NCBI RefSeq assembly: GCF_008367235.1 | Contig: NZ_VTZS01000003.1 | Coordinates: 186,001 to 250,000 of the forward strand | Length of the DNA stretch: 64,000 bases | DNA from: Pareuzebyella sediminis | GTDB taxonomy: Bacteria > Bacteroidota > Bacteroidia > Flavobacteriales > Flavobacteriaceae | Direction of reading: 5' to 3' | Shown here: one piece after another, positions 1 to 64,000 of the stretch | Layout: each line of letters starts with the position of its first letter | Position numbering within the stretch: position 1 is the stretch's first letter | Position numbers and translations under genes: made by a program | The notes under the pieces: generated by a model | Told to the model about the DNA's origin: nothing | Databases searched by the model: none | Seen by the model: the letters and a program-made list of their open reading frames with translations, nothing else

Positions 1-1
1 A

Positions 2-700
2 TTGAATCAATCCCTGTTACGCACCAAAGTAACCCTTTCCCAAAACAACATAACCAAAGAAATCGACAAAGGGGAAAAAGTCTTCGAAAATGTCGATTGG
101 GTTTTTCAAGATAAGGTGGGTTACCTCTTTACAAAACCGACCACTATTTATATTAGGAACCGACCAGAGTCAGGTTCATGGTGGCGAATCAACAAACAGG
201 CCAACTCCCCAAAAACCAAGGTAACCCTAGATGTTTTCTCCTTATGGCTTGACCACGGAGTTCAGCCAAAAGATGCATCTTATGAATACATCGTCGTGCC
301 AGCTACATCAGTCGAAAAACTAGAACGTACAAATATTACCAAAACGCTTACCGTTCTATCGAACACCCCATATCTTCAAGCGGTACGGCACAACACCCTA
401 GGCATCTGCCAAATAATCTTCTATAAAGCGGGTGAAATTCGATTAACGGATCACCTTACACTGAGGTCAGACACCCCAGGAATCGTTATGCTAAAAACCA
501 ATGGTCGGGATATCAAAGAAATATCGGTGGCCGATCCGAACCGCGAATTGGGCAAAATGCACCTATCCTTATCGGCCAAGATTAAAAAAAAGGGGGGAAC
601 GTATGGCACACTATGGGATAAGGAAAAAGGCATCTCCACTTTATCCATAGAAATGCCCAGTGGTGTCGAGGCAGGAAAAAGCGTTACTATTCTCTTTTGA
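2..700 (+). CDS. Polysaccharide lyase family 8, C-terminal part (5' end outside window)
   Basis: The frame is open to the left edge, so this is the last 232 residues of a longer protein. It resembles the end of the PL8 lyases (chondroitin AC, hyaluronate and xanthan lyases), which cleave uronic-acid-containing polysaccharides by beta-elimination. The clues are the late super-sandwich pattern, a 'WLDHGVQP' segment followed by 'YEYIVVPATS', and then a small beta-rich C-terminal domain. The catalytic Asn/His/Tyr/Arg residues of PL8 lie in the N-terminal toroid and are not visible here. Such enzymes are secreted or periplasmic in marine Flavobacteriia. No terminator is evident before radA, which starts 100 nt downstream. 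Family-level call only; the substrate cannot be read from this part. Confidence 0.75.
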   Translation: MNQSLLRTKVTLSQNNITKEIDKGEKVFENVDWVFQDKVGYLFTKPTTIYIRNRPESGSWWRINKQANSPKTKVTLDVFSLWLDHGVQPKDASYEYIVVPATSVEKLERTNITKTLTVLSNTPYLQAVRHNTLGICQIIFYKAGEIRLTDHLTLRSDTPGIVMLKTNGRDIKEISVADPNRELGKMHLSLSAKIKKKGGTYGTLWDKEKGISTLSIEMPSGVEAGKSVTILF

Positions 701-771
701 GCAAGTTGTTTTAACACCTTCATTTTTATGTTCAAAATTAGAGAAAGCGATAAGATTCATAAAGTTCTTGC

Positions 772-779
772 TACCTTTG
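772..779 (+). promoter_or_regulatory. Candidate -7 element for radA
   Basis: TACCTTTG matches the Bacteroidota -7 consensus TAnnTTTG and lies 21 nt before the radA ATG. No TTG is found at the usual 17-23 nt upstream, so this is only half a promoter match. Confidence 0.35.
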
Positions 780-800
780 AAGTGCACAAAAACGCTTTAA

Positions 801-2162
801 ATGGCCAAAACAAAAACCGCTTTTTTCTGCCAGAACTGTGGTACTCAATATGCCAAATGGGTAGGCCAATGCTCAGCATGTAAGGCCTGGAATACGGTAG
901 TGGAAGAGGTGGTACAAAAATCGGAGAAATCTCCATGGAAAACCAACACTATAGCCAACAAAAAAATTGCCAAGCCTCTTCTCGTCAACGAAATCAATAC
1001 TGACAAAGAACTCCGTCTGAATACTTTTGACCTTGAATTTAATCGAGTTTTGGGAGGTGGCCTCGTGCCTGGCTCATTGGTGCTTTTGGGTGGTGAGCCT
1101 GGTGTGGGTAAAAGCACCTTGCTCTTACAGATTGCGTTAAAGCTTCCTTATAAAACACTTTATGTTTCTGGTGAAGAAAGCCAAAAGCAGATTAAAATGC
1201 GGGCAGACCGCATACATCGCGATAGCGAAAGCTGTTTTATTCTTACAGAAACGAAAACCCAAAATATTTTCCATCAAGTCGAAGCCATTAGGCCCGATAT
1301 CGTTGTAATCGATTCAATTCAAACCTTACACTCCGATTACATAGAGTCGGCGGCAGGAAGTATCTCACAAATACGGGAATGTACCGGCGAACTCATAAAA
1401 TTTGCAAAAGAGACGAACACGCCGGTCATTCTCATTGGGCATATTACCAAAGACGGTTCAATTGCGGGACCTAAAATTTTAGAGCATATGGTAGACACCG
1501 TTTTGCAGTTTGAGGGCGACCGCAATTACGTCTACCGCATTCTTCGCGCCTTAAAAAACCGTTTTGGTTCTACTGCAGAGCTGGGCATTTATGAAATGCA
1601 GGGTGCCGGTCTAAGGCAGGTAAACAATCCTTCGGAAATACTAATCTCTAAGAATGAAGAAGGTCTTAGTGGCACAGCCGTTGCTTCGACCGTTGAGGGT
1701 ATGCGACCCTTGCTTATCGAGATTCAGGCCTTGGTCAGCACGGCTGTATATGGAACCCCGCAACGCTCTACGACAGGATATAATGCGAAACGCCTGAACA
1801 TGTTACTGGCGGTCCTTGAAAAAAGAGCCGGTTTCAAGCTTGCGGCCAAAGATGTTTTTTTAAATATTACAGGAGGTATTTCCGTAGATGACCCGGCCAT
1901 AGATTTAGCGGTAGTTGCGGCCATCTTGTCAAGTAATGAAGATATTCCCATCGAAAAAGGTATATGTTTCGCTGCCGAAGTAGGTCTTGCCGGTGAAATA
2001 CGTCCAGTACAACGGGTCGATCAGCGTATCTTAGAAGCGGAAAAACTAGGTTTTCAGGGTATTTATGTTTCGAAAAACAATAAAATTGGGTTGAAAACAT
2101 CGAAAATAGAAATTTATCTCGTGTCTAAAATCGAAGACGTAGTAAGCGCTCTTTTCGGCTAG
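801..2162 (+). CDS. radA: DNA repair protein RadA
   Basis: RadA (Sms) is a RecA-related ATPase and DnaB-like branch-migration helicase acting in recombinational repair. All family parts are visible. An N-terminal zinc finger uses Cys10, Cys13, Cys24 and Cys27. The Walker A motif GEPGVGKST is at about 98-106 and the diagnostic KNRFG motif at 252-256. A Lon-protease-like C-terminal domain follows (about 290-453). The length of 453 aa is normal. The ATG at 801 is the only start that leaves the zinc finger intact. It is transcribed alone; its stop codon overlaps the end of a tiny ORF on the other strand. Confidence 0.97.
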   Translation: MAKTKTAFFCQNCGTQYAKWVGQCSACKAWNTVVEEVVQKSEKSPWKTNTIANKKIAKPLLVNEINTDKELRLNTFDLEFNRVLGGGLVPGSLVLLGGEPGVGKSTLLLQIALKLPYKTLYVSGEESQKQIKMRADRIHRDSESCFILTETKTQNIFHQVEAIRPDIVVIDSIQTLHSDYIESAAGSISQIRECTGELIKFAKETNTPVILIGHITKDGSIAGPKILEHMVDTVLQFEGDRNYVYRILRALKNRFGSTAELGIYEMQGAGLRQVNNPSEILISKNEEGLSGTAVASTVEGMRPLLIEIQALVSTAVYGTPQRSTTGYNAKRLNMLLAVLEKRAGFKLAAKDVFLNITGGISVDDPAIDLAVVAAILSSNEDIPIEKGICFAAEVGLAGEIRPVQRVDQRILEAEKLGFQGIYVSKNNKIGLKTSKIEIYLVSKIEDVVSALFG

Positions 2163-2257
2163 CGCTTATCTCTCATAATTCTAGCAAAAACGAAAAAAAT
2201 TACGATAACGACACCGACCACTATCCCCTGCCAAAAGCCTATTTGTAGTGCAATCAT
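2159..2257 (-). CDS. Tiny single-pass membrane protein (32 aa)
   Basis: An ATG ORF of 32 codons begins 8 nt after the stop of the aldo/keto reductase gene, preceded by an A/T-rich leader typical of Bacteroidota starts. The product MIALQIGFWQ... has one strongly hydrophobic helix (about residues 7-25) followed by the basic tail RIMRDKR, so it should sit in the inner membrane with the tail in the cytoplasm. It overlaps the end of radA by 4 nt on the opposite strand. Function is unknown. Support comes from the coherent helix-plus-basic-tail design and the operon-like spacing; conservation was not tested. Confidence 0.5.
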   Translation of the reverse strand: MIALQIGFWQGIVVGVVIVIFFVFARIMRDKR

Positions 2258-2265
2258 ATTTTTAT

Positions 2266-3306
2266 TTATGGTGCGGGATTGGGAATTTCATTATGAATAG
2301 CCTCAATACCTTGTAACACTTCGTTGTTCAATTTCACATTAATACTGTCAATATTCTCTTCCAATTGGCGCATTGATGTCGCTCCGATTATATTGCTGGT
2401 CACAAAAGGCCTTGAATTTACAAAGGCAAGGGCCATTTGGGCCATGGAAAGGTTGTGGTCCTGTGCCAGTTTATGATATTTTTCGGTAGCCTTTACTGCT
2501 TGTTCGTTCGAATACCGCGTATATTGTGGAAAAAGGGTAACTCGGGAAGTTGCCGGTCGCATGCCGCCCAAGTACTTGCCGGACAAGGTTCCAAAACCTA
2601 AGGGAGAATACGCCAAAAGGCCCAATTTCTCACGTATCGAAATTTCTGAAAGTCCAACTTCAAAGAGCCGGTTTAACAGATTATATGGATTTTGTATAGT
2701 AATCGTACGAGGCAGATTGGCATGTACCTTGCTTTCCATTAAAAAGCGCATGGCACCCCAAGGAGTTTCATTGGAAATACCTACATGCCGAATTTTACCC
2801 TCACGCACAAGGTCTCGAAGCGTTTCCAGCACTTGGTGGATGTTATCCTCCCAATGATCCGAAACATCATGTTGGTATCCTCTCTGCCCAAAATAATTGG
2901 TATTACGCTCTGGCCAGTGCAGTTGATAGAGGTCTATATAATCGGTCTGTAAACGTACTAAACTACCTTCTACGGCCTCGACTATAGATTCTCGGCTAAA
3001 ACCTGTGGTTCGAATAAATTTGGTCATCTCGGCCTTTCCAGCAATTTTGGATGCCAAGATAATCTTGTCCCTATTTCCATTCTTGCTAAACCAACTACCG
3101 ATAATTTTTTCAGTAACCGAATGACGGTCAGGATGAGCCGGAATAGGGTACAATTCTGCGGTATCAAAAAAGTTAATGCCCTGGTCAACGGCATAGTCCA
3201 TTTGCTGATGTCCTTCGGCTTCGGTATTCTGTTTGCCCCAGGTCATTGTTCCTAGGCATATTTTACTTACTTCTATATTGGTGTGTGGAAGGTTGGTATA
3301 TTTCAT
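2266..3306 (-). CDS. tas: Aldo/keto reductase, Tas family
   Basis: This is an NADP(H)-dependent oxidoreductase of the AKR superfamily, reducing carbonyl substrates in a TIM barrel. The closest family I recognise is E. coli Tas. The length (346 aa) is the same and segments such as 'CLGTMTWGKQNTEAEGHQQ', 'LYQLHWPERNTN' and the terminal PAP match. The catalytic tetrad is present at Asp48, Tyr53, Lys87 and His130. The substrate is not known; Tas has been linked to tyrosine auxotrophy suppression in E. coli. It is convergent with radA, and a tiny membrane ORF follows 8 nt downstream, possibly in the same transcript. Confidence 0.88.
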   Translation of the reverse strand: MKYTNLPHTNIEVSKICLGTMTWGKQNTEAEGHQQMDYAVDQGINFFDTAELYPIPAHPDRHSVTEKIIGSWFSKNGNRDKIILASKIAGKAEMTKFIRTTGFSRESIVEAVEGSLVRLQTDYIDLYQLHWPERNTNYFGQRGYQHDVSDHWEDNIHQVLETLRDLVREGKIRHVGISNETPWGAMRFLMESKVHANLPRTITIQNPYNLLNRLFEVGLSEISIREKLGLLAYSPLGFGTLSGKYLGGMRPATSRVTLFPQYTRYSNEQAVKATEKYHKLAQDHNLSMAQMALAFVNSRPFVTSNIIGATSMRQLEENIDSINVKLNNEVLQGIEAIHNEIPNPAP

Positions 3307-3637
3307 GTAGAGAGGGGTATTTCTATCCGAAGCGCCAAATTTACAAATTATATACGATGCGGAATGGCAAAAAGCGAAAAGACCGAGTGCCCAAAGGAGG
3401 ACTTTACAGAAACTCCTAACCGTTTAGCCGCGTTCAGCAATTTTCGTAAAGCTTTCGTTTGTTCGTAATGTCAATCAACACATGCAAACCGACCGATTAT
3501 ACAATTTCATTTTGTGTTTTATGCATTGACAATGACATTTACCATAACCATTTGACCAGATTGACAAATCTTGCTAGCAGATTGTAGATGAGCTGTTCAA
3601 AGGAAAAAATCTATTTTCAATCATTAAATTTTAGAAA
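3307..3637. other. Intergenic region, 331 nt
   Basis: The region lies between the divergent aldo/keto reductase and the lipoprotein gene at 3638. A 61-codon reading frame here looks like chance. I see no complete TTG-N17-23-TAnnTTTG promoter and no strong hairpin. Confidence 0.5.
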
Positions 3638-4357
3638 ATGAAAAAAATAAATTCGTACATAAGCTTGGTATTCATTTTCGCATGTGTCGTTCTTACCGTA
3701 TCCTGCGAAAAATCGGAATATGAGCCGGAAGAATATATCGAGAAAAATCAAGAAGAAGGTTTTCTGAGCAAAACGGACCACGCCGATTCCATAATCGAGA
3801 CAACCTCTGAAATCCTGGTTCCTTTACTACACAAACGTTACGATGCGTCTATGAGTAAAGAAGAAGCAGGGGCCCTCTTTCATGAGGCAATCAATAGATT
3901 CGAAAAAGAAAATTCACTGACCCAAAGAGCAAGTTATATTAAGTTCGAAGTGTGGACAAGAACCAGCAATATCGCACATAGCCAAACCGACGGCAATGTT
4001 TGGGCCCGGTTCAATTTCTTGACCGATAAAGGCTCTTTAAACCTACCCTGGGCTCGATTGAACAATGCAGGAGACGACCGACAAAACGGGGCTTGGGACT
4101 TCTATTATTTTGGGGCACATGCTTCTTCGATAAGTTGGTTGGAGGCCAAAAGCGCCACTGCGGCCCTTCAAGGTACTGATGGGTGGCACATAAAATATTT
4201 TGATATACGGGTATGGGGGTACAAACAGTTTTCAAGCGCCACGGGCAACTCCCGCGTTCTTTCAAACCCCGAAATATGGTTGGACAATACTACTTCCACC
4301 GGATGGGATTACTACTATACTGGTTATGTAGGAACGGGCAGAACAAATTTCGATTAG
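3638..4357 (+). CDS. Secreted lipoprotein of unknown function, beta-sandwich-like
   Basis: The N-terminus MKKINSYISLVFIFACVVLTVSC is a lipoprotein signal peptide with the acylated Cys at residue 23. It is followed by an acidic stretch (EKSEYEPEE) of the kind that directs Bacteroidota lipoproteins to the cell surface. After a helical segment (about 45-95), the last 140 residues are rich in Trp, Tyr and alternating beta pattern. The rhythm 'KFEVWTRTSNI...DGNVWARF' then '...KYFDIRVWGY' recalls PLAT/LH2-type sandwiches, but I cannot confirm that family. It stands alone between two divergent or convergent genes and ends at a hairpin terminator. Confidence 0.7.
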   Translation: MKKINSYISLVFIFACVVLTVSCEKSEYEPEEYIEKNQEEGFLSKTDHADSIIETTSEILVPLLHKRYDASMSKEEAGALFHEAINRFEKENSLTQRASYIKFEVWTRTSNIAHSQTDGNVWARFNFLTDKGSLNLPWARLNNAGDDRQNGAWDFYYFGAHASSISWLEAKSATAALQGTDGWHIKYFDIRVWGYKQFSSATGNSRVLSNPEIWLDNTTSTGWDYYYTGYVGTGRTNFD

Positions 4358-4373
4358 TGCAAAAGAAGAGAAT

Positions 4374-4405
4374 AAAGGCCTTCACGATTTTAGAGAAGGC
4401 CTTTT
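4374..4405. terminator. Bidirectional intrinsic terminator
   Basis: Perfect 9-bp arms AAGGCCTTC and GAAGGCCTT enclose an 11-nt loop, with T-rich sequence after the right arm and A-rich sequence before the left arm. It sits between the convergent lipoprotein gene and xth and can serve both. Confidence 0.8.
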
Positions 4406-4419
4406 AATGTGTTATAAAG

Positions 4420-5184
4420 TTAGGCATCGATTTCCAACAAAATAGGGCAATGGTCACTATGCTTCGCTTCGGAAAGGATTACCGAGCGTTTCAAACGATC
4501 TTTTAAGGGCTCGGCCACCATGCCATAATCAAGGCGCCATCCCTTATTATTATTTCTGGCATTTGCTCGATAGCTCCACCAAGTGTAGTTATGAGGCTCT
4601 TCATTAAATAATCGAAAACTATCGATGAACCCGCTGTCTATAAAATTGCCGATCCATTCACGTTCTATCGGAAGAAAGCCGGAAACATTTTTATTCCGTA
4701 CGGGGTCATGAATATCTATAGCCTTGTGGCATATATTATAATCGCCCAGAACAACAAGATTCGGATGTGTTTTGCGTAATTGGTCAGTATATTTTTGAAA
4801 ATCTGCCATATAAGTGAGCTTATGTTCCAAGCGTGCCAAATTAGTACCAGACGGCAGGTATAAGCTCATTATGGAAAGATCGCCATAGTCGGCCCTTAGA
4901 TTCCTCCCTTCAAAATCCATATAGTCGATGCCCGTACCAACCTCTATATGATCTGGTTGCGTTTTAGAGAGTATGGCGACACCACTATATCCTTTTTTTT
5001 GAGCACTGAACCAATAGTTATGCGTGTAACCGGCCTTTTCAAAGACAGAGAGGTTCAATTGCGCGCTCATCGCCTTTATTTCCTGCAAACAAACTACATC
5101 TGGATCGACCGTTTGCAACCATTCTATAAATCCTTTTTTAAGGGCGGCACGTATGCCGTTAACATTATAGGAAACTATTTTCAT
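4420..5184 (-). CDS. xth: Exodeoxyribonuclease III (AP endonuclease)
   Basis: ExoIII-type enzymes incise abasic sites and have 3'-5' exonuclease and 3'-phosphatase activity in base-excision repair. The start is set at the ATG at 5184, giving MKIVSYNVNG (254 aa, normal for the family). A longer frame would need a TTG start and adds 21 residues without homology character. EEP-fold motifs are present: 'NVNGIRA', Glu35 in LQEIK (metal ligand), Asp148 and Asn150 in GDYN, and Asp244-His245 in SDHCPI. It is monocistronic and shares the terminator at its 3' end with the convergent lipoprotein gene. Confidence 0.95.
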   Translation of the reverse strand: MKIVSYNVNGIRAALKKGFIEWLQTVDPDVVCLQEIKAMSAQLNLSVFEKAGYTHNYWFSAQKKGYSGVAILSKTQPDHIEVGTGIDYMDFEGRNLRADYGDLSIMSLYLPSGTNLARLEHKLTYMADFQKYTDQLRKTHPNLVVLGDYNICHKAIDIHDPVRNKNVSGFLPIEREWIGNFIDSGFIDSFRLFNEEPHNYTWWSYRANARNNNKGWRLDYGMVAEPLKDRLKRSVILSEAKHSDHCPILLEIDA

Positions 5185-5497
5185 CTGGGCTGATTTTGGC
5201 CCGAAAATAAAGAATTGTTCTGGGCATTTGGCAAATTTGGAATACAAAATGACTTAAAATTAGCACAATCTCCTGGTGATGATCCAAACGTTGATTTTAA
5301 GGGTTAGCTTGCGATAGGACCTAAAAGGGGTTAACCAAGATTTAGCAAAGCTTCATGCTTCAGACATCTGGCCAAACCTGTTTTCATTTAAAAAGCACTT
5401 ATGTAAAGCTTGGCTTTGGTATAGATTTTATTTAACAGGGCTATCGTCAGGGCCGGCCTACCACATTATCATGTACAATCAAGGTAAAACTAATTTA

Positions 5498-5530
5498 AGG
5501 AGGTTTAAAATTCCTGGGGCTTCCCCTCCT
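5498..5530 (+). promoter_or_regulatory. Nested hairpin in the TonB-receptor leader
   Basis: AGGAGG (5498-5503) can pair with CCTCCT (5525-5530). Inside it, GGGG (5516-5519) can pair with CCCC (5523-5526) across a three-base loop; the two pairings share bases and are mutually exclusive. It lies about 57 nt before the receptor start in a 402-nt gap after xth. The rest of that gap shows nothing I can name, and no known riboswitch consensus was recognised. Confidence 0.35.
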
Positions 5531-5586
5531 GATAATCCTATGGGTTTCGATTATAAATCTTATTTTAGCGCCTCATTTTATGTATT

Positions 5587-7665
5587 ATGAGACCCCTTTT
5601 TTTATTGTTTCTATGCTCGTGCTTACTATGCCGTGCCCAAGATCAAGATTCCGTCAAAAATGATAGCATTACCCAGCTCGATGAGGTCATTTTGCTTGAT
5701 GCCCTTAAAACCAAAAATGCGACGGGCATCACCAAATCGGATGTAATCGCGGCAAAAGTCTTCCAAAATTACAGTCCTGTCGAAATGGTCTCTGCCATTA
5801 ATCAAATTCCTGGGGTATATGTACTGTCGGGTGCACTTAATACCAATCGCATTACCATACGCGGAATAGGTTCGCGTACGGCGTTCGGCACGGATAAGCT
5901 AAGACTTTATTATAACGATATTCCCGTGACCGATGGTTCTGGCTTTTCTACCATAGAGGCCTTTGATTTGGAAAACATAAGCCAGATTGAGGTCATTAAA
6001 GGTCCGAAAGGCTCCGCTTTTGGGGCGAACTTGGGCGGTGCAATTATTTTGACTCCCAAAGAAGCCCTCGGGGTATCTACCAATCTTTCCAATAATTTTA
6101 CCGTCGGTTCGTTCGGCCTACTTAAAAACAACCTTTCCTTCAACCATTTTGATGGAAAAGTGAGAGTGGGTGTTCAATATGGCCATCTCGAAACCGATGG
6201 ATATCGTGAGAACAGTGATTTTAACCGTGATGGTCTATTGCTCAATGCCACCTATATGATAAACCAGAACAACCGTATCGGACTCTTAGTGAACCATGTT
6301 GATTATAAGGCACATATAGCTAGTTCCCTAGGGATAACCGCTTTTACGGAAAACCCAAAACAGGCCGCAGCGAACTGGGCAGGGGTTGAGGGATATGAGT
6401 CTAACAAATACACCATTCTGGGCATTAATTACAGACATAACTTTGGGAAAAAACTTGAAAATTCAACTAGCATATTTTATACCTACTTAGACCATTTTGA
6501 ACAACGCCCTCGACCTTTGGGCTTTCTTGATGAGTTTACAAATGGTTACGGGATCAGATCTCGTTTTATAAGAAATTTTGACTTTCTAAATCGTTCGGCT
6601 AAGTATACCGCCGGTTTCGAATGGTATAAAGATCACTATAATTGGTCATTGTTCGAAACGCTTCAGCAACCGGAAAATGGAAGTTTACAAGGAAATGAGT
6701 TTGCCGACAATAGTGAATCGAGAAGTCAGGTAAACACCTTTGGTACTTTGTTGTTACCGATTACCGAAGCTTTTGAGGTGCAACTGGGCCTCACCATCAA
6801 TAAAACACAATACGATTTTCAAGATCTGTTCAATACGGGTATCAATAATAAAAGTGCCGACCGTACTTTTAAGGCCATACTCTTACCGAGCCTCAACCTA
6901 GCCTATGAACTTTCTGAAGAAATACGCCTTGTGGGCAATGTGAGTCGCGGATACTCAAATCCTACCGTAGAACAAACGCTGACCCCCGATGGGGTCATCA
7001 ACCCTGATATAGCCCAAGAAACGGGGACGAACTATGAATTGGGAACTGAAATGTATTTCGATCAACGCCGACTTCATATCACTCTTGTGGCCTACCAAAT
7101 GGATGTACGCAATCTGTTGGTAGCGGAGCGAGTCGCCGAAGATCAATTTATTGGTAAAAATGCAGGTAAAACCAAACATCGAGGCATTGAACTGACTATT
7201 GATTACCTATGGGATATTAATCCTAATTTTCAATTATCCCCCTTTTTGAGCTATACGCTCAACGATCATAAATTCATAGACTTCGTAGATGAAGGAGAAA
7301 GCTATTCAGGGAATCCACTTACCGGCGTTCCCAAGCAACGTAGAACTGCAGGTGTACAGCTACGGATCTTTAATAACTTTTACTGGAACATTTCCCATAG
7401 GCATGTATCGGAAATACCTTTAACAGATAGTAATACCTTATCGAGCGAAGCTTTTACGGTCTTCACCACACGCTTAGGCTATCAAAAGAAATTAACGGAT
7501 AAATTTACTCTAGGGGCCGATTTTGGTATCAATAACATCGCTAATGAATCCTATGCCGAATCAGTGCTCATCAATGCCGGAAGTTTCGGAGGCGAACCCC
7601 GATATTACTATCCGGGTAATCCTAGAAACTACTATGGCAGTTTAAGATTGGGATACCGTCTTTAG
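5587..7665 (+). CDS. TonB-dependent outer-membrane receptor, siderophore-type architecture
   Basis: This is an energy-coupled outer-membrane transporter of 692 aa. A signal peptide (about residues 1-17) is followed by a short linker with a TonB-box-like stretch near 'LDEVILLDA'. The plug domain (about 40-155) contains 'RITIRGIGSRTAFG' and 'IEVIKGPKGSAFGANLGGAI'. A 22-strand-type barrel runs to the end and finishes with the aromatic-containing 'YYGSLRLGYRL'. It lacks the carboxypeptidase-like N-terminal domain and has no SusD partner, which fits a metal-complex or small-ligand receptor rather than a SusC glycan importer. The ligand cannot be inferred. A long leader with potential RNA structure precedes it. 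Confidence 0.9.
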   Translation: MRPLFLLFLCSCLLCRAQDQDSVKNDSITQLDEVILLDALKTKNATGITKSDVIAAKVFQNYSPVEMVSAINQIPGVYVLSGALNTNRITIRGIGSRTAFGTDKLRLYYNDIPVTDGSGFSTIEAFDLENISQIEVIKGPKGSAFGANLGGAIILTPKEALGVSTNLSNNFTVGSFGLLKNNLSFNHFDGKVRVGVQYGHLETDGYRENSDFNRDGLLLNATYMINQNNRIGLLVNHVDYKAHIASSLGITAFTENPKQAAANWAGVEGYESNKYTILGINYRHNFGKKLENSTSIFYTYLDHFEQRPRPLGFLDEFTNGYGIRSRFIRNFDFLNRSAKYTAGFEWYKDHYNWSLFETLQQPENGSLQGNEFADNSESRSQVNTFGTLLLPITEAFEVQLGLTINKTQYDFQDLFNTGINNKSADRTFKAILLPSLNLAYELSEEIRLVGNVSRGYSNPTVEQTLTPDGVINPDIAQETGTNYELGTEMYFDQRRLHITLVAYQMDVRNLLVAERVAEDQFIGKNAGKTKHRGIELTIDYLWDINPNFQLSPFLSYTLNDHKFIDFVDEGESYSGNPLTGVPKQRRTAGVQLRIFNNFYWNISHRHVSEIPLTDSNTLSSEAFTVFTTRLGYQKKLTDKFTLGADFGINNIANESYAESVLINAGSFGGEPRYYYPGNPRNYYGSLRLGYRL

Positions 7666-7743
7666 CTACTCGCAAACCTCATTGGGCCAATACTCCTTTG
7701 AAGTTATATAGATACGCATCTACCGAGTAGTATCATATGACCA

Positions 7744-8418
7744 TCAAATACCCAAGTTAGATTTATTGTTCTCATAGTACGCATTTACATGTTCGGGAAC
7801 CTTTGTGCCTGGTGGAAGCAGGTCATCGCTGATCGGTTTTTCTGCAAATTGTTTTAAAGGAACAAGACCCGCCCAAATCGGAAGGGTCATATCGGCTTTT
7901 TCATCTTGAACCCCTACATCCCTAATTTTTGCCGAAGCGGTTTCTATTTTCATTTTCAAAACAAGGGTAGCATCGAGCTCTTTGGGCAGCATGGGCCGAA
8001 GACTTTCCCAACGTCCGTCGATCATATGATCAACAATACACTTTAAGGCCATTTCCTTTTCAGACGTATTGACGACTTTAGCCACACTACCGAATACCGT
8101 AGCTGACCGGTAATTTACCGAATGATGTAGTCCGGACCGTGCCAGTACCAAGGCGTCTAGATGCATCACGGTCATGCTTATTTTACTACTTTCCAAAAGT
8201 GAGTTCAGCATTCGATTTTTGAGGGAACCGTGAAAATATAGCTGGTTATCTGAACGTCCATATGCCATTGGAATCGAAATGGCCGTACCTTCAAATACAT
8301 AAGCGATATAACCCACGAATCCGACATCTAAAATAGTATTGATCGTTTCGATATCGTATTGGGCCCTTTTACCGCCTCTACGCACCGTATTTATCTCTTG
8401 TTTTTCAAATTCTCGCAT
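7744..8418 (-). CDS. Pyridoxamine 5'-phosphate oxidase-fold flavoprotein (PPOX class)
   Basis: The 224-aa protein has the FMN-binding split-barrel pattern of the NimA/Pyridox_ox_2 type proteins, for example 'VGYIAYVFEGTAISIPMAYG' then 'QLYFHGSLKNRML' and 'YRSATVFGSVAKV'. Enzymes of this class bind FMN, but their substrates differ widely and are usually unknown. It is transcribed away from a MocR-type PLP-dependent regulator that starts 83 nt upstream. This is a recurring arrangement in which the regulator controls its neighbour, so a role linked to vitamin B6 status is plausible (inference). A full consensus promoter lies directly upstream. Confidence 0.85.
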   Translation of the reverse strand: MREFEKQEINTVRRGGKRAQYDIETINTILDVGFVGYIAYVFEGTAISIPMAYGRSDNQLYFHGSLKNRMLNSLLESSKISMTVMHLDALVLARSGLHHSVNYRSATVFGSVAKVVNTSEKEMALKCIVDHMIDGRWESLRPMLPKELDATLVLKMKIETASAKIRDVGVQDEKADMTLPIWAGLVPLKQFAEKPISDDLLPPGTKVPEHVNAYYENNKSNLGI

Positions 8419-8438
8419 CGAAATTCGATTTATAAAAT

Positions 8439-8467
8439 CAAATGTAATAGATTTATGGGTGGTTCAA
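8439..8467 (-). promoter_or_regulatory. Promoter of the PPOX gene
   Basis: On the minus strand TTG (8467-8465), an 18-nt spacer and TACATTTG (8446-8439) match the Bacteroidota TTG-N17-23-TAnnTTTG consensus. A start about 6-7 nt further would give a leader of roughly 14 nt. Confidence 0.65.
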
Positions 8468-8470
8468 AAG

Positions 8471-8505
8471 GTCCAGAAATGAGTTATTAAGTAGTCCAGT
8501 TATGA
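8471..8505. promoter_or_regulatory. Candidate MocR operator: paired direct repeats
   Basis: Two copies of GTCCAG-nn-ATGA lie at 8471-8482 and 8494-8505, 23 bp apart (about two helical turns) in the same orientation. The first abuts the -33 end of the PPOX promoter and the second covers the MocR start codon. MocR regulators are known to bind direct repeats, so these are likely its sites; that is inference. Confidence 0.5.
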
Positions 8506-9992
8506 TTCCCTACAAGACCAGTATTGTACTAGACAGAAATAGCCAGTCTCCTCTATATCTGCAAATTTCGAATCAACTGGTACAATTAATAAAAAGGCGG
8601 GTACTGCTTCCCGGCGCCAAATTACCCGGTAGTCGTACCATGGCCGAATTATTAGGAGTGCATCGAAAGACCGTAATCGGGGCTTATGAAGAACTTTTGC
8701 TTCAAGGTTGGATAATTGGAATTCCCAAAAAAGGGATGTTCGTTCATAAAAACCTCCCACTACTACAGCAGCGTCCTATATCTGGAAGCACGTCAAAACC
8801 TCGTTTGCAAGCATCTGGATTTTCATTTCAAAAAGATATCAGGTTAGAACGCCCTCCCCCTGAGAAAAAGTCCGGCCACCTCTATTTAAACGATGGGGTC
8901 TCCGATGTGCGACTCACCCCAATGCCCCAAATTGCCAAAGAATATCGAAGTCTTGCCTATGAAAGAAAAAGTGTGTTCGATTTAGGATATGGAAGCACCT
9001 ATGGTAATTATCAACTTCGGGAAATGTTAGCGCAGTATTTGAATCAAACTAGAGGGCTTCATATCGGTACCGACCAAATACTCATCAACCGAGGAAGCCA
9101 AATGGCCTTATACTTGGCTTCAAGGGTTCTCTTTACGCCAAAAGAATATGTGCTTGTCGGTGAAACCAATTATATTGCCGCTGATCTTACTTTTCAGTAC
9201 GTCGGTGCCAAACTTTTGAGAGTTCCGGTAGATAACGATGGCCTGTCTACCGCAGTAGTAGAAAAGCTATGTAGAGAATATGCCATTAAGGCGGTATATA
9301 TCACTTCGCACCATCATCACCCTACCACGGTGACACTCAGCGCCCAACGAAGATTACACCTTTTGAATTTGGCCCAGACCTACGGTTTTGCCATTATAGA
9401 AGATGACTACGACTATGATTTCCATTATGACCATGCTCCCATCCTTCCACTGGCCAGCCACGACGGAAACGGAAATGTCATCTATATCGGTTCTGTCTGT
9501 AAAACGGTAGCACCCGTTTACCGCATCGGATATTTAATAGCACCCAAAGACTTCGTAAACCAATGTGCCAAACTTCGTAGGTTTATCGATAGACAAGGCG
9601 ATGCGCTGTTGGAAAAGGCCTTTGCCCGTTTTATTCAAAACGGAGACCTCGACCGTCATATAAAAAAAGTACTTAAAGTCTACCACCATAGGCGAAATAT
9701 GTTCTGCAGTTTATTGGAGCAAAATATGGGAGATATCATAACCTTCGAAATCCCAAAAGGCGGCATGGCGGTATGGGCTCTTTTAGATAAGGCCTACAGT
9801 TGGGACACGCTATCCCGTGCCTGTGCGAATAAAGGCTTGATTATTGGAGACTGGCAGCGCTACGATATGGCACATACGGGACATAACGGAATAAGGTTTG
9901 GGTTCGCCGCTTACACCGAAAGTGAAATGGCTTTGCTATTCCAAAAATTAAGAGCGGCCTTTGAAGAATGCTATCCGAAGACCTTTAACTAA
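8502..9992 (+). CDS. MocR/PdxR-family PLP-dependent transcriptional regulator
   Basis: A GntR-type winged helix-turn-helix (about residues 1-80, 'QLIKRRVLLPGAKLPGSRTMAELLG') is fused to a fold-type I aminotransferase domain (about 110-496). The PLP-binding lysine is Lys334 in 'GSVCKTVAPVYRIGYLIAP', and an IIEDDYDYDFHYD stretch carries the cofactor-contacting Asp. MocR proteins use PLP as effector and commonly control vitamin B6 synthesis (PdxR) or GABA/taurine use. The divergent neighbour is a PPOX-fold flavoprotein. The closest named function would be PdxR-like, but the regulon is not proven. Its last 4 nt overlap the end of the convergent glyS. Confidence 0.92.
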   Translation: MIPYKTSIVLDRNSQSPLYLQISNQLVQLIKRRVLLPGAKLPGSRTMAELLGVHRKTVIGAYEELLLQGWIIGIPKKGMFVHKNLPLLQQRPISGSTSKPRLQASGFSFQKDIRLERPPPEKKSGHLYLNDGVSDVRLTPMPQIAKEYRSLAYERKSVFDLGYGSTYGNYQLREMLAQYLNQTRGLHIGTDQILINRGSQMALYLASRVLFTPKEYVLVGETNYIAADLTFQYVGAKLLRVPVDNDGLSTAVVEKLCREYAIKAVYITSHHHHPTTVTLSAQRRLHLLNLAQTYGFAIIEDDYDYDFHYDHAPILPLASHDGNGNVIYIGSVCKTVAPVYRIGYLIAPKDFVNQCAKLRRFIDRQGDALLEKAFARFIQNGDLDRHIKKVLKVYHHRRNMFCSLLEQNMGDIITFEIPKGGMAVWALLDKAYSWDTLSRACANKGLIIGDWQRYDMAHTGHNGIRFGFAAYTESEMALLFQKLRAAFEECYPKTFN

Positions 9993-11548
9993 TTTTCCGA
10001 TACATAATACATTCTCTGCAACCAAGTCTTCATGTCGACCTCAGCGTGAATAATACCTCGAAGTTCGGAAATGTCAACCCTTTTCTGTTCCATGGAATCC
10101 CTATGGCGTATGGTCACGGTGTGATCTTCCACGGTTTGGTGGTCTACCGTGATACAGAATGGTGTTCCGTTGGCATCCTGTCTCCGATAGCGACGACCCA
10201 CCGCATCCTTCTCATCATAGAGCACATTGAAATCCCATTTTAAGTCATCAATAATATTCCGGGCAATTTCAGGAAGACCGTCCTTTTTCACCAAAGGAAA
10301 AACAGCCGCCTTAGTTGGAGCCAAGACCGCAGGAAGTCTTAACACCGTTCTAAATGTTCCATTTTCGAGTTCTTCTTCCTGAAGGGCATTCGAGAATACG
10401 GACAAGAACATTCTATCGAGTCCGATGGAGGTTTCTATAACGTAAGGCACATAGCTCTCACGAGTTTCAGGGTCAAAATACTGCAACTTTTTGCCCGAAT
10501 ATTTTTCATGGCTGCCAAGGTCAAAGTCCGTACGTGAATGTATACCTTCAAGTTCTTTAAAACCAAATGGAAAGCGAAACTCTATGTCGGCAGCGGCATC
10601 GGCATAGTGCGCCAATTTCTGGTGGTCGTGAAAACGATAGTTTTCCGATCCCATTCCTAATGATAGGTGCCATTTCATGCGGGTTTCCTTCCATTTTTCA
10701 TACCATTCTTGTTGCGTACCCGGTTTGATAAAAAACTGCATTTCCATCTGTTCGAATTCCCGCATTCTAAAGATGAACTGACGTGCGACGATTTCATTTC
10801 TGAATGCTTTGCCCGTTTGGGCAATTCCGAAAGGTATTTTCATTCGCCCGGTCTTTTGTACATTTAAAAAATTGACAAAAATACCTTGGGCGGTTTCAGG
10901 TCTTAAATAGAGGTCCATTGCACTATCGGCCGAGGCCCCTAATTTGGTGCCGAACATAAGATTGAATTGCTTGACCTCGGTCCAATTTTTTGAGCCCGAC
11001 ATGGGGCACGCTATATCGAGTTCTTCAATTAATTTTTTGACATCGGCTAAATCTTCCTTTTCAAGCGACTTTCCCAATCGCTCAAGTATCGTTTTTGCCT
11101 GCTCTTGATATTCGACGACCCGCTGATTGGTAGATAAAAACTGTTCTTTATCGAATGCATCACCGAAGCGCTTCGCCGCCTTAGCGACTTCCTTCTCGAT
11201 TTTAGCCTCTATTTTGGCGACGTAATCTTCCACCAGAACGTCCGCTCGATATCTTTTTTTTGAGTCTTTATTGTCTATGAGGGGGTCGTTGAAGGCATCA
11301 ACGTGCCCGGAAGCTTTCCAAGTGGTCGGATGCATAAAGATAGCTGCATCGATACCTACTATATTCTCATTGAGCTGCACCATAGCACTCCACCAGTAAT
11401 CTCGAATATTCTTCTTGAGTTCGGCCCCGTTTTGGGCGTAGTCGTATACAGCGCTCAATCCATCGTATATCTCGCTAGACTGAAACACATACCCGTATTC
11501 CTTTGCATGGGAAATTACTTTCCTAAAATCGTCATCTTGTTTTGCCAT
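9989..11548 (-). CDS. glyS: Glycyl-tRNA synthetase (alpha2 type)
   Basis: This class II synthetase charges tRNA-Gly. At 519 aa with a single chain it is the eukaryote/archaea-like homodimeric form, not the bacterial alpha2-beta2 form. Visible class II motif 2 is 'AFRNEIVARQFIFRMREFEQMEMQFF'-like, and motif 3 lies around 'IGLDRMFLSVF'. The C-terminal anticodon-binding domain starts near residue 420 ('PFCITVDHQTVEDHTVTIRHRD'). The ATG at 11548 fits the family start 'DDDFRKVISHAKEYGYVFQSSEIY'. A -7-like CAAAAATA (TATTTTTG on the coding strand) lies only 5 nt upstream of the ATG, so a very short leader is possible. Confidence 0.96.
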   Translation of the reverse strand: MAKQDDDFRKVISHAKEYGYVFQSSEIYDGLSAVYDYAQNGAELKKNIRDYWWSAMVQLNENIVGIDAAIFMHPTTWKASGHVDAFNDPLIDNKDSKKRYRADVLVEDYVAKIEAKIEKEVAKAAKRFGDAFDKEQFLSTNQRVVEYQEQAKTILERLGKSLEKEDLADVKKLIEELDIACPMSGSKNWTEVKQFNLMFGTKLGASADSAMDLYLRPETAQGIFVNFLNVQKTGRMKIPFGIAQTGKAFRNEIVARQFIFRMREFEQMEMQFFIKPGTQQEWYEKWKETRMKWHLSLGMGSENYRFHDHQKLAHYADAAADIEFRFPFGFKELEGIHSRTDFDLGSHEKYSGKKLQYFDPETRESYVPYVIETSIGLDRMFLSVFSNALQEEELENGTFRTVLRLPAVLAPTKAAVFPLVKKDGLPEIARNIIDDLKWDFNVLYDEKDAVGRRYRRQDANGTPFCITVDHQTVEDHTVTIRHRDSMEQKRVDISELRGIIHAEVDMKTWLQRMYYVSEN

Positions 11549-11586
11549 TCGGCAAAAATAGAATTTTTAATAGACTGACAGAAAAT

Positions 11587-12483
11587 TTATTTTAGAAGAA
11601 ATTCTGCCGAAGAGATTAATTTTTGATTTTCAAAAACATTAAGCCTGTACGTGCCTTCTGGCAGCGAACCTTGGGGAATGGTAATGAAATCACAAACATT
11701 GGTCTCTTCCCCTGAAAATAAAAACTCTACACGCTTGCTGTAAACGTTGCCATTGACGCTTATCGTATTGGCATTATCTTCAATAACGTGCATGTCCGGT
11801 CCTAAAAACTGAAAATAAATAACCTTCTCCGTGTTCATTTCGGCAAGGTCTTCATTAATTGTAACGCAGCCTCTTAATTTTTCGATAATCGAAGCTTTAT
11901 TCGTTTTAATAGGTTTACTGCTGCGCAGTCGAAAACCACTACCCTCAATATTTTTCATTGTGAGGTAGCTTTTGGATTTTAGTTCTTTATTAAGCTCTCT
12001 GATTTTTTCACGCTGTAACGCTTCGGCCTCCGCCAAAGAACTACTCTTACCCCTTAATTCTTCAATTTTCTTACGTGTCTCCTCATACTTATCATTAAGA
12101 AGCATATTGTTATACCTCAAGAAATTGTTCTTCAGTTTTAAACTATCGTTCTTGGCTTCAAGTCTTCGTAACTCCGACTTGAATTCCCGTAATTTCTCGA
12201 CGGTGAAATTCAAACGCCCTATGGAATCGAGTAATTCTTGTACCCGATATTTAGAGCTTTCTAATTCGATTTCATAAACTTCATTGAGCGCAGAAAGACG
12301 ATCGACGTCGGCCTTCATTACCGTAAGGTCTTCGACAAGTACTTGCTTTTCCATTTCTAAAAAAGCAATTTGGCTTCTCGATTGTGCGTAACTGTAATAA
12401 AAAGCAATGAGAATACCAATAATCACAGCAACAAGGGCGGCAAAAATTATCTTGTAGTTGAATTTAGTATCTTGACCGTCCAT
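11587..12483 (-). CDS. Membrane-anchored coiled-coil protein, unknown function
   Basis: The 298-aa protein has one N-terminal membrane helix (about residues 11-31) after a short cytoplasmic stretch. A long charged heptad region (about 35-170) is clearly coiled coil, and a compact beta-rich C-terminal domain (about 185-298) follows. The C-terminal part 'YFQFLGPDMHVIEDN' and 'LPEGTYRLNVFENQKLI' looks like an immunoglobulin-like or sandwich module in the periplasm. Homologues in Flavobacteriia are sometimes labelled chromosome-partitioning proteins, but nothing here supports that. It lies downstream of nothing obvious and is divergent from comF (42-nt gap). Confidence 0.75.
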   Translation of the reverse strand: MDGQDTKFNYKIIFAALVAVIIGILIAFYYSYAQSRSQIAFLEMEKQVLVEDLTVMKADVDRLSALNEVYEIELESSKYRVQELLDSIGRLNFTVEKLREFKSELRRLEAKNDSLKLKNNFLRYNNMLLNDKYEETRKKIEELRGKSSSLAEAEALQREKIRELNKELKSKSYLTMKNIEGSGFRLRSSKPIKTNKASIIEKLRGCVTINEDLAEMNTEKVIYFQFLGPDMHVIEDNANTISVNGNVYSKRVEFLFSGEETNVCDFITIPQGSLPEGTYRLNVFENQKLISSAEFLLK

Positions 12484-12525
12484 TGGAACGTGTGGGGTTT
12501 AAGTAGGCTGACTGAGACTTGAATT

Positions 12526-13245
12526 ATGTTAAATCAAAAGTTAACAAATATACTAAATGATATCAATAGGGTCTTAGTGCCAAAGGTCTGTTTTGGATGT
12601 AATGCCCATTTAATTAGAGGAGAGGACCACCTTTGTACCACTTGCCGAAATGATTTGCCCCTCACCGATTATTCTTTTAACGAAGAAAACCCAGTTGACC
12701 GTATATTTTATGGCAGAATTAACATAAAAAAAGCCAGTTCTTTCCTGTTTTTTAGTGAAAATAGTTCTGTACAACGTTTAATTCACCAACTTAAGTATAA
12801 AAATCAAGAAGGTATTTCGAACTTTTTAGGCGATTGGTACGGTCAACTCCTTAAAGAATCAGGAGAGCTTTATGGGGCCGTTGACATAGTCGTTCCTGTA
12901 CCATTGCACCGAAAAAAACTACGACAAAGAGGATATAACCAAGTTGCCGGTTTTGCTGAAAGACTGGCTTACCATTTGAATGCCGAATATGTAGATGACA
13001 TTTTGGTCAAAACGGCAAATACCAAGACCCAAACAAAAAAAGGACGCTTGGGCAGATGGCAGGGAAATACAGTTCTTTACACCTTGATGGATAGCGATAG
13101 AATCAAAAACAAAAAAATTCTTCTGGTAGATGATATAATTACTACCGGGGCGACCATGGAAATATGCGCGAAAGCAATCTCTAAAGCTAAGGGAACCACC
13201 CTCTATTTGGCAAGTATGGCCGTAGTACCCCAATTATGGAATTGA
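12526..13245 (+). CDS. comF: ComF-family phosphoribosyltransferase-like protein
   Basis: ComF proteins are needed for DNA uptake in naturally competent bacteria and are widespread as putative amidophosphoribosyltransferases. The 239-aa product has an N-terminal Cys4 cluster (Cys22, Cys25, Cys37, Cys40) that probably binds zinc. The PRTase domain contains 'VPVPLHRKKLRQRGYNQ' and the PRPP-binding loop VDDIITTGAT (201-210). It is followed after 39 nt by the Ig-like lipoprotein gene on the same strand. The role in this organism (competence or salvage) is not shown by the sequence. Confidence 0.9.
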   Translation: MLNQKLTNILNDINRVLVPKVCFGCNAHLIRGEDHLCTTCRNDLPLTDYSFNEENPVDRIFYGRINIKKASSFLFFSENSSVQRLIHQLKYKNQEGISNFLGDWYGQLLKESGELYGAVDIVVPVPLHRKKLRQRGYNQVAGFAERLAYHLNAEYVDDILVKTANTKTQTKKGRLGRWQGNTVLYTLMDSDRIKNKKILLVDDIITTGATMEICAKAISKAKGTTLYLASMAVVPQLWN

Positions 13246-13284
13246 ATAAATTAGTTGTTTCTTTGTGCCTTATATTTTTCGGGT

Positions 13285-14895
13285 ATGTTTCGTCGATTTA
13301 TGGCATTTTTGTTTTTGTTCGTTGCGGTCAATGCACTTTGGCATTGTGCACGAAGGGGAAGCCCTTCCGGAGGCCCTAAAGATATATCACCTCCGACGCT
13401 ATTAAGAACCGAACCGGATAGTATGACCACCAATTTTAAGGCCAGTCGAATCCGGCTTTATTTCGATGAATTCATTAAACTTCAAGACATTCAAGATCAG
13501 CTTATAGTTTCTCCCCCGTTAAAATACCAACCGGAGATCAAACCCCAGGGTGGAGCAAGTAAATATGTAGAGTTCAAATTCAAGGACACCCTTAAGGAAA
13601 ATACGACATATACCTTGAATTTTGGCCAAAGCGTTCAAGACAACAATGAAGGAAACCCTAGTAGTTTTTTAACCTATGTTTTTTCCACAGGCGATTATAT
13701 TGATTCCTTAGAATTATCTGGGGCGGTCAGAGATGCATATAAAAAGAAAGCGGACGAATTTATTAGTGTTATGCTTTACGAAATCGATACGGCTTACACC
13801 GACTCGACCATCTTTAAAAAACCTCCGAATTATATTACAAACACACTAGACAGTACGGTTATTTTTAATTTAAGGAATCTAAAGGAAGGAAATTATACCC
13901 TCTTTGCCCTTAAGGATGAAGCCAAAAACAATGTATTTGACCAAAACGTAGATAAAATTGCGTTTCTTCAAGATACAATCAGCTTGCCCACTGATTCGAC
14001 CTATGTGCTGACACTTTTTAAGGAAGTGCCCAACTATAGTGCCGTAGTGCCCAGTTTTGCTGCAAAAAACAAAATTATATTTGGGTTTTATGGGTCATTG
14101 AAAGATGTATCGATAGCCCCGATTACCAATTTGCCGGATACAGTACGAACCAAAATATTAAGGGACGGAGATAAAGATTCATTGAATTATTGGCTAACAC
14201 CGTTCGAAATGGACTCCATTGTTTTTAAAGTAACGAACGAAACCCTAAAAGTAGTAGATACGTTTACTGTGAAAAGTCGTAAGGTGGGAATAGACTCATT
14301 ACGCCTCAACCCCAATCAAAGGGGTTCTCTCAGTTTTAATGAGCCCTTTTATATTGAGGCAAATACCCCACTAACCGAAATTGACACTACTAAAATAACC
14401 ATGGTCGACCAAGATTCGCTAGCCATACCTTATACGGCAAAGCTAGACACTTTAGAGAACAGGGTGGATCTTGATTTCAGTATTGAGCCCAATCAAAACT
14501 ATCGAATGAATTTTTTACCAGGAGCTATTACCGATTTTTTCGGTGAAACCAATGACACCTTAGATTATGGACTTTCGACCCAAAGCTATGCAGACTTTGG
14601 CAATTTGACCTTTAACCTAGAAGAAGCCACCTACCCTGTCATCGTTCAACTAACCGATGAACAAGGAAAAGTGTTTCAAGAAATCATAGCGACAGAACCC
14701 CAAGCTTTCGAATTTAACAACATCGAACCTTCCACTTATCTCGTGCGAGTCATATTTGACAGCAACGGTAATGGAAAATGGGACACTGGGGACTACTTGG
14801 AGAAGAGACAGCCCGAACGAATTAGCTATTATCCAGACCGCATAGAAATTAGGGCAAATTGGGAGAAAATAGAAACTTTCACAATAGCAGATTAA
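13285..14895 (+). CDS. Ig-like (Big_5) domain lipoprotein
   Basis: The start is set at the ATG at 13285, giving a hydrophobic signal MFRRFMAFLFLFVAVNALWHC with Cys21 as the likely lipidation site. The frame upstream needs a TTG start and adds no signal. After the Cys comes the Bacteroidota hallmark 'SGGPKDISPPTLL', then an SbsA-type Ig-like domain (about 40-130: 'IRLYFDEFIKLQD...TYTLNFGQSVQDNNEGN'). Further beta domains continue to the end with a final 'IFDSNGNGKWDTGDYL' calcium-loop-like motif. It is probably a periplasm- or surface-facing structural lipoprotein; function unknown. Its 3' end overlaps the convergent amidase gene by 17 nt. Confidence 0.85.
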   Translation: MFRRFMAFLFLFVAVNALWHCARRGSPSGGPKDISPPTLLRTEPDSMTTNFKASRIRLYFDEFIKLQDIQDQLIVSPPLKYQPEIKPQGGASKYVEFKFKDTLKENTTYTLNFGQSVQDNNEGNPSSFLTYVFSTGDYIDSLELSGAVRDAYKKKADEFISVMLYEIDTAYTDSTIFKKPPNYITNTLDSTVIFNLRNLKEGNYTLFALKDEAKNNVFDQNVDKIAFLQDTISLPTDSTYVLTLFKEVPNYSAVVPSFAAKNKIIFGFYGSLKDVSIAPITNLPDTVRTKILRDGDKDSLNYWLTPFEMDSIVFKVTNETLKVVDTFTVKSRKVGIDSLRLNPNQRGSLSFNEPFYIEANTPLTEIDTTKITMVDQDSLAIPYTAKLDTLENRVDLDFSIEPNQNYRMNFLPGAITDFFGETNDTLDYGLSTQSYADFGNLTFNLEEATYPVIVQLTDEQGKVFQEIIATEPQAFEFNNIEPSTYLVRVIFDSNGNGKWDTGDYLEKRQPERISYYPDRIEIRANWEKIETFTIAD

Positions 14896-15655
14896 AAGTA
14901 TCACGGTCGTCCAAAAACCTTAATTTTTTTCGGGTCTCCATTATATGTTGCTTGGACAATGTGGCATAAACGATTTCCTCTTTATCGGAAAATGCAACTT
15001 CTGCCCCCAAAGTATCGTAGATTCCCGAATGCCCACAATAACGATGTCCGGACTCATCCTCTCCGATTCGGTTAACCCCGACACAATAGGCCATATTTTC
15101 GATTGCACGTGCCCTAAGCAATGTATCCCAAGCCAGGATTCTAGGCTCGGGCCAATTGGCTACATAAACAATCACGTCATAATTGATCGTATTTCTAGCC
15201 CAAACTGGAAATCGAAGGTCATAACAAATCATAGGACAAATATTGAACCCTTTGTATTCGATCAAAACCTTTTTCTTTCCTGACACATATACCTGGTCCT
15301 CTCCTGCCAAGGTAAATGTATGGCGCTTATCATACCACGAGACTTTACCATTCGGCTGCACAAAAAAGAGTCGGTTGGCATAGCTTCCATGCTCATGAAA
15401 AGAGATACTGCCCATCATTGCCACATTCTTTTCTCGAGACTTACTGCGCATCCACTCCAAAGTTTTTTCGCCCTCGGAAGAATCCATATTATAAGGAGCC
15501 ATTGTAAACCCTGTCGTAAACATTTCCGGAAACACAATCAAATCGACATCCATAGAAATTTGATCGATTTTTTTTGCGAAATGTGCTCTATTTCTTGCTG
15601 GATCTTCCCAGTACAGTGTCGTTTGTACCAGTGCCGTATGTAACTTTTTGTCCAT
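14879..15655 (-). CDS. Nitrilase-superfamily amidase (YafV/omega-amidase type)
   Basis: This is a carbon-nitrogen hydrolase with the complete Glu-Lys-Cys triad: Glu44 in VFPEMF, Lys110 in WYDKRHTF and Cys144 in MICYDLRFP. The 258-aa length and 'CYDLRFPVWARN' followed by 'WDTLLRARAIENM' match the YafV/Nit2 group. These omega-amidases hydrolyse alpha-ketoglutaramate or alpha-ketosuccinamate and so repair or salvage keto acids from glutamine transamination. It lies 8 nt after the Nudix gene and is likely co-transcribed with it. It overlaps the end of the convergent Ig-like lipoprotein gene by 17 nt. Confidence 0.9.
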   Translation of the reverse strand: MDKKLHTALVQTTLYWEDPARNRAHFAKKIDQISMDVDLIVFPEMFTTGFTMAPYNMDSSEGEKTLEWMRSKSREKNVAMMGSISFHEHGSYANRLFFVQPNGKVSWYDKRHTFTLAGEDQVYVSGKKKVLIEYKGFNICPMICYDLRFPVWARNTINYDVIVYVANWPEPRILAWDTLLRARAIENMAYCVGVNRIGEDESGHRYCGHSGIYDTLGAEVAFSDKEEIVYATLSKQHIMETRKKLRFLDDRDTFNLLL

Positions 15656-15663
15656 AGTACAAA

Positions 15664-16287
15664 TTAGTCAAAATATACTTTATAATCATTTTCTATGGTC
15701 ATACGATAAAGCTGCTTTATCTGACCCGCCAAAATTCTATCTTCAGATAGTTCGGGCAATTGATCGATATTGAAAAAGCCTGCGCCTTTCATATCGAATC
15801 CCTTCTGTAGTTGTCCCCCAATAATCTCACAAAGAAAATTCAATTTATAGATGTACAATGGCTGAGGGGGATGAGGATGACGTTGTTTGTCGTACAAAGT
15901 GAGAAGTCTAATCACCTTACATTGTAGACCTGTTTCCTCTCTAACCTCCTTGAGAACAGACTCCGCAGGTGAGTATCCGATGTCTGCCCAACCTCCTGGA
16001 AGGGTCCACTTGCCATCCGCACTTTCCCTTACCATTAAGATTTCTTGTGATTCGTTCAAAACCAAGGCACGTACATCTACTTTCGGGGTGGGGTATTCAG
16101 TTACTGGGAGAAATGAATTTCTAATATCTTTCAAGGGCCTATCTGCCATCGAGGCCAGCAAATTCAGACTGATTTCCTTAAGTTCTTCATAGCGTTCAAG
16201 ATCGTAACCACTCTCGGCGAAAACCAATCCCGTATCCGCAATAGCCTTAATGCGCTTAATAAGTTCTAAATCTGGACTGATAGCCAT
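15664..16287 (-). CDS. Nudix hydrolase with N-terminal helical domain
   Basis: The 207-aa protein has an N-terminal helical domain of the Nudix_N_2 kind (about 1-60) and a Nudix domain containing the box G99-x5-Y105...K113E114VREETG. The first Glu of the Gx5Ex7REUxEExGU signature is Tyr105 here and the Arg is Lys113, but the metal-binding 'EVREE' part is intact. Relatives act on ADP-ribose or other nucleoside diphosphate derivatives; the substrate is not determined. It sits 7 nt downstream of the ankyrin-repeat gene and 8 nt upstream of the amidase, so a three-gene transcript is likely. Confidence 0.88.
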   Translation of the reverse strand: MAISPDLELIKRIKAIADTGLVFAESGYDLERYEELKEISLNLLASMADRPLKDIRNSFLPVTEYPTPKVDVRALVLNESQEILMVRESADGKWTLPGGWADIGYSPAESVLKEVREETGLQCKVIRLLTLYDKQRHPHPPQPLYIYKLNFLCEIIGGQLQKGFDMKGAGFFNIDQLPELSEDRILAGQIKQLYRMTIENDYKVYFD

Positions 16288-16294
16288 TTCAGTA

Positions 16295-16768
16295 TCAACT
16301 TTTCAACAAATTTATCAGTTCTTCGACCCCCTTCATCTTCGCATGGTCTAAGGCGGTGTTGCCCCTATTATCTTTTATAGAAATATCGGCACCGTTTTCA
16401 AGGAGTACCTTTACAATTTGCGGATGGTTAAAGGTAACCGCATAAATCAGGCAGGTACCCCCCATAGTATTTCGTCGGTTTACGTTAGCTCCTTCCTTGA
16501 TCAGTCTTTCCACTAGATTCGTAAAACCTTTAAAACACACGCCCATCAAGGCAGTATTTCCCGAAGCATCCTTTTCATCGACGGATGCGCCACTATTCAA
16601 TAACAAGTCGACAATGGCTTCCTGGCCATAATAAGTAGCCAAAATCAAAGGTGTTGAACCTCTTTGATCTCTAGAACCAAGTAAGGTCGGATCTTCGGAA
16701 ATCATTTTTGAAACCCTAATACTATCCCCATTTCGTATGGCATCGAAAAAAGTAGTTGTCTCTTTCAT
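16295..16768 (-). CDS. Ankyrin-repeat protein next to katG
   Basis: The 157-aa protein consists of about four ankyrin repeats. These begin near residues 37 ('GSTPLILATYYGQ'), 70 ('GNTALMGVCFKGF'), 103 ('GGTCLIYAVTFNH') and 136 ('GNTALDHAKMKG'), capped by short helices. It has no signal peptide, so it should be cytoplasmic as written. It lies 75 nt behind katG with a strong hairpin between. In Pseudomonas aeruginosa an ankyrin protein (AnkB) encoded beside katB is needed for full catalase activity. By analogy this one may support KatG, which is inference from position and fold. Confidence 0.88.
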   Translation of the reverse strand: MKETTTFFDAIRNGDSIRVSKMISEDPTLLGSRDQRGSTPLILATYYGQEAIVDLLLNSGASVDEKDASGNTALMGVCFKGFTNLVERLIKEGANVNRRNTMGGTCLIYAVTFNHPQIVKVLLENGADISIKDNRGNTALDHAKMKGVEELINLLKS

Positions 16769-16783
16769 TTCACAAAAATATAA

Positions 16784-16819
16784 AAGGCCACAACAACCAA
16801 GGTATGATGTTGTGGCCTT
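16784..16819 (-). terminator. katG terminator or attenuator
   Basis: Perfect 12-bp arms (AAGGCCACAACA and its complement) enclose a 12-nt loop; on the minus strand the hairpin is followed by TTTATATTTTT. It lies 25 nt after the katG stop and 16 nt before the ankyrin start, so it could set the KatG-to-ankyrin expression ratio. Confidence 0.8.
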
Positions 16820-16843
16820 GTTTTATCAATTAAGATTATAAGA

Positions 16844-19102
<2,259 letters not shown>

Positions 19103-19155
19103 TTAGAGTGTTCCCATAAAATTACCAAAAATGTGAGGTTAACCGAACCGAAATC

Positions 19156-19174
19156 CCATAGATATTACCTATGG
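19156..19174. promoter_or_regulatory. OxyR-type binding site upstream of katG
   Basis: CCATAG-N7-CTATGG is a perfect palindrome. Its core ATAGATATTACCTAT fits every fixed position of the OxyR element ATAGnTnnnAnCTAT. A second, weaker element (ATAG at 19191-19194, with T and A at the expected offsets) begins 33 bp further out. OxyR activation of katG is well established in other bacteria; no oxyR gene is in this window. Confidence 0.6.
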
Positions 19175-19399
19175 TTAATTTTTAAGTCTTATAGCTTGTA
19201 ATTCATAGAGAAATAAGCACCGAACAGTGAACCTTAAAAACTATCGTTTTTTAAAAAATCAAGGATTAAAAAATCACGGTATTTAGAAACACAAACTTAT
19301 GCAGAAAGGTTTTTAGTAAACTTAACTCCACAATTTTAGCCTCACTCTTACGTTGTTAAAACAATTGTAATCTATGACACTAACCAAAACTACTTACAA
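19175..19399. other. Intergenic region between katG and the PAS kinase
   Basis: Apart from the OxyR-type element, the 312-nt gap between the two divergent start codons is A/T-rich. It shows no complete plus-strand promoter consensus for the kinase. Confidence 0.4.
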
Positions 19400-22357
19400 T
19401 TGCAAACATTATCTATCGACCTCATTCTTAAAGACTCTCCTTCTGCCCTTGCCATTTTAGATGAAAATTTAAAATTTTTAAGGTATTCCGATAAATGGCT
19501 TAAACAATTTGGGGGTAGACATCACGAACTGATTGGTAAAAACTTTTTTGAAGTGCTTTCTGAAATTCCAGAAGCTCTAAATCAAGCTCTAAAAAAAGCC
19601 TTGTGCGGAAAAGCCCAATTTAATGAAGCGTGTAAATTCATACGCATTGATGGTCAAATTCAATACTTCAAATGGCATATCAAGGCATGGAAAGACGAAG
19701 AGGACACCATCGGGGGCGTTACTATTTTGCTCGAAGATGTTACCGCAGAATATATCGAAAAAGAGCTGCTCTTTAAAGCGGAAAAAGTTTCTCGAACCGG
19801 TTCCTGGGAAGTAGATCTGCTCGGCAACAAAATATATTGGAGTCCCCAGACCAAAGAGATTCATGAAGTTGCCCATGATTTTGAACCCAATTTGGAAACG
19901 GGTATCAATTTTTATAAAAAGGGGAAGCATCGAGACACCATTACCGAATTGATTACCGAAGCAATATCGGAAGGTACCCCTTGGGATACCGAGCTAATTC
20001 TGGTCACCGCCAAAGGAAAAGAATTATGGGTACGTGCCAAAGGAGAAGCAGAATTCATAGGTGGTAAATGTGTCCGCCTTTTTGGAACTTTTCAAGATAT
20101 CGACAAGAAAAAAAAGCGCGAATTGGCCTATAATAAAGTTTCGCAACGACTGGAAATTGCTACCAAAGGAGCGAACATCGGTATTTGGGACTACGACATA
20201 AGCCTTAATAATTTGGTTTGGGACGAACATATGTACCGCCTTTACGGAATTAAAGAGGATGATTTTAATAAGGAGTATGATGCGTGGTGTTCGGCTTTGC
20301 ACCCCGATGATCGTAAACGTGCTGAGGAAGAGCTCGAAATGGCCATTTCAGGATCGAAAGAATTTAATACGGAATTTCGGATTATCTGGCCGAACGGGGA
20401 AATTCGCCGCATAAAGGCTGCGGGCAGCATACAACGTGATTCTGAAGGTAAAGCCCTTAAAATAATAGGAACGAACTGGGACATTACCGAACTTAAAACG
20501 ACCCAATTGAAACTCAAAAAGAGTGAAGAATCTTTTCAAGGCGCTTTTGAAAATTCAAATATCGGTATGGCGTTGGTAGGGTTACAAGGGCAATGGATCG
20601 AAGTGAACCAAAGTCTTTGTAAAAGTTTAGGATATACCAAGAGCGAACTTATGCAAACGACATTTCAAGATCTTACACATCCAGAAGATCTTGATAAAGA
20701 TTTAGCCCTCTTGGCAAAAGTAATTGAGGGGCAACAGGAAAGTTATCAGATTGAAAAAAGGTACTTGCATAAAAATGGGGATATCGTCTATGCCATTCTA
20801 ACGGTAACCGCAGTAAATAATATTGAAGGTGAACTATCCCATTTCATTTCTCAGGTAATGGATATTTCACAACGTATCGAGACGGAACTTAAGTACAAGG
20901 AAGTTTCCGAGCGACTTAATGTCGCTACCAGAGTAGCCAATATTGGAGTTTGGGATTACAGACTTGAAGACAAAAGTGTTGTCTGCAATGATAATATGTA
21001 TAAAATGTACCAAATCCCTAGAAATGTCGCCAACGCTATGGACGGTTGGACCAATAGGATCCATATCGATGACATCGACAATGTCAGGCATGAACTTCAA
21101 AAAACCATATCCGGTGAAAAACCGTTCAATACCCAGTTCAGGGGTATCAAATCGAATGGCGAAATCATTCATATCATGGCTTTTGGAGAAGCTCAATATG
21201 ATATTCACGGTAAAGTTTCGAATATCATAGGAGCCAATTTTGACATTACAGAACTTGTGAATACCCAAAAGGAGCTACTTCAAAGCGAAGAATCTTTAAA
21301 TGCAGCCTTTGAACATTCAAATATCGGTATGGCCATCAAGAATCTTGATGGTAGGTGGGTTCGTGTTAATGATAGTCTTTGCAGAAGCTTGGGATATACC
21401 AGTGAAGAATTACTTTCCTTTTCCTATAGGGATATCACCCATAAAGAGGATGTCGACAAAGAAATAGAACTGCATTTCGAACTTATTTCCGGAAAACGGA
21501 AAAGTTATCAGATGCAAAAACGGTATTATCACAAAAAAGGATATCCTGTTCACGTCATCCTTACGGTCACCGCTGTACGCAACGAGAACGGCCAGACGAC
21601 CCGTTTTATTTCGCAGGTTTTAGATATCAACACTAGAATAGAAGCCGAAAAAAGTCTAAACGAATTAGTCGAGGTAACTCGAAGCCAAAACGACAGTCTT
21701 ATGAACTTTGCCCATATCGTATCACATAACCTTAGATCGCATTCCAGTAACCTTTCGATGCTTACAGGATTCTTGAAAGATGAAAAGGACGAAGAAGAAA
21801 AAGAAGGTTTGGCGAATATGCTTGTCGATGCTTCGGAGAGCTTGAACGAAACCGTAGTACATCTCAACGAGGTGGTACAAGTCAAGGTCGGAGTCGCTGA
21901 AAGGTTAAAGCGGGTTAATCTACTAAAAACAATCAGTGGTGTAGAGAAGAATCTTAGTCTCTTGTTACAGGAAAAAAACACTACCTGTTATATCGATATC
22001 CCGAAAGACTTGTTCGTCTTCGCAATTCCTGCCTATTTAGACAGTATTTTCTTAAATTTATTTACAAATAGTATTAAGTACAGTTCCCCAGGTCGTTCCC
22101 CTGAAATTAGAATAGGCATAGAAAGAAGGAATAACTTTGTAGTATTGACATTTGCCGATAACGGCCTTGGTATAGACCTTAATAGGCATGGTGACAAGCT
22201 TTTTGGCATGTATAAGACCTTTCATCGCAATAAAGACGCCAAGGGTATCGGTCTTTTCATCACAAGAAACCAAATAGAAGCCATGAACGGTAAGATCGAA
22301 GTGGAAAGTGAAGTGAACATCGGTACTACCTTTAGGCTCTATTTTAAAGAACAGTAG
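19400..22357 (+). CDS. Multi-PAS cytoplasmic sensor histidine kinase
   Basis: The 985-aa protein has no membrane helix. It carries six PAS/PAC units at about 11-120, 127-235, 250-370, 378-495, 505-625 and 632-750. A phospho-acceptor helix follows with His776 (AHIVSHNLRSH), then an HATPase_c domain with N-box 'NLFTNSIKYSS', G-boxes 'ADNGLGID' and 'KGIGLFI'. PAS units 3-4 and 5-6 are a tandem duplication of about 254 codons. The frame has no ATG near its start: the best start is TTG at 19400, and an out-of-frame ATG lies at 19374. It is followed by a small ORF and a receiver gene on the same strand, so it is probably the cognate kinase. Confidence 0.93.
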   Translation: MQTLSIDLILKDSPSALAILDENLKFLRYSDKWLKQFGGRHHELIGKNFFEVLSEIPEALNQALKKALCGKAQFNEACKFIRIDGQIQYFKWHIKAWKDEEDTIGGVTILLEDVTAEYIEKELLFKAEKVSRTGSWEVDLLGNKIYWSPQTKEIHEVAHDFEPNLETGINFYKKGKHRDTITELITEAISEGTPWDTELILVTAKGKELWVRAKGEAEFIGGKCVRLFGTFQDIDKKKKRELAYNKVSQRLEIATKGANIGIWDYDISLNNLVWDEHMYRLYGIKEDDFNKEYDAWCSALHPDDRKRAEEELEMAISGSKEFNTEFRIIWPNGEIRRIKAAGSIQRDSEGKALKIIGTNWDITELKTTQLKLKKSEESFQGAFENSNIGMALVGLQGQWIEVNQSLCKSLGYTKSELMQTTFQDLTHPEDLDKDLALLAKVIEGQQESYQIEKRYLHKNGDIVYAILTVTAVNNIEGELSHFISQVMDISQRIETELKYKEVSERLNVATRVANIGVWDYRLEDKSVVCNDNMYKMYQIPRNVANAMDGWTNRIHIDDIDNVRHELQKTISGEKPFNTQFRGIKSNGEIIHIMAFGEAQYDIHGKVSNIIGANFDITELVNTQKELLQSEESLNAAFEHSNIGMAIKNLDGRWVRVNDSLCRSLGYTSEELLSFSYRDITHKEDVDKEIELHFELISGKRKSYQMQKRYYHKKGYPVHVILTVTAVRNENGQTTRFISQVLDINTRIEAEKSLNELVEVTRSQNDSLMNFAHIVSHNLRSHSSNLSMLTGFLKDEKDEEEKEGLANMLVDASESLNETVVHLNEVVQVKVGVAERLKRVNLLKTISGVEKNLSLLLQEKNTTCYIDIPKDLFVFAIPAYLDSIFLNLFTNSIKYSSPGRSPEIRIGIERRNNFVVLTFADNGLGIDLNRHGDKLFGMYKTFHRNKDAKGIGLFITRNQIEAMNGKIEVESEVNIGTTFRLYFKEQ

Positions 22358-22420
22358 CACATTTTTAACGATTAAAATAACGAGTACTTGCATCAAAGAT
22401 GATGACCCTGTATTTATAAA

Positions 22421-22654
22421 ATGAACAAGTTAGGTAGGGCTTTATCAAAAGTTCTTTTATCAATTCAGGAAACCTTCGGCGTATTTAAAGATTATGAAGT
22501 AATATACAACTATAGTCTTAAACCGCTTTCGCTTCAAGATTTAAATGATGTGCTTGAACAAGTGCAGCAAAGGTTTGGCTTCAGGTCTCATTTTCTATCT
22601 ATTGAAAATGACGTGATTTTATATTGCTATACAATACAATCGTTACCAATATGA
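22421..22654 (+). CDS. Unknown 77-aa protein between kinase and receiver
   Basis: The ORF starts 63 nt after the kinase stop and its last 4 nt (ATGA) overlap the start of the receiver gene, so translation of the two is probably coupled. The product is a small alpha/beta protein ('LSKVLLSIQETFGVFKDYEVIYNY', then 'LEQVQQRFGFRSHFLSIENDVILYCY') with no signal or membrane segment. I do not recognise a family. The position between a histidine kinase and its receiver suggests an accessory or connector role, which is inference only. Confidence 0.7.
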   Translation: MNKLGRALSKVLLSIQETFGVFKDYEVIYNYSLKPLSLQDLNDVLEQVQQRFGFRSHFLSIENDVILYCYTIQSLPI

Positions 22655-23043
22655 GAGAATTACTAGAAATCTGTATTATCGACGATGACGCTATTGCCGT
22701 TTTTGGACTAAAAAGAGGAATGAAAGCCATAGGTTTACAAAATAATCTAACTGTTTTTGAAAATGGCCTTGACGCTTTGGAAGATTTTGAAGAACGGGCA
22801 AAAAAAGGAGATAGGTTGCCTTCGCACATCTTTGTCGATTTGAACATGCCCATTATGGACGGATGGTCTTTTCTTGAGGACTTTACTAAGGCCTATCCAT
22901 CTTATATGAGCCATTCTCATATTTTTATAATGACATCATCCATTAATCCAGAGGACATGGCCAAGGCGAGGACATATGGTCTATCCCAAAATTATCTTGA
23001 GAAACCTGTGGGGGCTGAAGTTTTAGAAGCTGTTTTTTCTTGA
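22651..23043 (+). CDS. Single-domain response regulator (receiver)
   Basis: The ATG at 22651 gives 130 aa. The longer frame from 22624 lacks an ATG, and the ATGA overlap with the upstream ORF supports 22651. It is a stand-alone CheY-like receiver. The acidic pocket is near Asp11-Asp13, the phosphorylation site is Asp63 in FVDLNMPIMDGW, Thr95 is in IMTSS and the conserved lysine is Lys119 in EKPVG. There is no DNA-binding output domain, so it must act by protein contact or in a phosphorelay. It is probably phosphorylated by the PAS kinase upstream. Confidence 0.93.
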   Translation: MRELLEICIIDDDAIAVFGLKRGMKAIGLQNNLTVFENGLDALEDFEERAKKGDRLPSHIFVDLNMPIMDGWSFLEDFTKAYPSYMSHSHIFIMTSSINPEDMAKARTYGLSQNYLEKPVGAEVLEAVFS

Positions 23044-23061
23044 CCTCTATATGTATTAGGG

Positions 23062-24426
23062 TCAATCTCTTACTCCCGGACTGAAATCATGAGGTGCATT
23101 TTGAGGCTGATCGATAGTCCCCAAATTACCTGAATCATTGTAAATCGTCCATTCTTCAAAATTGTAGTTGGCGCTTCCTTCGGTAACCGAAGTTTTGCGA
23201 ACAGCCCTGCCATCTTCAAATTCATGGTTGGTTGCGGTTCCATCCTCTCCAATTATTCCAAAAATGTCAATGGTCTCCCCAAAGGGGTCTACAAGTTCAA
23301 GATTGTCGTCGCCGTTCGAATCGGCCGGACTATTGGTTCCGACACTTAAATCCGGTGAAAACCCATATACGTTTTCAAATTCATCACCATTTGGTGAGAT
23401 GACCAAGGTACTTAGCCCCGCTATATTGAGCCCGCTTAAATCAATAGTAGAACTTACTTCCGTTTTTTCGTTTGTAAATCTATTCAACCGCCAGCCTTTA
23501 AGAGAGAGCGGCATTGAAGCTGAATTATAAAGTTCCACAAATCGTGCCCCGACATTATTATCCGGATCCGCCAATTCAGAGATAAATATCTGCCTCGATG
23601 TGAATTCATCGATGACGTCTTCACATCGTTCGTTGGTAAACTGAAGATCTTTGGCACTGCGTACTACCAAACTAAAATTATCATCCTCTTGAATTAAAAC
23701 CCCAACTACGGCACCGCTACCATTTGGAAGCAATTCTTCCTGAAAATCAGAAAAGCCACTATTCAAAAGCGTTATTTCACGGTCTTCACAATCGACCAAC
23801 GTTCTTTGTGTTTCCTCCCCCTGAACGGCATAAGTTTGGCCCAATTCTTCTTCTGAAATTTCCATACGGGCCAACCTTACCAAGGTATTCGTAAGGTTTT
23901 TCCCAACTTCTTCGATGGTAATCAGGGTGGGCTCGATAGCTGTACTTTCATCACAGGATACTGAAATATGCTGATCAAGAACAGCAGCCGGCAGCCTTCC
24001 GACAGAGACATTACCAAAAGAAGTAAAGGTACCGCCGAGCTTAAATTGACCTTTCGATTTGCCTAGATATAGCCCCTTTAATTTTATAAGTATTCTGCTT
24101 CCGACCGGATAAAATAAATGAGAATCTCTTAATTCTAATTCTATTTGAAAGCCGTCTGTAGGATTCGTAGGCCTATTTTGAAAGTAAAGCACATTGAAAA
24201 AATTTCCGAACTTATCGGAAGATGTTACATAGCCCTCAATAATCAAATCTTCTAAAATTTGAACGGTCTCCCCCTGAAAGCGCATTTTTACTTCAGCGTA
24301 GGTACTATTGGCCACCAAATTCATGTTGCATTGGTTTTTCAAAAGATCGTATTCCCTATCGGTCACGCACGCACCCAAGAAAAATGTCAGTGTGAAAAAA
24401 AGAAACTTATATAATGCATTGATCAT
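23062..24426 (-). CDS. DUF5689 / lamin-tail-domain surface lipoprotein
   Basis: The 454-aa protein has a lipoprotein signal ending in FFLGAC (Cys20). An OB-like DUF5689 region (about 35-270: 'VQILEDLIIEGYVTSSDKFGN...FNVLYFQ') is followed by a lamin-tail domain (about 285-440: 'IFISELADPDNNVGARFVELYN...SLKGWRLNRF'). Bacterial lamin-tail domains are known to accompany secreted hydrolases, including endonuclease/phosphatase-fold enzymes. It lies 51 nt behind the TonB receptor gene, and a secreted enzyme of just that fold is encoded divergently. It probably helps hold or present the substrate at the cell surface (inference). Confidence 0.85.
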   Translation of the reverse strand: MINALYKFLFFTLTFFLGACVTDREYDLLKNQCNMNLVANSTYAEVKMRFQGETVQILEDLIIEGYVTSSDKFGNFFNVLYFQNRPTNPTDGFQIELELRDSHLFYPVGSRILIKLKGLYLGKSKGQFKLGGTFTSFGNVSVGRLPAAVLDQHISVSCDESTAIEPTLITIEEVGKNLTNTLVRLARMEISEEELGQTYAVQGEETQRTLVDCEDREITLLNSGFSDFQEELLPNGSGAVVGVLIQEDDNFSLVVRSAKDLQFTNERCEDVIDEFTSRQIFISELADPDNNVGARFVELYNSASMPLSLKGWRLNRFTNEKTEVSSTIDLSGLNIAGLSTLVISPNGDEFENVYGFSPDLSVGTNSPADSNGDDNLELVDPFGETIDIFGIIGEDGTATNHEFEDGRAVRKTSVTEGSANYNFEEWTIYNDSGNLGTIDQPQNAPHDFSPGVRD

Positions 24427-24477
24427 CTATATAGGCCTTTGAGGGTTAGTAAATATGGTTACTGTCGAGCAAAAGGC

Positions 24478-27207
24478 TTAAAAGCTATAAGCAACGTTTA
24501 CAAAAAAAGTTCGCCCATATCCATACCAATATTTTGGAGCGAAAGAAGGCTTACCACTCAAGTTGTCATGTCTTAACTGTCCGAAGTTTCCGGTTCTGCT
24601 CTGTTCATAGCCTCCTGTTCTGAACGTTTCATCAAAAAGATTATTGATGCTGAGAAAGATGCTCATATATTTACCCTTGCGGAGCCACGATTTGCCCCCT
24701 ACCAGATTCAATAGATAGAAACTTTCCAGCGGTTGCTGTTTTAATAATTGATTTACATATTCATCGGTGGCATCCGGAAAAAAAGTGCCAGTCTCAGGGT
24801 CTATTAGAAAGCTTTCTGTTCTCTTTATAGTAGAAATATTCGCATAATTATCCGTCAGATAATTAGTAGTCATTGCTACCCACCAATACTTTGGGTCGCG
24901 ATATTCAATTCCTAAGGCATATGCCTGCTGTGGACCTTGGCCAAGCTTATAATCCTTTATTTTGGCAGGGCCCAAGTCGATGTTGCCTTCAAGATTTATC
25001 AAGTCTTCTTCGGCATCGACGGTGTCGAAATTAATAATGACATGGGGGTCACTGGCGTAAAGATACTTGCCAACACCAGCTACGACATTCAACTTTACCA
25101 TTGAAGACAGTTGATATTCGAGCCCAATTTCAAGACCTTTATGCAACTTGTCCAAATCAGTTAAAACCTCTTGTACAAAATCAGAGCCTACTCCTGAATC
25201 GACAAAAAAGAAATTGACATCGGTCATACGTTGAAAGCGCGTATAATAACCGGTAAATCTGCCTGTTAATTTTGGGAGTCTCAGGAAATAATTGAAATCA
25301 AATGAGGTAATCCTCTCGCTTTCGATCTCAGGTACGACCAGATTATTTTCTCTTGGATTGATAAATACATTCTGTAATACAGGCGGTCTTGTAAGGATAG
25401 CACCGTGACCTTTTAGCCAGTGCCTCCCGGTCAACATATACGTGAAGCCCGATTTCACTCCGTAGTCTAAAAAACGTAATTTTTCGCTTTTACCATAAGA
25501 GGTTTTCAGAAAACGTTCATTTTGAAATTTTCCATTCCGGCCATATTCCGTTTCGGCCAGCGCTCCGGAAACAAAGACATTAAAATTTGAACGGTCGTAT
25601 CGAAGTTGTACAAAACCTGTGGTAGCTGAAGTTTCTAATCGATAGTAATAATTGAACATTTCTCCCTCCTTCTTATTAATCGGCCCTTTAAGATCGTTCA
25701 AGGTATCGGAAAACGGATCGACATCGGAATGGTAATCTGCCCCAAACAAATCTTCGATTTTTGAGAAATTATCGGATCGCAAGCTTCTAAAGGTCAAACC
25801 GAAATCTATCTGAAAATTATGGTTCACGTAAAAGTTTCCGATGGTGTTCAAAGTGATCTGGCGATCATCGGTTCTATCATCACTTAATACATAAGCCGCC
25901 TCGACCCCGCTATTAGCCCGATATATATTTGCCCATTTTAATTGGGGATCGTCTCTAAAACCTTCAGACGATGACACAGCACTCATGAAATTGGCTCCAA
26001 TAGGACTGTTAATATAGAAGCTGGGCAAATAGCGATAGTACGTTGGATCGGGATTAGGCGCATTATAATAGCCCAAACGGCTTTTGTAGAAATTTCCGAA
26101 CTGATAGGCGATACCTGTATTCAAACGAAATCGATCGGTCTTGTAATAATGGTTGAACGTAATAAAGGGTTCTTCGATGGTACGTTCCCTGGCGTTTCTA
26201 ACCTTTCCATCTTGTTCACCCCAGTACGGATTGTATCTTTTCCCTACCATTTCAACCACTTCCTCAGAAATTGCCGAGGAACGTCCTCTTCTATTCGATG
26301 CAATTAGCCCCGTAAGGTTGATGCCATGGTTTTTGTTCAGCTTATATTCTATTGCTCCGAAAAGTGAAAAAGCATCATATAAAGTACCATCAATATAACC
26401 GTGTTCCGCCCATCTTCTAGAACCTGAGACTGCATAGGCAAGCCTATTTTTTTGTAGCCCTGAATTATAAGTGGCCATAAGGCGACCAGCATATGTTCGA
26501 TTCGAAACGGAAGCAGAAAGCCTCGTTCCACTTCTTAATCCAGAAGGGCGGGTATCTATATTGGTATTTCCCATAATTCCACCAAAAGTAAAATCAGAAG
26601 CTTCAAGACCGTTCGTAAACTGCTGGTTTCTGGTCACATCATTGAGCCCGCCCCAATTATTCCATTGGGGTCGCCCATCATGAAATTTATTCATAGGGAT
26701 ACCATTAATGGACACGGTACTGTTTTGTGAATCATACCCTCGAACCCGAAAAAAAGTCTGGCCAAAATCAAAGGCGGCACGATTAAGAAAAACATCCCGG
26801 GTAGCTTGAAGCAGAGCTAAAGAATTTGAACTTACTTCATCATCGAGCAACTGAGCATCTGTTAGCGTCACTAAATTGTTGGTTTGTTCAAGAGTAATAT
26901 CACGTTCCAGATAAATAATACCAAGGTTCAACAAAGTTGCCCCGCCAGAAATTGGGATACGTTTGGTATTAAAATCGTTTTGGGAAACCTGAAGAATATA
27001 TTCTCCTTGGGTCGGGCGCTCCACCTGAAAATTTCCATTCAATTCGGTATAGGCGACAATTTTTAATCCTTCAATAGAAACTTTCGCCTCCTTTAGGGGT
27101 TCTTTGGTCGCCGCGTCAAATATCGTTCCTGCAACCTGAATGCGATTCTGAGCCTTAAGACTAGGGTGTAGGACGTAAATACTCATAAGTACGAAAAAAA
27201 ATCGCAT
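24478..27207 (-). CDS. TonB-dependent receptor with carboxypeptidase-like domain (nuclease cluster)
   Basis: The 909-aa outer-membrane receptor has a signal peptide (about 1-19) and a carboxypeptidase-regulatory-like beta domain (about 22-105: 'VAGTIFDAATKEPLKEAKVSIEG'). The plug contains 'FFRVRGYDSQNSTVSINGIPMNKF', and the barrel ends in 'YGRTFFVNVAYSF'. It is the first gene of a likely two-gene operon with the DUF5689/lamin-tail lipoprotein and is divergent from a secreted endonuclease/phosphatase-fold enzyme (109 nt between starts). The cluster suggests uptake of products released from nucleic acid or a phosphodiester, but the ligand is not shown. The plug wording resembles that of the receptor at 29584. 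Confidence 0.9.
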   Translation of the reverse strand: MRFFFVLMSIYVLHPSLKAQNRIQVAGTIFDAATKEPLKEAKVSIEGLKIVAYTELNGNFQVERPTQGEYILQVSQNDFNTKRIPISGGATLLNLGIIYLERDITLEQTNNLVTLTDAQLLDDEVSSNSLALLQATRDVFLNRAAFDFGQTFFRVRGYDSQNSTVSINGIPMNKFHDGRPQWNNWGGLNDVTRNQQFTNGLEASDFTFGGIMGNTNIDTRPSGLRSGTRLSASVSNRTYAGRLMATYNSGLQKNRLAYAVSGSRRWAEHGYIDGTLYDAFSLFGAIEYKLNKNHGINLTGLIASNRRGRSSAISEEVVEMVGKRYNPYWGEQDGKVRNARERTIEEPFITFNHYYKTDRFRLNTGIAYQFGNFYKSRLGYYNAPNPDPTYYRYLPSFYINSPIGANFMSAVSSSEGFRDDPQLKWANIYRANSGVEAAYVLSDDRTDDRQITLNTIGNFYVNHNFQIDFGLTFRSLRSDNFSKIEDLFGADYHSDVDPFSDTLNDLKGPINKKEGEMFNYYYRLETSATTGFVQLRYDRSNFNVFVSGALAETEYGRNGKFQNERFLKTSYGKSEKLRFLDYGVKSGFTYMLTGRHWLKGHGAILTRPPVLQNVFINPRENNLVVPEIESERITSFDFNYFLRLPKLTGRFTGYYTRFQRMTDVNFFFVDSGVGSDFVQEVLTDLDKLHKGLEIGLEYQLSSMVKLNVVAGVGKYLYASDPHVIINFDTVDAEEDLINLEGNIDLGPAKIKDYKLGQGPQQAYALGIEYRDPKYWWVAMTTNYLTDNYANISTIKRTESFLIDPETGTFFPDATDEYVNQLLKQQPLESFYLLNLVGGKSWLRKGKYMSIFLSINNLFDETFRTGGYEQSRTGNFGQLRHDNLSGKPSFAPKYWYGYGRTFFVNVAYSF

Positions 27208-27316
27208 GTCATAGGGTGTGGGGCAGTGCTTTGCAAAATATAAATAATAAGTATTATCTTACTATTTTTTAACGTAAAATCTTTATAAAGTGTTAATTGG
27301 AGTACCATTCGTTGAT

Positions 27317-28378
27317 ATGAGAACCTGTCTTTTGAGCATACTCATTTTTGCAATACTCACATGTAATGCCCAAAAGGAGAAAAATTATGAAATACGAACG
27401 ATAGCCTTTTATAATGTGGAAAATCTTTTTGATACAAAAGACGATTCACTCACTTTCGACGACGACCGAACGCCTGAGGGAAAGGATCATTGGAGTCCCG
27501 AACGCTACAGAAAGAAAATCGACAACATTTCTAAGGTACTTTCCGAGATTGGTTCGACCCTTACCGGAACATCTCCAGATATCTTAGGCCTTTGTGAAGT
27601 TGAGAACCTACGCGTAATCGAAGATTTGGTGCATAGTGAAAATTTAAAGGGTAAAAACTATGGTATTGTACATTTCGAATCTCCTGATGAGCGAGGCATA
27701 GATGTAGCCCTACTTTTTAAGAAAAACATCTTTTTACCTATTTCCTTTGCCAGCCGTCGGTTATTGCTTTTCGATGAGGATGGGGTTAGAAATTATACTC
27801 GAGACCAACTGATAGTTGCAGGTCTTTTAGACAACGAAAAGTTCTATTTTATCGTCAACCATTGGCCTTCTCGAAGCGGTGGCGAAGCGCGAAGTAGACC
27901 TAACAGAATCGCAGCTGCCAAATTGAATCAGCATCTCATTGATTCAATTCGATCATTAGACGTAGATGCCCGTATTATCAGCATGGGCGATTTCAACGAC
28001 GACCCAATTAACGACAGCTTTAAAAAAGTACTTAAGACCGTCGGAAAAGAAAATAATCTTGAAACAGGGGATCTATATAACCCGATGGAAAAACTCTTTA
28101 GAAAAGGAATCGGATCATTGGCCTATCGCGACAGTTGGAACCTGTTCGACCAAATCTATTTTACCGAGAATGTTTTAGAAGCACCTTTAACCAGCTATCG
28201 CTTTTGGAAAGCAAAAGTGTTCAATAAGCACTATTTAGTTTCTAAAAAAGGAAAATACAAGGGATATCCTTTTCGAACCTATTCAGGAGGTAGCTACGCC
28301 GGAGGTTATTCCGACCATTTTCCAGTCTTCATCTATTTAATAAGAAACTCCCCGATTCAGCACGGAAAGGGGGAGTAA
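27317..28378 (+). CDS. Secreted endonuclease/exonuclease/phosphatase-family enzyme
   Basis: The start is set at the ATG at 27317, giving the signal peptide MRTCLLSILIFAILTCNAQ (353 aa in all); the upstream frame begins with GTG and spoils the signal. The EEP (DNase I/synaptojanin-like) motifs are complete: Asn33 in FYNVENLF, Glu94 in LCEVEN, 'VNHWPSRSGG', 'SMGDFNDDP' and 'YSDHFPVF'. It should act outside the cytoplasm, cleaving nucleic acid or another phosphodiester. Its divergent partners are a TonB receptor and a lamin-tail lipoprotein. A hairpin overlapping the stop codon may end transcription. Confidence 0.88.
   Translation: MRTCLLSILIFAILTCNAQKEKNYEIRTIAFYNVENLFDTKDDSLTFDDDRTPEGKDHWSPERYRKKIDNISKVLSEIGSTLTGTSPDILGLCEVENLRVIEDLVHSENLKGKNYGIVHFESPDERGIDVALLFKKNIFLPISFASRRLLLFDEDGVRNYTRDQLIVAGLLDNEKFYFIVNHWPSRSGGEARSRPNRIAAAKLNQHLIDSIRSLDVDARIISMGDFNDDPINDSFKKVLKTVGKENNLETGDLYNPMEKLFRKGIGSLAYRDSWNLFDQIYFTENVLEAPLTSYRFWKAKVFNKHYLVSKKGKYKGYPFRTYSGGSYAGGYSDHFPVFIYLIRNSPIQHGKGE
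28347..28376 (+). terminator. Terminator-like hairpin over the nuclease stop codon
   Basis: ACTCCCC and GGGGAGT form 7-bp arms around a 16-nt loop, followed by AATTTTGG. It overlaps the last codons of the EEP-family gene, so it is compact but plausible. Confidence 0.45.
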
Positions 28379-28389
28379 TTTTGGTGGCT

Positions 28390-28980
28390 CTATAGCTCTT
28401 TGATTTCGATATTTCGCCATTTAACCTTTATTCCGCCCCCATCATGAATCTGTAGGGCCACTGAGCCTTCTCCTTGTCCAATTTTTTCATCGACCAAGCT
28501 GATCATTTTCTTTCCATTCAGCCAAGAGGTAATTTTATCACCTTTCACCCTTATTTTCATTGTATTCCAATCTCCCATTTTAAGATATTTATCTTTCTTA
28601 GGGTCTGGTTTGATCAACCATCCCCTCCCATACGATTCATAAACACCTCCGGTATCATGCCCTGGTGGGGCTACTTCTACCTGCCATCCACTAATTTTCG
28701 TGCCTTCAATAGTTGAACGAATAAATACGCCGCTATTTCCATTGGCTTCTTGTTTGAACTCCAAAGTGAGTTCAAAGTCTTTGTATTCGGCGTCTGTTGC
28801 TAAATAGCCATAGCCCTTGTCAGGCCCACTCTCACAAATAAGAAGACCGTCTTCTACATACCACTTTTCAGTGCCGTAAATAGACCAGCCATCAAGATTT
28901 CGGCCATTAAAAAGGTCTTTTTTTTGTGCATAAGTTGTAGTTGTCAGTAAGACAATCCCCAAGATTAAAATGTACTTCAT
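28390..28980 (-). CDS. Secreted DUF1080 (3-keto-disaccharide hydrolase-like) protein
   Basis: The 196-aa product has a signal peptide (MKYILILGIVLLTTTTYAQ) and a single DUF1080 domain. This concanavalin-like sandwich has typical segments 'LFNGRNLDGWSIYG', 'FELTLEFKQEANGNSGVFIRS' and 'WNTMKIRVKGDKITSWLNGK'. Members of this family include 3-keto-glycoside hydrolases and many uncharacterised extracellular proteins, so an action on oxidised sugars is possible but not proven. It stands between the convergent EEP-family gene and the membrane-protein gene upstream. No operon partner is evident. Confidence 0.88.
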   Translation of the reverse strand: MKYILILGIVLLTTTTYAQKKDLFNGRNLDGWSIYGTEKWYVEDGLLICESGPDKGYGYLATDAEYKDFELTLEFKQEANGNSGVFIRSTIEGTKISGWQVEVAPPGHDTGGVYESYGRGWLIKPDPKKDKYLKMGDWNTMKIRVKGDKITSWLNGKKMISLVDEKIGQGEGSVALQIHDGGGIKVKWRNIEIKEL

Positions 28981-29052
28981 TTAGCAAATTTTTGTTATTA
29001 ATAATATACTCGTATCTCTAGATTAGACCATTACTCAAAATAAGAAAAGGCC

Positions 29053-29493
29053 CTAATTAAACCATTGGCCCCAAGGTATTCTACTTAAAATCAAGACAAG
29101 ACCCAGCCCATAAAAAATAGCTATACTCTTGAACTTCTTATCTCCCTCGACAAATTTCTTGTGCCTAGACCAACCTATGGTAATCAGTACTATAGCAATT
29201 ATATTGATAAACGGATGTTCTACAGCCAACAAACGGGATGCCGAATTGAGCCCTCCCATTCCGAGGGTCTGTATGGCCTGCAGGCCACTTGGAGAAATAA
29301 AAAACAAGACAAGGCCTACCAACAATTGGATATGGGCCAGTATCAGTGTAAATAGACTGAGCCGCAAATCTTTCTGCATGGTAAACATTTTATTTCCGAT
29401 CCACCCAATTATTGCGTTGGCGACGGCAAAAAACAGAAGTGCCAATACGATATAAGCCAAATAGGAATGAACGGTCTGAATGATTTCGTACAT
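29053..29493 (-). CDS. Four-helix membrane protein with conserved-looking histidines
   Basis: The ATG at 29493 gives 146 aa (MYEIIQTVHSY...). The 26-codon longer frame would run through the terminator hairpin of the upstream gene and is unlikely. Four membrane helices are apparent (about 10-33, 47-70, 88-110 and 122-140). His residues occur at helix ends: TVHSY, LAHIQLL, VEHPF and SRHKK. This distribution resembles small haem b membrane proteins, but I cannot assign a family and homologues are usually called hypothetical. It follows the TonB receptor gene but is separated from it by a strong terminator. Confidence 0.75.
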   Translation of the reverse strand: MYEIIQTVHSYLAYIVLALLFFAVANAIIGWIGNKMFTMQKDLRLSLFTLILAHIQLLVGLVLFFISPSGLQAIQTLGMGGLNSASRLLAVEHPFINIIAIVLITIGWSRHKKFVEGDKKFKSIAIFYGLGLVLILSRIPWGQWFN

Positions 29494-29539
29494 AATGTTG
29501 ATTTTAGCTTCTAAATGTACTGATTTTTGAGCATAAAAA

Positions 29540-29562
29540 AGCCCTGATTCAAAGTCAGGGCT
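29540..29562 (-). terminator. Terminator of the TonB receptor gene
   Basis: Arms AGCCCTGA and TCAGGGCT (8 bp) enclose a 7-nt loop; on the minus strand the hairpin runs into TTTTTT. It sits 22 nt after the receptor stop and before the membrane-protein start. Confidence 0.85.
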
Positions 29563-29583
29563 AATGTACAAAATATTACATTT

Positions 29584-32292
29584 TTAAAAGTTGAATCGAA
29601 CACTAGCATTCCAAGTTCTTCCGAAACCAAAGAAAACCCGGTTACTCACATTGATACCATCGTAGGTGACATCACCTGGTTCGACGAAATCATTAGTATC
29701 TGATTCTGCAATGTAAATAGTATCGAATACGTTATTGACATTTATCCGAAAGCTGAGCAGGTTCTCACCCAATGGTAATCCGTATGACAGACCGGCGTTA
29801 GCGAGACCAAAAGAGGGTAATTTCAAAGCACCCTGATCGGTAACGTCGGTGGCATCGAAGTCGGCATAGAGGTTATCGGCAAAACGGTATCCAGCATCAA
29901 TACTCAAATTTTCTATGATTCCAATATCGGTTCCTATGAATGCCGTAAACTGCGCCGCATCGCCCACTTTAACACCATCTAAAGGCAATATCTCCTGTTG
30001 GGGCTGTCCATCAACGATAATAGGCTCTTGATCGTTATCGAAGAAAGTAGCGCTCACATCATCTTGATATTCCCAATTACCTATAGATAACATCCCAGTA
30101 AATGCCAGACGATTGTTTACCTGTAAGCGTCCATCGAACTCAATACCGGTATGTACTTGCGTAATCCCCAAAAGGTTAGCATTGCCCCGTATTTCCTCAG
30201 GAGTATCCGCATTAAAAGTTGCATTGACGCTTTCAAACCTATCTTTCCAACTTGTACGATATAGGTTCACATTCGCTCTAAAGGAAGCACTTCTATATCC
30301 ATAACCCAATTCGAAACCAACAATCTTTTCATTGGTCAGATTAGGATTGAGGTTGTTGCCAAAATTTAGGTAAACGGCATCAAAAAGTGGTTGTTTGGAA
30401 TAATAGCCAGCATTGGCAAAAATATTGTGGTTAGCATTGATGTTCCAGTTAATACCGCCCTTTATATTACCACCAAGAATATTCTCAAAATCAGTTTTTT
30501 CAGGAGGGGTTTCCCCAAAAAATTCTTCTCTTGCAAAACCTTGGTTCGAAAGGGCTCCCTGAATAAAAGTCGTCACATCATCGGTAAAGTTATACTCTAT
30601 TTGACCAAATACGCCCAGCCAGTTTACAATTCCTGTATTGTAGTAATCTATTTTCTCTTCATCATCGATGTTTCCAAATACCCACCATGGTTGGTTAGCT
30701 TCGTAGGTCTCAAAAAATATGGGATTGGGGTCGTTATTTCGATTATCGGTCTGCAGATAGGCATCGCCTCCAAGTCGATTGTTGACCCTTCTATAATGAA
30801 AACCTTTGTAAGTTCTCAAGTCTATCCCGAAATCGACAACCAATTTATCGCTTATCCGATTGTTCAAATTAGCAAGAATACCATACCAGTTGTGGGAGTT
30901 GACCGATGCCCTTCGAGTAATGCCATTGGTATTGTTCTCGTTAGGATTTGTATCACTGTTATTTAAATACAGCCCATCTATCTGTTCCCTAGGAGTTGGA
31001 CTGAAATCTGGCACCAACTGCCCGCTATTGTAGGCAAAGATATCATCTATACGTACAAGACCATCTGAAGACCTGGGTAACTGGAACTGTCTTTGGCCAT
31101 TGATTTCGCCAATTTCGCCGGTTCCTCCACCACGACCAAAGGAGGCATAGGTAGAAGTTTCTAGGGTAGAAACATCATTAATAGTCCAAGCCCAGTTCAG
31201 ACTAATTACCGGTTTATGATAAAAGTTTCTGCGAAAACTAAATTCTTTACCGTTTAAATATCCCCAATCACTGTTGTAACGTCTGTTTGGTTCTCCATTC
31301 TCTCCATACTCCAGATAATCTTCGATGGAGGGAGCAAAATCCCTCTGATGGTGCCACTGGGGAGCCCCAGTAACGGTGAATTCCAAACTATGGTTCGTCG
31401 TGGTGTAGCCTAAAGCCAAGAAAAAATTGTATCCTTCAAATTTAGTTCCATCAGCATACATATTACCCCCGGTTCTACTCAGTAACAAGGAAGTTGAAAA
31501 GCCATTGTCTAACAATCCCGTAGAATACGACGCCAAGGTCTTTACATAACCATCGTTACCTACTGTTCCGGCTATCGTACCACCTTCTACATTTGTGGCA
31601 CTTCTCGTTACTACGTTGATTGTACCACCTACAGAGGAAACGGCCAGTTTAGAAGACCCAAGACCGCGTTGCACTTGTATTGCAGAGGTTACATCGGCCA
31701 AGCCGGCCCAGTTGCTCCAATAGACTTGGCCATTTTCCATATCATTAACGGGTACACCGTTTATCATTACGGCCGAATTGTTGGTATCAAAACCACGAAT
31801 ATTGATACGGGAGTCACCAAAACCACCACCGGTCTTGGTAGCGTAAATAGATGGTGTAGTATTTAGAATTTCAGGGAATTCTTGAGAACCCAACTTTTCC
31901 TGGATCTCTGCTGCTTTAATGGTAGAGACGGCAACTGGCGTTTTCCGATCCCTAGCAATATCTTGTACCCCAGTCACAATGACCTCATCCAAACTTTCCG
32001 CATCTTCAAGCAATGTAATTTGCCCAAGCTCGCCCGGACCATTGAAAGGAACCTCTTTTCTGATGTAGCCAATATAGGAAATGACCAATGTACCCGATGC
32101 TTCGGAAACCTCGATTGAAAAATTACCGTCGAAATCGGTCGAAACCCCATTAGTAGTTCCTTTAACCAAAATATTGGCACCGGCTAACGGCTGGTCAATT
32201 TGTTCGTCAATTATAGTTCCAGAAATCGTTCCTTGAGAAAAGGCCAAGGCCGCCATAAAGAAGGCGACCCCAAATAGGTATAGATTTTTCAT
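29584..32292 (-). CDS. TonB-dependent receptor with carboxypeptidase-like domain
   Basis: The 902-aa receptor starts MKNLYLFGVAFFMAALAFSQ (signal peptide). It continues with a carboxypeptidase-regulatory-like domain (about 22-105: 'ISGTIIDEQIDQPLAGANILVKG') and a plug with 'RINIRGFDTNNSAVMINGVPVNDM'. A large barrel ends in 'FGFGRTWNASVRFNF'. No susD-like gene follows, so it is not a classic SusCD glycan importer. The ligand is unknown. It has its own consensus promoter, an 84-nt leader with a small hairpin (GTGCC/GGCAC) and its own terminator. Confidence 0.92.
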   Translation of the reverse strand: MKNLYLFGVAFFMAALAFSQGTISGTIIDEQIDQPLAGANILVKGTTNGVSTDFDGNFSIEVSEASGTLVISYIGYIRKEVPFNGPGELGQITLLEDAESLDEVIVTGVQDIARDRKTPVAVSTIKAAEIQEKLGSQEFPEILNTTPSIYATKTGGGFGDSRINIRGFDTNNSAVMINGVPVNDMENGQVYWSNWAGLADVTSAIQVQRGLGSSKLAVSSVGGTINVVTRSATNVEGGTIAGTVGNDGYVKTLASYSTGLLDNGFSTSLLLSRTGGNMYADGTKFEGYNFFLALGYTTTNHSLEFTVTGAPQWHHQRDFAPSIEDYLEYGENGEPNRRYNSDWGYLNGKEFSFRRNFYHKPVISLNWAWTINDVSTLETSTYASFGRGGGTGEIGEINGQRQFQLPRSSDGLVRIDDIFAYNSGQLVPDFSPTPREQIDGLYLNNSDTNPNENNTNGITRRASVNSHNWYGILANLNNRISDKLVVDFGIDLRTYKGFHYRRVNNRLGGDAYLQTDNRNNDPNPIFFETYEANQPWWVFGNIDDEEKIDYYNTGIVNWLGVFGQIEYNFTDDVTTFIQGALSNQGFAREEFFGETPPEKTDFENILGGNIKGGINWNINANHNIFANAGYYSKQPLFDAVYLNFGNNLNPNLTNEKIVGFELGYGYRSASFRANVNLYRTSWKDRFESVNATFNADTPEEIRGNANLLGITQVHTGIEFDGRLQVNNRLAFTGMLSIGNWEYQDDVSATFFDNDQEPIIVDGQPQQEILPLDGVKVGDAAQFTAFIGTDIGIIENLSIDAGYRFADNLYADFDATDVTDQGALKLPSFGLANAGLSYGLPLGENLLSFRINVNNVFDTIYIAESDTNDFVEPGDVTYDGINVSNRVFFGFGRTWNASVRFNF

Positions 32293-32381
32293 TTTTTGAG
32301 TGTTTTTCGTTTTCGATGTTGCCGCAAAAGTGCCTTATTTTTGGCACCCGAATATTAAGACAACGTTAAATTAGTCGATGT

Positions 32382-32409
32382 CAAAATTAACCTAAAATTG
32401 TGAAAACAA
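32382..32409 (-). promoter_or_regulatory. Promoter of the TonB receptor gene
   Basis: On the minus strand TTG (32409-32407), a 17-nt spacer and TAATTTTG (32389-32382) match the Bacteroidota consensus exactly. Transcription would start near 32376, about 84 nt before the ATG. Confidence 0.65.
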
Positions 32410-32463
32410 GGACTGGCGGACAAGGAGTTATGAAATATTATCAAGAATTGACAAATTACTATT

Positions 32464-34101
32464 TCAACTCTTAAAAGATTGAAGAAGTTGCAGTGTAGAA
32501 GCATCATGATTGGCAATTTCAGAACCTTTGATATCCTCTAGTATCGTGCCTGCCAATTGTTTGCCCAATTCTACGCCCCATTGGTCATAACTGAAAATAT
32601 TCCAGATAACACCTTGCACAAATATTTTGTGTTCATAGAGGGCTATAAGACTACCCAAACTGCTGGGGGTAAGCCTGTCTATCAATATTGTATTGGTTGG
32701 CCGATTGCCCTCAAATATTTTAAATGGCAACAACTTTTGAATTTTAGCTTCATTCATACCTTTCTCTTCGAGTTCGCTTCGTACCTCTGTCGCCGTTTTT
32801 CCGTTCATCAACGCTTCGGTCTGTGCAAAAAAGTTGGCCATTAATTTATGATGATGATCTAAATCGCCATGTAACGAACTCTTGAACCCTATAAAATCTA
32901 CAGGAATTAGTTTAGTCCCTTGATGTATTAACTGAAAGAAAGCGTGCTGAGAATTGGTGCCGGGCTCTCCCCATATAATTGTTCCTGTTTGGTAATTCAC
33001 TCGGTCTCCATTTCGATCGACACTTTTACCGTTACTCTCCATTATACCCTGCTGTAGATACGCCGAAAATCGGCTCAAATACTGGGTGTAGGGAATAATC
33101 GCCTCCGTTTCGGCACCATAAAAATTATTGTACCACACGCTCAAAAGTGCAAGCATTACAGGTATATTGTCAGCAAATTCGGCAGACTTGAAATGTTGGT
33201 CCATAGCCCGGGCCCCATCCAGCAAGGCATCGAAGTTTTCAAACCCGACTGCTAGAGCTATCGAGAGCCCTACGGCACTCCATAATGAAAACCTTCCCCC
33301 GACCCAGTCCCACATAGGAAAAACATTTTCCGCCGAAATACCAAAATCGGATATGGCCTGTGTATTTGTCGAAACTGCCGCAAAGTGCAAAGCGATATCC
33401 TTTTGCGTGGCATGCTTCAAAAACCATTTTTTTATAGTGGTCGCATTACTTAAAGTTTCTTGGGTGGTAAAGGTTTTAGACACCACCACGAAAAGAGTAG
33501 TCTCAGGATTAAGTTCCTTTAGTATCTCATGAACATGGTCGCCATCGACATTACTGACAAAATGGGCCTTTAGCCGATTCTTATAGAATTTCAGAGCCTC
33601 AGTGACCATTGCCGGACCTAAATCAGAGCCCCCAATACCAATATTGACCACATCGGTAAAGGCCTTTCCCGTAAATCCTTTCTTATTTCCGGAAATAACG
33701 GAATCGCAAAACTTCTTCATATGCGCCTTAACTTCATACACCTCTGGCACTACATTTTTCCCATCGACCCGAATTACGTCATCTTCTTTAGCCCGCAAGG
33801 CCGTATGGAGTACTGCCCTCCCTTCAGTCTGATTAATAAGATCGCCGTCGAACTGTTTTTGAATTGCATCACCCAACCCTACCTCATTGGCTAGTTCTAA
33901 GAGCAACTGAAGGGTCTTTTCAGATATTCGGTTCTTTGAAAAATCAACCAAAAAATCGTTCCATTGTAAGGAAAATTTATTAGCTCGGTCACCGTCCGAC
34001 TTAAAAAGATCTTTTAAATGGGCATTTTTATTTTCTTCGAAGTGTTGGCTCAGTTTTTTCCAAGCCTGGGTAGTTGTGGGGTTTGTATGTTGCAATGCCA
34101 T
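32464..34101 (-). CDS. pgi: Glucose-6-phosphate isomerase
   Basis: This glycolytic enzyme interconverts glucose 6-phosphate and fructose 6-phosphate in the cytoplasm. The 545-aa length is that of the long bacterial/eukaryotic form. Family signatures are present: the sugar-phosphate-binding '[14 protein letters not shown]' and '[11 protein letters not shown]', the active-site '[12 protein letters not shown]' and the C-terminal '[14 protein letters not shown]'. It appears monocistronic, with 162 nt to the M23 peptidase gene downstream and 171 nt to the TonB receptor. No clear promoter consensus was found upstream. Confidence 0.97.
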
Positions 34102-34263
34102 TTTGATTATTTATAGCGATTCGACTAATTGAATGGCGAATTTAAACCATAAACGGTCTAATAGCAAGCTGCATTAAAAAATGAAGGTTAAGAAATTCAA
34201 TTTGGGCCACCACCATAATTATCCCTTTCTAGAAAGTAGAATTGCCCCCAAACGAACAAGTAT

Positions 34264-35562
34264 TCACTTGTTCAAAGAAACCATATCCTCCGAAGGAAAG
34301 TCTTCTTCTACAGGCATTTCAGGATACAGTATGCAGTCAAGCTGATCCTTTTTTGGTGTGATATACTCAAAATAGGCGGGTTGAAGGCTTTCGGCCAAGG
34401 GTTCGGCCTTCGGTAATTCTTCACGAAGAGGGTCTACTTGTCTACCATTCTTCCAAAACCGATAACATACATGAGGGCCACTTGTATTACCAGTCATCCC
34501 TATCCAACCGATGATATCGCCTTGCCGGACGTAATCTCCCCTCTTTACGTTCTGCTTTTTCATATGCAGATATTGGGTCGAGTAGGTACCATTATGTCGT
34601 ATTTTAACATATTTTCCGTTTCCTCCACGCCGTGTAGATTCGGTAACCGTTCCGTCTGCAGTAGCCATAATGGGGGTGCCCAAAGGAGCGGCATAGTCGG
34701 TTCCCTTATGTGGTCTAACTTTATTGCCGTAATATCGAATTCTTCTTTTCAAATTGTATCGGGATGAAATACGGCTAAATTGAACCGGGGCCCTTAAAAA
34801 GGTCCTCCTTAGATTATTGGCTTCCTCATCGAAATAATCTACGATACTTTTAAGGGAATCGTTTTCATATGCAAAGGCATAAATGGGTCGTCCTTCGTGT
34901 TCGAAATAGGCCGCCTCTATAGGTCCTGCACCCGCGTATATCGAATCGTTGATATATTTTTCTTTGTAGATAACCTTGAACTTGTCACCTTTTTGCAATC
35001 TAAAGAAATCAATCGTCCAAGCATAAATTTCCGATAGGTTATTCGTTACGTTATAGTCTATACCTTGGTCTAAAATAGCCTCGGAAAGTGAAGTTTCTAT
35101 AACCCCCGAAGCCTCGCGCTCCTTATATTTGACTTCTTTCTTCTCTTTATAGGCCACCACACTGTCCCTCAAATCAACAACCGTATAATTGATAGGGTCA
35201 TTTTCATAAATAAAAACTTGTGCCGTTTCCGTAGTATCTTTTGATTTTAAAATCAGATACGGTTTTCCAACACGTATTCTCCGTACATCAAAAGTATCTC
35301 TGAACTCTTCAGTTATCTTTGCAATTTTAGGATATTCCACCTTGTGCTGTAACATTAATTCACCAAAACTGTCTCCCCGTTTAACAGTATCCTGTTTGAC
35401 TGTAAACTCGTCGAGATTAAAACCAAATTGTTTTACGATAGGCTTTTTTATGGGCACAATTGACGCAATCTTCTTTTTGGAGAGTTCCTGATTCACGGTT
35501 TTTCCGTCTTTGCAGGAAAGTGAAAGAAATAGCATTAAAATTAGGCCCCAGTATTTTTGCAT
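34264..35562 (-). CDS. M23-family cell-wall peptidase lipoprotein with HxC motif
   Basis: The 432-aa protein has a lipoprotein signal (LSLSC, Cys17), a long helical/OPA-LysM-like middle region (about 50-250) and a LytM/M23 domain (about 275-385). Zinc-site residues are His285 and Asp289 (HKGTD), catalytic His333 (YLHMK) and His364 in SGPHVCYRF. The canonical HxH is His-Val-Cys, so Cys366 replaces the usual third ligand. M23 enzymes cut peptide cross-links in peptidoglycan or act as amidase activators. It is the last gene of an operon with tryptophan dioxygenase (1-nt gap) and DUF3108. Confidence 0.9.
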   Translation of the reverse strand: MQKYWGLILMLFLSLSCKDGKTVNQELSKKKIASIVPIKKPIVKQFGFNLDEFTVKQDTVKRGDSFGELMLQHKVEYPKIAKITEEFRDTFDVRRIRVGKPYLILKSKDTTETAQVFIYENDPINYTVVDLRDSVVAYKEKKEVKYKEREASGVIETSLSEAILDQGIDYNVTNNLSEIYAWTIDFFRLQKGDKFKVIYKEKYINDSIYAGAGPIEAAYFEHEGRPIYAFAYENDSLKSIVDYFDEEANNLRRTFLRAPVQFSRISSRYNLKRRIRYYGNKVRPHKGTDYAAPLGTPIMATADGTVTESTRRGGNGKYVKIRHNGTYSTQYLHMKKQNVKRGDYVRQGDIIGWIGMTGNTSGPHVCYRFWKNGRQVDPLREELPKAEPLAESLQPAYFEYITPKKDQLDCILYPEMPVEEDFPSEDMVSLNK

Positions 35563-35563
35563 T

Positions 35564-36535
35564 TTAATCTCCTGTTGTTTTGTCGGGGTTAAAGATATGG
35601 TCTACCCATTGCTTTCCCCAATTATTTAACTCTTGTTTCGAATAAATTTCCGGAAAAAAAACGATTTTCTGAAAACTTGGCGGCAAATATTCTTTCCAAT
35701 TAGTACCCCCGGTTGCCTCTACTTGATCTTTATCCTTTCCAAGATAACGATGTGCAGAGCCCATATGCATCAAAGGCCAGTTCACGTTTGCGTTTATGTC
35801 TAACTTCTTTAACGCACCGATCAGCTCTTTATTATTTTTTTTATGTGCTTCTAAGCGTAGATATTTATGGTAAATCGTATTATTTTGAACCTGCTTCGCA
35901 ATACGTATTAAACGAGGGGTATACCGATATTCAAATTGCTTTAAGGTCAATGTTTTTTCACCGGTAGATAAGTCGGTAGCGCCCTTTTTCCAGTAGATAT
36001 TCTCGTAGAGTTCTTCAATACTGTTTTTCGATGAATAATGATGCCTTTCACTTTCGTGCACCAAGTTTTCCAATGGTGTAGCGTAAAGTTCTATCATTCT
36101 AAACTGTGCAGACTGAAATCCGCTTGCAGGAAGTAAGGCCATCCTATATTGTAAAAATTGTTCCTTCTCCATGCCTTTGATCATGATACTGAAAGATGAG
36201 ATCAAAGCCTTATAGTAACTGTTGATCCGTCTGGTTTTCTCAATAAAGAAATCAAGGTTTTGTGATTTATCGTCAACCAATTGCTTTTGCTCATGGAGTA
36301 TGAGCTTAAAATATAGCTCGGTGATCTGATGGTACATGATAAAAATTTCCTCATCGGGAAAGTATGTACGTGGCACTTGAAGGCTCAGCAAGGTATCAAG
36401 GTGTATGTAATCCCAGTAGGTAAGATATCTCTGGTACAGCAAACCATCTAAATAAGAGCTCAGATCTTGGCCTGAGTCTTTATATTTCTCTTCAAGCCTG
36501 GATATTTGGGAATCAATACGCTCTTTGTCGTTCAT
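35564..36535 (-). CDS. kynA: Tryptophan 2,3-dioxygenase family protein
   Basis: TDO is a haem enzyme opening the indole ring of tryptophan to N-formylkynurenine, the first step of the kynurenine route. The 323-aa product shows the family pattern: 'LTYWDYIHLDTLLSLQ', 'YHQITELYFKLILHE' (substrate-site His), 'RMALLPASGFQSAQFRMIE', 'WPLMHMGSAHRYLG' (haem-ligand His region) and 'EATGGTNWKEYLPP'. No other kynurenine gene is in the window. It is embedded between an envelope peptidase and a DUF3108 protein (1- and 7-nt gaps), an unusual but clear operon. Confidence 0.92.
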   Translation of the reverse strand: MNDKERIDSQISRLEEKYKDSGQDLSSYLDGLLYQRYLTYWDYIHLDTLLSLQVPRTYFPDEEIFIMYHQITELYFKLILHEQKQLVDDKSQNLDFFIEKTRRINSYYKALISSFSIMIKGMEKEQFLQYRMALLPASGFQSAQFRMIELYATPLENLVHESERHHYSSKNSIEELYENIYWKKGATDLSTGEKTLTLKQFEYRYTPRLIRIAKQVQNNTIYHKYLRLEAHKKNNKELIGALKKLDINANVNWPLMHMGSAHRYLGKDKDQVEATGGTNWKEYLPPSFQKIVFFPEIYSKQELNNWGKQWVDHIFNPDKTTGD

Positions 36536-36542
36536 TCTAGAC

Positions 36543-37322
36543 CTAGTCCATTATAATTTTAAATTGATGCTTCAAACCGTTGTAACCATCCAGGTCGGCC
36601 TTGATCGATCCGACCGCTAAATCGGCCTGAATACGTACGGGGATTTTATTGTCGTCGGCAGACACCCAAAGGGAAAGGCTCTCTTGCTCTTTAAAAACCC
36701 GGCCCGATTGCACGTAAGGCCTAAATTTATAACATTCTACTTTACCAAACTTCGTTTTCAAAATTTCAGTGCCCAAATATTTTAGCTTAAAATTGAAAAT
36801 ACCATCATCATCGTACAACATCTTAAGTGTAATCGCCTCCCCTTTGATCAAATCATCAGGGTCGTAATTATTTCTTAGATAATAGAACGCGGATAATAAG
36901 TCTTGAATACTATCCTGTAGTTCGAAATTATACTTCTTATTGTGTTTTTTATCATTTAAAATCGCCTCATCTTTTTTATGATCAAAACGAATGTCATAAT
37001 CTTTGGTATAGCCACCTTCGTTAATCTTCCGAATGAATTTATAGGGCTTGCCATCTTCCATTCCGAAATAGCTTTCATAGGTGTCATCTACCTTAAAAAA
37101 AACACTTGCGAAACCTGTTGTGCGCCCTTTGCCAACCACATGATACACAGGTACGCCATCTATACTGGCCGATTTTACATGTAAAGTAGCATAGCTAGCG
37201 TTTAAAATTCCATAATGCATACGGAATTTTAGCCATTCGCCAGGCTCAAAGGCCGAATCACCTCCTTGCGCTAACGAGGAAAAGAGAGATAGTAATAATA
37301 ATAGCGTTACGACTTTTTTCAT
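36543..37322 (-). CDS. DUF3108 secreted protein
   Basis: A cleavable signal peptide (MKKVVTLLLLLSLFSSLAQG) is followed by about 240 residues with the DUF3108 pattern: 'FEPGEWLKFRMHYGILNASYATLHV', then 'KYNFELQDSIQDLLSAFYYLRN' and 'GKVECYKFRP'. The fold is a periplasmic beta-barrel-like domain of unknown function, widely present in Bacteroidota and Proteobacteria. It is the first gene of an operon with tryptophan dioxygenase and the M23 peptidase. A -7-like TAATTTTG lies on the coding strand at 37345-37338, without a good -33 partner. Confidence 0.88.
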   Translation of the reverse strand: MKKVVTLLLLLSLFSSLAQGGDSAFEPGEWLKFRMHYGILNASYATLHVKSASIDGVPVYHVVGKGRTTGFASVFFKVDDTYESYFGMEDGKPYKFIRKINEGGYTKDYDIRFDHKKDEAILNDKKHNKKYNFELQDSIQDLLSAFYYLRNNYDPDDLIKGEAITLKMLYDDDGIFNFKLKYLGTEILKTKFGKVECYKFRPYVQSGRVFKEQESLSLWVSADDNKIPVRIQADLAVGSIKADLDGYNGLKHQFKIIMD

Positions 37323-37443
37323 AGCGATACGTTAGAGCAAAATTACAAAATGCCTGTCTAAACATGATTTAAAGTACATTACTTAAACAAAATTTATTCC
37401 AAAGTATTGTATGCCTATGACATACCTATAAAAGAGGGCAAAT

Positions 37444-37547
37444 AAAAAAAAGCCTTGACAATGTTGTCAAGGCTTTTCCTAAATAACCAACCAAACTTTA
37501 AATTATGAAAAACCAATACTTAAAGTTGTAAGGGAACCACCCCTTAC
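37444..37547 (-). ncRNA. Candidate small regulatory RNA, about 104 nt
   Basis: A full transcription unit without a credible ORF is visible on the minus strand. An exact promoter (37581-37553) places the start about 6 nt downstream, at the base of a 7-bp hairpin (GTAAGGG/CCCTTAC, loop 6 nt). A second 8-bp stem (37527-37520 with 37501-37494) holds an 18-nt loop reading GUAUUGGUUUUUCAUAAU. After a linker UGGUUGGUUAUUUAGG comes a 14-bp intrinsic terminator with eight U residues. The loop is complementary to an mRNA start of the form AUGAAAAACC, and the linker to AACCAACCA leaders, suggesting a trans-acting antisense role (inference). It may belong to a known Rfam family such as Flavo-1; I could not test that. 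Confidence 0.6.
37448..37477 (-). terminator. Strong intrinsic terminator of the small RNA
   Basis: AAAAGCCTTGACAA and TTGTCAAGGCTTTT form 14 perfectly matched positions with a 2-nt centre. On the minus strand the hairpin runs into a tract of eight T. Confidence 0.85.
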
Positions 37548-37552
37548 ACCAA

Positions 37553-37581
37553 CAAATTTAAACCATACTTTTTCATAGCAA
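37553..37581 (-). promoter_or_regulatory. Promoter of the small RNA
   Basis: On the minus strand TTG (37581-37579), an 18-nt spacer and TAAATTTG (37560-37553) match TTG-N17-23-TAnnTTTG exactly. Confidence 0.65.
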
Positions 37582-38174
37582 ACGGTTTTAACTTACTTTA
37601 ACTATTACATTAACAGTTCTTTTTACTTACAAGAAAAAAATTGGCAATTTGTTAAGAGAAAACGGTAGAACCGACTAGATGAACCTTATTTCAGAGGCAG
37701 ATCGTCAATCCAATTTCATTTTTTTCATGAAGCGTTCCTAGTGATTACAGTTCCCATTCAATAGATTCAAACAAAGCCTTAAAATTTCACTTCCCGAATA
37801 ATTTCAATAAACATATTTAGTTGTATAAAATGGTTTCGCCCTAAGATAAGACACCCGACAGCACCATTTCGCCTTGTTCATCTTTTGATTCCTGAATTTA
37901 AAATAGTATTGGGAACCACATTGGGTATTGATAATGAGCAATTATCTAAATTCGACATGATATCCATTAGCTTTTGAACGTCATAAAAAAGAAGGAGTTA
38001 TTTCTTGAATTTAAATTTTATTCTTGGATCTTGCTGTGTAGTGAATTCTCCAAAAGAATGAAACGAATGGTCTAGCGTTTTACTATATGGCCCAAAGAAT
38101 GGCCGTTATGTCTCTTCATTCATTGAACATCAGTATTACAAATATTCGGAAAAAGGAAAACTGGTTCTTTTCTA
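37582..38174. other. Intergenic region, about 590 nt, no gene seen
   Basis: This lies between the small-RNA promoter and the stop of the patatin gene. It is A/T-rich with no long ORF with coding character, no tRNA-like fold and no clear terminator for the patatin gene. The one reading frame reaching into it (38120-38410 minus) is mostly a shadow of the patatin gene. Confidence 0.4.
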
Positions 38175-40442
38175 TCAAAACCAGTATCCGAGGCTAAAAA
38201 AGAAATTACTGGACTTGCCTTCTGGAGACCACGTATAATGCACTTGTAAAGGACCCAAAAATGATTCCCATCCATAACCGACACCATACCCTGAAAAATC
38301 AGGGCTCGTAAACCAATCCCCCGTTCTAAAAAGGTCATCGTCGACATTGGCATAGTTCGCCGAAAACATAAAATGATTTTTAGGTATAAATTCAAAATCC
38401 AACCTACCATAGGCTTTGACGAAACTATTTCCTGGCAAGCTTAAAAAATCATATCCTAAAAATGGGGTAAAATTATTTATCAAGTCGGCACCAAGGCCTC
38501 CCAATACAAAATCGAAGGAAGTCACATTCGAGGTGCCCAGTTTAAAGCCTCCTTCCGTCTCAATATTCATTGATAAATTCGAAAACAAAGGAAAAGCTGT
38601 GCCCATTCGGGCTTTCGCAATAGAAAATTCCTTGAAATTATCGTTAAAGTCAGATGACAGCACATAAAAATGAAAATCCCCATCAAAAAATAAGCCTTTG
38701 GAAGGAAAATATCGGTCGTCGTACGTATCCAATGTAAGTTGCCCAAAAGCACTATAAAAATTGCTTTTCTCAAAAAGGGTTCGGTCATCCTCGATGGTGA
38801 GGCCTAGAAAATCGTCTTCGCCGTTTTGCCTTAGCGTCTTTGTACTGTACTTTAAAAATTTGTATTCTATACCCATTCTATATGCAAACTCTTCACGTAA
38901 TACAGTCTGTACGTACATTTGATTCGTAAAGTCCTTCACATCGAGATTTATCGTATTGATATTTGCGCCAAAAGGTATTTCAAAATTACTCCGTATCAAG
39001 TCAAAGTTGATATCTTTTCCAAACTCATTAAAACGTGAGCTGATACCGAAGCTCCAGTAGGACCCTTTATCCACATAATATTGAAAGTTATAACGAATGT
39101 TGTCGCCAATGATAAAATCAAAGGATGTAACATCATCGCGCATAAGAAAGTTCTTCTGGGTCAAATTGATGATTCCCGCAGTTTTGTAAAGATTATCATA
39201 ATGAGCGCCTAAACGGATGAAAGTCTTATTCTGGTTTTCTATCAGCTTCAAGGTCAACTCTTCCTCATTGTTTCTGGTAGACAACCTATATCGTATCGTC
39301 TGAAAATTGCCGGTGGCGGATAGATTGCTGATTCCCTGTTGCAGCTTACCAAATGTGGTCGGTTCGTCGAGTTCAAACCTCAACTTACCCTTGACATAGC
39401 CACGGGTATAATTTTCCGCATCTGTAATCACCATTTTGTTTATGGTAAGCGAATCTTGAGTCTGTACCTTTCGAATCGATTTACTCCTTTTAAGTTCACT
39501 ATGTGGTGCAAGCCGCTCTAGCTCTTCATATTTTTGCATCGCAGCATTTTCCCCACTCGCAATAATGGCCTCATAAAGATTAAAATCAATGACACTGTAC
39601 TCGCTCATATCGGGTTTTATATAGATATCGGTACGCTCAGACTTCCTTTCCATATCCAATGCGGTTCTATAATTATTTATTTGAAGTAAGATTTCCGTCG
39701 CCGATGATAGGGCCTCTCGGTCTCTTAAGCCGTGCTGAACATCGACGCCGATAATGACATCGGCACCCATCGCCCGTACCTCTTCAACGGGATAATTGTT
39801 TACCACCCCACCATCAATAAGTACTCGACCATCAACAATGGCAGGATCAAATAGAGAAGGCAATGCCCCACTGGCCATGACCGCTTCTGGCAGGTACCCT
39901 TTATCAAGTAATACTTCTGCACCCGATTCGATATCCGTGGCAATGCATAGAAAAGGAATGGGCAAATTCTTAAAGTCTTTTACATCTCTAACCGGGTATA
40001 ATAAACGAACGAGTTCATTATATACATTCTGTCCTCCAGAATACGCTTGAGGTACTGAAACCTGGAATTTCTTGAACGGCAGGGTTATGGCATAGCGCTC
40101 AGAATTTTCCTTTTCATAAAAGGTTTTTGCTCCTCTTGGAAGTGTATCTTCAATCAAGTCTGTAAAGTCGGTATTCTTAAAAATGGAATCAAGCTCAAAT
40201 GCGGAAAAGCCAGAAGCATAGAGTGCACCTACAATGGCTCCCATACTTGTACCACCTATATAATCGATTTCGATACCGGCTTTCTCGATGACTTTCAAAG
40301 CACCTATATGAGCCATACCCTTTGCTCCTCCTCCGCTTAGGACCAAACCTACCTTGAGGTCCTTATTTTCCAGACCTTGGTTTTGTGCCATCGAGAAGGC
40401 TCCCACAAATAAAAATAACAAGATAACGACCAGTTTTTGCAT
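38175..40442 (-). CDS. Patatin-like phospholipase fused to an outer-membrane barrel
   Basis: The ATG at 40442 gives 755 aa with a signal peptide (MQKLVVILLFLFVGAFSMAQ); the longer frame needs TTG. The patatin domain (about 28-300) has the oxyanion loop GGGAKG (37-42), the nucleophile Ser66 in GTSMG and Asp210 in DGG, completing the Ser-Asp dyad. A POTRA-like module (about 310-390) and a BamA/Omp85-type barrel with terminal 'FFFSLGYWF' follow. This is the architecture of type Vd autotransporters such as PlpD, so the lipase is probably displayed at or released from the outer membrane. It is transcribed alone. Confidence 0.93.
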   Translation of the reverse strand: MQKLVVILLFLFVGAFSMAQNQGLENKDLKVGLVLSGGGAKGMAHIGALKVIEKAGIEIDYIGGTSMGAIVGALYASGFSAFELDSIFKNTDFTDLIEDTLPRGAKTFYEKENSERYAITLPFKKFQVSVPQAYSGGQNVYNELVRLLYPVRDVKDFKNLPIPFLCIATDIESGAEVLLDKGYLPEAVMASGALPSLFDPAIVDGRVLIDGGVVNNYPVEEVRAMGADVIIGVDVQHGLRDREALSSATEILLQINNYRTALDMERKSERTDIYIKPDMSEYSVIDFNLYEAIIASGENAAMQKYEELERLAPHSELKRSKSIRKVQTQDSLTINKMVITDAENYTRGYVKGKLRFELDEPTTFGKLQQGISNLSATGNFQTIRYRLSTRNNEEELTLKLIENQNKTFIRLGAHYDNLYKTAGIINLTQKNFLMRDDVTSFDFIIGDNIRYNFQYYVDKGSYWSFGISSRFNEFGKDINFDLIRSNFEIPFGANINTINLDVKDFTNQMYVQTVLREEFAYRMGIEYKFLKYSTKTLRQNGEDDFLGLTIEDDRTLFEKSNFYSAFGQLTLDTYDDRYFPSKGLFFDGDFHFYVLSSDFNDNFKEFSIAKARMGTAFPLFSNLSMNIETEGGFKLGTSNVTSFDFVLGGLGADLINNFTPFLGYDFLSLPGNSFVKAYGRLDFEFIPKNHFMFSANYANVDDDLFRTGDWFTSPDFSGYGVGYGWESFLGPLQVHYTWSPEGKSSNFFFSLGYWF

Positions 40443-40606
40443 CCTCTTTGCCAATTAGCTTACCTGTCGACTTCTGTCAAGGTCTTTATTCTTCGTTTCT
40501 TCATCTTTCGTCGCATTTGGGATTCCAATTACTTTCTCAATTCCTTTTAACCGACCAAATCATACAAAAATCAATTCAAACTGGATCATCGCGTGATAAT
40601 TAGAGG

Positions 40607-42394
40607 TCAGTGAAATGTCTCATAAATTTTCTTGGCCTTTGAAATACCGATGGCCTTCGCCAAGGTTTCAATGGACGCCTCCTTAATTCTTTTTACCGAT
40701 TTAAAACTTTTTAGAAGCTCTTCAGCGGTCTTATCTCCTATACCTTCAATACTTTGCAGCTCGGAGTTTATTGCAGCCTTACTCCTTTTATTACGATGGA
40801 ACGTAATTCCAAAGCGATGGGCCTCATTGCGTAGCTGCTGTATAATTTTAAGGCTTTCGGACTTCTTGTCAAGGTACAATGGTATTGGATCTTCCGGAAA
40901 ATAAATCTCCTCCAACCGTTTGGCAATACCAATGATTGCAATTTTACGACGAAGACCTAGAATATCGAGGCTCTTCAGCGCAGAAGACAACTGACCCTTG
41001 CCGCCGTCGATGACAATCAATTGGGGTAACGGCTCCCCTTCGGCCACAAGTCGCTTATACCGTCGAAATACGACCTCTTCCATTGATGCGAAATCGTCAG
41101 GGCCATCAACCGTTTTAATATTAAAATGACGATATTCTTTTTTAGCGGGTTTGCCATTTTTGAACACGACACAGGCCGCTACTGGATTGCTCCCCTGAAT
41201 ATTACTATTGTCGAAGCATTCGATATGGCGAGGTTCTTCTTGCAATCTTAAGTCCTTCTTCATTTGTGCCATAATACGGTTAGTATGTCGGTCAGGGTCA
41301 ATAATTTTTATTTGTTTAAACCGTTCTTGTCGGTAGAATTTTGCATTTCGTTCCGATAAGTCGAGAATCTTTCTTTTATCTCCTAATTTCGGTACCGTTA
41401 TCTTTAAATCTGGGAAAATCGCAATCTCAAAAGGCAAGTATAATTCTCTGGATTGTGAATTGAACCGTTCCCGTATTTCCAAAATGGCCAAAGACAAAAG
41501 GTGTTGATCCGTTTCATCTAGCTTCTTTTTTATTTCAAGCGTATGTGATCGAACAATAGATCCGTGCGACAACTGCAAAAAATTCACATAAGCATGGGAC
41601 TCATCAGAAACTATGGTAAATACATCAACATTATTAATCTTAGGATTGACAATAGTAGATTTCGCTTGATAGTTTTCTAAAACTTCAATTTTTTCCTTCA
41701 TTCGTTGAGCTTCCTCAAATTGCATTTGGGAGGCCAAATATTTCATTTGCGCCTTAAAATAATGCAATGAAGATTTGAAGTTGCCCTTGATGATTTGACG
41801 AATATCTTCGATTTGCGCATGATAATTTTCCGCGGTCTGCATTCCTTCACAGGGGGCCCTACAATTCCCTAAATGATATTCAAGGCAAACCTTATACTTT
41901 TCAGCATCTATTTTGTCTTGAGATAGGTCATAATTGCAAGTTCGCAACGGATATACACTTTTGATCAAATCCAGTAAGGTTCTGACCGTTTTCATACTTG
42001 TGTAGGGGCCGTAGTATTCAGAACCATCCTTGACTAATTTTCGAGTAGGGAAAATTCTGGGGAAACGTTCGTTTTTTATACAAATCCATGGATAGGACTT
42101 ATCGTCTTTTAGCAACACGTTGTACCTAGGTCGATACTTTTTGATCAGGTTATTTTCCAATAGAAGGGCATCCGACTCCGTTGGAACAACAATGTGTTTG
42201 ATTCGGCTTATCTTTTTTACCATGACACGGGTTTTGCCATGTTCATGTTTTTTGTTAAAATAAGAGGCTACACGTTTCTTTAAATCTTTTGCCTTGCCTA
42301 CGTATAGCATTTTGTCATCAGAATCATAGAATTGGTACACCCCAGGATTACTGGGCAACGTACTCAACTGTAATTCAACGGGAATGTGGGACAT
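40607..42394 (-). CDS. uvrC: Excinuclease ABC subunit C
   Basis: UvrC makes both incisions in nucleotide-excision repair. The 595-aa protein has an N-terminal GIY-YIG nuclease (Gly18-Val-Tyr20, Tyr31-Val-Gly33, Arg41), a UVR motif (about 205-235: 'YLASQMQFEEAQRMKEKIEVLE') and the RNase H-like endonuclease ('ECFDNSNIQGSNPVAACVVF', 'VIDGGKGQLSSAL'). A C-terminal double helix-hairpin-helix ends in 'IEGIGDKTAEELLKSFKSVKRI'. The zinc-type Cys segment 'VCLEYHLGNCRAPCEG' is present. It is monocistronic. Confidence 0.97.
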   Translation of the reverse strand: MSHIPVELQLSTLPSNPGVYQFYDSDDKMLYVGKAKDLKKRVASYFNKKHEHGKTRVMVKKISRIKHIVVPTESDALLLENNLIKKYRPRYNVLLKDDKSYPWICIKNERFPRIFPTRKLVKDGSEYYGPYTSMKTVRTLLDLIKSVYPLRTCNYDLSQDKIDAEKYKVCLEYHLGNCRAPCEGMQTAENYHAQIEDIRQIIKGNFKSSLHYFKAQMKYLASQMQFEEAQRMKEKIEVLENYQAKSTIVNPKINNVDVFTIVSDESHAYVNFLQLSHGSIVRSHTLEIKKKLDETDQHLLSLAILEIRERFNSQSRELYLPFEIAIFPDLKITVPKLGDKRKILDLSERNAKFYRQERFKQIKIIDPDRHTNRIMAQMKKDLRLQEEPRHIECFDNSNIQGSNPVAACVVFKNGKPAKKEYRHFNIKTVDGPDDFASMEEVVFRRYKRLVAEGEPLPQLIVIDGGKGQLSSALKSLDILGLRRKIAIIGIAKRLEEIYFPEDPIPLYLDKKSESLKIIQQLRNEAHRFGITFHRNKRSKAAINSELQSIEGIGDKTAEELLKSFKSVKRIKEASIETLAKAIGISKAKKIYETFH

Positions 42395-42757
42395 TCAGTA
42401 GGACATTAATCAAATTAGACCTCGGCGGCAATTCTTTTGATAAGTTAAATTACTATGTTTTACTAAAAGGCAATGGGCTTTTATTTTATTTTTAACGTTG
42501 CAAGGCGAATAGTCTCTTTTTCCCAGAGACGAGAGCCTAAATAACCTAACGCGCTTTAAATGCTGTATTGGTTTGTACTACTTTATGGTCGGTATCAAGT
42601 ACTTATTGCACCTATGTACAATCGTTAAATTTGTGATATACATCTTATATATTGTTAAAAAAAGACTAAAAGATGCAGTTCGTCGATAAAAAGTTGTTTT
42701 TTAAAGTTTAATTAATGTTTTTTTAATTATTTTTAAAAGGTCAAAATCATTTACCAC
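42395..42757. other. Intergenic region with one promoter
   Basis: This 363-nt gap between uvrC and the small membrane ORF is A/T-rich. Apart from the promoter at 42606-42633 it holds only a 6-bp hairpin (GTCTCT/AGAGAC, 42512-42530) with no T tract. Confidence 0.4.
42606..42633 (+). promoter_or_regulatory. Promoter of the small membrane ORF / cyclo-ligase transcript
   Basis: TTG (42606-42608), a 17-nt spacer and TAAATTTG (42626-42633) match the Bacteroidota consensus exactly. Transcription would begin near 42640, leaving a leader of roughly 120 nt before the 28-aa ORF. Confidence 0.6.
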
Positions 42758-42844
42758 ATGGATAAATACATAATTACCTTAGGTTTGTACCTGATCTTGA
42801 TGATTTCTTTCAAGATATATTATACCGTCTACGCTAAAGATTAG
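42758..42844 (+). CDS. Tiny membrane protein (28 aa)
   Basis: An ATG ORF of 28 codons follows a consensus promoter and precedes the 5-formyl-THF cyclo-ligase gene by 44 nt. The product MDKYIITLGLYLILMISFKIYYTVYAKD is one hydrophobic helix with charged ends, so a single-pass inner-membrane peptide is likely. I know no function. It is supported by its position and by the clean helix with flanking charges; comparative evidence was not available. Confidence 0.45.
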   Translation: MDKYIITLGLYLILMISFKIYYTVYAKD

Positions 42845-42888
42845 ACGAGCCTTGGCCTTTTTCTTATCGGTGTTTGATCAATGAATCC

Positions 42889-43449
42889 ATGCTAAAAAAA
42901 GATTTAAGATCGCACTATAAACTTCGTAGAGCTTCCATCTCCGATATCGCACTCCTGAGTTCAAGCTTGAGCATCGCAAAGGCCTCTTTAAAACTTCCCA
43001 TATGGTCACACCAATATTATCATTTGTTTCTTACTATTTCAGAGCAAAAGGAAATAAATACTTCCTTCATCCTATCCATCCTACAGGGGAAAAACAAAAA
43101 TATTGTAGTTCCTAAGGTCGTTGGCAAAGGGATTCTAAAGCACTATTTGCTCACCAACTCGACCATATTGCAAAAAAATCGATGGAATGTTCCCGAGCCT
43201 GTGAAAGGTTGCGAAGTAGCTTTGAGTAAAATCGACATCGTCTTCGTACCTCTTATCGCCTTTGACCGTTTAGGAAATCGCGTGGGATATGGCAAAGGAT
43301 TCTATGACCGGTTCTTAAGTGAATGTCGTGCAGATGTAAAGAAAATAGGTCTTTCTCTCTTCGAAGCGGAAGAAGCTATTACCGATGTCAGCGAGAACGA
43401 TATTCCGTTGGATTATTGTATCACCCCCAATAACATTTACTCTTTCTGA
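42889..43449 (+). CDS. ygfA: 5-formyltetrahydrofolate cyclo-ligase
   Basis: The enzyme converts 5-formyl-THF to 5,10-methenyl-THF using ATP, returning this storage folate to one-carbon metabolism. The start is set at the ATG at 42889 (MLKKDLRSHYKLRR, 186 aa), because the longer frame needs TTG. Family motifs are 'LRSHYKLRRASIS' at the N-terminus and 'VFVPLIAFDRLGNRVGYGKGFYDRFL' near the end, which binds substrate and phosphate. The last 13 nt overlap the 3' end of convergent lspA. Confidence 0.92.
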   Translation: MLKKDLRSHYKLRRASISDIALLSSSLSIAKASLKLPIWSHQYYHLFLTISEQKEINTSFILSILQGKNKNIVVPKVVGKGILKHYLLTNSTILQKNRWNVPEPVKGCEVALSKIDIVFVPLIAFDRLGNRVGYGKGFYDRFLSECRADVKKIGLSLFEAEEAITDVSENDIPLDYCITPNNIYSF

Positions 43450-44096
43450 TTGGTCTGATACTCCTCTTCAATAGCATGGTCTTCCTTTTTACCGAATGCC
43501 TTTTTATTAAAAACGATTAAGATTCCAACTCCAGTACTTATCGCCATATCGGCGATATTAAAAACAGGTTCGAAAAATCTAAAGGTAGAGCCTCCAAGAT
43601 AGGGGACCCAATCGGGCCATCTCGTATCTATAATAGGAAAGTAAAGCATATCTACTACTTTTCCATGAAAAAAACCTCCGTAAGGCTCTGATGAAAATGC
43701 GGTGGCCACCTCTTGATAGCTATCACTGAAAATGACACCATAGAAAACCGAATCAATAATATTTCCAACAGCACCGGCAAAGATTAGGGAAACTGCCAAG
43801 ATCAAAGTTCTAGTAGAATTCTTCTTTATGGTATCGTAGAGCCAATATCCGATCCCTCCAACGGCAAAAAGCCTAAAAACTGTGAGAATCAGTTTACCGA
43901 CGGGCTCTGATATGGGTAAAAAATCACTAAGTTTTGCACCCCAAGCGGCACCTGAATTTTCAATAAAAAGTATTTTAAACCAACTCAAAACATCAATGGA
44001 GTCTCCAAGGACAAAATGGGTCTTTATGTAAATCTTACTTAGTTGATCTACTAATAAAACCACCACGATAATCAACAATGATTTCTTTAAGGTCAT
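43437..44096 (-). CDS. lspA: Lipoprotein signal peptidase (signal peptidase II)
   Basis: LspA cleaves prolipoproteins before the lipidated Cys in the inner membrane; this window alone encodes several substrates. The ATG at 44096 gives 219 aa, since the longer frame needs TTG. Four membrane helices are visible. The catalytic aspartates are Asp115 in 'GNIIDSVFYG' and Asp183 in 'NIADMAISTG', and 'VDQLSKIYIK' lies near the N-terminus. An extra periplasmic loop of about 35 residues between the aspartates is usual in Bacteroidota. It is the last gene of the ileS-dksA/traR-adhesin-like-lspA run. Confidence 0.96.
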   Translation of the reverse strand: MTLKKSLLIIVVVLLVDQLSKIYIKTHFVLGDSIDVLSWFKILFIENSGAAWGAKLSDFLPISEPVGKLILTVFRLFAVGGIGYWLYDTIKKNSTRTLILAVSLIFAGAVGNIIDSVFYGVIFSDSYQEVATAFSSEPYGGFFHGKVVDMLYFPIIDTRWPDWVPYLGGSTFRFFEPVFNIADMAISTGVGILIVFNKKAFGKKEDHAIEEEYQTNQKE

Positions 44097-44134
44097 GTTT
44101 TTACTACTGTTTTGAATGGGCAAAAATAGGTATA

Positions 44135-44761
44135 TTATTCGGTTTTCCTTAGGAAGATATTGCCCGTAACGGTGTTGAGCAAAAAGTGGTCATCCCCTGC
44201 TTGAATATCATCTTTGAAAATCTTTCCGTATTTATTGATCGACCTGATTTTAGCTTTTGAAGTGTGCACAAAAATATTTCCGCTCTGGGTTTGAACGCTT
44301 GCCGATTCCGAAACCTCATATAAAATACACTGACCATCATTCAAGGATACCGAAAGATCACTATAGATACCTTGAACCTTAACATTACAACTTTGGCCAT
44401 AAATCACGACATCTTTATATCGAGGTAATACCATTCGAACTTGAATGGATATCACCTTATGAGCGGACAGTTTATCGTTCGGGTTACTGAAATTGGGTTG
44501 AAAGTCACTGCCGACAAAGATCGTATGACCTTCTTCCGTCACCCTCAGGAGCAAATCTTTTCTATATTCGCCATCTATAGTGGCCTCAATGATCATTTCG
44601 TCGCCCGCACTTGTTTCTACCGAAAGTTCGAAAAATTGCGCTGCGTCGATATTTACTGCGCTGATTTCTGGATTGACATAGGTTTTTTCAATTATCTTTT
44701 GCGATACCAAAAGATGGAACGGAAAAAAAATAAAGAGAAAAAAAAGTGGCCTAGTATTCAT
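44135..44761 (-). CDS. Secreted beta-helix-like protein (DUF4097/adhesin-like)
   Basis: The ATG at 44761 gives 208 aa with a signal peptide (MNTRPLFFLFIFFPFHLLVSQ). The rest is all-beta with repeating short strands ('VVIYGQSCNVKVQGIYSDLSV', 'ESASVQTQSGNIFVHTSKAKI', 'TVTGNIFLRK'). This matches the parallel-beta rhythm of DUF4097/DUF2807 putative adhesin heads. Function is unknown. It sits between the DksA-like gene and lspA on the same strand. A 9-bp hairpin (44771-44797) just upstream may reduce read-through from ileS. Confidence 0.7.
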   Translation of the reverse strand: MNTRPLFFLFIFFPFHLLVSQKIIEKTYVNPEISAVNIDAAQFFELSVETSAGDEMIIEATIDGEYRKDLLLRVTEEGHTIFVGSDFQPNFSNPNDKLSAHKVISIQVRMVLPRYKDVVIYGQSCNVKVQGIYSDLSVSLNDGQCILYEVSESASVQTQSGNIFVHTSKAKIRSINKYGKIFKDDIQAGDDHFLLNTVTGNIFLRKTE

Positions 44762-44770
44762 ACAATACGA

Positions 44771-44797
44771 CCCACATGGTGCTAAAAACCATGTGGG
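44771..44797. terminator. Hairpin after the DksA-like gene
   Basis: CCCACATGG and CCATGTGGG form 9-bp arms with a 9-nt loop. There is no T tract on either side, so termination would be weak; it may only attenuate or stabilise the transcript end. Confidence 0.4.
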
Positions 44798-44826
44798 CCT
44801 ATTTACCATGTGACAGCTTACGAAAA

Positions 44827-45210
44827 TTATTTCTGCATGTTCTTGGCCTCTATGCTCAATGTGGCATGGGGCACCAATTTTAAGCGCTCTTTATTTATGA
44901 GCTTTCCTGTTACCCGACAAATACCATACGTTTTGTTCTCTATTCGCAAGAGGGCATTTTTTAAATCTCTAATAAACTTCTCTTGCCGTATCGCCAATTG
45001 GGTATTGGCCTCTTTACTCATCGTTTCGGACCCCTCTTCAAAAGCCTTGAAGGTAGGTGATGTGTCGTCGGTACCGTTATTGCCATCATTCATATAAGAG
45101 CTGCGCAATAGGTCTAGATGACTTTTAGCCTTTTCAATTTTCTCTTCAATCAATGCTTTGAATTCTGCCAAATCTTTATCCGAATATCTAACTTTTAAAT
45201 CTTCTGCCAT
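44827..45210 (-). CDS. DksA/TraR-family protein with degenerate zinc finger
   Basis: The ATG at 45210 gives 127 aa (MAEDLKVRYSDKDLAEFK), because the longer frame needs TTG. A charged coiled-coil hairpin (about 10-90) is followed by the C4 region 'YGICRVTGKLINKERL'. Only Cys98 of the four zinc cysteines remains, a pattern I know from Bacteroidota homologues. DksA-like proteins enter the RNA polymerase secondary channel and modulate transcription, often with ppGpp. The acidic tip is not clearly placed here. It starts 1 nt after the ileS stop, so the two genes are co-transcribed. Confidence 0.88.
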   Translation of the reverse strand: MAEDLKVRYSDKDLAEFKALIEEKIEKAKSHLDLLRSSYMNDGNNGTDDTSPTFKAFEEGSETMSKEANTQLAIRQEKFIRDLKNALLRIENKTYGICRVTGKLINKERLKLVPHATLSIEAKNMQK

Positions 45211-45211
45211 T

Positions 45212-48200
45212 CTAGTAATGTTTTTCAATAAATAATTTTGTGTTCACTTCGTCAAAGGTAACTTCGGTTCCCTTCTCCATTTTTTCTTCAAATGCCAATT
45301 CGGCCGTTAAAGTTTCGGTTTTGATATAATCAAGATTACTTTGTACCGCCCTTTCGACCAGACCATCCTTTAAAATTCTAATGTCTATTCTGTCGGTAAC
45401 CTCCAAACCTGAATCTTTTCGGATGTTTTGAATGCGGTTTACCAATTCACGCGCTATACCTTCCTTTCTAAGCTCTTCATTGATCGTGACATCAAGGGCA
45501 ACGGTCAAAGAACCGGCACTTGCTACCAGCCATCCCTCAATATCTTGAGAAGATATCTCTACGTCTTGTAACTGTAATGTAATGATTTTATTTTCAATGT
45601 CAAGAGATATTTCGCCCTCTTGTTCGATTTTTTGGATATCTTCCTGACCAAGATTACTTATCGCTTGGGCGATATTTTTCATGTCTTTACCAAATTTTGG
45701 TCCTAAAACCTTAAAATTCGGTTTAATCTTCTTAACCAATATATCGGCAGCATCCTGTAGCAAATCTATCTCCTTTACATTTACTTCCGACATAATTAAA
45801 TCGGCTACTGCCTCTATTTCCATTTTTTGGTTCTCGTCCTTGACCGGAATCATTATTTTTTGCAGAGGTTGGCGCACCTTTATTTTCTCTTTCTGACGAA
45901 TTGAAAGTACCAGTGAAGAAATAATTTGTGCTTTTTTCATTTTGCTTTCCAGCTCTTTATCGACCATATTGGCATCATACTTCGGAAAGTTGGCCAGATG
46001 CACGCTTTCAAAAGACTCCTTCTTTGTAGTATCGGTCAAATCTTTGTAAAGCCTATCCATAAAGAAAGGGGCCACTGGTGCAGATAGTTTGGCTACAGTT
46101 TCCAAGCATGAATATAAAGTCTGGTACGCCGATATCTTATCCTTTTGGTAATCTCCTTTCCAAAAACGTCTTCTACAGAGTCTAACGTACCAATTACTAA
46201 GGTTCTCTTGAACATAATCTGAAATAGCACGAGTCGCCCTAGTAGGCTCATAATCTTCGTAAGCCTTATCCACAATTTTGATCAATGAATGCAATTCTGA
46301 GAGAATCCATCGGTCAATCTCAGGACGTTCGTTAAGGGGAATCTCCGCCTCTTCGTATTTGAAATCGTCGATATTGGCATACAGCGCCAAAAAAGAATAC
46401 GTATTGTACAACGTACCGAAAAACTTTCGTTTCACCTCTACAATACCTTCAATGTCGAACTTCAGATTATCCCAGGGGTTAGCGTTAGAGATCATGTACC
46501 ACCTTGTTGCATCGGCTCCATGGTCGGTCATCGTATCAAAAGGGTCTATGGCGTTACCCAACCGTTTCGACATTTTTTTCCCATCTTTATCTAAAACCAA
46601 TCCATTAGAGACTACATTTTTATAAGCAATGGAATCGAATACCATGGTCGCTATAGCATGCAGCGTATAAAACCACCCCCTGGTCTGATCCACACCTTCC
46701 GCAATAAAATCCGCCGGAAAAGTTTCACGATTCTCAATAAGTTCTTTGTTCTCAAAAGGATAATGCCATTGCGCATAAGGCATAGACCCGCTATCGAACC
46801 ATACGTCAATCAGATCGTTCTCACGCTTCATGGGCTTTCCGGAAGGAGAGACGAGCGTAACCTTATCCACAATATTCTTGTGCAAATCGATTTTATCGTA
46901 ATTCGATTCAGATAGGTCTCCTATTACAAAATCCTCAAAAATATCTTGCTCCATGATGCCTGCTGAAACAGCCTTACCCATTTCGGCTTTCAATTCTGCC
47001 ATAGAACCTATGATAATTTCTTCCTTGCCATCATCGGTTCTCCAAATAGGTAATGGAATACCCCAATAGCGTGAACGCGATAGGTTCCAATCATTGGCAT
47101 TTGCCAACCAATTCCCAAAGCGGCCATCTCCGGTAGACTTAGGCTTCCAATTAATGGTCTGGTTCAATTCGAACATCCTGTCCTTTACCTCGGTTATTTT
47201 AATAAACCAAGAGTCTAATGGATAGTATAAGATCGGCTTATCGGTACGCCAACAATTCGGGTAACTGTGTACATATTTTTCAACCTTGAACGCCTTATTC
47301 TCTTCCTTTAATTTGATCGCAATTTCAACATCTACCGACCTTTCGGGAATCTGACCCAATTCGTAGTATTCGTTCTTCACATATTTGCCGGCAAGTTCTC
47401 CCATTTCAGGCCTGAATTTTCCTTGAAGGTCGACCAAGGGAACAGGATTGTTATTGTCGTCCAAAACCAGCAAAGGAGGCACCTCAGGGTCTGCCTGTTT
47501 TGCGACCGTGGCATCATCTGCACCAAAGGTGGGCGCGGTGTGAACGATTCCGGTACCGTCTTCTGTGGTCACGAAATCCCCGGATATTACACGAAAGGCA
47601 TTTTCAGGATGCTGGTAGGGAAGTGCATAGTCGAGCAACTGTTCGTACTTGATTCCGACCAAATCTACCCCCTTAAACTCCTTGACAATAAAAAATGGTA
47701 TTTTCTTGTCTCCCGCAGCATAGTCCAATAATTCCGGCTTTTTAGCTACCTCAACGTATTTATTATCGAACTGCTTTGCAATTAAGTTTTTGGCCAAGAT
47801 GACGTTCATCGGTTTAAACGTATACTGATTGTAGGTCTCCACCAGCACATAATCTATATTGGCCCCTACCGTTAGCGCAGTATTCGACGGTAATGTCCAC
47901 GGTGTGGTTGTCCATGCTAATAAATGAACATCGCCCTCATTCTTTAGAAAATCAGGGAGCGTAGCTTCCAAGGCCTTAAATTGGGCGACCACTGTAGTAT
48001 CTGTAACGTCTTGGTATGTTCCCGGTTGGTTCAGCTCATGGGAGCTCAAGCCGGTACCGGCCTTTGGAGAATAGGGCTGAATCGTATACCCTTTGTAAAT
48101 AAGGCCTTTATCGTAAATCTGTTTCAAAAGCCACCAAACCGACTCCATATATTTTGGTTTATAGGTAATATATGGATCGTTCATATCTACCCAATAACCA

Positions 48201-48613
48201 ATTTGCTCGGTCATACGGTTCCAAACATCTGTATAGCGCATGACCGCTTTTTTACACGCTGCATTATATTCCTCAACCGATATTTTGACCCCGATATCTT
48301 CTTTCGTAATTCCCAAATCTTTTTCGACGCCTAGCTCTATGGGTAATCCGTGAGTATCCCAGCCCGCCTTGCGTTTTACTTGAAACCCTTTCATAGTTTT
48401 ATAGCGAGGGAAAATATCCTTTATGGTTCGGGCCATTACATGGTGTATTCCGGGCATTCCGTTTGCAGATGGCGGACCCTCATAAAATACATAACTTGGC
48501 TTACCCTCTCTTGTAGAAATGCTTTTCTCAAAAATTCCGTTCTCCTTCCAGTAGGCAAGAATTTCTTCCGCGACTTTAGGCAAATCCATTCCACTGTATT
48601 CCGCAAACTTCAT
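45212..48613 (-). CDS. ileS: Isoleucyl-tRNA synthetase, type 2-like (GIHH signature)
   Basis: The ATG at 48613 gives 1133 aa (MKFAEYSGMDLPK); a 10-codon extension needs TTG. It is a class I synthetase with a CP1 editing domain ('TTPWTLPSNTAL', 'VHTAPTFGADD') and KMSKR in 'DGKKMSKRLGN'. A long C-terminal anticodon region follows. The HIGH signature is replaced by Gly55-Ile-His-His58 in 'SANGMPGIHHVM'. This swapped GxHH form is associated with type 2 IleRS enzymes that resist mupirocin strongly. It is first in the run ileS-dksA/traR-adhesin-like-lspA. Confidence 0.97.
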   Translation of the reverse strand: MKFAEYSGMDLPKVAEEILAYWKENGIFEKSISTREGKPSYVFYEGPPSANGMPGIHHVMARTIKDIFPRYKTMKGFQVKRKAGWDTHGLPIELGVEKDLGITKEDIGVKISVEEYNAACKKAVMRYTDVWNRMTEQIGYWVDMNDPYITYKPKYMESVWWLLKQIYDKGLIYKGYTIQPYSPKAGTGLSSHELNQPGTYQDVTDTTVVAQFKALEATLPDFLKNEGDVHLLAWTTTPWTLPSNTALTVGANIDYVLVETYNQYTFKPMNVILAKNLIAKQFDNKYVEVAKKPELLDYAAGDKKIPFFIVKEFKGVDLVGIKYEQLLDYALPYQHPENAFRVISGDFVTTEDGTGIVHTAPTFGADDATVAKQADPEVPPLLVLDDNNNPVPLVDLQGKFRPEMGELAGKYVKNEYYELGQIPERSVDVEIAIKLKEENKAFKVEKYVHSYPNCWRTDKPILYYPLDSWFIKITEVKDRMFELNQTINWKPKSTGDGRFGNWLANANDWNLSRSRYWGIPLPIWRTDDGKEEIIIGSMAELKAEMGKAVSAGIMEQDIFEDFVIGDLSESNYDKIDLHKNIVDKVTLVSPSGKPMKRENDLIDVWFDSGSMPYAQWHYPFENKELIENRETFPADFIAEGVDQTRGWFYTLHAIATMVFDSIAYKNVVSNGLVLDKDGKKMSKRLGNAIDPFDTMTDHGADATRWYMISNANPWDNLKFDIEGIVEVKRKFFGTLYNTYSFLALYANIDDFKYEEAEIPLNERPEIDRWILSELHSLIKIVDKAYEDYEPTRATRAISDYVQENLSNWYVRLCRRRFWKGDYQKDKISAYQTLYSCLETVAKLSAPVAPFFMDRLYKDLTDTTKKESFESVHLANFPKYDANMVDKELESKMKKAQIISSLVLSIRQKEKIKVRQPLQKIMIPVKDENQKMEIEAVADLIMSEVNVKEIDLLQDAADILVKKIKPNFKVLGPKFGKDMKNIAQAISNLGQEDIQKIEQEGEISLDIENKIITLQLQDVEISSQDIEGWLVASAGSLTVALDVTINEELRKEGIARELVNRIQNIRKDSGLEVTDRIDIRILKDGLVERAVQSNLDYIKTETLTAELAFEEKMEKGTEVTFDEVNTKLFIEKHY

Positions 48614-48778
48614 GCTAGGTATTTCTTGTATTAAAGGCTGCAAAATTAATCAATTTTGATTGAATTAAATCGTTTTAACACCATTGAAATCTATAAGATT
48701 AGTGGTTGGAACAACTAAATACGAAATGATTACGTATATCTTTTCGATAACAATAAAACAAACTCTAAAACGTAAAGC

Positions 48779-49063
48779 ATGAAAAAATTAATTCTTGGTT
48801 CGCTTTTGGCACTAGCCGTAAGTGCGTCAATTGTATCTTGTAGGGATGCCGAAAACCAAAGTAAAGAGACTATGAACGATGTGGAGGATGCCATGGATGA
48901 TGTGGGGGAAGATTTAGAAGAGGCAGGGGAAAACATTAGAGAAGGAGCAAAAAAAGTGGGGGAAGACCTAAAAAAAGGGGCTGAAGATGCAGCCGATAAG
49001 GTAAAGGATGCCGCTGACAAGACCGCCGATAAAATCGAAAAGGCGGTCGATGACGATAATTAA
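48779..49063 (+). CDS. Small acidic helical lipoprotein
   Basis: The 94-aa product has a lipoprotein signal with Cys21 (SASIVSC). A low-complexity helical stretch of repeated 11-residue-like units rich in Asp, Glu, Lys and Ala follows ('EDAMDDVGEDLEEAGENIREG', 'KVGEDLKKGAEDAADKVKDAA'). The pattern resembles YtxH/apolipoprotein- or LEA-like amphipathic helices, which are often linked to stress or envelope stabilisation; that role is inference. It is monocistronic, with a strong terminator 20 nt after the stop. No exact promoter consensus was found upstream. Confidence 0.8.
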   Translation: MKKLILGSLLALAVSASIVSCRDAENQSKETMNDVEDAMDDVGEDLEEAGENIREGAKKVGEDLKKGAEDAADKVKDAADKTADKIEKAVDDDN

Positions 49064-49083
49064 GATTTGAATTCTTGGTATAG

Positions 49084-49117
49084 AGCCCCTGACAAATGAT
49101 GCCAGGGGCTTTTTTTG
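49084..49117 (+). terminator. Terminator of the small lipoprotein gene
   Basis: Arms AGCCCCTG and CAGGGGCT (8 bp) enclose an 11-nt loop and run into TTTTTTTG. The next 255 nt, up to the second terminator, show no gene; a seven-codon ATG frame at 49289 is not credible. Confidence 0.88.
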
Positions 49118-49372
49118 TTTGGTCAGATGGTCGTTTATCGGAGAAAATGAGCCTGTCATATTTTTCACAACATTTTGCCATCGGTTCACAACATTAATTT
49201 AACCACTTCAAAATATCAGCGTAGTTTTACCCTGTGTTTAAGTCATAGTGTTGACCCCAAATCGCCCTTAACTTAACCGAAACAAGTTATGAAATCCCAA
49301 ATCAGCACTTAACCTACGAAAAGCTAGTTAAAACAAAAAGGTCCCCAATTCACCTAACCTACTTTGAAAAAT

Positions 49373-49398
49373 AACCCTCTGTTGAAGAGGGTTTTTTT
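49373..49398. terminator. Terminator downstream of the haem-type TonB receptor
   Basis: AACCCTC and GAGGGTT form 7-bp arms with a 7-nt loop. T tracts follow in both directions (TTTTTTTAT on plus, ATTTTTC on minus). It lies 26 nt after the receptor stop. Confidence 0.8.
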
Positions 49399-49423
49399 AT
49401 AAGTCTTGACCCGGTCAAACCAC

Positions 49424-51835
49424 TTAAAAGCGATAACCTAGCCCAAGAATCAAATTGGTTCCTGGGTCCACAATCCCAGAAGAGTATCCCCGGTATCTTC
49501 GATTCGTGATATTTTCTACGCTCAGTGATGCTTTTAACATATTTGAAATCGAATATTGCGAACGAAAATTAAGCGTGTGCCAAGATGGTGAAAAGGGTCT
49601 TCCATTAGAATCAAGGACGTAGATATATGCTTTGCTTCGTTCGGAAGCGGCCAAATCGGCATAGGGTATTTTTCCGTTATAGTTCAAATACAAGTCGGTC
49701 TTAAGCCACTGCGTCTTCCATATCACATGAAAGTCGCCGAAGGTAGGAGCCACATGCCTTCCTGGAGAATCTGAACCATCTTCTTCCTCTTCTATGCCTT
49801 CGGTCAACGTTAGGTTGGATATAATCGAAAGGTTGTCAGTCAAGAAAGCTTCAAGGCCGAACTCAAATCCGTATACATATGCTTTCGCCGCGTTCTGAAT
49901 CGCCTGTACATCACTTAATTGGCCTTGGTAATCGATTTGGGACGCTCCATTGAACAAAAAGCTTCGACGTACGAGGGCATCTACTAGATAGGTATAGAAA
50001 GTAGCCCCCTTCAGTACGATTCTATCACTGAAATTCTTTTGAAGACTTAGTTCTATATTATAGGCATATTCCGGTTCTAGATCGGGATTGGGCACTACTA
50101 CCGAACCAGGCTCCGAATCAAAAACTTTCCCCACATCATCAATATTCGGTGCGCGAAAGCCCGTTGAACCATTCAATGTTACCTGTAAATGGGGCTTTGG
50201 AAACCAGCTAAAACCAAGACTTCCTGTCAGAGCACCATTGTTCAAATCGGCATTGCTAAAAGGAAAGTCATAGAACGAATGGTCGAACACAGCATCAATC
50301 CAAACATGGCTGTATCGCAACCCTGAGAGAATGGTAAAACTAGGTTTGGCCTGATACTCCCCGCTGATATACCCCGCCAAAGTTTGCCAAGTCGAACCAT
50401 CGGGATAGCGGGAAGCATAAGTACTTATCATATTTGTCTCCACATTTCTTCTGCTACCTTTCGAGCTTATATTGTTCCACACATATTCACCTCCATAATA
50501 TAACCTAAGATTTCCTATTTTTTTATTTTCAAAATCTATATTCAAGGAAAGGGCATTTACTTTCTCCTCGGTTTTAAATCGATCGGGTTCATTAAAAACC
50601 CTGTCGTTTCTACTTTCCTCGAAATGCTGGAAGGCCGTAGTTATCTTAAGGCCATCGTAAAAGATACCCTTGCCCCGCTTATTAAATTGAAGGTTGCCCA
50701 TAAACCACTTCTGGGGACCATAGTACCACTCCGCGGAACGTAGGCCTGTTCCCTCCTTATTGGGCCGAATCAGCCGATCATAGCGCGAATAATCCGAAGT
50801 TTCCGAATAGTGCATCCCTAAATCATATTTGACCGTATTATTGGGCCGAAAAGAAATTTTTTGCATCAAATTGATCTGATCATAACCTGTTGGTTTCTGC
50901 TTCCTCGGTTGTTCATTGGGTACCAATATATCCTGACCATTCTCCCGCACGACATACGTATTGCGTAAATAAGAATCGGAACCATATTTTCCCATAATGA
51001 GATCTCCGAAATCGTTATAGGAAACGCTTGTTAAAAAGGCCCATTTATTAAGACCCAAATTCAAATCAAAGTGTACCGTATTCTCCATATTTGCAGAGGA
51101 AAATCGATAACTGGTTTCCCCGGAAACAGAGAGGCTATCGGAATTTGAAAATGCCGCTTTTTTTGTATAAAAGTTCATGACACCCCCAATCGCATCACTC
51201 CCATATATAACCGACCCTGGACCAAAAATTATTTCGGTGTTCTTTATAGTATACGGGTCAATAGAAATTACGTTTTGAAGATTACCTCCTCTAAAAATAG
51301 CATTATTCATTCGCACACCATCTACCGACAGCAACAACCTATTTGTAGCAAAGCCCCTTATCATTGGGCTACCACCCCCCAATTGACTTTTTTGCACAAA
51401 GACTTTACCTGAACTTTCCAATAAATCTGCAGAAGTCCGAGGGTTGGTAAACGCTATTTGTCTTGCGCTAATCATTGCAATTTTCTGAGGAACATCTTTT
51501 TTCTGTTGTTCCCATTTTGAAACCGACATTACTACTTCTTCAAGTTGTTCTGCACTGAGCGCCATATATAGATGCCCACCACGTCGCATAATCTGGGCAG
51601 GGGTACTTTTTCTAATCTGATACCCTAAATGCTTAAAGGTAATACGGTCGTTACGCGAAAAAATCGAAAGATTGCACCTACCGTCAAAATCGGAAATTAC
51701 GGTTTTGGACTTATCCACATTATAAACCGCCACATTTGATATAGGTTCTTTGGTTTCTACATCTAGAATGATGATTTCCTGAGCGGAAAGCGAAAGGCAT
51801 ACTAATAAGGCGAAAAAGACAACTATTCGCTGCAT
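49424..51835 (-). CDS. TonB-dependent receptor, haem/haemoglobin-receptor-like
   Basis: The 803-aa receptor has a signal peptide (MQRIVVFFALLVCLSLSAQ), a carboxypeptidase-like domain (about 22-95), a plug and a barrel ending 'GTNLILGLGYRF'. The plug segment 'KSQLGGGSPMIRGFATNRLL' followed by 'VDGVRMNNAIFRGGNLQNV' and 'GPGSVIYGSDAIGG' is characteristic of the HmuR/HutA type haem and haemoglobin receptors. The near-terminal 'RRYRGYSSGIVDPGTN' fits too. Specificity remains inference; no haem-binding protein or haem oxygenase gene is nearby. It begins 1 nt after the recO stop, so it is co-transcribed with a repair gene. Confidence 0.87.
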   Translation of the reverse strand: MQRIVVFFALLVCLSLSAQEIIILDVETKEPISNVAVYNVDKSKTVISDFDGRCNLSIFSRNDRITFKHLGYQIRKSTPAQIMRRGGHLYMALSAEQLEEVVMSVSKWEQQKKDVPQKIAMISARQIAFTNPRTSADLLESSGKVFVQKSQLGGGSPMIRGFATNRLLLSVDGVRMNNAIFRGGNLQNVISIDPYTIKNTEIIFGPGSVIYGSDAIGGVMNFYTKKAAFSNSDSLSVSGETSYRFSSANMENTVHFDLNLGLNKWAFLTSVSYNDFGDLIMGKYGSDSYLRNTYVVRENGQDILVPNEQPRKQKPTGYDQINLMQKISFRPNNTVKYDLGMHYSETSDYSRYDRLIRPNKEGTGLRSAEWYYGPQKWFMGNLQFNKRGKGIFYDGLKITTAFQHFEESRNDRVFNEPDRFKTEEKVNALSLNIDFENKKIGNLRLYYGGEYVWNNISSKGSRRNVETNMISTYASRYPDGSTWQTLAGYISGEYQAKPSFTILSGLRYSHVWIDAVFDHSFYDFPFSNADLNNGALTGSLGFSWFPKPHLQVTLNGSTGFRAPNIDDVGKVFDSEPGSVVVPNPDLEPEYAYNIELSLQKNFSDRIVLKGATFYTYLVDALVRRSFLFNGASQIDYQGQLSDVQAIQNAAKAYVYGFEFGLEAFLTDNLSIISNLTLTEGIEEEEDGSDSPGRHVAPTFGDFHVIWKTQWLKTDLYLNYNGKIPYADLAASERSKAYIYVLDSNGRPFSPSWHTLNFRSQYSISNMLKASLSVENITNRRYRGYSSGIVDPGTNLILGLGYRF

Positions 51836-51836
51836 A

Positions 51837-52556
51837 TTAACTGAAAACTTGGTTTAAAACCGCAAGGGATCTTGGCTTCCGAAATCCCTGCAAATGCAAT
51901 TCAAAATACAGGACAAGTTTTCGTAAAAGTTCTTGTCGATTGATTTTGTTCATTTTGACAGTATGAATATCATCAAAATTTATGCCCAAAAAGGTTTTGA
52001 AATAACTAAGGTTATCTCCAGTAAGCATGGGGTTTAGACTTGGGCCATGAACGAACTGCCCTTCCATCAAATCAAAATATGTCCTTTGTGATTGAGAGGT
52101 GTCGGGGTAAAAGCCCAAGTATTGGGTAAGGCGTAGTAAAAAATAAATATGAAAATTTGCAATTTCATTATGGGTGTCAAGCCATTGCAACGAGGCTTCC
52201 AAGAAGTCGAATAGATTTTCGTTCTGTTCTTCTTCGTGAATGCTGTTCGTCAACATCTCGGCCAAGAATAAGGTCATTGCATTTTTGGCCATATCCGTAT
52301 GCATGGTTTGGTACGGGAATACGATTTTTGCTTCCCGAATATGTTCTAAAGCACCCTTGTTTTTATGGTAGGCAACCATCTCAAGCTGCGTAAGGGGTTG
52401 GAAATAAGCCGGTTTCAACTTACTCCTTTTGGCCTTTAAAACACCCTTTAAAAGATATGACTTTACTCCGTCGGATACCGTAAATGCCTTTACGATCAAG
52501 CTCGTATCGCCGTACTTTAACGAAGAAAAAACTATGGCCTTTGTGGTTACTTGCAT
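51837..52556 (-). CDS. recO: DNA repair protein RecO
   Basis: RecO works with RecR and RecF to load RecA on SSB-coated single-stranded DNA and anneals strands. The 239-aa product has the N-terminal OB fold ('TTKAIVFSSLKYGDTSLIVKA', 'SYLLKGVLKAKRSKLKPAYFQ') and a helical C-terminal domain. The zinc-finger cysteines of some RecO proteins are absent, as is usual in Bacteroidota. It is directly followed (1-nt gap) by the TonB receptor gene. Confidence 0.93.
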   Translation of the reverse strand: MQVTTKAIVFSSLKYGDTSLIVKAFTVSDGVKSYLLKGVLKAKRSKLKPAYFQPLTQLEMVAYHKNKGALEHIREAKIVFPYQTMHTDMAKNAMTLFLAEMLTNSIHEEEQNENLFDFLEASLQWLDTHNEIANFHIYFLLRLTQYLGFYPDTSQSQRTYFDLMEGQFVHGPSLNPMLTGDNLSYFKTFLGINFDDIHTVKMNKINRQELLRKLVLYFELHLQGFRKPRSLAVLNQVFS

Positions 52557-52640
52557 CCCTTAGTAGCGGTTTGCCGTAAAGATAGAGATTTGGACCAAAG
52601 CAGGTAGAATAGCAATAGAAACCTCCATAATCAAAAAATC

Positions 52641-52667
52641 GTGGGGCCATCTCAAGAATGGCCCCAC
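52641..52667 (-). terminator. gdhA terminator
   Basis: Perfect 10-bp arms GTGGGGCCAT/ATGGCCCCAC enclose a 7-nt loop. On the minus strand they are followed by GATTTTTTG. It lies about 58 nt after the gdhA stop. Confidence 0.85.
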
Positions 52668-52724
52668 AATATATCTAACCTACCCTTTTGCGAAACAGCC
52701 TGTTGCAAAGGATATCATGAACGT

Positions 52725-54068
52725 CTAAATTACGCCTTGGGCCAGCATGGCGTCCGCCACTTTTACAAAACCGGCAATATTGGCCCCTTTAACGTAATTG
52801 CAGAAGCCATCTTCTTCTTTGCCATATTCAATACATGAATCATGTATGTCTTCCATAATGTCCTTCAGCCTTTCGTCAACTTCCTCCCGCGTCCAACTGA
52901 TGCGCAATGAGTTTTGTGACATTTCAAGACCTGAGGTAGCCACACCTCCCGCATTGGAAGCCTTACCAGGGGCGAACAAGATCTTGGCATCATGAAAGGC
53001 GTGAACCGCAGCGGCAGTGCAGGGCATATTTGCCCCTTCGGCCACACAAATACATCCATTGGCCAACAGCACTTTGGCATCCTCCTTGTCTAATTCATTC
53101 TGCGTAGCACAGGGCAGGGCAATCTCGCATTCTATCTTCCAAGGGGTTTCCCCTTTATGGTATTCGGCATTGGGATATTGCGTTTTGTAGTCAGAAATTC
53201 TACCCCTCTTGTTATTCTTTAAATCCATTACAAAGGCAAGCTTTTCACTATCAATACCCTCTTCGTCATAAATATAGCCTCCGGAATCTGATAATGTCAC
53301 TATCTTTCCTCCCAACTGAAGTACCTTTTCGGCAGCATATTGGGCTACATTTCCAGAGCCCGAAATCACTACTCTTTTTCCCTCGAAACTTTCATTTCTT
53401 GTTTTCAACATACTCTGCGCAAAATAAACGGTACCATAACCCGTGGCTTCTGGACGAATCTTAGACCCTCCCCAAGAAAGACCTTTACCCGTGAGGACTC
53501 CGGTAAATTCGTTTCTGATTTTTTTATACATGCCAAACAGAAAACCAATCTCACGAGCCCCTACACCAATATCACCCGCGGGCACATCGGTGTTCGGCCC
53601 AATATGTCGGCAAAGCTCCGTCATAAAAGCATGGCAAAAACGCATGACCTCGTCGTCTGATTTTCCCTTTGGGTCGAAATCGGAACCTCCCTTACCTCCT
53701 CCCATAGGAAGGGTTGTCAAGCTATTTTTGAAAACCTGCTCGAAGGCCAAAAATTTAAGGATGCTGGCATTTACGGAGGGATGAAAACGCAACCCGCCCT
53801 TGTAAGGGCCTATCGCCGAATTCATTTGAATTCGGTAACCACGGTTCACATGAATTTCCCCTTCATCATCGACCCATGCGACCCGAAAAGAAATAAGTCG
53901 TTCAGGCTCCACCATGCGCAAGAGAATGTTCTTGCCGTTGTAAATCTCATGCTGTGCAATGTATGGTATAACCGTCTCCGCAACTTCCTGTACGGCTTGA
54001 ATGAATTCAGGTTCGTGGCCGTTTCGGGCCTTTACCTCATCCATAAAGGCTTTGATTTTTGTTTTCAT
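52725..54068 (-). CDS. gdhA: NADP-type glutamate dehydrogenase
   Basis: The enzyme aminates 2-oxoglutarate to glutamate, a main ammonium-assimilation route. The 447-aa length is that of the hexameric small GDH. Substrate-site lysines lie in 'GPYKGGLRF' (Lys90) and 'PMGGGKGGSDFDPKGKSD' (Lys126), with the catalytic Asp in 'TDVPAGDIGVG'. The Rossmann domain begins near 'KRVVISGSGNVAQYAAE'. The sequence 'SDFDPKGKSDDEV' is typical of the NADP-dependent group. A -7-like TATTTTTG lies 45 nt upstream on the coding strand. It is transcribed alone. Confidence 0.97.
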   Translation of the reverse strand: MKTKIKAFMDEVKARNGHEPEFIQAVQEVAETVIPYIAQHEIYNGKNILLRMVEPERLISFRVAWVDDEGEIHVNRGYRIQMNSAIGPYKGGLRFHPSVNASILKFLAFEQVFKNSLTTLPMGGGKGGSDFDPKGKSDDEVMRFCHAFMTELCRHIGPNTDVPAGDIGVGAREIGFLFGMYKKIRNEFTGVLTGKGLSWGGSKIRPEATGYGTVYFAQSMLKTRNESFEGKRVVISGSGNVAQYAAEKVLQLGGKIVTLSDSGGYIYDEEGIDSEKLAFVMDLKNNKRGRISDYKTQYPNAEYHKGETPWKIECEIALPCATQNELDKEDAKVLLANGCICVAEGANMPCTAAAVHAFHDAKILFAPGKASNAGGVATSGLEMSQNSLRISWTREEVDERLKDIMEDIHDSCIEYGKEEDGFCNYVKGANIAGFVKVADAMLAQGVI

Positions 54069-54170
54069 ATTTTTTTTAGGAATATCTTTTTAGTGAATTC
54101 ATAATATAAGGGCAAAAATATTCTAATTATATAGTTTTCATGTGCTTTTTTTAAAAAATCAATACCCCGT

Positions 54171-55325
54171 TCATGCTATTGCCTGTCGCAAATCTTCTAT
54201 GAGATCATTCACGTCCTCTATTCCCACACTCAATCTTATTAAGGCATCTACTATCCCACTTTTTTCCCTTTCGGCTTTTGGAATACTGGCATGGGTCATA
54301 CTCGCCGGATGTCCTGCCAAACTTTCGACCCCACCTAAAGATTCGGCCAAGGTGAAAATTTTAAGTCTTTCTACAATTCGAACGGCATCTTCATAGCGAT
54401 TACCTTCAATTACGAATGAAATCATGCCTCCAAAATCGTTCATTTGAGTTTTGGCTACATGATGGTTCGGATGGCTTTCCAAACCTGGCCAATACACCTT
54501 TTCAATTTTATCGTGATCTTCCAAAAAACGCGCGATGGCTTTTCCGTTCTCACAATGCCTCTGCATACGTACGTGGAGTGTTTTTATTCCACGTAGCACC
54601 AAAAAACTATCCATGGGGCCACAAATGGCACCGCTCGCATTTTGAATAAAATAAAGCCGATCTGCCAGTCGCTTGTCATTTACTACCAAAACCCCTAACA
54701 CTACGTCACTATGTCCACCCAGATATTTCGTAGCGGAATGCATGACTATATCCGCACCAAGGTCTAAAGGAGTTTGAAGAAAAGGGGTTGCAAACGTATT
54801 ATCTACGGCCAATAACAACTTGTGTTCCCTAGCGATTTTAGAGACCCCCTTAATGTCGATAATATTCATCATAGGATTCGTCGGGGTCTCGACCCAAATG
54901 AGTTTGGTATTTTCATTAACGTAGCCTCCAATGGTTTCGCAATCTTGCATATCTATAAAATGGAATTTAATCCCATAATTCTCAAAGACCTTCTTGAAGA
55001 GACGGTAACTTCCTCCGTATAAGTCATTAGTCGAAATGACCTCATCACCAGGCTGCAGTAACTTGACAACGGCATCTATAGCCGCCAATCCACTGGCAAA
55101 AGCAAGACCAAAACTTCCATTTTCGATACTGGCGACAGCGCGTTCGAGTGCAGCCCTTGTCGGATTACCACTTCGTGAATATTCGTAACCTTGGTGCCCT
55201 CCCGGTGTCGTTTGGGCATAGGTCGATGTCTGGTAGATCGGTGGCATTACCGCCCCGTACGCCTTATCGGGTGTCTGCCCACCATGAATCGCTTTTGTAT
55301 TGAATTTTAACTTTTTTTCAGCCAT
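54171..55325 (-). CDS. metB: Cystathionine gamma-synthase / gamma-lyase family enzyme
   Basis: This is a PLP enzyme of the Cys/Met metabolism family, 384 aa. The Schiff-base lysine is Lys200 in 'HSATKYLGGHSDVV'. The PLP-phosphate-binding Tyr/Arg lie in 'YEYSRSGNPTR', and 'ASGLAAIDAV' and 'VETPTNPMM' are typical. MetB (cystathionine from O-acyl-homoserine and cysteine) and the gamma-lyase are hard to separate by sequence. The 'GGHSDVVLGVLVVND' wording favours MetB. It has an exact consensus promoter and no operon partner. Confidence 0.88.
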   Translation of the reverse strand: MAEKKLKFNTKAIHGGQTPDKAYGAVMPPIYQTSTYAQTTPGGHQGYEYSRSGNPTRAALERAVASIENGSFGLAFASGLAAIDAVVKLLQPGDEVISTNDLYGGSYRLFKKVFENYGIKFHFIDMQDCETIGGYVNENTKLIWVETPTNPMMNIIDIKGVSKIAREHKLLLAVDNTFATPFLQTPLDLGADIVMHSATKYLGGHSDVVLGVLVVNDKRLADRLYFIQNASGAICGPMDSFLVLRGIKTLHVRMQRHCENGKAIARFLEDHDKIEKVYWPGLESHPNHHVAKTQMNDFGGMISFVIEGNRYEDAVRIVERLKIFTLAESLGGVESLAGHPASMTHASIPKAEREKSGIVDALIRLSVGIEDVNDLIEDLRQAIA

Positions 55326-55343
55326 TTCATATAATTAACCTTA

Positions 55344-55374
55344 CAAAGGTATCGTTATCTTTACGAGCATACAA
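55344..55374 (-). promoter_or_regulatory. Promoter of metB
   Basis: On the minus strand TTG (55374-55372), a 20-nt spacer and TACCTTTG (55351-55344) match the Bacteroidota consensus. Transcription would begin near 55338, leaving a leader of only about 13 nt. Confidence 0.6.
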
Positions 55375-55406
55375 TACGTTTGATCGTTCGCAACCCCAAC
55401 CCTATT

Positions 55407-56150
55407 ATGAGAATTCAGATTTCTTTCATTGCTTTTTTCTTATTGTTGACCAGTTGTCAAGAGGAAACCGACCTAACCTTCGAGACCTTGACTCTTGACG
55501 AGACCCGCTGCTCGGAATGTCCTATGGTTGAAATTCAAATTCCAAAAGCCATGGAGAATTCCAAAACCGCAGAAAGCATTAACACTATATTGACCGAGGA
55601 AATTATTGAGATTTTAAATTTCGACGACGAAATGGAGGCCATCTCCATTAAAGAGGCTGTACAATCGTTCAGTAATGGGTATTGGGCATTGAAGAAACTA
55701 TACCCCGACGAAACCATGGGGTGGGAGGCCAGGATCAAAGGTATTGTGACCTATGAAGATCCATTACTATTGACCATAGAAATCGATTCCTACCTTTATA
55801 CCGGTGGTGCCCATGGCTACAGTTCAAAGCATTACCTTAATTTCGATAAACGTAAGGCCAAGGAGCTCGAAAACTGGCAACTGTTTAAGAACCGTGAAGA
55901 TTTTCAGAAATTCGCCGAACTAAAATTTCGTACCCAAGAGCAGATTCCTATAGGAAAACCCATTAACAGCACGGGGCTTATGTTCGAAAGAGATTCGTTC
56001 TATCTTCCAGAAAATATAGGCTTTACCGAGGATGGCGTTACGCTACTTTACAACCCGTACGAAGTAGCGTCTTATGCAGACGGACCTATTACATTGACCT
56101 TAAAATTTGAAGAGGTAAAACCTTATCTGATATCTAAAGTCAAGTCTTGA
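55407..56150 (+). CDS. DUF4163/DUF3298 (RsiV-like) lipoprotein
   Basis: The ATG at 55407 gives 247 aa with a lipoprotein signal (MRIQISFIAFFLLLTSC, Cys17). The mature part shows a DUF4163-like region ('VEIQIPKAMENSKTAESINTILTEE') and a DUF3298-like C-terminal region ('YTGGAHGYSSKHYLNFD', then 'FYLPENIGFTEDGVTLLYNPYEVASYADG'). The same pair occurs in RsiV, the lysozyme-binding anti-sigma factor of Bacillus, but this protein has no cytoplasmic sigma-binding part. It may bind lysozyme-like ligands or do something else entirely; the function is unproven. Confidence 0.85.
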   Translation: MRIQISFIAFFLLLTSCQEETDLTFETLTLDETRCSECPMVEIQIPKAMENSKTAESINTILTEEIIEILNFDDEMEAISIKEAVQSFSNGYWALKKLYPDETMGWEARIKGIVTYEDPLLLTIEIDSYLYTGGAHGYSSKHYLNFDKRKAKELENWQLFKNREDFQKFAELKFRTQEQIPIGKPINSTGLMFERDSFYLPENIGFTEDGVTLLYNPYEVASYADGPITLTLKFEEVKPYLISKVKS

Positions 56151-56151
56151 C

Positions 56152-56613
56152 CTAACTCTTTATCGCCTTTTGCAACGCTATTATTGTTCCCATATGTAGC
56201 CCCTCGTGATACATGTTAAAGGCTATGGCGTCCTCTACGTTTTGCAAAGTAATCTTAGCACTGGTCGTGTATTCATTATAGTCTTTAAAAAGTCCATTTT
56301 TAAAGTCTTCTTCGGCCCATTCTGCCGTGGAGACCAAAAATGCGGCAATTTCCTTGATTTCTTCATCGGTCGCTGAACCATCCGGCACTGTTCCCTTTTT
56401 AAATTTTTCAATGAAAGTCTCGGGGACGCGCATTTGCAATCCGCTCAACTTATAAAGTAACAACTGCTGGGTCACTACGACATGGGCAATATTCCACCAG
56501 ATATTGTTTCGATATCCATTGGGTATATGAAGGAGTTGAGCTTTTGGCATCGTATCTACTATCTCGTAGAGCCGTTTTCTATTTTGCAGGGTGATTTCGA
56601 ATATATTCTTCAA
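56152..56613 (-). CDS. DinB-family protein (TTG start likely)
   Basis: DinB-type four-helix proteins bind a metal with three histidines and include thiol-S-transferase-like enzymes. Here they are His44 (NIAHVVV), His136 and His140 (YHEGLHMG). No ATG lies before the first helix. The TTG at 56613 gives MKNIFEITLQNRKRLYEIVD, the natural family start (153 aa). The frame open to 56676 would add 21 residues without domain character and overlap the next gene's leader. Substrate is unknown. It is divergent from the ArsC-like gene and convergent with the DUF4163/3298 gene. Confidence 0.82.
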   Translation of the reverse strand: MKNIFEITLQNRKRLYEIVDTMPKAQLLHIPNGYRNNIWWNIAHVVVTQQLLLYKLSGLQMRVPETFIEKFKKGTVPDGSATDEEIKEIAAFLVSTAEWAEEDFKNGLFKDYNEYTTSAKITLQNVEDAIAFNMYHEGLHMGTIIALQKAIKS

Positions 56614-56696
56614 AATAAATAGTTTTAAGTGGACGTCAAAAGTAGCACAATTGGATTGAAATGGGTTTCTTTGCAACCATTAAATCTACCCGATCC

Positions 56697-57050
56697 ATGA
56701 AAAAAATATATCACTTAGGCACCTGTGATACCTGTCGAAGAATCCTTAAAGAACTAAGCCCTCTGGAAGGGATCGAGCTACAGGAGATTAAAACGGAACC
56801 TCTTACAGCGAAACAGTTGGAGGAAATGAAAAAGTTGTCCGGCAGTTACGAGGCACTTTTTAGTAAACGCGCCCGTTTATACCGACAGAAGGGCCTTCAT
56901 GAAAAAGAGCTTTCCGAGGCGGAATTTAAAAACCTTCTTTTGGCGCATTATACCTTTTTGAAGCGCCCCGTAATTTTGACCGATAACGACATCTTTATCG
57001 GGAATAGCAAGAAAGTGGTTAATGCCGCCAAAGCTGCCCTCCATTCGTGA
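56697..57050 (+). CDS. ArsC/Spx-family thioredoxin-fold protein
   Basis: The ATG at 56697 gives 117 aa (MKKIYHLGTCDTCRRILKEL). The ArsC/Spx fold is seen in the CxxC pair Cys10-Asp-Thr-Cys13, 'IKTEPLTAKQLEEM', 'SKRARLYRQKGL' and 'YTFLKRPVILTDNDIFIGNS'. The arginines that bind arsenate in true ArsC are not clearly placed, so it may be a redox or Spx-like protein rather than an arsenate reductase. The last nucleotides overlap the EamA gene as GTGA, so the two are translationally coupled. Confidence 0.85.
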   Translation: MKKIYHLGTCDTCRRILKELSPLEGIELQEIKTEPLTAKQLEEMKKLSGSYEALFSKRARLYRQKGLHEKELSEAEFKNLLLAHYTFLKRPVILTDNDIFIGNSKKVVNAAKAALHS

Positions 57051-57958
57051 CTAGGCGAGCCCTTGCCATACTGGCCGCCTTGGGTGCCACAGCAATATAT
57101 GGGCTTAACCACACCATAGCCAAAGGAGTGATGCCCGATTATGTTCAGCCTTATGGTTTTATTATGTTAAGGGTTATTGGGGCAGCCATCTTATTCTGGA
57201 GCATTTCTATTTTTGGCCCCAAAGAAAAAATAGACCGTAAAGATTATCCGCGTATGTTAGCCTGTGCCATTTTGGGCATGGGCATCAATATGTTGGTCTA
57301 CTTCAAAGGGCTTGCTCTCTCTACACCCATTAACAGCGCGGTACTTATAACACTTACCCCCATTTTTGTGGTCGTGCTATCCGCCATTTTTATAAAAGAA
57401 AAAATTAAGCCCAAGAAAGTGCTGGGTATCGGTATCGGTTTTTTAGGTGCACTGGGGCTGATTCTTTTCGGGGCTGAAATACGACAAGATGCCCCGAACA
57501 TTCCTTTTGGTAACTTTTTGATATTATTGAACGCCTTTTTTTATGGTTCCTATCTGATTGTGGCTAAAATTTTGATTTCCAAATACCACCCGTTTACCTT
57601 TATGAAATGGCTGTTTACCCTTGGCATCCTCCTTTGCCTTCCCTTCGGATATACCGAACTTACAGAAATAGCATGGGGTAGCCTTCCCTTTTCTGCGATT
57701 TGGAAAATTCTTTTTGTGGTCGTAGGCACTACCTTTTGTACTTACCTCTTTAACATTTTTGCACTAACACAACTCAAGGCCTCTACCTTAAGCGCCTTCG
57801 TGTACGTTCAGCCCTTAATTGGAATCGTTTACGCAATTGCTACGGACCAGGATACCCTTACCACGGTAAAGATTTTAGCGGCCTCGTTAGTTTTGTTAGG
57901 CGTTTATTTGGCCAGTAAAAAGGCCCCCTTTCCGAAAAGAAGCCGTGCCACCGATTAA
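57047..57958 (+). CDS. EamA-family (DMT) transporter, GTG start
   Basis: This is a drug/metabolite transporter-superfamily permease of 303 aa with ten predicted membrane helices in two EamA halves (about 8-140 and 155-290). The GTG at 57047 forms a GTGA overlap with the stop of the ArsC-like gene. The next ATG is 29 codons in, beyond the first helix, so GTG is the best start. The substrate is unknown; members export amino acids, purines or other metabolites. The basic end 'KKAPFPKRSRATD' should be cytoplasmic. Confidence 0.9.
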   Translation: MTRRALAILAALGATAIYGLNHTIAKGVMPDYVQPYGFIMLRVIGAAILFWSISIFGPKEKIDRKDYPRMLACAILGMGINMLVYFKGLALSTPINSAVLITLTPIFVVVLSAIFIKEKIKPKKVLGIGIGFLGALGLILFGAEIRQDAPNIPFGNFLILLNAFFYGSYLIVAKILISKYHPFTFMKWLFTLGILLCLPFGYTELTEIAWGSLPFSAIWKILFVVVGTTFCTYLFNIFALTQLKASTLSAFVYVQPLIGIVYAIATDQDTLTTVKILAASLVLLGVYLASKKAPFPKRSRATD

Positions 57959-57976
57959 TTGATGTTCAGAAGAAAA

Positions 57977-59188
57977 TCAGCTCTCGAATAGGCTTAGTTG
58001 CACGTTATTTTGGGGCTTCGCAAACCCGTAAATACTTCGGCCACCATAAATGTGGGAATCTCGATTTTCCTTTTTGACCAGTGCTTCAAAATTAGTATTG
58101 GGAACGAACCCCTTCTCGGCCTGTTGGGCTAGGTCGGTTAATTTTTTAACGGCCTTAAGCCTGTCTCCACGACCTATTTTTGCCTGTTCTACAGCACTTT
58201 TTAGGGTTCCTATAGTTTCTTCATAGACTTTAATCGGAATAGGAAATGGGGTAGCATCTTTTCCCCCATGGGCAAAAGCGAACCTTGCGGGATCTTTAAA
58301 CCGGGAAGGCGTACCATGTATAATTTCACTGACCAACGTCAATGATTGCAATGTTCGTGGACCTAGGCCTTTCAACAAGAGTAAATCTTCGAATTTTTGC
58401 GTTTCGTTTTCCTGGGCCAGCCAAAGAATGCTTCCCAAGCGTTTCATATCGACATCCTTCGGTTTGATATGATGATAGACCGGCACCAAAAGACGGGGCA
58501 TTTCCTTCAAGATTTTATCCGGATGTTCTTGGACAACCTTCAAGATACCTCTTTTTGTCGGCGAGGCTTTTTTATGTACCAAGTTCAAAATAGATCCCTG
58601 ATTTTTACCACAAACGGCGGTATGAGGCTCTTCGACGAAAGACTTTATATTCTGGGAATGCCAGTGGTATCTACGGGCCATCCCATTAGAATGGTGCATA
58701 CCTTGTTGAACGACCGACCATTCGCCCGTATCGCTGACTATAAAGCAATGAATATAAAGATTGAACCCATCTTGCAGCGCGGTGTTATCAACCTTAGCAC
58801 TAAGCCTGCTGCATCGGGAGAGGTGATGGCCATCGAGTCCGGTTCTATTGCCTACCTCCAAAAGCTCATCGGGAGTCCGTAGCGATTTCTTGCCTTTTCC
58901 TCCACAAATATAAATCCCTAATTGTCTTGAAACCGGATTGATCGATTGCTTCAAAACGTTCATTACGGTCGTTGTTATACCCGATGAATTCCAATCCATA
59001 CCGATTACCGAACCGAAGCTTTGAAACCAAAATGGATCGGACATGCGGCTTAGAAAATCATCTTTGCCTCGATGTTCTATAATAGCCTCGACAATGGGCA
59101 AGGCGAGACGCTTCATCCGGTTAAAAAGCCAAGACGGAACTGCTCCTCCGTGTAGCAATAAATCTGCCGTGCCCGAGCGTTTCATCAT
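57977..59188 (-). CDS. DUF763 protein
   Basis: The 403-aa protein matches the DUF763 family found in archaea and scattered bacteria: the N-terminal 'RSGTADLLLHGGAVPSWLF', 'ICGGKGKKSLRTPDELLEVG', 'VVQQGMHHSNGMARRYHW' and the helix-hairpin-helix-like 'EDLLLLKGLGPRTLQSLTLV'. The hairpin motif suggests nucleic-acid binding, but no function is established. The upstream region carries a perfect 27-bp palindrome 2 nt before the ATG, pointing to tight control. The patchy distribution of the family suggests transfer, which I cannot test here. Confidence 0.9.
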   Translation of the reverse strand: MMKRSGTADLLLHGGAVPSWLFNRMKRLALPIVEAIIEHRGKDDFLSRMSDPFWFQSFGSVIGMDWNSSGITTTVMNVLKQSINPVSRQLGIYICGGKGKKSLRTPDELLEVGNRTGLDGHHLSRCSRLSAKVDNTALQDGFNLYIHCFIVSDTGEWSVVQQGMHHSNGMARRYHWHSQNIKSFVEEPHTAVCGKNQGSILNLVHKKASPTKRGILKVVQEHPDKILKEMPRLLVPVYHHIKPKDVDMKRLGSILWLAQENETQKFEDLLLLKGLGPRTLQSLTLVSEIIHGTPSRFKDPARFAFAHGGKDATPFPIPIKVYEETIGTLKSAVEQAKIGRGDRLKAVKKLTDLAQQAEKGFVPNTNFEALVKKENRDSHIYGGRSIYGFAKPQNNVQLSLFES

Positions 59189-59189
59189 T

Positions 59190-59216
59190 ATATATTTGGA
59201 ATTATTCCAAATATAT
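59190..59216. promoter_or_regulatory. Perfect palindrome at the DUF763 start (operator/promoter)
   Basis: ATATATTTGGAA and its exact complement (12 bp each) flank TTA. The element contains TATATTTG, a -7 consensus match, on both strands. It ends 2 nt before the DUF763 ATG (59188). A dimeric regulator binding here would block the promoter. Confidence 0.6.
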
Positions 59217-59352
59217 GGAATTTTTACAATAAATGGTCTGGAGGACTTAGTTAAGTAGTCGTCATCGCTGACTTTCTGTTTATGGTGCGGAAACTAATGG
59301 TGTTTTTTTGACCATAGGCCCTATTATCTCCTCTGGCAAGGTGTACTAAAAA

Positions 59353-60099
59353 TCATTTCATTTTATCAGAAGAAAAAATTAAGCTAAAACGATCTGCAGA
59401 GTTAGGACTGGACGGTGCAATAAAATAGGTGACCATTGTCTCCTTCTCTAAATCTATAGTATCTTTTTCCAAAGGAAGAGGACCGGCATCATAGAATAAG
59501 GTGACCCCTGTTTTTCCTTCACCGACCGTAGCGGTTTCGGAAATCTTGGCATATTTCAAAGATGCGAATTCTTTGTCTTCAGAACGGCCTGATGCTATAG
59601 CTCGAAAAGGAGCACTTCCTGGGCACAAATTGATAAACCGGAGTTTAGCTTTTCCCTTTTCTACTGAAAAGAAATCGTTCAAAACCAAAAGTTGGGGTAA
59701 ATAGCCGTTTTCCGTAGTTCCCTCAGCACCTTCAACTATATGTTGCAGCTTATCCATAACGGTTTGTAAGTTCACGCTCTGCCCATTAACAGGGCTACCC
59801 ACCAAGCTTAAAGTATATTTTCCACCCTCCCCAATACCAATTTCTTTCTCGAGTACAAGTTCATCGCCATTTTTCACTTTAATCAAATACCTCGTAGGGT
59901 CCAAAGATGAATATTTCGTTATTTTGCCATAATCGACGACAGTCGAAAACACCTCTGAAGTATTCCTGTAGATGATAATCTCAACATCGCTCGTAGTGGT
60001 TAAAAACTGTCCTATTCTGAACAAAGCCTTCTGCGGTTCTTGTTTGTTTGCACAGCTTAAAAGCAAAAAAAATAGTATACAGTAAAGTAGTCTTTTCAT
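59353..60099 (-). CDS. DUF4397-like lipoprotein
   Basis: The ATG at 60099 gives 248 aa with a lipoprotein signal (MKRLLYCILFFLLLSC, Cys16). A 53-codon upstream extension would lie within the permease gene and is rejected. Two beta-sandwich repeats resemble DUF4397 ('FRIGQFLTTTSDVEIIIYRN...VVDYGKITKYSSLDPTRYLIKV' and 'AKLRFINLCPGSAPFRAI'). Such proteins are thought to lie at the cell surface. The start overlaps the stop of the APC permease gene as ATGA, so expression is coupled; a functional link is possible but unknown. Confidence 0.75.
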   Translation of the reverse strand: MKRLLYCILFFLLLSCANKQEPQKALFRIGQFLTTTSDVEIIIYRNTSEVFSTVVDYGKITKYSSLDPTRYLIKVKNGDELVLEKEIGIGEGGKYTLSLVGSPVNGQSVNLQTVMDKLQHIVEGAEGTTENGYLPQLLVLNDFFSVEKGKAKLRFINLCPGSAPFRAIASGRSEDKEFASLKYAKISETATVGEGKTGVTLFYDAGPLPLEKDTIDLEKETMVTYFIAPSSPNSADRFSLIFSSDKMK

Positions 60100-61361
60100 T
60101 TGGATTGTTTTTGGGCGATAAGAAAAGGTCTGCCTAAAATGATAAGTAGTACTAAAATAAGCAGCACCCCTAAGGCTATTGGTTTTGAAACGGCTAGTCG
60201 GAAAATAAGTGCCACCCCTGTAGTTCCGCCTATCACCATTCCCAATAGAGGGACCCATTTAAATTTGGCATTTTCTTTATATGCAAGCCAATTCACGACG
60301 CCAAATGTGCAAAGAAAGATTAAGCTGGCGGCCTCTACCAATGATGAGAGAGAACCGGTAATAGCCAACAAACCTGCCACACCCCCCAACATTATGATTG
60401 ATCTATCGGGGATGTCGTTTCCATTAGTATGCTTAAACCATTGGGGCAGCTCATTTTTATCCGCAATATTCTTGGCCAAGTTTGCCGTAGAGAACAACGT
60501 GGAATTTATAGCGGCCGCCGTGGCAAATCCAGCGGCCACTGTCATAAGTATCACCCCCGTATGGCCCATGGTTTTCTCTGCCACTATGGAAAGGGCAATC
60601 TGTTTAAAACTTATGAGCGTGGCCGCCCCGCCAAGCATTGTGGCCCCGATAGCCACCAAGATATATAGCAGCACGACAAACGCTACAGCACTTAACAAAA
60701 CGGGCATAAAAGTTTTTTTTGGGTTCTTGATACGGTCGTACTCATAGCTCAATAGTTGAAACCCTTCGTAGGCCATAAAAATAGCAGCTCCCCCTATAAG
60801 ACCGGACCAGAGAGGTCGTGGCTCTATTCCGGCGACCAATTGGGATGGCTGCCACTTTGAAACTCCATAGATGGCAAGAACCAACAAAACCAATAAGTTT
60901 ACTGAAACTATGGCAATTTCTACCTTTGTCATCTTACCTACACCTGCAAGATTGAGCAGAATCAAACAGATTGTTATACCAGCTGCCAATAGTCGAATAG
61001 ACAGTCCATGACCATGAAAGGAGAAAGCCACATAATGGCCAAAAGCGTAGGCGTATACCGAGATGGTAAGTACATATCCAATAATCAACAACCAGCTCAG
61101 GCTACCGGCAATTCTGTTATCGTTTACCTCTTCCAAAAAGGCAAATGCACCGCCGCCCTCCTTAAATTTATTCGACAGGAAAACATAACTATAGGCAGAA
61201 CAAATAGCAATAACTCCCGTACATAAAAATGCGAGCCAGGTCCATTGGGCAGATACCGCCACAACGACTCCCAAAACGGTATAAATTCCTCCACCGACCA
61301 TACCGCCCGCCGCTAAGGCCCAGACCGATACAGGATTAAGTTTATTATTGTTTGAGGGCAT
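60096..61361 (-). CDS. APC-family amino acid permease
   Basis: This is a 421-aa inner-membrane transporter of the amino acid-polyamine-organocation family with about twelve helices. The consensus N-terminal motif 'WALAAGGMVGGGIYTVLG' (helix 1 unwinding region) and 'EGGGAFAFLEEV' with 'FMAYEGFQLLSYEYDRIKNPKKT' are characteristic. The substrate is not readable from sequence. It is followed by a coupled surface lipoprotein gene (ATGA overlap). Confidence 0.92.
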   Translation of the reverse strand: MPSNNNKLNPVSVWALAAGGMVGGGIYTVLGVVVAVSAQWTWLAFLCTGVIAICSAYSYVFLSNKFKEGGGAFAFLEEVNDNRIAGSLSWLLIIGYVLTISVYAYAFGHYVAFSFHGHGLSIRLLAAGITICLILLNLAGVGKMTKVEIAIVSVNLLVLLVLAIYGVSKWQPSQLVAGIEPRPLWSGLIGGAAIFMAYEGFQLLSYEYDRIKNPKKTFMPVLLSAVAFVVLLYILVAIGATMLGGAATLISFKQIALSIVAEKTMGHTGVILMTVAAGFATAAAINSTLFSTANLAKNIADKNELPQWFKHTNGNDIPDRSIIMLGGVAGLLAITGSLSSLVEAASLIFLCTFGVVNWLAYKENAKFKWVPLLGMVIGGTTGVALIFRLAVSKPIALGVLLILVLLIILGRPFLIAQKQSK

Positions 61362-61586
61362 TGTTTAATCGATTTCGTGTAAATTAATTTCTGACAGGAA
61401 ATTGATCCATACGTAAACCGATAATGTTTTGGCCCCTGCGGATTTTTTCCCAACGTTTGTATATGAAAATTTCATAGTCCTCTGTAATTTTCATCTGTGT
61501 GGGGATCAATACTCTTTTTGAAGTAGGCGCTAATCAAAAATACTCAAAATCGCATCTTTATACCAAAATTTGAATACATACCGAAT

Positions 61587-62066
61587 TTATACCTCCAAAT
61601 CTTTAGGGTCTTTTGAGAACTTTCGGGTGTCTTCTTTGGTAAGTACTCGAAAAACCTTGGCCTTCTCGGCACCACTGAAGGTAAAAAGAAAATCATTGGT
61701 CAGTGCGGTGAGCTTTCTGGTCTTTAAGTCCATCCAAGCCCCCATCATCTCGCAGTGGGCGACGTTCTCCCCTTTGTGGGTATAGAAATTGTGCTGAAAT
61801 TCGAAAAACTTACCGTCTTCGCTCATTCCCGTAATTTCCATAGAAACTTTAATGGGTTTACCCGGAAAGACCTCCTTGAAATAATAAAGATGCTCGTAAA
61901 AAACGACAGGGCCAATCTGCTCCTTAGCCAATGATGCCTGATCCAAACCCAATTCCATCAAAAAAGACATGCGGGTATGACTCATAAAATTAAGGTAGGC
62001 CGAATTGGCCAAATGCCGATTCGCATCGATGTCGCTCCAACGAATTTCAAATTCTTTCAAGTACAT
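61587..62066 (-). CDS. Acyl-CoA thioesterase (hot-dog fold)
   Basis: The 159-aa protein is of the 4HBT/YbgC type: 'EIRWSDIDANRHLANSAYLNFM' carries the catalytic Asp14 and His18, and 'YEHLYYFKEVFPGKPIKV' forms the second strand-helix part. These enzymes hydrolyse acyl-CoA (or acyl-ACP) thioesters; the chain specificity is unknown. It stands alone, with 225 nt to the permease gene and 162 nt to the oxidoreductase. A -7-like TAGTTTTG lies 20 nt upstream on the coding strand without a -33 partner. Confidence 0.9.
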   Translation of the reverse strand: MYLKEFEIRWSDIDANRHLANSAYLNFMSHTRMSFLMELGLDQASLAKEQIGPVVFYEHLYYFKEVFPGKPIKVSMEITGMSEDGKFFEFQHNFYTHKGENVAHCEMMGAWMDLKTRKLTALTNDFLFTFSGAEKAKVFRVLTKEDTRKFSKDPKDLEV

Positions 62067-62228
62067 AAAGATGTGTTTGCTTCGGCAAAACTATAGATAA
62101 TTGATTTATAATACGATTGTGATGAAAGAAAAAATCCAATGATACTCCACTTGGGGAAGATCAGGTTTCAAACGCTGAACCGACAGGCGCATAGTTAGCC
62201 CCTGAAAGGAAGTTATCACTAAGGAAGA

Positions 62229-63317
62229 CTAAGCTATCTTTATTGTTTCCCCCTTTCGTGCAGATTCATTTATCGCTTCAACGATTACGATATCCTTCAT
62301 TCCTTCCACACCGGATACCATCAAAGGCCGGTTTTCCATTATCGCCAGGGCATCGTCGTCCATCTGGCGTGCCTGCTGGTTTTCGATATAAGTGTTCAAA
62401 AATGTTCCGTCACTTGCTTTCCCCTTAACACCGCGATACGCCTGAAAAGGGGAAAGTTCGTACCACCCATTTTGGCATTCTGTGCGCAACATATTAATAT
62501 TTTCCGCCGCCGTAGTTTTCCCCGAAGTACGTATTCCATTCGGGAAATCGAGATTAAAAAGAGTAGTCTCCTCTACTTCTTTGTAGACTTCGGGTCTTGT
62601 ATTCTCGTGATGGGCAGTTACCGTAAGCGGTTCCATACCCGTAGTATAACGAAGCGCATTGATACAATATACGCCTACGTCATAGATAAGCCCCCCACCC
62701 AATTCGGCATCCATGCGCCAAGTTTTTGGAGGATTCGAAATGTTCCAACCTACGTCTGCCCTTACTTTTTCAATAGCACCGAACGGTTTTGTCTTTGACC
62801 ACTCAATTATTTTGCGGGTGTTTGGCTCATGTTGCATGCGATACCCTATCGCCAGCTTAACCCTGTTTTTAGTACACGCATTGATAATTGCCTGGCATTC
62901 TTCGGCCGTTTTGGCCATGGGCTTCTCGCACCAGACATGTTTGCCGGTGTCTGCTGCTTTAATGGCATATTCGGAATGCAGGCCTGTGGGAAGAACGATG
63001 TAGATCACATCGATATCGGCATTGTTGGCTATCCCTTCCATATTATCATAGTTGTAAACATTACCATCAGAAATGCCGTGCTTTCTTTGCCACATCGGAA
63101 TTTTTTCAGGGCTTCCAGTTACAATGCCCCGAAGTTCGCAGTGTTCGGTCAATTGAAGTGCGGGCGCCAATAAATTTTCACTATAATTTCCTAGGCCGAC
63201 GAGGCAAACGCCTAATTTTTGCTTTTGAAAATTGCTTTTGAAGGCAAGGTGTGGCAGAACGCTCAGCCCACCCAGTGCTAGTCCCGATTTCTTAATAAAC
63301 GTTCGTCTTTTTTGCAT
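62229..63317 (-). CDS. Gfo/Idh/MocA oxidoreductase with Tat signal
   Basis: The 362-aa protein begins with a twin-arginine signal (Arg4-Arg5 in KRRTFIKKSGLALGG), so it should be exported folded with its NAD(P) cofactor. The Rossmann domain has 'VCLVGLGNYSENLLAPAL' and the family EKP motif (131-133). The C-terminal domain includes 'GGGLIYDVGVYCINALRY' with the catalytic-region Asp and His nearby. Secreted members act like glucose-fructose oxidoreductase on sugars or their derivatives; the substrate here is unknown. It is monocistronic and divergent from the nitronate monooxygenase gene. Confidence 0.9.
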   Translation of the reverse strand: MQKRRTFIKKSGLALGGLSVLPHLAFKSNFQKQKLGVCLVGLGNYSENLLAPALQLTEHCELRGIVTGSPEKIPMWQRKHGISDGNVYNYDNMEGIANNADIDVIYIVLPTGLHSEYAIKAADTGKHVWCEKPMAKTAEECQAIINACTKNRVKLAIGYRMQHEPNTRKIIEWSKTKPFGAIEKVRADVGWNISNPPKTWRMDAELGGGLIYDVGVYCINALRYTTGMEPLTVTAHHENTRPEVYKEVEETTLFNLDFPNGIRTSGKTTAAENINMLRTECQNGWYELSPFQAYRGVKGKASDGTFLNTYIENQQARQMDDDALAIMENRPLMVSGVEGMKDIVIVEAINESARKGETIKIA

Positions 63318-63573
63318 GAGGCTGCTTTTTTTTGATTGATGAAACGTGTTTTTTGGAGCTAATCACAAGATAACCAACTTTTTGGTGACGGGCCCCACTT
63401 TATCAGTTTGTTAGGACACTGACACGAGTTTGTTCAACTTCCCAAAACAACCTTTGGATTCTATTTGCGCTTATAAATCGATAACCTGGCGTAATCGAGC
63501 CAACAGGCTTTCAAAAAAGAGGTATCCAATAATGATTGTATTTTTCTTCGGCCTTCCCTAAATTTTTACATCC

Positions 63574-63581
63574 TATATTTG
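63574..63581 (+). promoter_or_regulatory. Candidate -7 element for the nitronate monooxygenase gene
   Basis: TATATTTG matches TAnnTTTG and lies 25 nt before the ATG at 63607. No TTG is present at the right distance. The upstream gap also holds two copies of AGTTTGTT (63405-63412 and 63427-63434), of unknown meaning. Confidence 0.35.
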
Positions 63582-63606
63582 TAACACATTCCAAAGACTC
63601 GAAAAA

Positions 63607-64000
63607 ATGTCATCGAAACCCTCCTTTGTTAAAGAACTTGCCCTTCCCGTAATTGCCGCACCCATGTTTTTGATTTCTGGACCCAAATTGGTCATTGAAT
63701 GTTGTAAGAACGGCATTGTAGGTACCTTTCCGGCACTTAACCAACGTACCAGTGAAGGTTTTGAGGAATGGCTTCTCGAAATCAAATCGGCCCTCAAAAA
63801 GTTCGAGGAGGACACAGGTAAAAAACCAGCGCCCTTTGGAGTCAATCTTATAGTACACCCCACGAACCCAAGATTGGAGGCCGACATCAAATTATGTGTA
63901 AAGCATAAAGTGCCTATCGTTATTACTTCTTTGGGCGCGGTATCTCGAGTCGTCGATGCGATTCATAGCTATGGGGGGCTTGTCTTTCATGATATTATCA
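63607..64000 (+). CDS. Nitronate monooxygenase family protein (3' end outside window)
   Basis: The frame is open from the ATG at 63607 to the right edge (131 codons seen). The N-terminus 'LALPVIAAPMFLISGPKLVIECCKNGIVGTFPALNQRT' and 'PFGVNLIVHPTNPRLEADIKLCVKHKVPIVITSLG' are typical of the FMN-dependent 2-nitropropane dioxygenase/NMO TIM barrel. These enzymes oxidise nitronates such as propionate 3-nitronate. The catalytic His lies further on and is outside the window. Confidence 0.9.
   Translation, partial: MSSKPSFVKELALPVIAAPMFLISGPKLVIECCKNGIVGTFPALNQRTSEGFEEWLLEIKSALKKFEEDTGKKPAPFGVNLIVHPTNPRLEADIKLCVKHKVPIVITSLGAVSRVVDAIHSYGGLVFHDII

Follow-up and report, generated by a model that had tools for sequence, protein, structure and literature searches.

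To our knowledge, few trans-acting small RNAs (sRNAs) with a known function have been described in the Bacteroidota. In the enterobacteria, the sRNAs MicA, RybB and OmrA/B act on the envelope by preventing the mRNAs of outer-membrane proteins from entering translation; they are Hfq-dependent, and they differ in sequence and in phylum from the RNA described here. The closest described system is FopS, a group of sRNAs that control glycan-uptake genes in gut Bacteroides. According to PMC11697453, they bind near the start codons of SusC-like mRNAs and block their translation in vitro, and also bind the protein RbpB, which counters them. The same source describes FopS RNAs as 65-70 nt long, with several copies per genome (14 in B. 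thetaiotaomicron), a seed located in the 5' portion and a canonical sigma-ABfr promoter, the last of which is counted here among the likenesses. GibS of Bacteroides thetaiotaomicron is an sRNA that pairs with the translation initiation regions of mRNAs, in a phylum that lacks Shine-Dalgarno signals (PMC7366714); it is likened to the present RNA by description, not by sequence, and differs in its promoter type and in having a second seed, R2 (PMC11697453). In Flavobacterium psychrophilum, the mRNAs of secreted metalloproteases reach their normal levels only with Rfp18 (PMC9723704), and here too the likeness is one of description and not of sequence, with the opposite sign, as loss of Rfp18 lowered the target mRNA. 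No description matching the small RNA was found in the accessible portions of the literature, including PMC9723704, PMC11697453, PMC9029176 and PMC7366714, the supplementary list of 85 new F. psychrophilum RNAs lying outside these portions.

The window, i.e. the whole stretch of 64,000 nt of Pareuzebyella sediminis DNA that was analysed, carries on its minus strand a compact transcription unit whose features are compiled in Table 1. An initial annotation, made from the letters of the window, had described positions 37444-37581 as a complete sRNA unit with a 5' hairpin, a second stem closing an 18-nt loop, a linker and a terminator ending in eight T, and on renewed reading each of these elements was found as described. 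The claim of about 104 nt devoid of a credible ORF holds as well, there being no ORF of 60 aa or more between 37581 and 37444 in the ORF list. The minimum-energy fold of a 109-nt stretch amounts to -40.2 kcal/mol, compared with a mean of -20.1 kcal/mol for shuffled sequences (z -6.3; none of 200 shuffles equal); it contains the three stems that had been proposed, with 16 pairs in the terminator instead of 14 bp, plus a weak 3-bp helix within the loop, such that the seed is partly paired in the prediction. Read from the sequence, the unit has its own promoter, is noncoding and has its own terminator, as in the class of trans-acting anti-start sRNAs, and it is almost certainly a genuine small RNA gene.

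Table 1. Features of the small RNA locus and its surroundings (window coordinates)
Feature	Position	Strand	Remarks
Small RNA, ~104 nt	37444..37547	minus	start placed from the -7 box; fold, conservation, model matches
Hairpin 1, GTAAGGG-GTGGTT-CCCTTAC, loop GUGGUU	37528..37547	minus	lower stem covarying
Stem 2, 5' arm ACTTTAA	37520..37526	minus	
Loop GUAUUGGUUUUUCAUAAU (DNA GTATTGGTTTTTCATAAT), 18 nt	37502..37519	minus	bears anti-start seed UUUUUCAU
Stem 2, 3' arm TTAAAGT	37495..37501	minus	also within the conserved block antisense to a start region
Linker TTGGTTGGTTATTTAGG	37478..37494	minus	shared 3' module
Intrinsic terminator, eight T at end	37444..37477	minus	
-7 promoter box TAAATTTG	37553..37560	minus	TAnnTTT in 105/106 loci
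TTG at -33, N18 between TTG and box	37579..37581	minus	present here but unconserved (10/105)
First GTTAAA repeat, 32 bp upstream of the -7 box	37587..37592	minus	probable activator site; 102/105 loci at 32-33 bp
Second GTTAAA repeat, upstream of the first by 10 bp and of the -7 box by 42 bp	37597..37602	minus	distance retained in diverged subtypes
Third, outermost repeat GTTAAt	37609..37614	minus	successive GTTAA 12 bp apart 67 times in 105 loci
DUF3108 gene	36543..37322	minus	conserved downstream neighbour
Patatin-Omp85 gene	38175..40454	minus	one of two usual upstream neighbours
TonB-dependent receptor beginning AUGAAAAAUC	29584..32292	minus	candidate target; loop duplex -12.7 kcal/mol, among the best 15 of 173 starts

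At the gathering threshold no Rfam family was found in the whole window, and Flavo-1 (RF01705), which had been singled out for comparison, was absent from the matches of the region at E up to 10. The FopS covariance model (RF04319) scored the small RNA at 15.8-18.6 bits (E 0.38-6.1) versus a gathering threshold of 56 bits. The likeness to FopS resides in the anti-start seed UUUUUCAU, complementary to AUGAAAAA and present letter for letter, but in a loop and not at the 5' end, and in a GGUUA stretch before the intrinsic terminator; the 5' seed GUG-UUUUUCAU of the Rfam consensus aligns with UUGGUUUUUCAU of the small RNA. On the other hand, the latter has ~104 nt, an extra GUGGUU hairpin and mostly a single copy, and this genome holds one full copy where FopS has many paralogs. 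The FopS RNAs of Bacteroides appear to be its best functional relatives and its mechanism is most probably FopS-like, yet by the Rfam test it is no FopS member; it represents a real small RNA family that is absent from Rfam at gathering thresholds.

The exact 18-nt loop, scanned in one genome per species, was found in at least 119 contigs, the true number being higher because these are the matches listed and not all of them. Among these the RNA surrounds the loop in 110 of the 119 contigs, four of the 110 being cut by the end of the stretch, so that its recurrence is far beyond chance; the remaining nine, with no RNA around the loop, were rejected as chance matches. Within the 80 of 119 contigs that are named, full matches belong to Flavobacteriaceae genera or to loosely named Bacteroidota bins, and the genera with the RNA include Maribacter, Zobellia, Arenibacter, Muricauda, Croceitalea, Robiginitalea, Cellulophaga and others (among the matches listed). 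Conservation was assessed in a set of 106 loci consisting of the window and of loci chosen by the loop and a TTTAA directly before it, this arm being selected and not tested; copies cut by a stretch end were excluded, as were two copies with an inserted A before the loop, in which the 23 nt after the loop are unchanged. In this set (window included, among the matches listed) the 23 nt 3' of the loop are invariant in 105/106 loci and GGGTGGTTCCC is found in 106/106. The neighbouring DUF3108 protein has a median identity of 71% to that of the window (92 compared), and the constraint on the RNA is therefore stronger than that on its neighbour.

Covariation across the Flavobacteriaceae, suggested early on as a check, was found both in hairpin 1 and in the terminator. 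In 60 of the 104 distinct subtype-A sequences on offer, the lower stem of hairpin 1 covaries (outer pair G-C in 29, A-U in 22) and stem 2 hardly varies. For subtype A alone, four pairs changed on both sides, a count that 211 of 500 shuffles reach; the number of double-changed cells, the share paired and the covariation score were each matched by none of 500 shuffles. An alignment of 36 sequences including diverged forms, which was fitted to the model and thereby favours structure, gave 21 of 29 pairs changed on both sides and 94.2% of cells paired; 0/500 shuffles equalled it on all five measures, and sliding the partner by one column brought a clear drop. As to the conservation that the initial annotation had required of relatives, the RNA, its stems, its terminator and the -7 box are kept; the TTG is not. 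What is seen is a small RNA almost unchanged over much of a large, mostly marine bacterial group.

Beyond the close copies, a model search at E 0.01 matched 153 of 397 family genomes, with a score above 80 bits in 71 genomes, and some of the weakest matches are merely the 3' module of other RNAs. Intermediate matches show a subtype B (AAAGUUUUCAUAAUUUAAAGUUUUGGUUGGUUAAU) and a subtype C (UUUUUUCAUAAUUUAAGUUUUAGUUGGUUAAU). With a second model, matches were obtained in 22 genomes of one very large genus, which we infer to be Flavobacterium; the 21 that were read constitute subtype D, mostly AAAUUUCAUAAUUUAUAGUUUUUUGGUUAGUUAAU, and an Rfp sequence of F. psychrophilum may belong to it. Subtypes A to D all keep UUUCAU with a purine pair and UUUA behind it, and, ahead of the terminator, GGUU or AGUU plus (A/G)GUUA; drift among them is seen in the hairpin and in the 5' half of the loop. 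Most copies have the hairpin with GUGGU, three being devoid of that hairpin loop. In the sequence of the subtype-B promoters of five loci, ATGCTTGCA lies between the GTTAA site and the -7 box, often as the near-palindrome TATGCTTGCATA.

The surroundings of the gene are conserved too. Among the matches listed, DUF3108 follows downstream on the same strand in 94 of the 99 subtype-A loci in which a downstream gene was found, and the upstream neighbour is patatin in 47/101 and HPPD in 53/101, the latter presumably so, as judged by its protein start (the fragment has no Pfam match). Judged by eye, most B copies and the five C copies lie between these same genes, and on account of this gene order subtypes A, B and C are considered orthologous. 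The constancy of DUF3108, which extends to most diverged subtypes, would also suit a cis element, namely a leader whose terminator controls transcription into DUF3108. This is quite unlikely in view of one genome with three copies, DUF3108 being the next gene found in none of them, of another with two copies in tandem, and of a distance between seed and DUF3108 that ranges from ~80 to ~490 nt. The opposite strand has to be considered as well: the stretch that runs from the loop into the linker is antisense to UAACCAACCAAACUUUAAAUUAUGAAAAACC; the latter resembles a start region of the Bacteroidota, its AUG being preceded by adenines, and in subtype A the plus strand of this stretch can be read as a start region followed by 7-8 codons for a short peptide, MKNQYLK(L). 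A plus-strand function of this kind is highly improbable, given that the codons become unrelated in subtypes B and C whereas the minus-strand promoter box, hairpin and terminator stay. A trans-acting sRNA is the preferred reading, and the locus probably belongs to a family of such RNAs in a large part of the Flavobacteriaceae.

The promoter had been annotated as TTG-N18-box. Both parts are present in the window, but only the box is general: among the matches listed, TAnnTTT is found upstream in 105/106 loci, most often 33-34 nt from the loop, and TTG near -33 in 10/105 (window included). The fixed upstream element is instead a tandem GTTAAA repeat, with GTTAA situated 32-33 bp above the box in 102/105 loci; successive GTTAA are spaced by 10 bp in 105 instances and by 12 bp in 67, with at least three GTTAA in 71 loci (again among the matches listed). 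Sixteen of the 17 diverged copies that were parsed have GTTAA at a distance of 41-43 bp upstream of the box, some with another, five subtype-C copies being left unparsed by the pattern. A 10-bp direct repeat is how the sites of OmpR-type response regulators are arranged, and a regulator bound to the tandem GTTAAA repeats would turn on the TAnnTTTG promoter. A search for further members of a regulon in this genome with GTTAAANNNNGTTAAA gave five sites versus four for the reversed pattern, hence no regulon. In F. johnsoniae no -33 motif could be identified, according to PMC7366714. A scan for E. coli-type promoters was set aside since it does not fit the phylum.

The loop had been taken to mask start codons of envelope genes, and its pairing was evaluated on gene starts picked by a simple script, some of which may be wrong; dropping starts without a signal-peptide-like beginning left 25 of 30 loci per outside set and 22 of 25 in this genome. 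Since the own-genome loci in a ranking of 173 starts are partly pattern-picked, SusC comparison sets were used in its place. In this genome, duplexes with the loop came to -9.3 kcal/mol for 25 SusC-like starts versus -7.5 kcal/mol for 42 window genes (p 0.0024), and those with the linker to -8.5 versus -7.2 kcal/mol (p 0.010); shuffled seeds did as well on the SusC-like starts in 1/100 cases for the loop and 0/100 for the linker. The loop effect was replicated in seven other RNA-bearing genomes, where 25 SusC starts were compared with 300 signal-peptide genes (p 0.0004); for the linker the corresponding value is p 0.07. For the 25 SusC starts of eight genomes in which the model has no match, there is no loop effect (p 0.90), and their linker duplexes are better than those of neighbour genes (p 0.0015). 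Between the SusC sets of genomes with and without the RNA the loop differs (p 0.003) and the linker does not (p 0.19), in a comparison confounded by base composition because the genomes without a match are other clades, in which, moreover, the filters could have missed a copy. Along these lines, A[AC]C[CT]AAC occurs in the start region (60 nt before to 30 nt into the gene) of 12/47 SusC-like versus 9/300 other signal-peptide genes (p 1e-6), and the 12/47 in genomes with the RNA are not significantly different from 2/25 in genomes without it (p 0.12). The loop results favour the envelope-receptor idea without proving it, and those for the linker, being weak, do not tie that idea to the RNA.

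Individual targets are less distinct. The receptor starting at 32292, put forward in the initial annotation, can indeed pair with the loop (duplex of -12.7 kcal/mol), but the pairing is not unusual within the window, where ATGAAAAACC has 15 matches with at most one mismatch versus 11.3 expected, a number reached by 20 of 100 shuffles. A genome-wide target search with the loop, as had been advised, yielded 40 near-complements with up to three mismatches (the gene itself included) versus 23 for the reversed pattern; five of the 29 sites read look like starts of genes of at least 150 aa, and no single dominant target was found for this reason. The pattern AACCAAC...ATTATGAAAA was matched in 53 of 120 genomes, many of the matches being the sRNA gene read backwards; the remaining sites that were inspected comprise some chance sites and the starts of a variety of genes, whose products are in many cases secreted proteins or lipoproteins. 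A universal-stress-protein leader common to three genomes was dropped, as these are not among the listed RNA matches.

The trans-acting sRNA with a loop complementary to mRNA starts that had been proposed is well supported by its conservation, its covariation and the seed it shares with the experimentally studied FopS. We consider that it acts by covering start codons with a probability of roughly 0.6. That SusC-like receptors are the main targets is a more tentative proposal, somewhat short of even odds.

The linker had been viewed as the complement of AACCAACCA, an assignment that is called into question by the secondary model matches, in which it precedes terminators in the 3' UTRs of unrelated genes; its first role may thus differ from pairing to AACCAACCA. 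Such 3' UTRs belong to hsp20 in four genomes including this one, to rhodopsin in two, to a SusD-like gene, and to a PepSY-like gene in the present genome (Pfam was run on a single protein per kind). The module is an infrequent one, since exact TTGGTTRGTTA has six sites in this genome versus ten for the reversed pattern; three of the six precede a strong terminator. The linker is best read as a portable 3' module, possibly a protein site. In the 3' UTR of the PepSY-like gene, one locus (L344, 697-769; C10:1381696-1381768) shows a FopS-like element with a GUGUUUUUCAU seed, GAUUGGUUAGUUGAAAA and a terminator, which scores 37.5 bits versus the cut-off of 56. Some 10 kb beyond the window, another locus (L343; C14:260442-260552) has TTTTTGGTTGGTTATTTAGTTAGG followed by a strong terminator with no clear gene in front, and is perhaps another small RNA.

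These observations bear on a further explanation, in which the RNA acts mainly by protein binding and its GGUU units capture an RNA-binding protein that is titrated or delivered. All exposed parts of subtype A contain GGUU (as GUGGUU in the hairpin loop, UUGGUU in the loop and UUGGUUGGUUA in the linker), the constraint 3' of the loop is near-total, the linker module recurs before the terminators of hsp20, rhodopsin, SusD-like and PepSY-like mRNAs, and FopS, as stated in PMC11697453, binds RbpB. UUUCAU is, however, retained in subtypes B, C and D where the GGUU of the loop is lost, so that a protein site alone is insufficient, and we regard protein binding as the main activity as unlikely. Start-codon pairing by the seed is preferred to it.

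In a wider survey, the FopS model was run over 295 genomes of the class, of which eight gave matches above the cut-off and 59 at E 0.1; L344 is not listed there, the filters of the survey being stricter. Eight of the resulting loci were rejected, being ordinary gene starts that lie behind a terminator on the opposite strand, and eight others (L295, L296, L297, L303, L306, L307, L308 and L311) are candidates; the FopS-model locus of the present genome at C10:115178 has no such seed. Five loci from other families of the class (L295, L297, L306, L307 and L308) show UUUUUCAUAG followed by UUUAG or UUAG and are not gene starts on the other strand; AGGU precedes the terminator in all of them except L295, and by their sequences they are possible further anti-start sRNAs. 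In one genus (g175), the RNAs of four loci (L339, L352, L353 and L354) are short and multicopy, carry GAAGUUUUU(U)CAUAAUAGAUUGGUUA as their 5' seed and end in a terminator, and have no hairpin 1; they have no FopS model match at E up to 5, though they are built like FopS in Flavobacteriaceae. A group of five related RNAs (L172, L341, L360, L361 and L362) has hairpins GTGTGGTTA or GAGTGGTTA and a GGUUGGUUAGUUA module behind sigma54-like promoters TTTGGCAC or TTTGGCAT, in tandem in L172. Their seed is AUUCAU or ACCAU, not UUUUCAU, and L361 and L362 are devoid of CAU at that place.

It can be speculated that the anti-start sRNAs form one ancient Bacteroidia superfamily, in which FopS and the present RNA would be branches joined by intermediates, and a general RNA partner with an Hfq-like role would dock at the GGUUGGUUAGUUA/GGUUAAU that precedes the terminator; we consider this rather unlikely. 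The proposed intermediates are the multicopy short RNAs (L339, L352-L354), the sigma54-driven copies (L172, L341) and 3'-UTR forms (L344). We know of no confirmed example of an Hfq-like general RNA partner in the Bacteroidota. The Bacteroides map of 2020 still described a general RNA chaperone as elusive (PMC7366714).

In the mechanism that emerges, the ~104-nt RNA would present UUUUUCAUAAU in a stem-loop and could pair, judging by its letters, with AUUAUGAAAAA at mRNA start regions; by analogy with FopS, this pairing would keep ribosomes off the start regions, and would probably lower the output of surface proteins. The GGUUGGUUA linker may extend the pairing to leaders rich in AACYAAC and, being a module before the terminator that is common to other RNAs, is probably a protein-binding or stability element. 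Likely targets would be secreted and outer-membrane proteins, SusC-like receptors foremost. The RNA is mostly single-copy, syntenic and near-invariant in a large, mostly marine family, and its seed is the same as that of FopS in gut Bacteroides. The shared 3' module may serve as bait for an RNA-binding partner, and the small RNA itself offers a defined knock-out target for the question of whether receptor synthesis is translationally controlled outside the gut.
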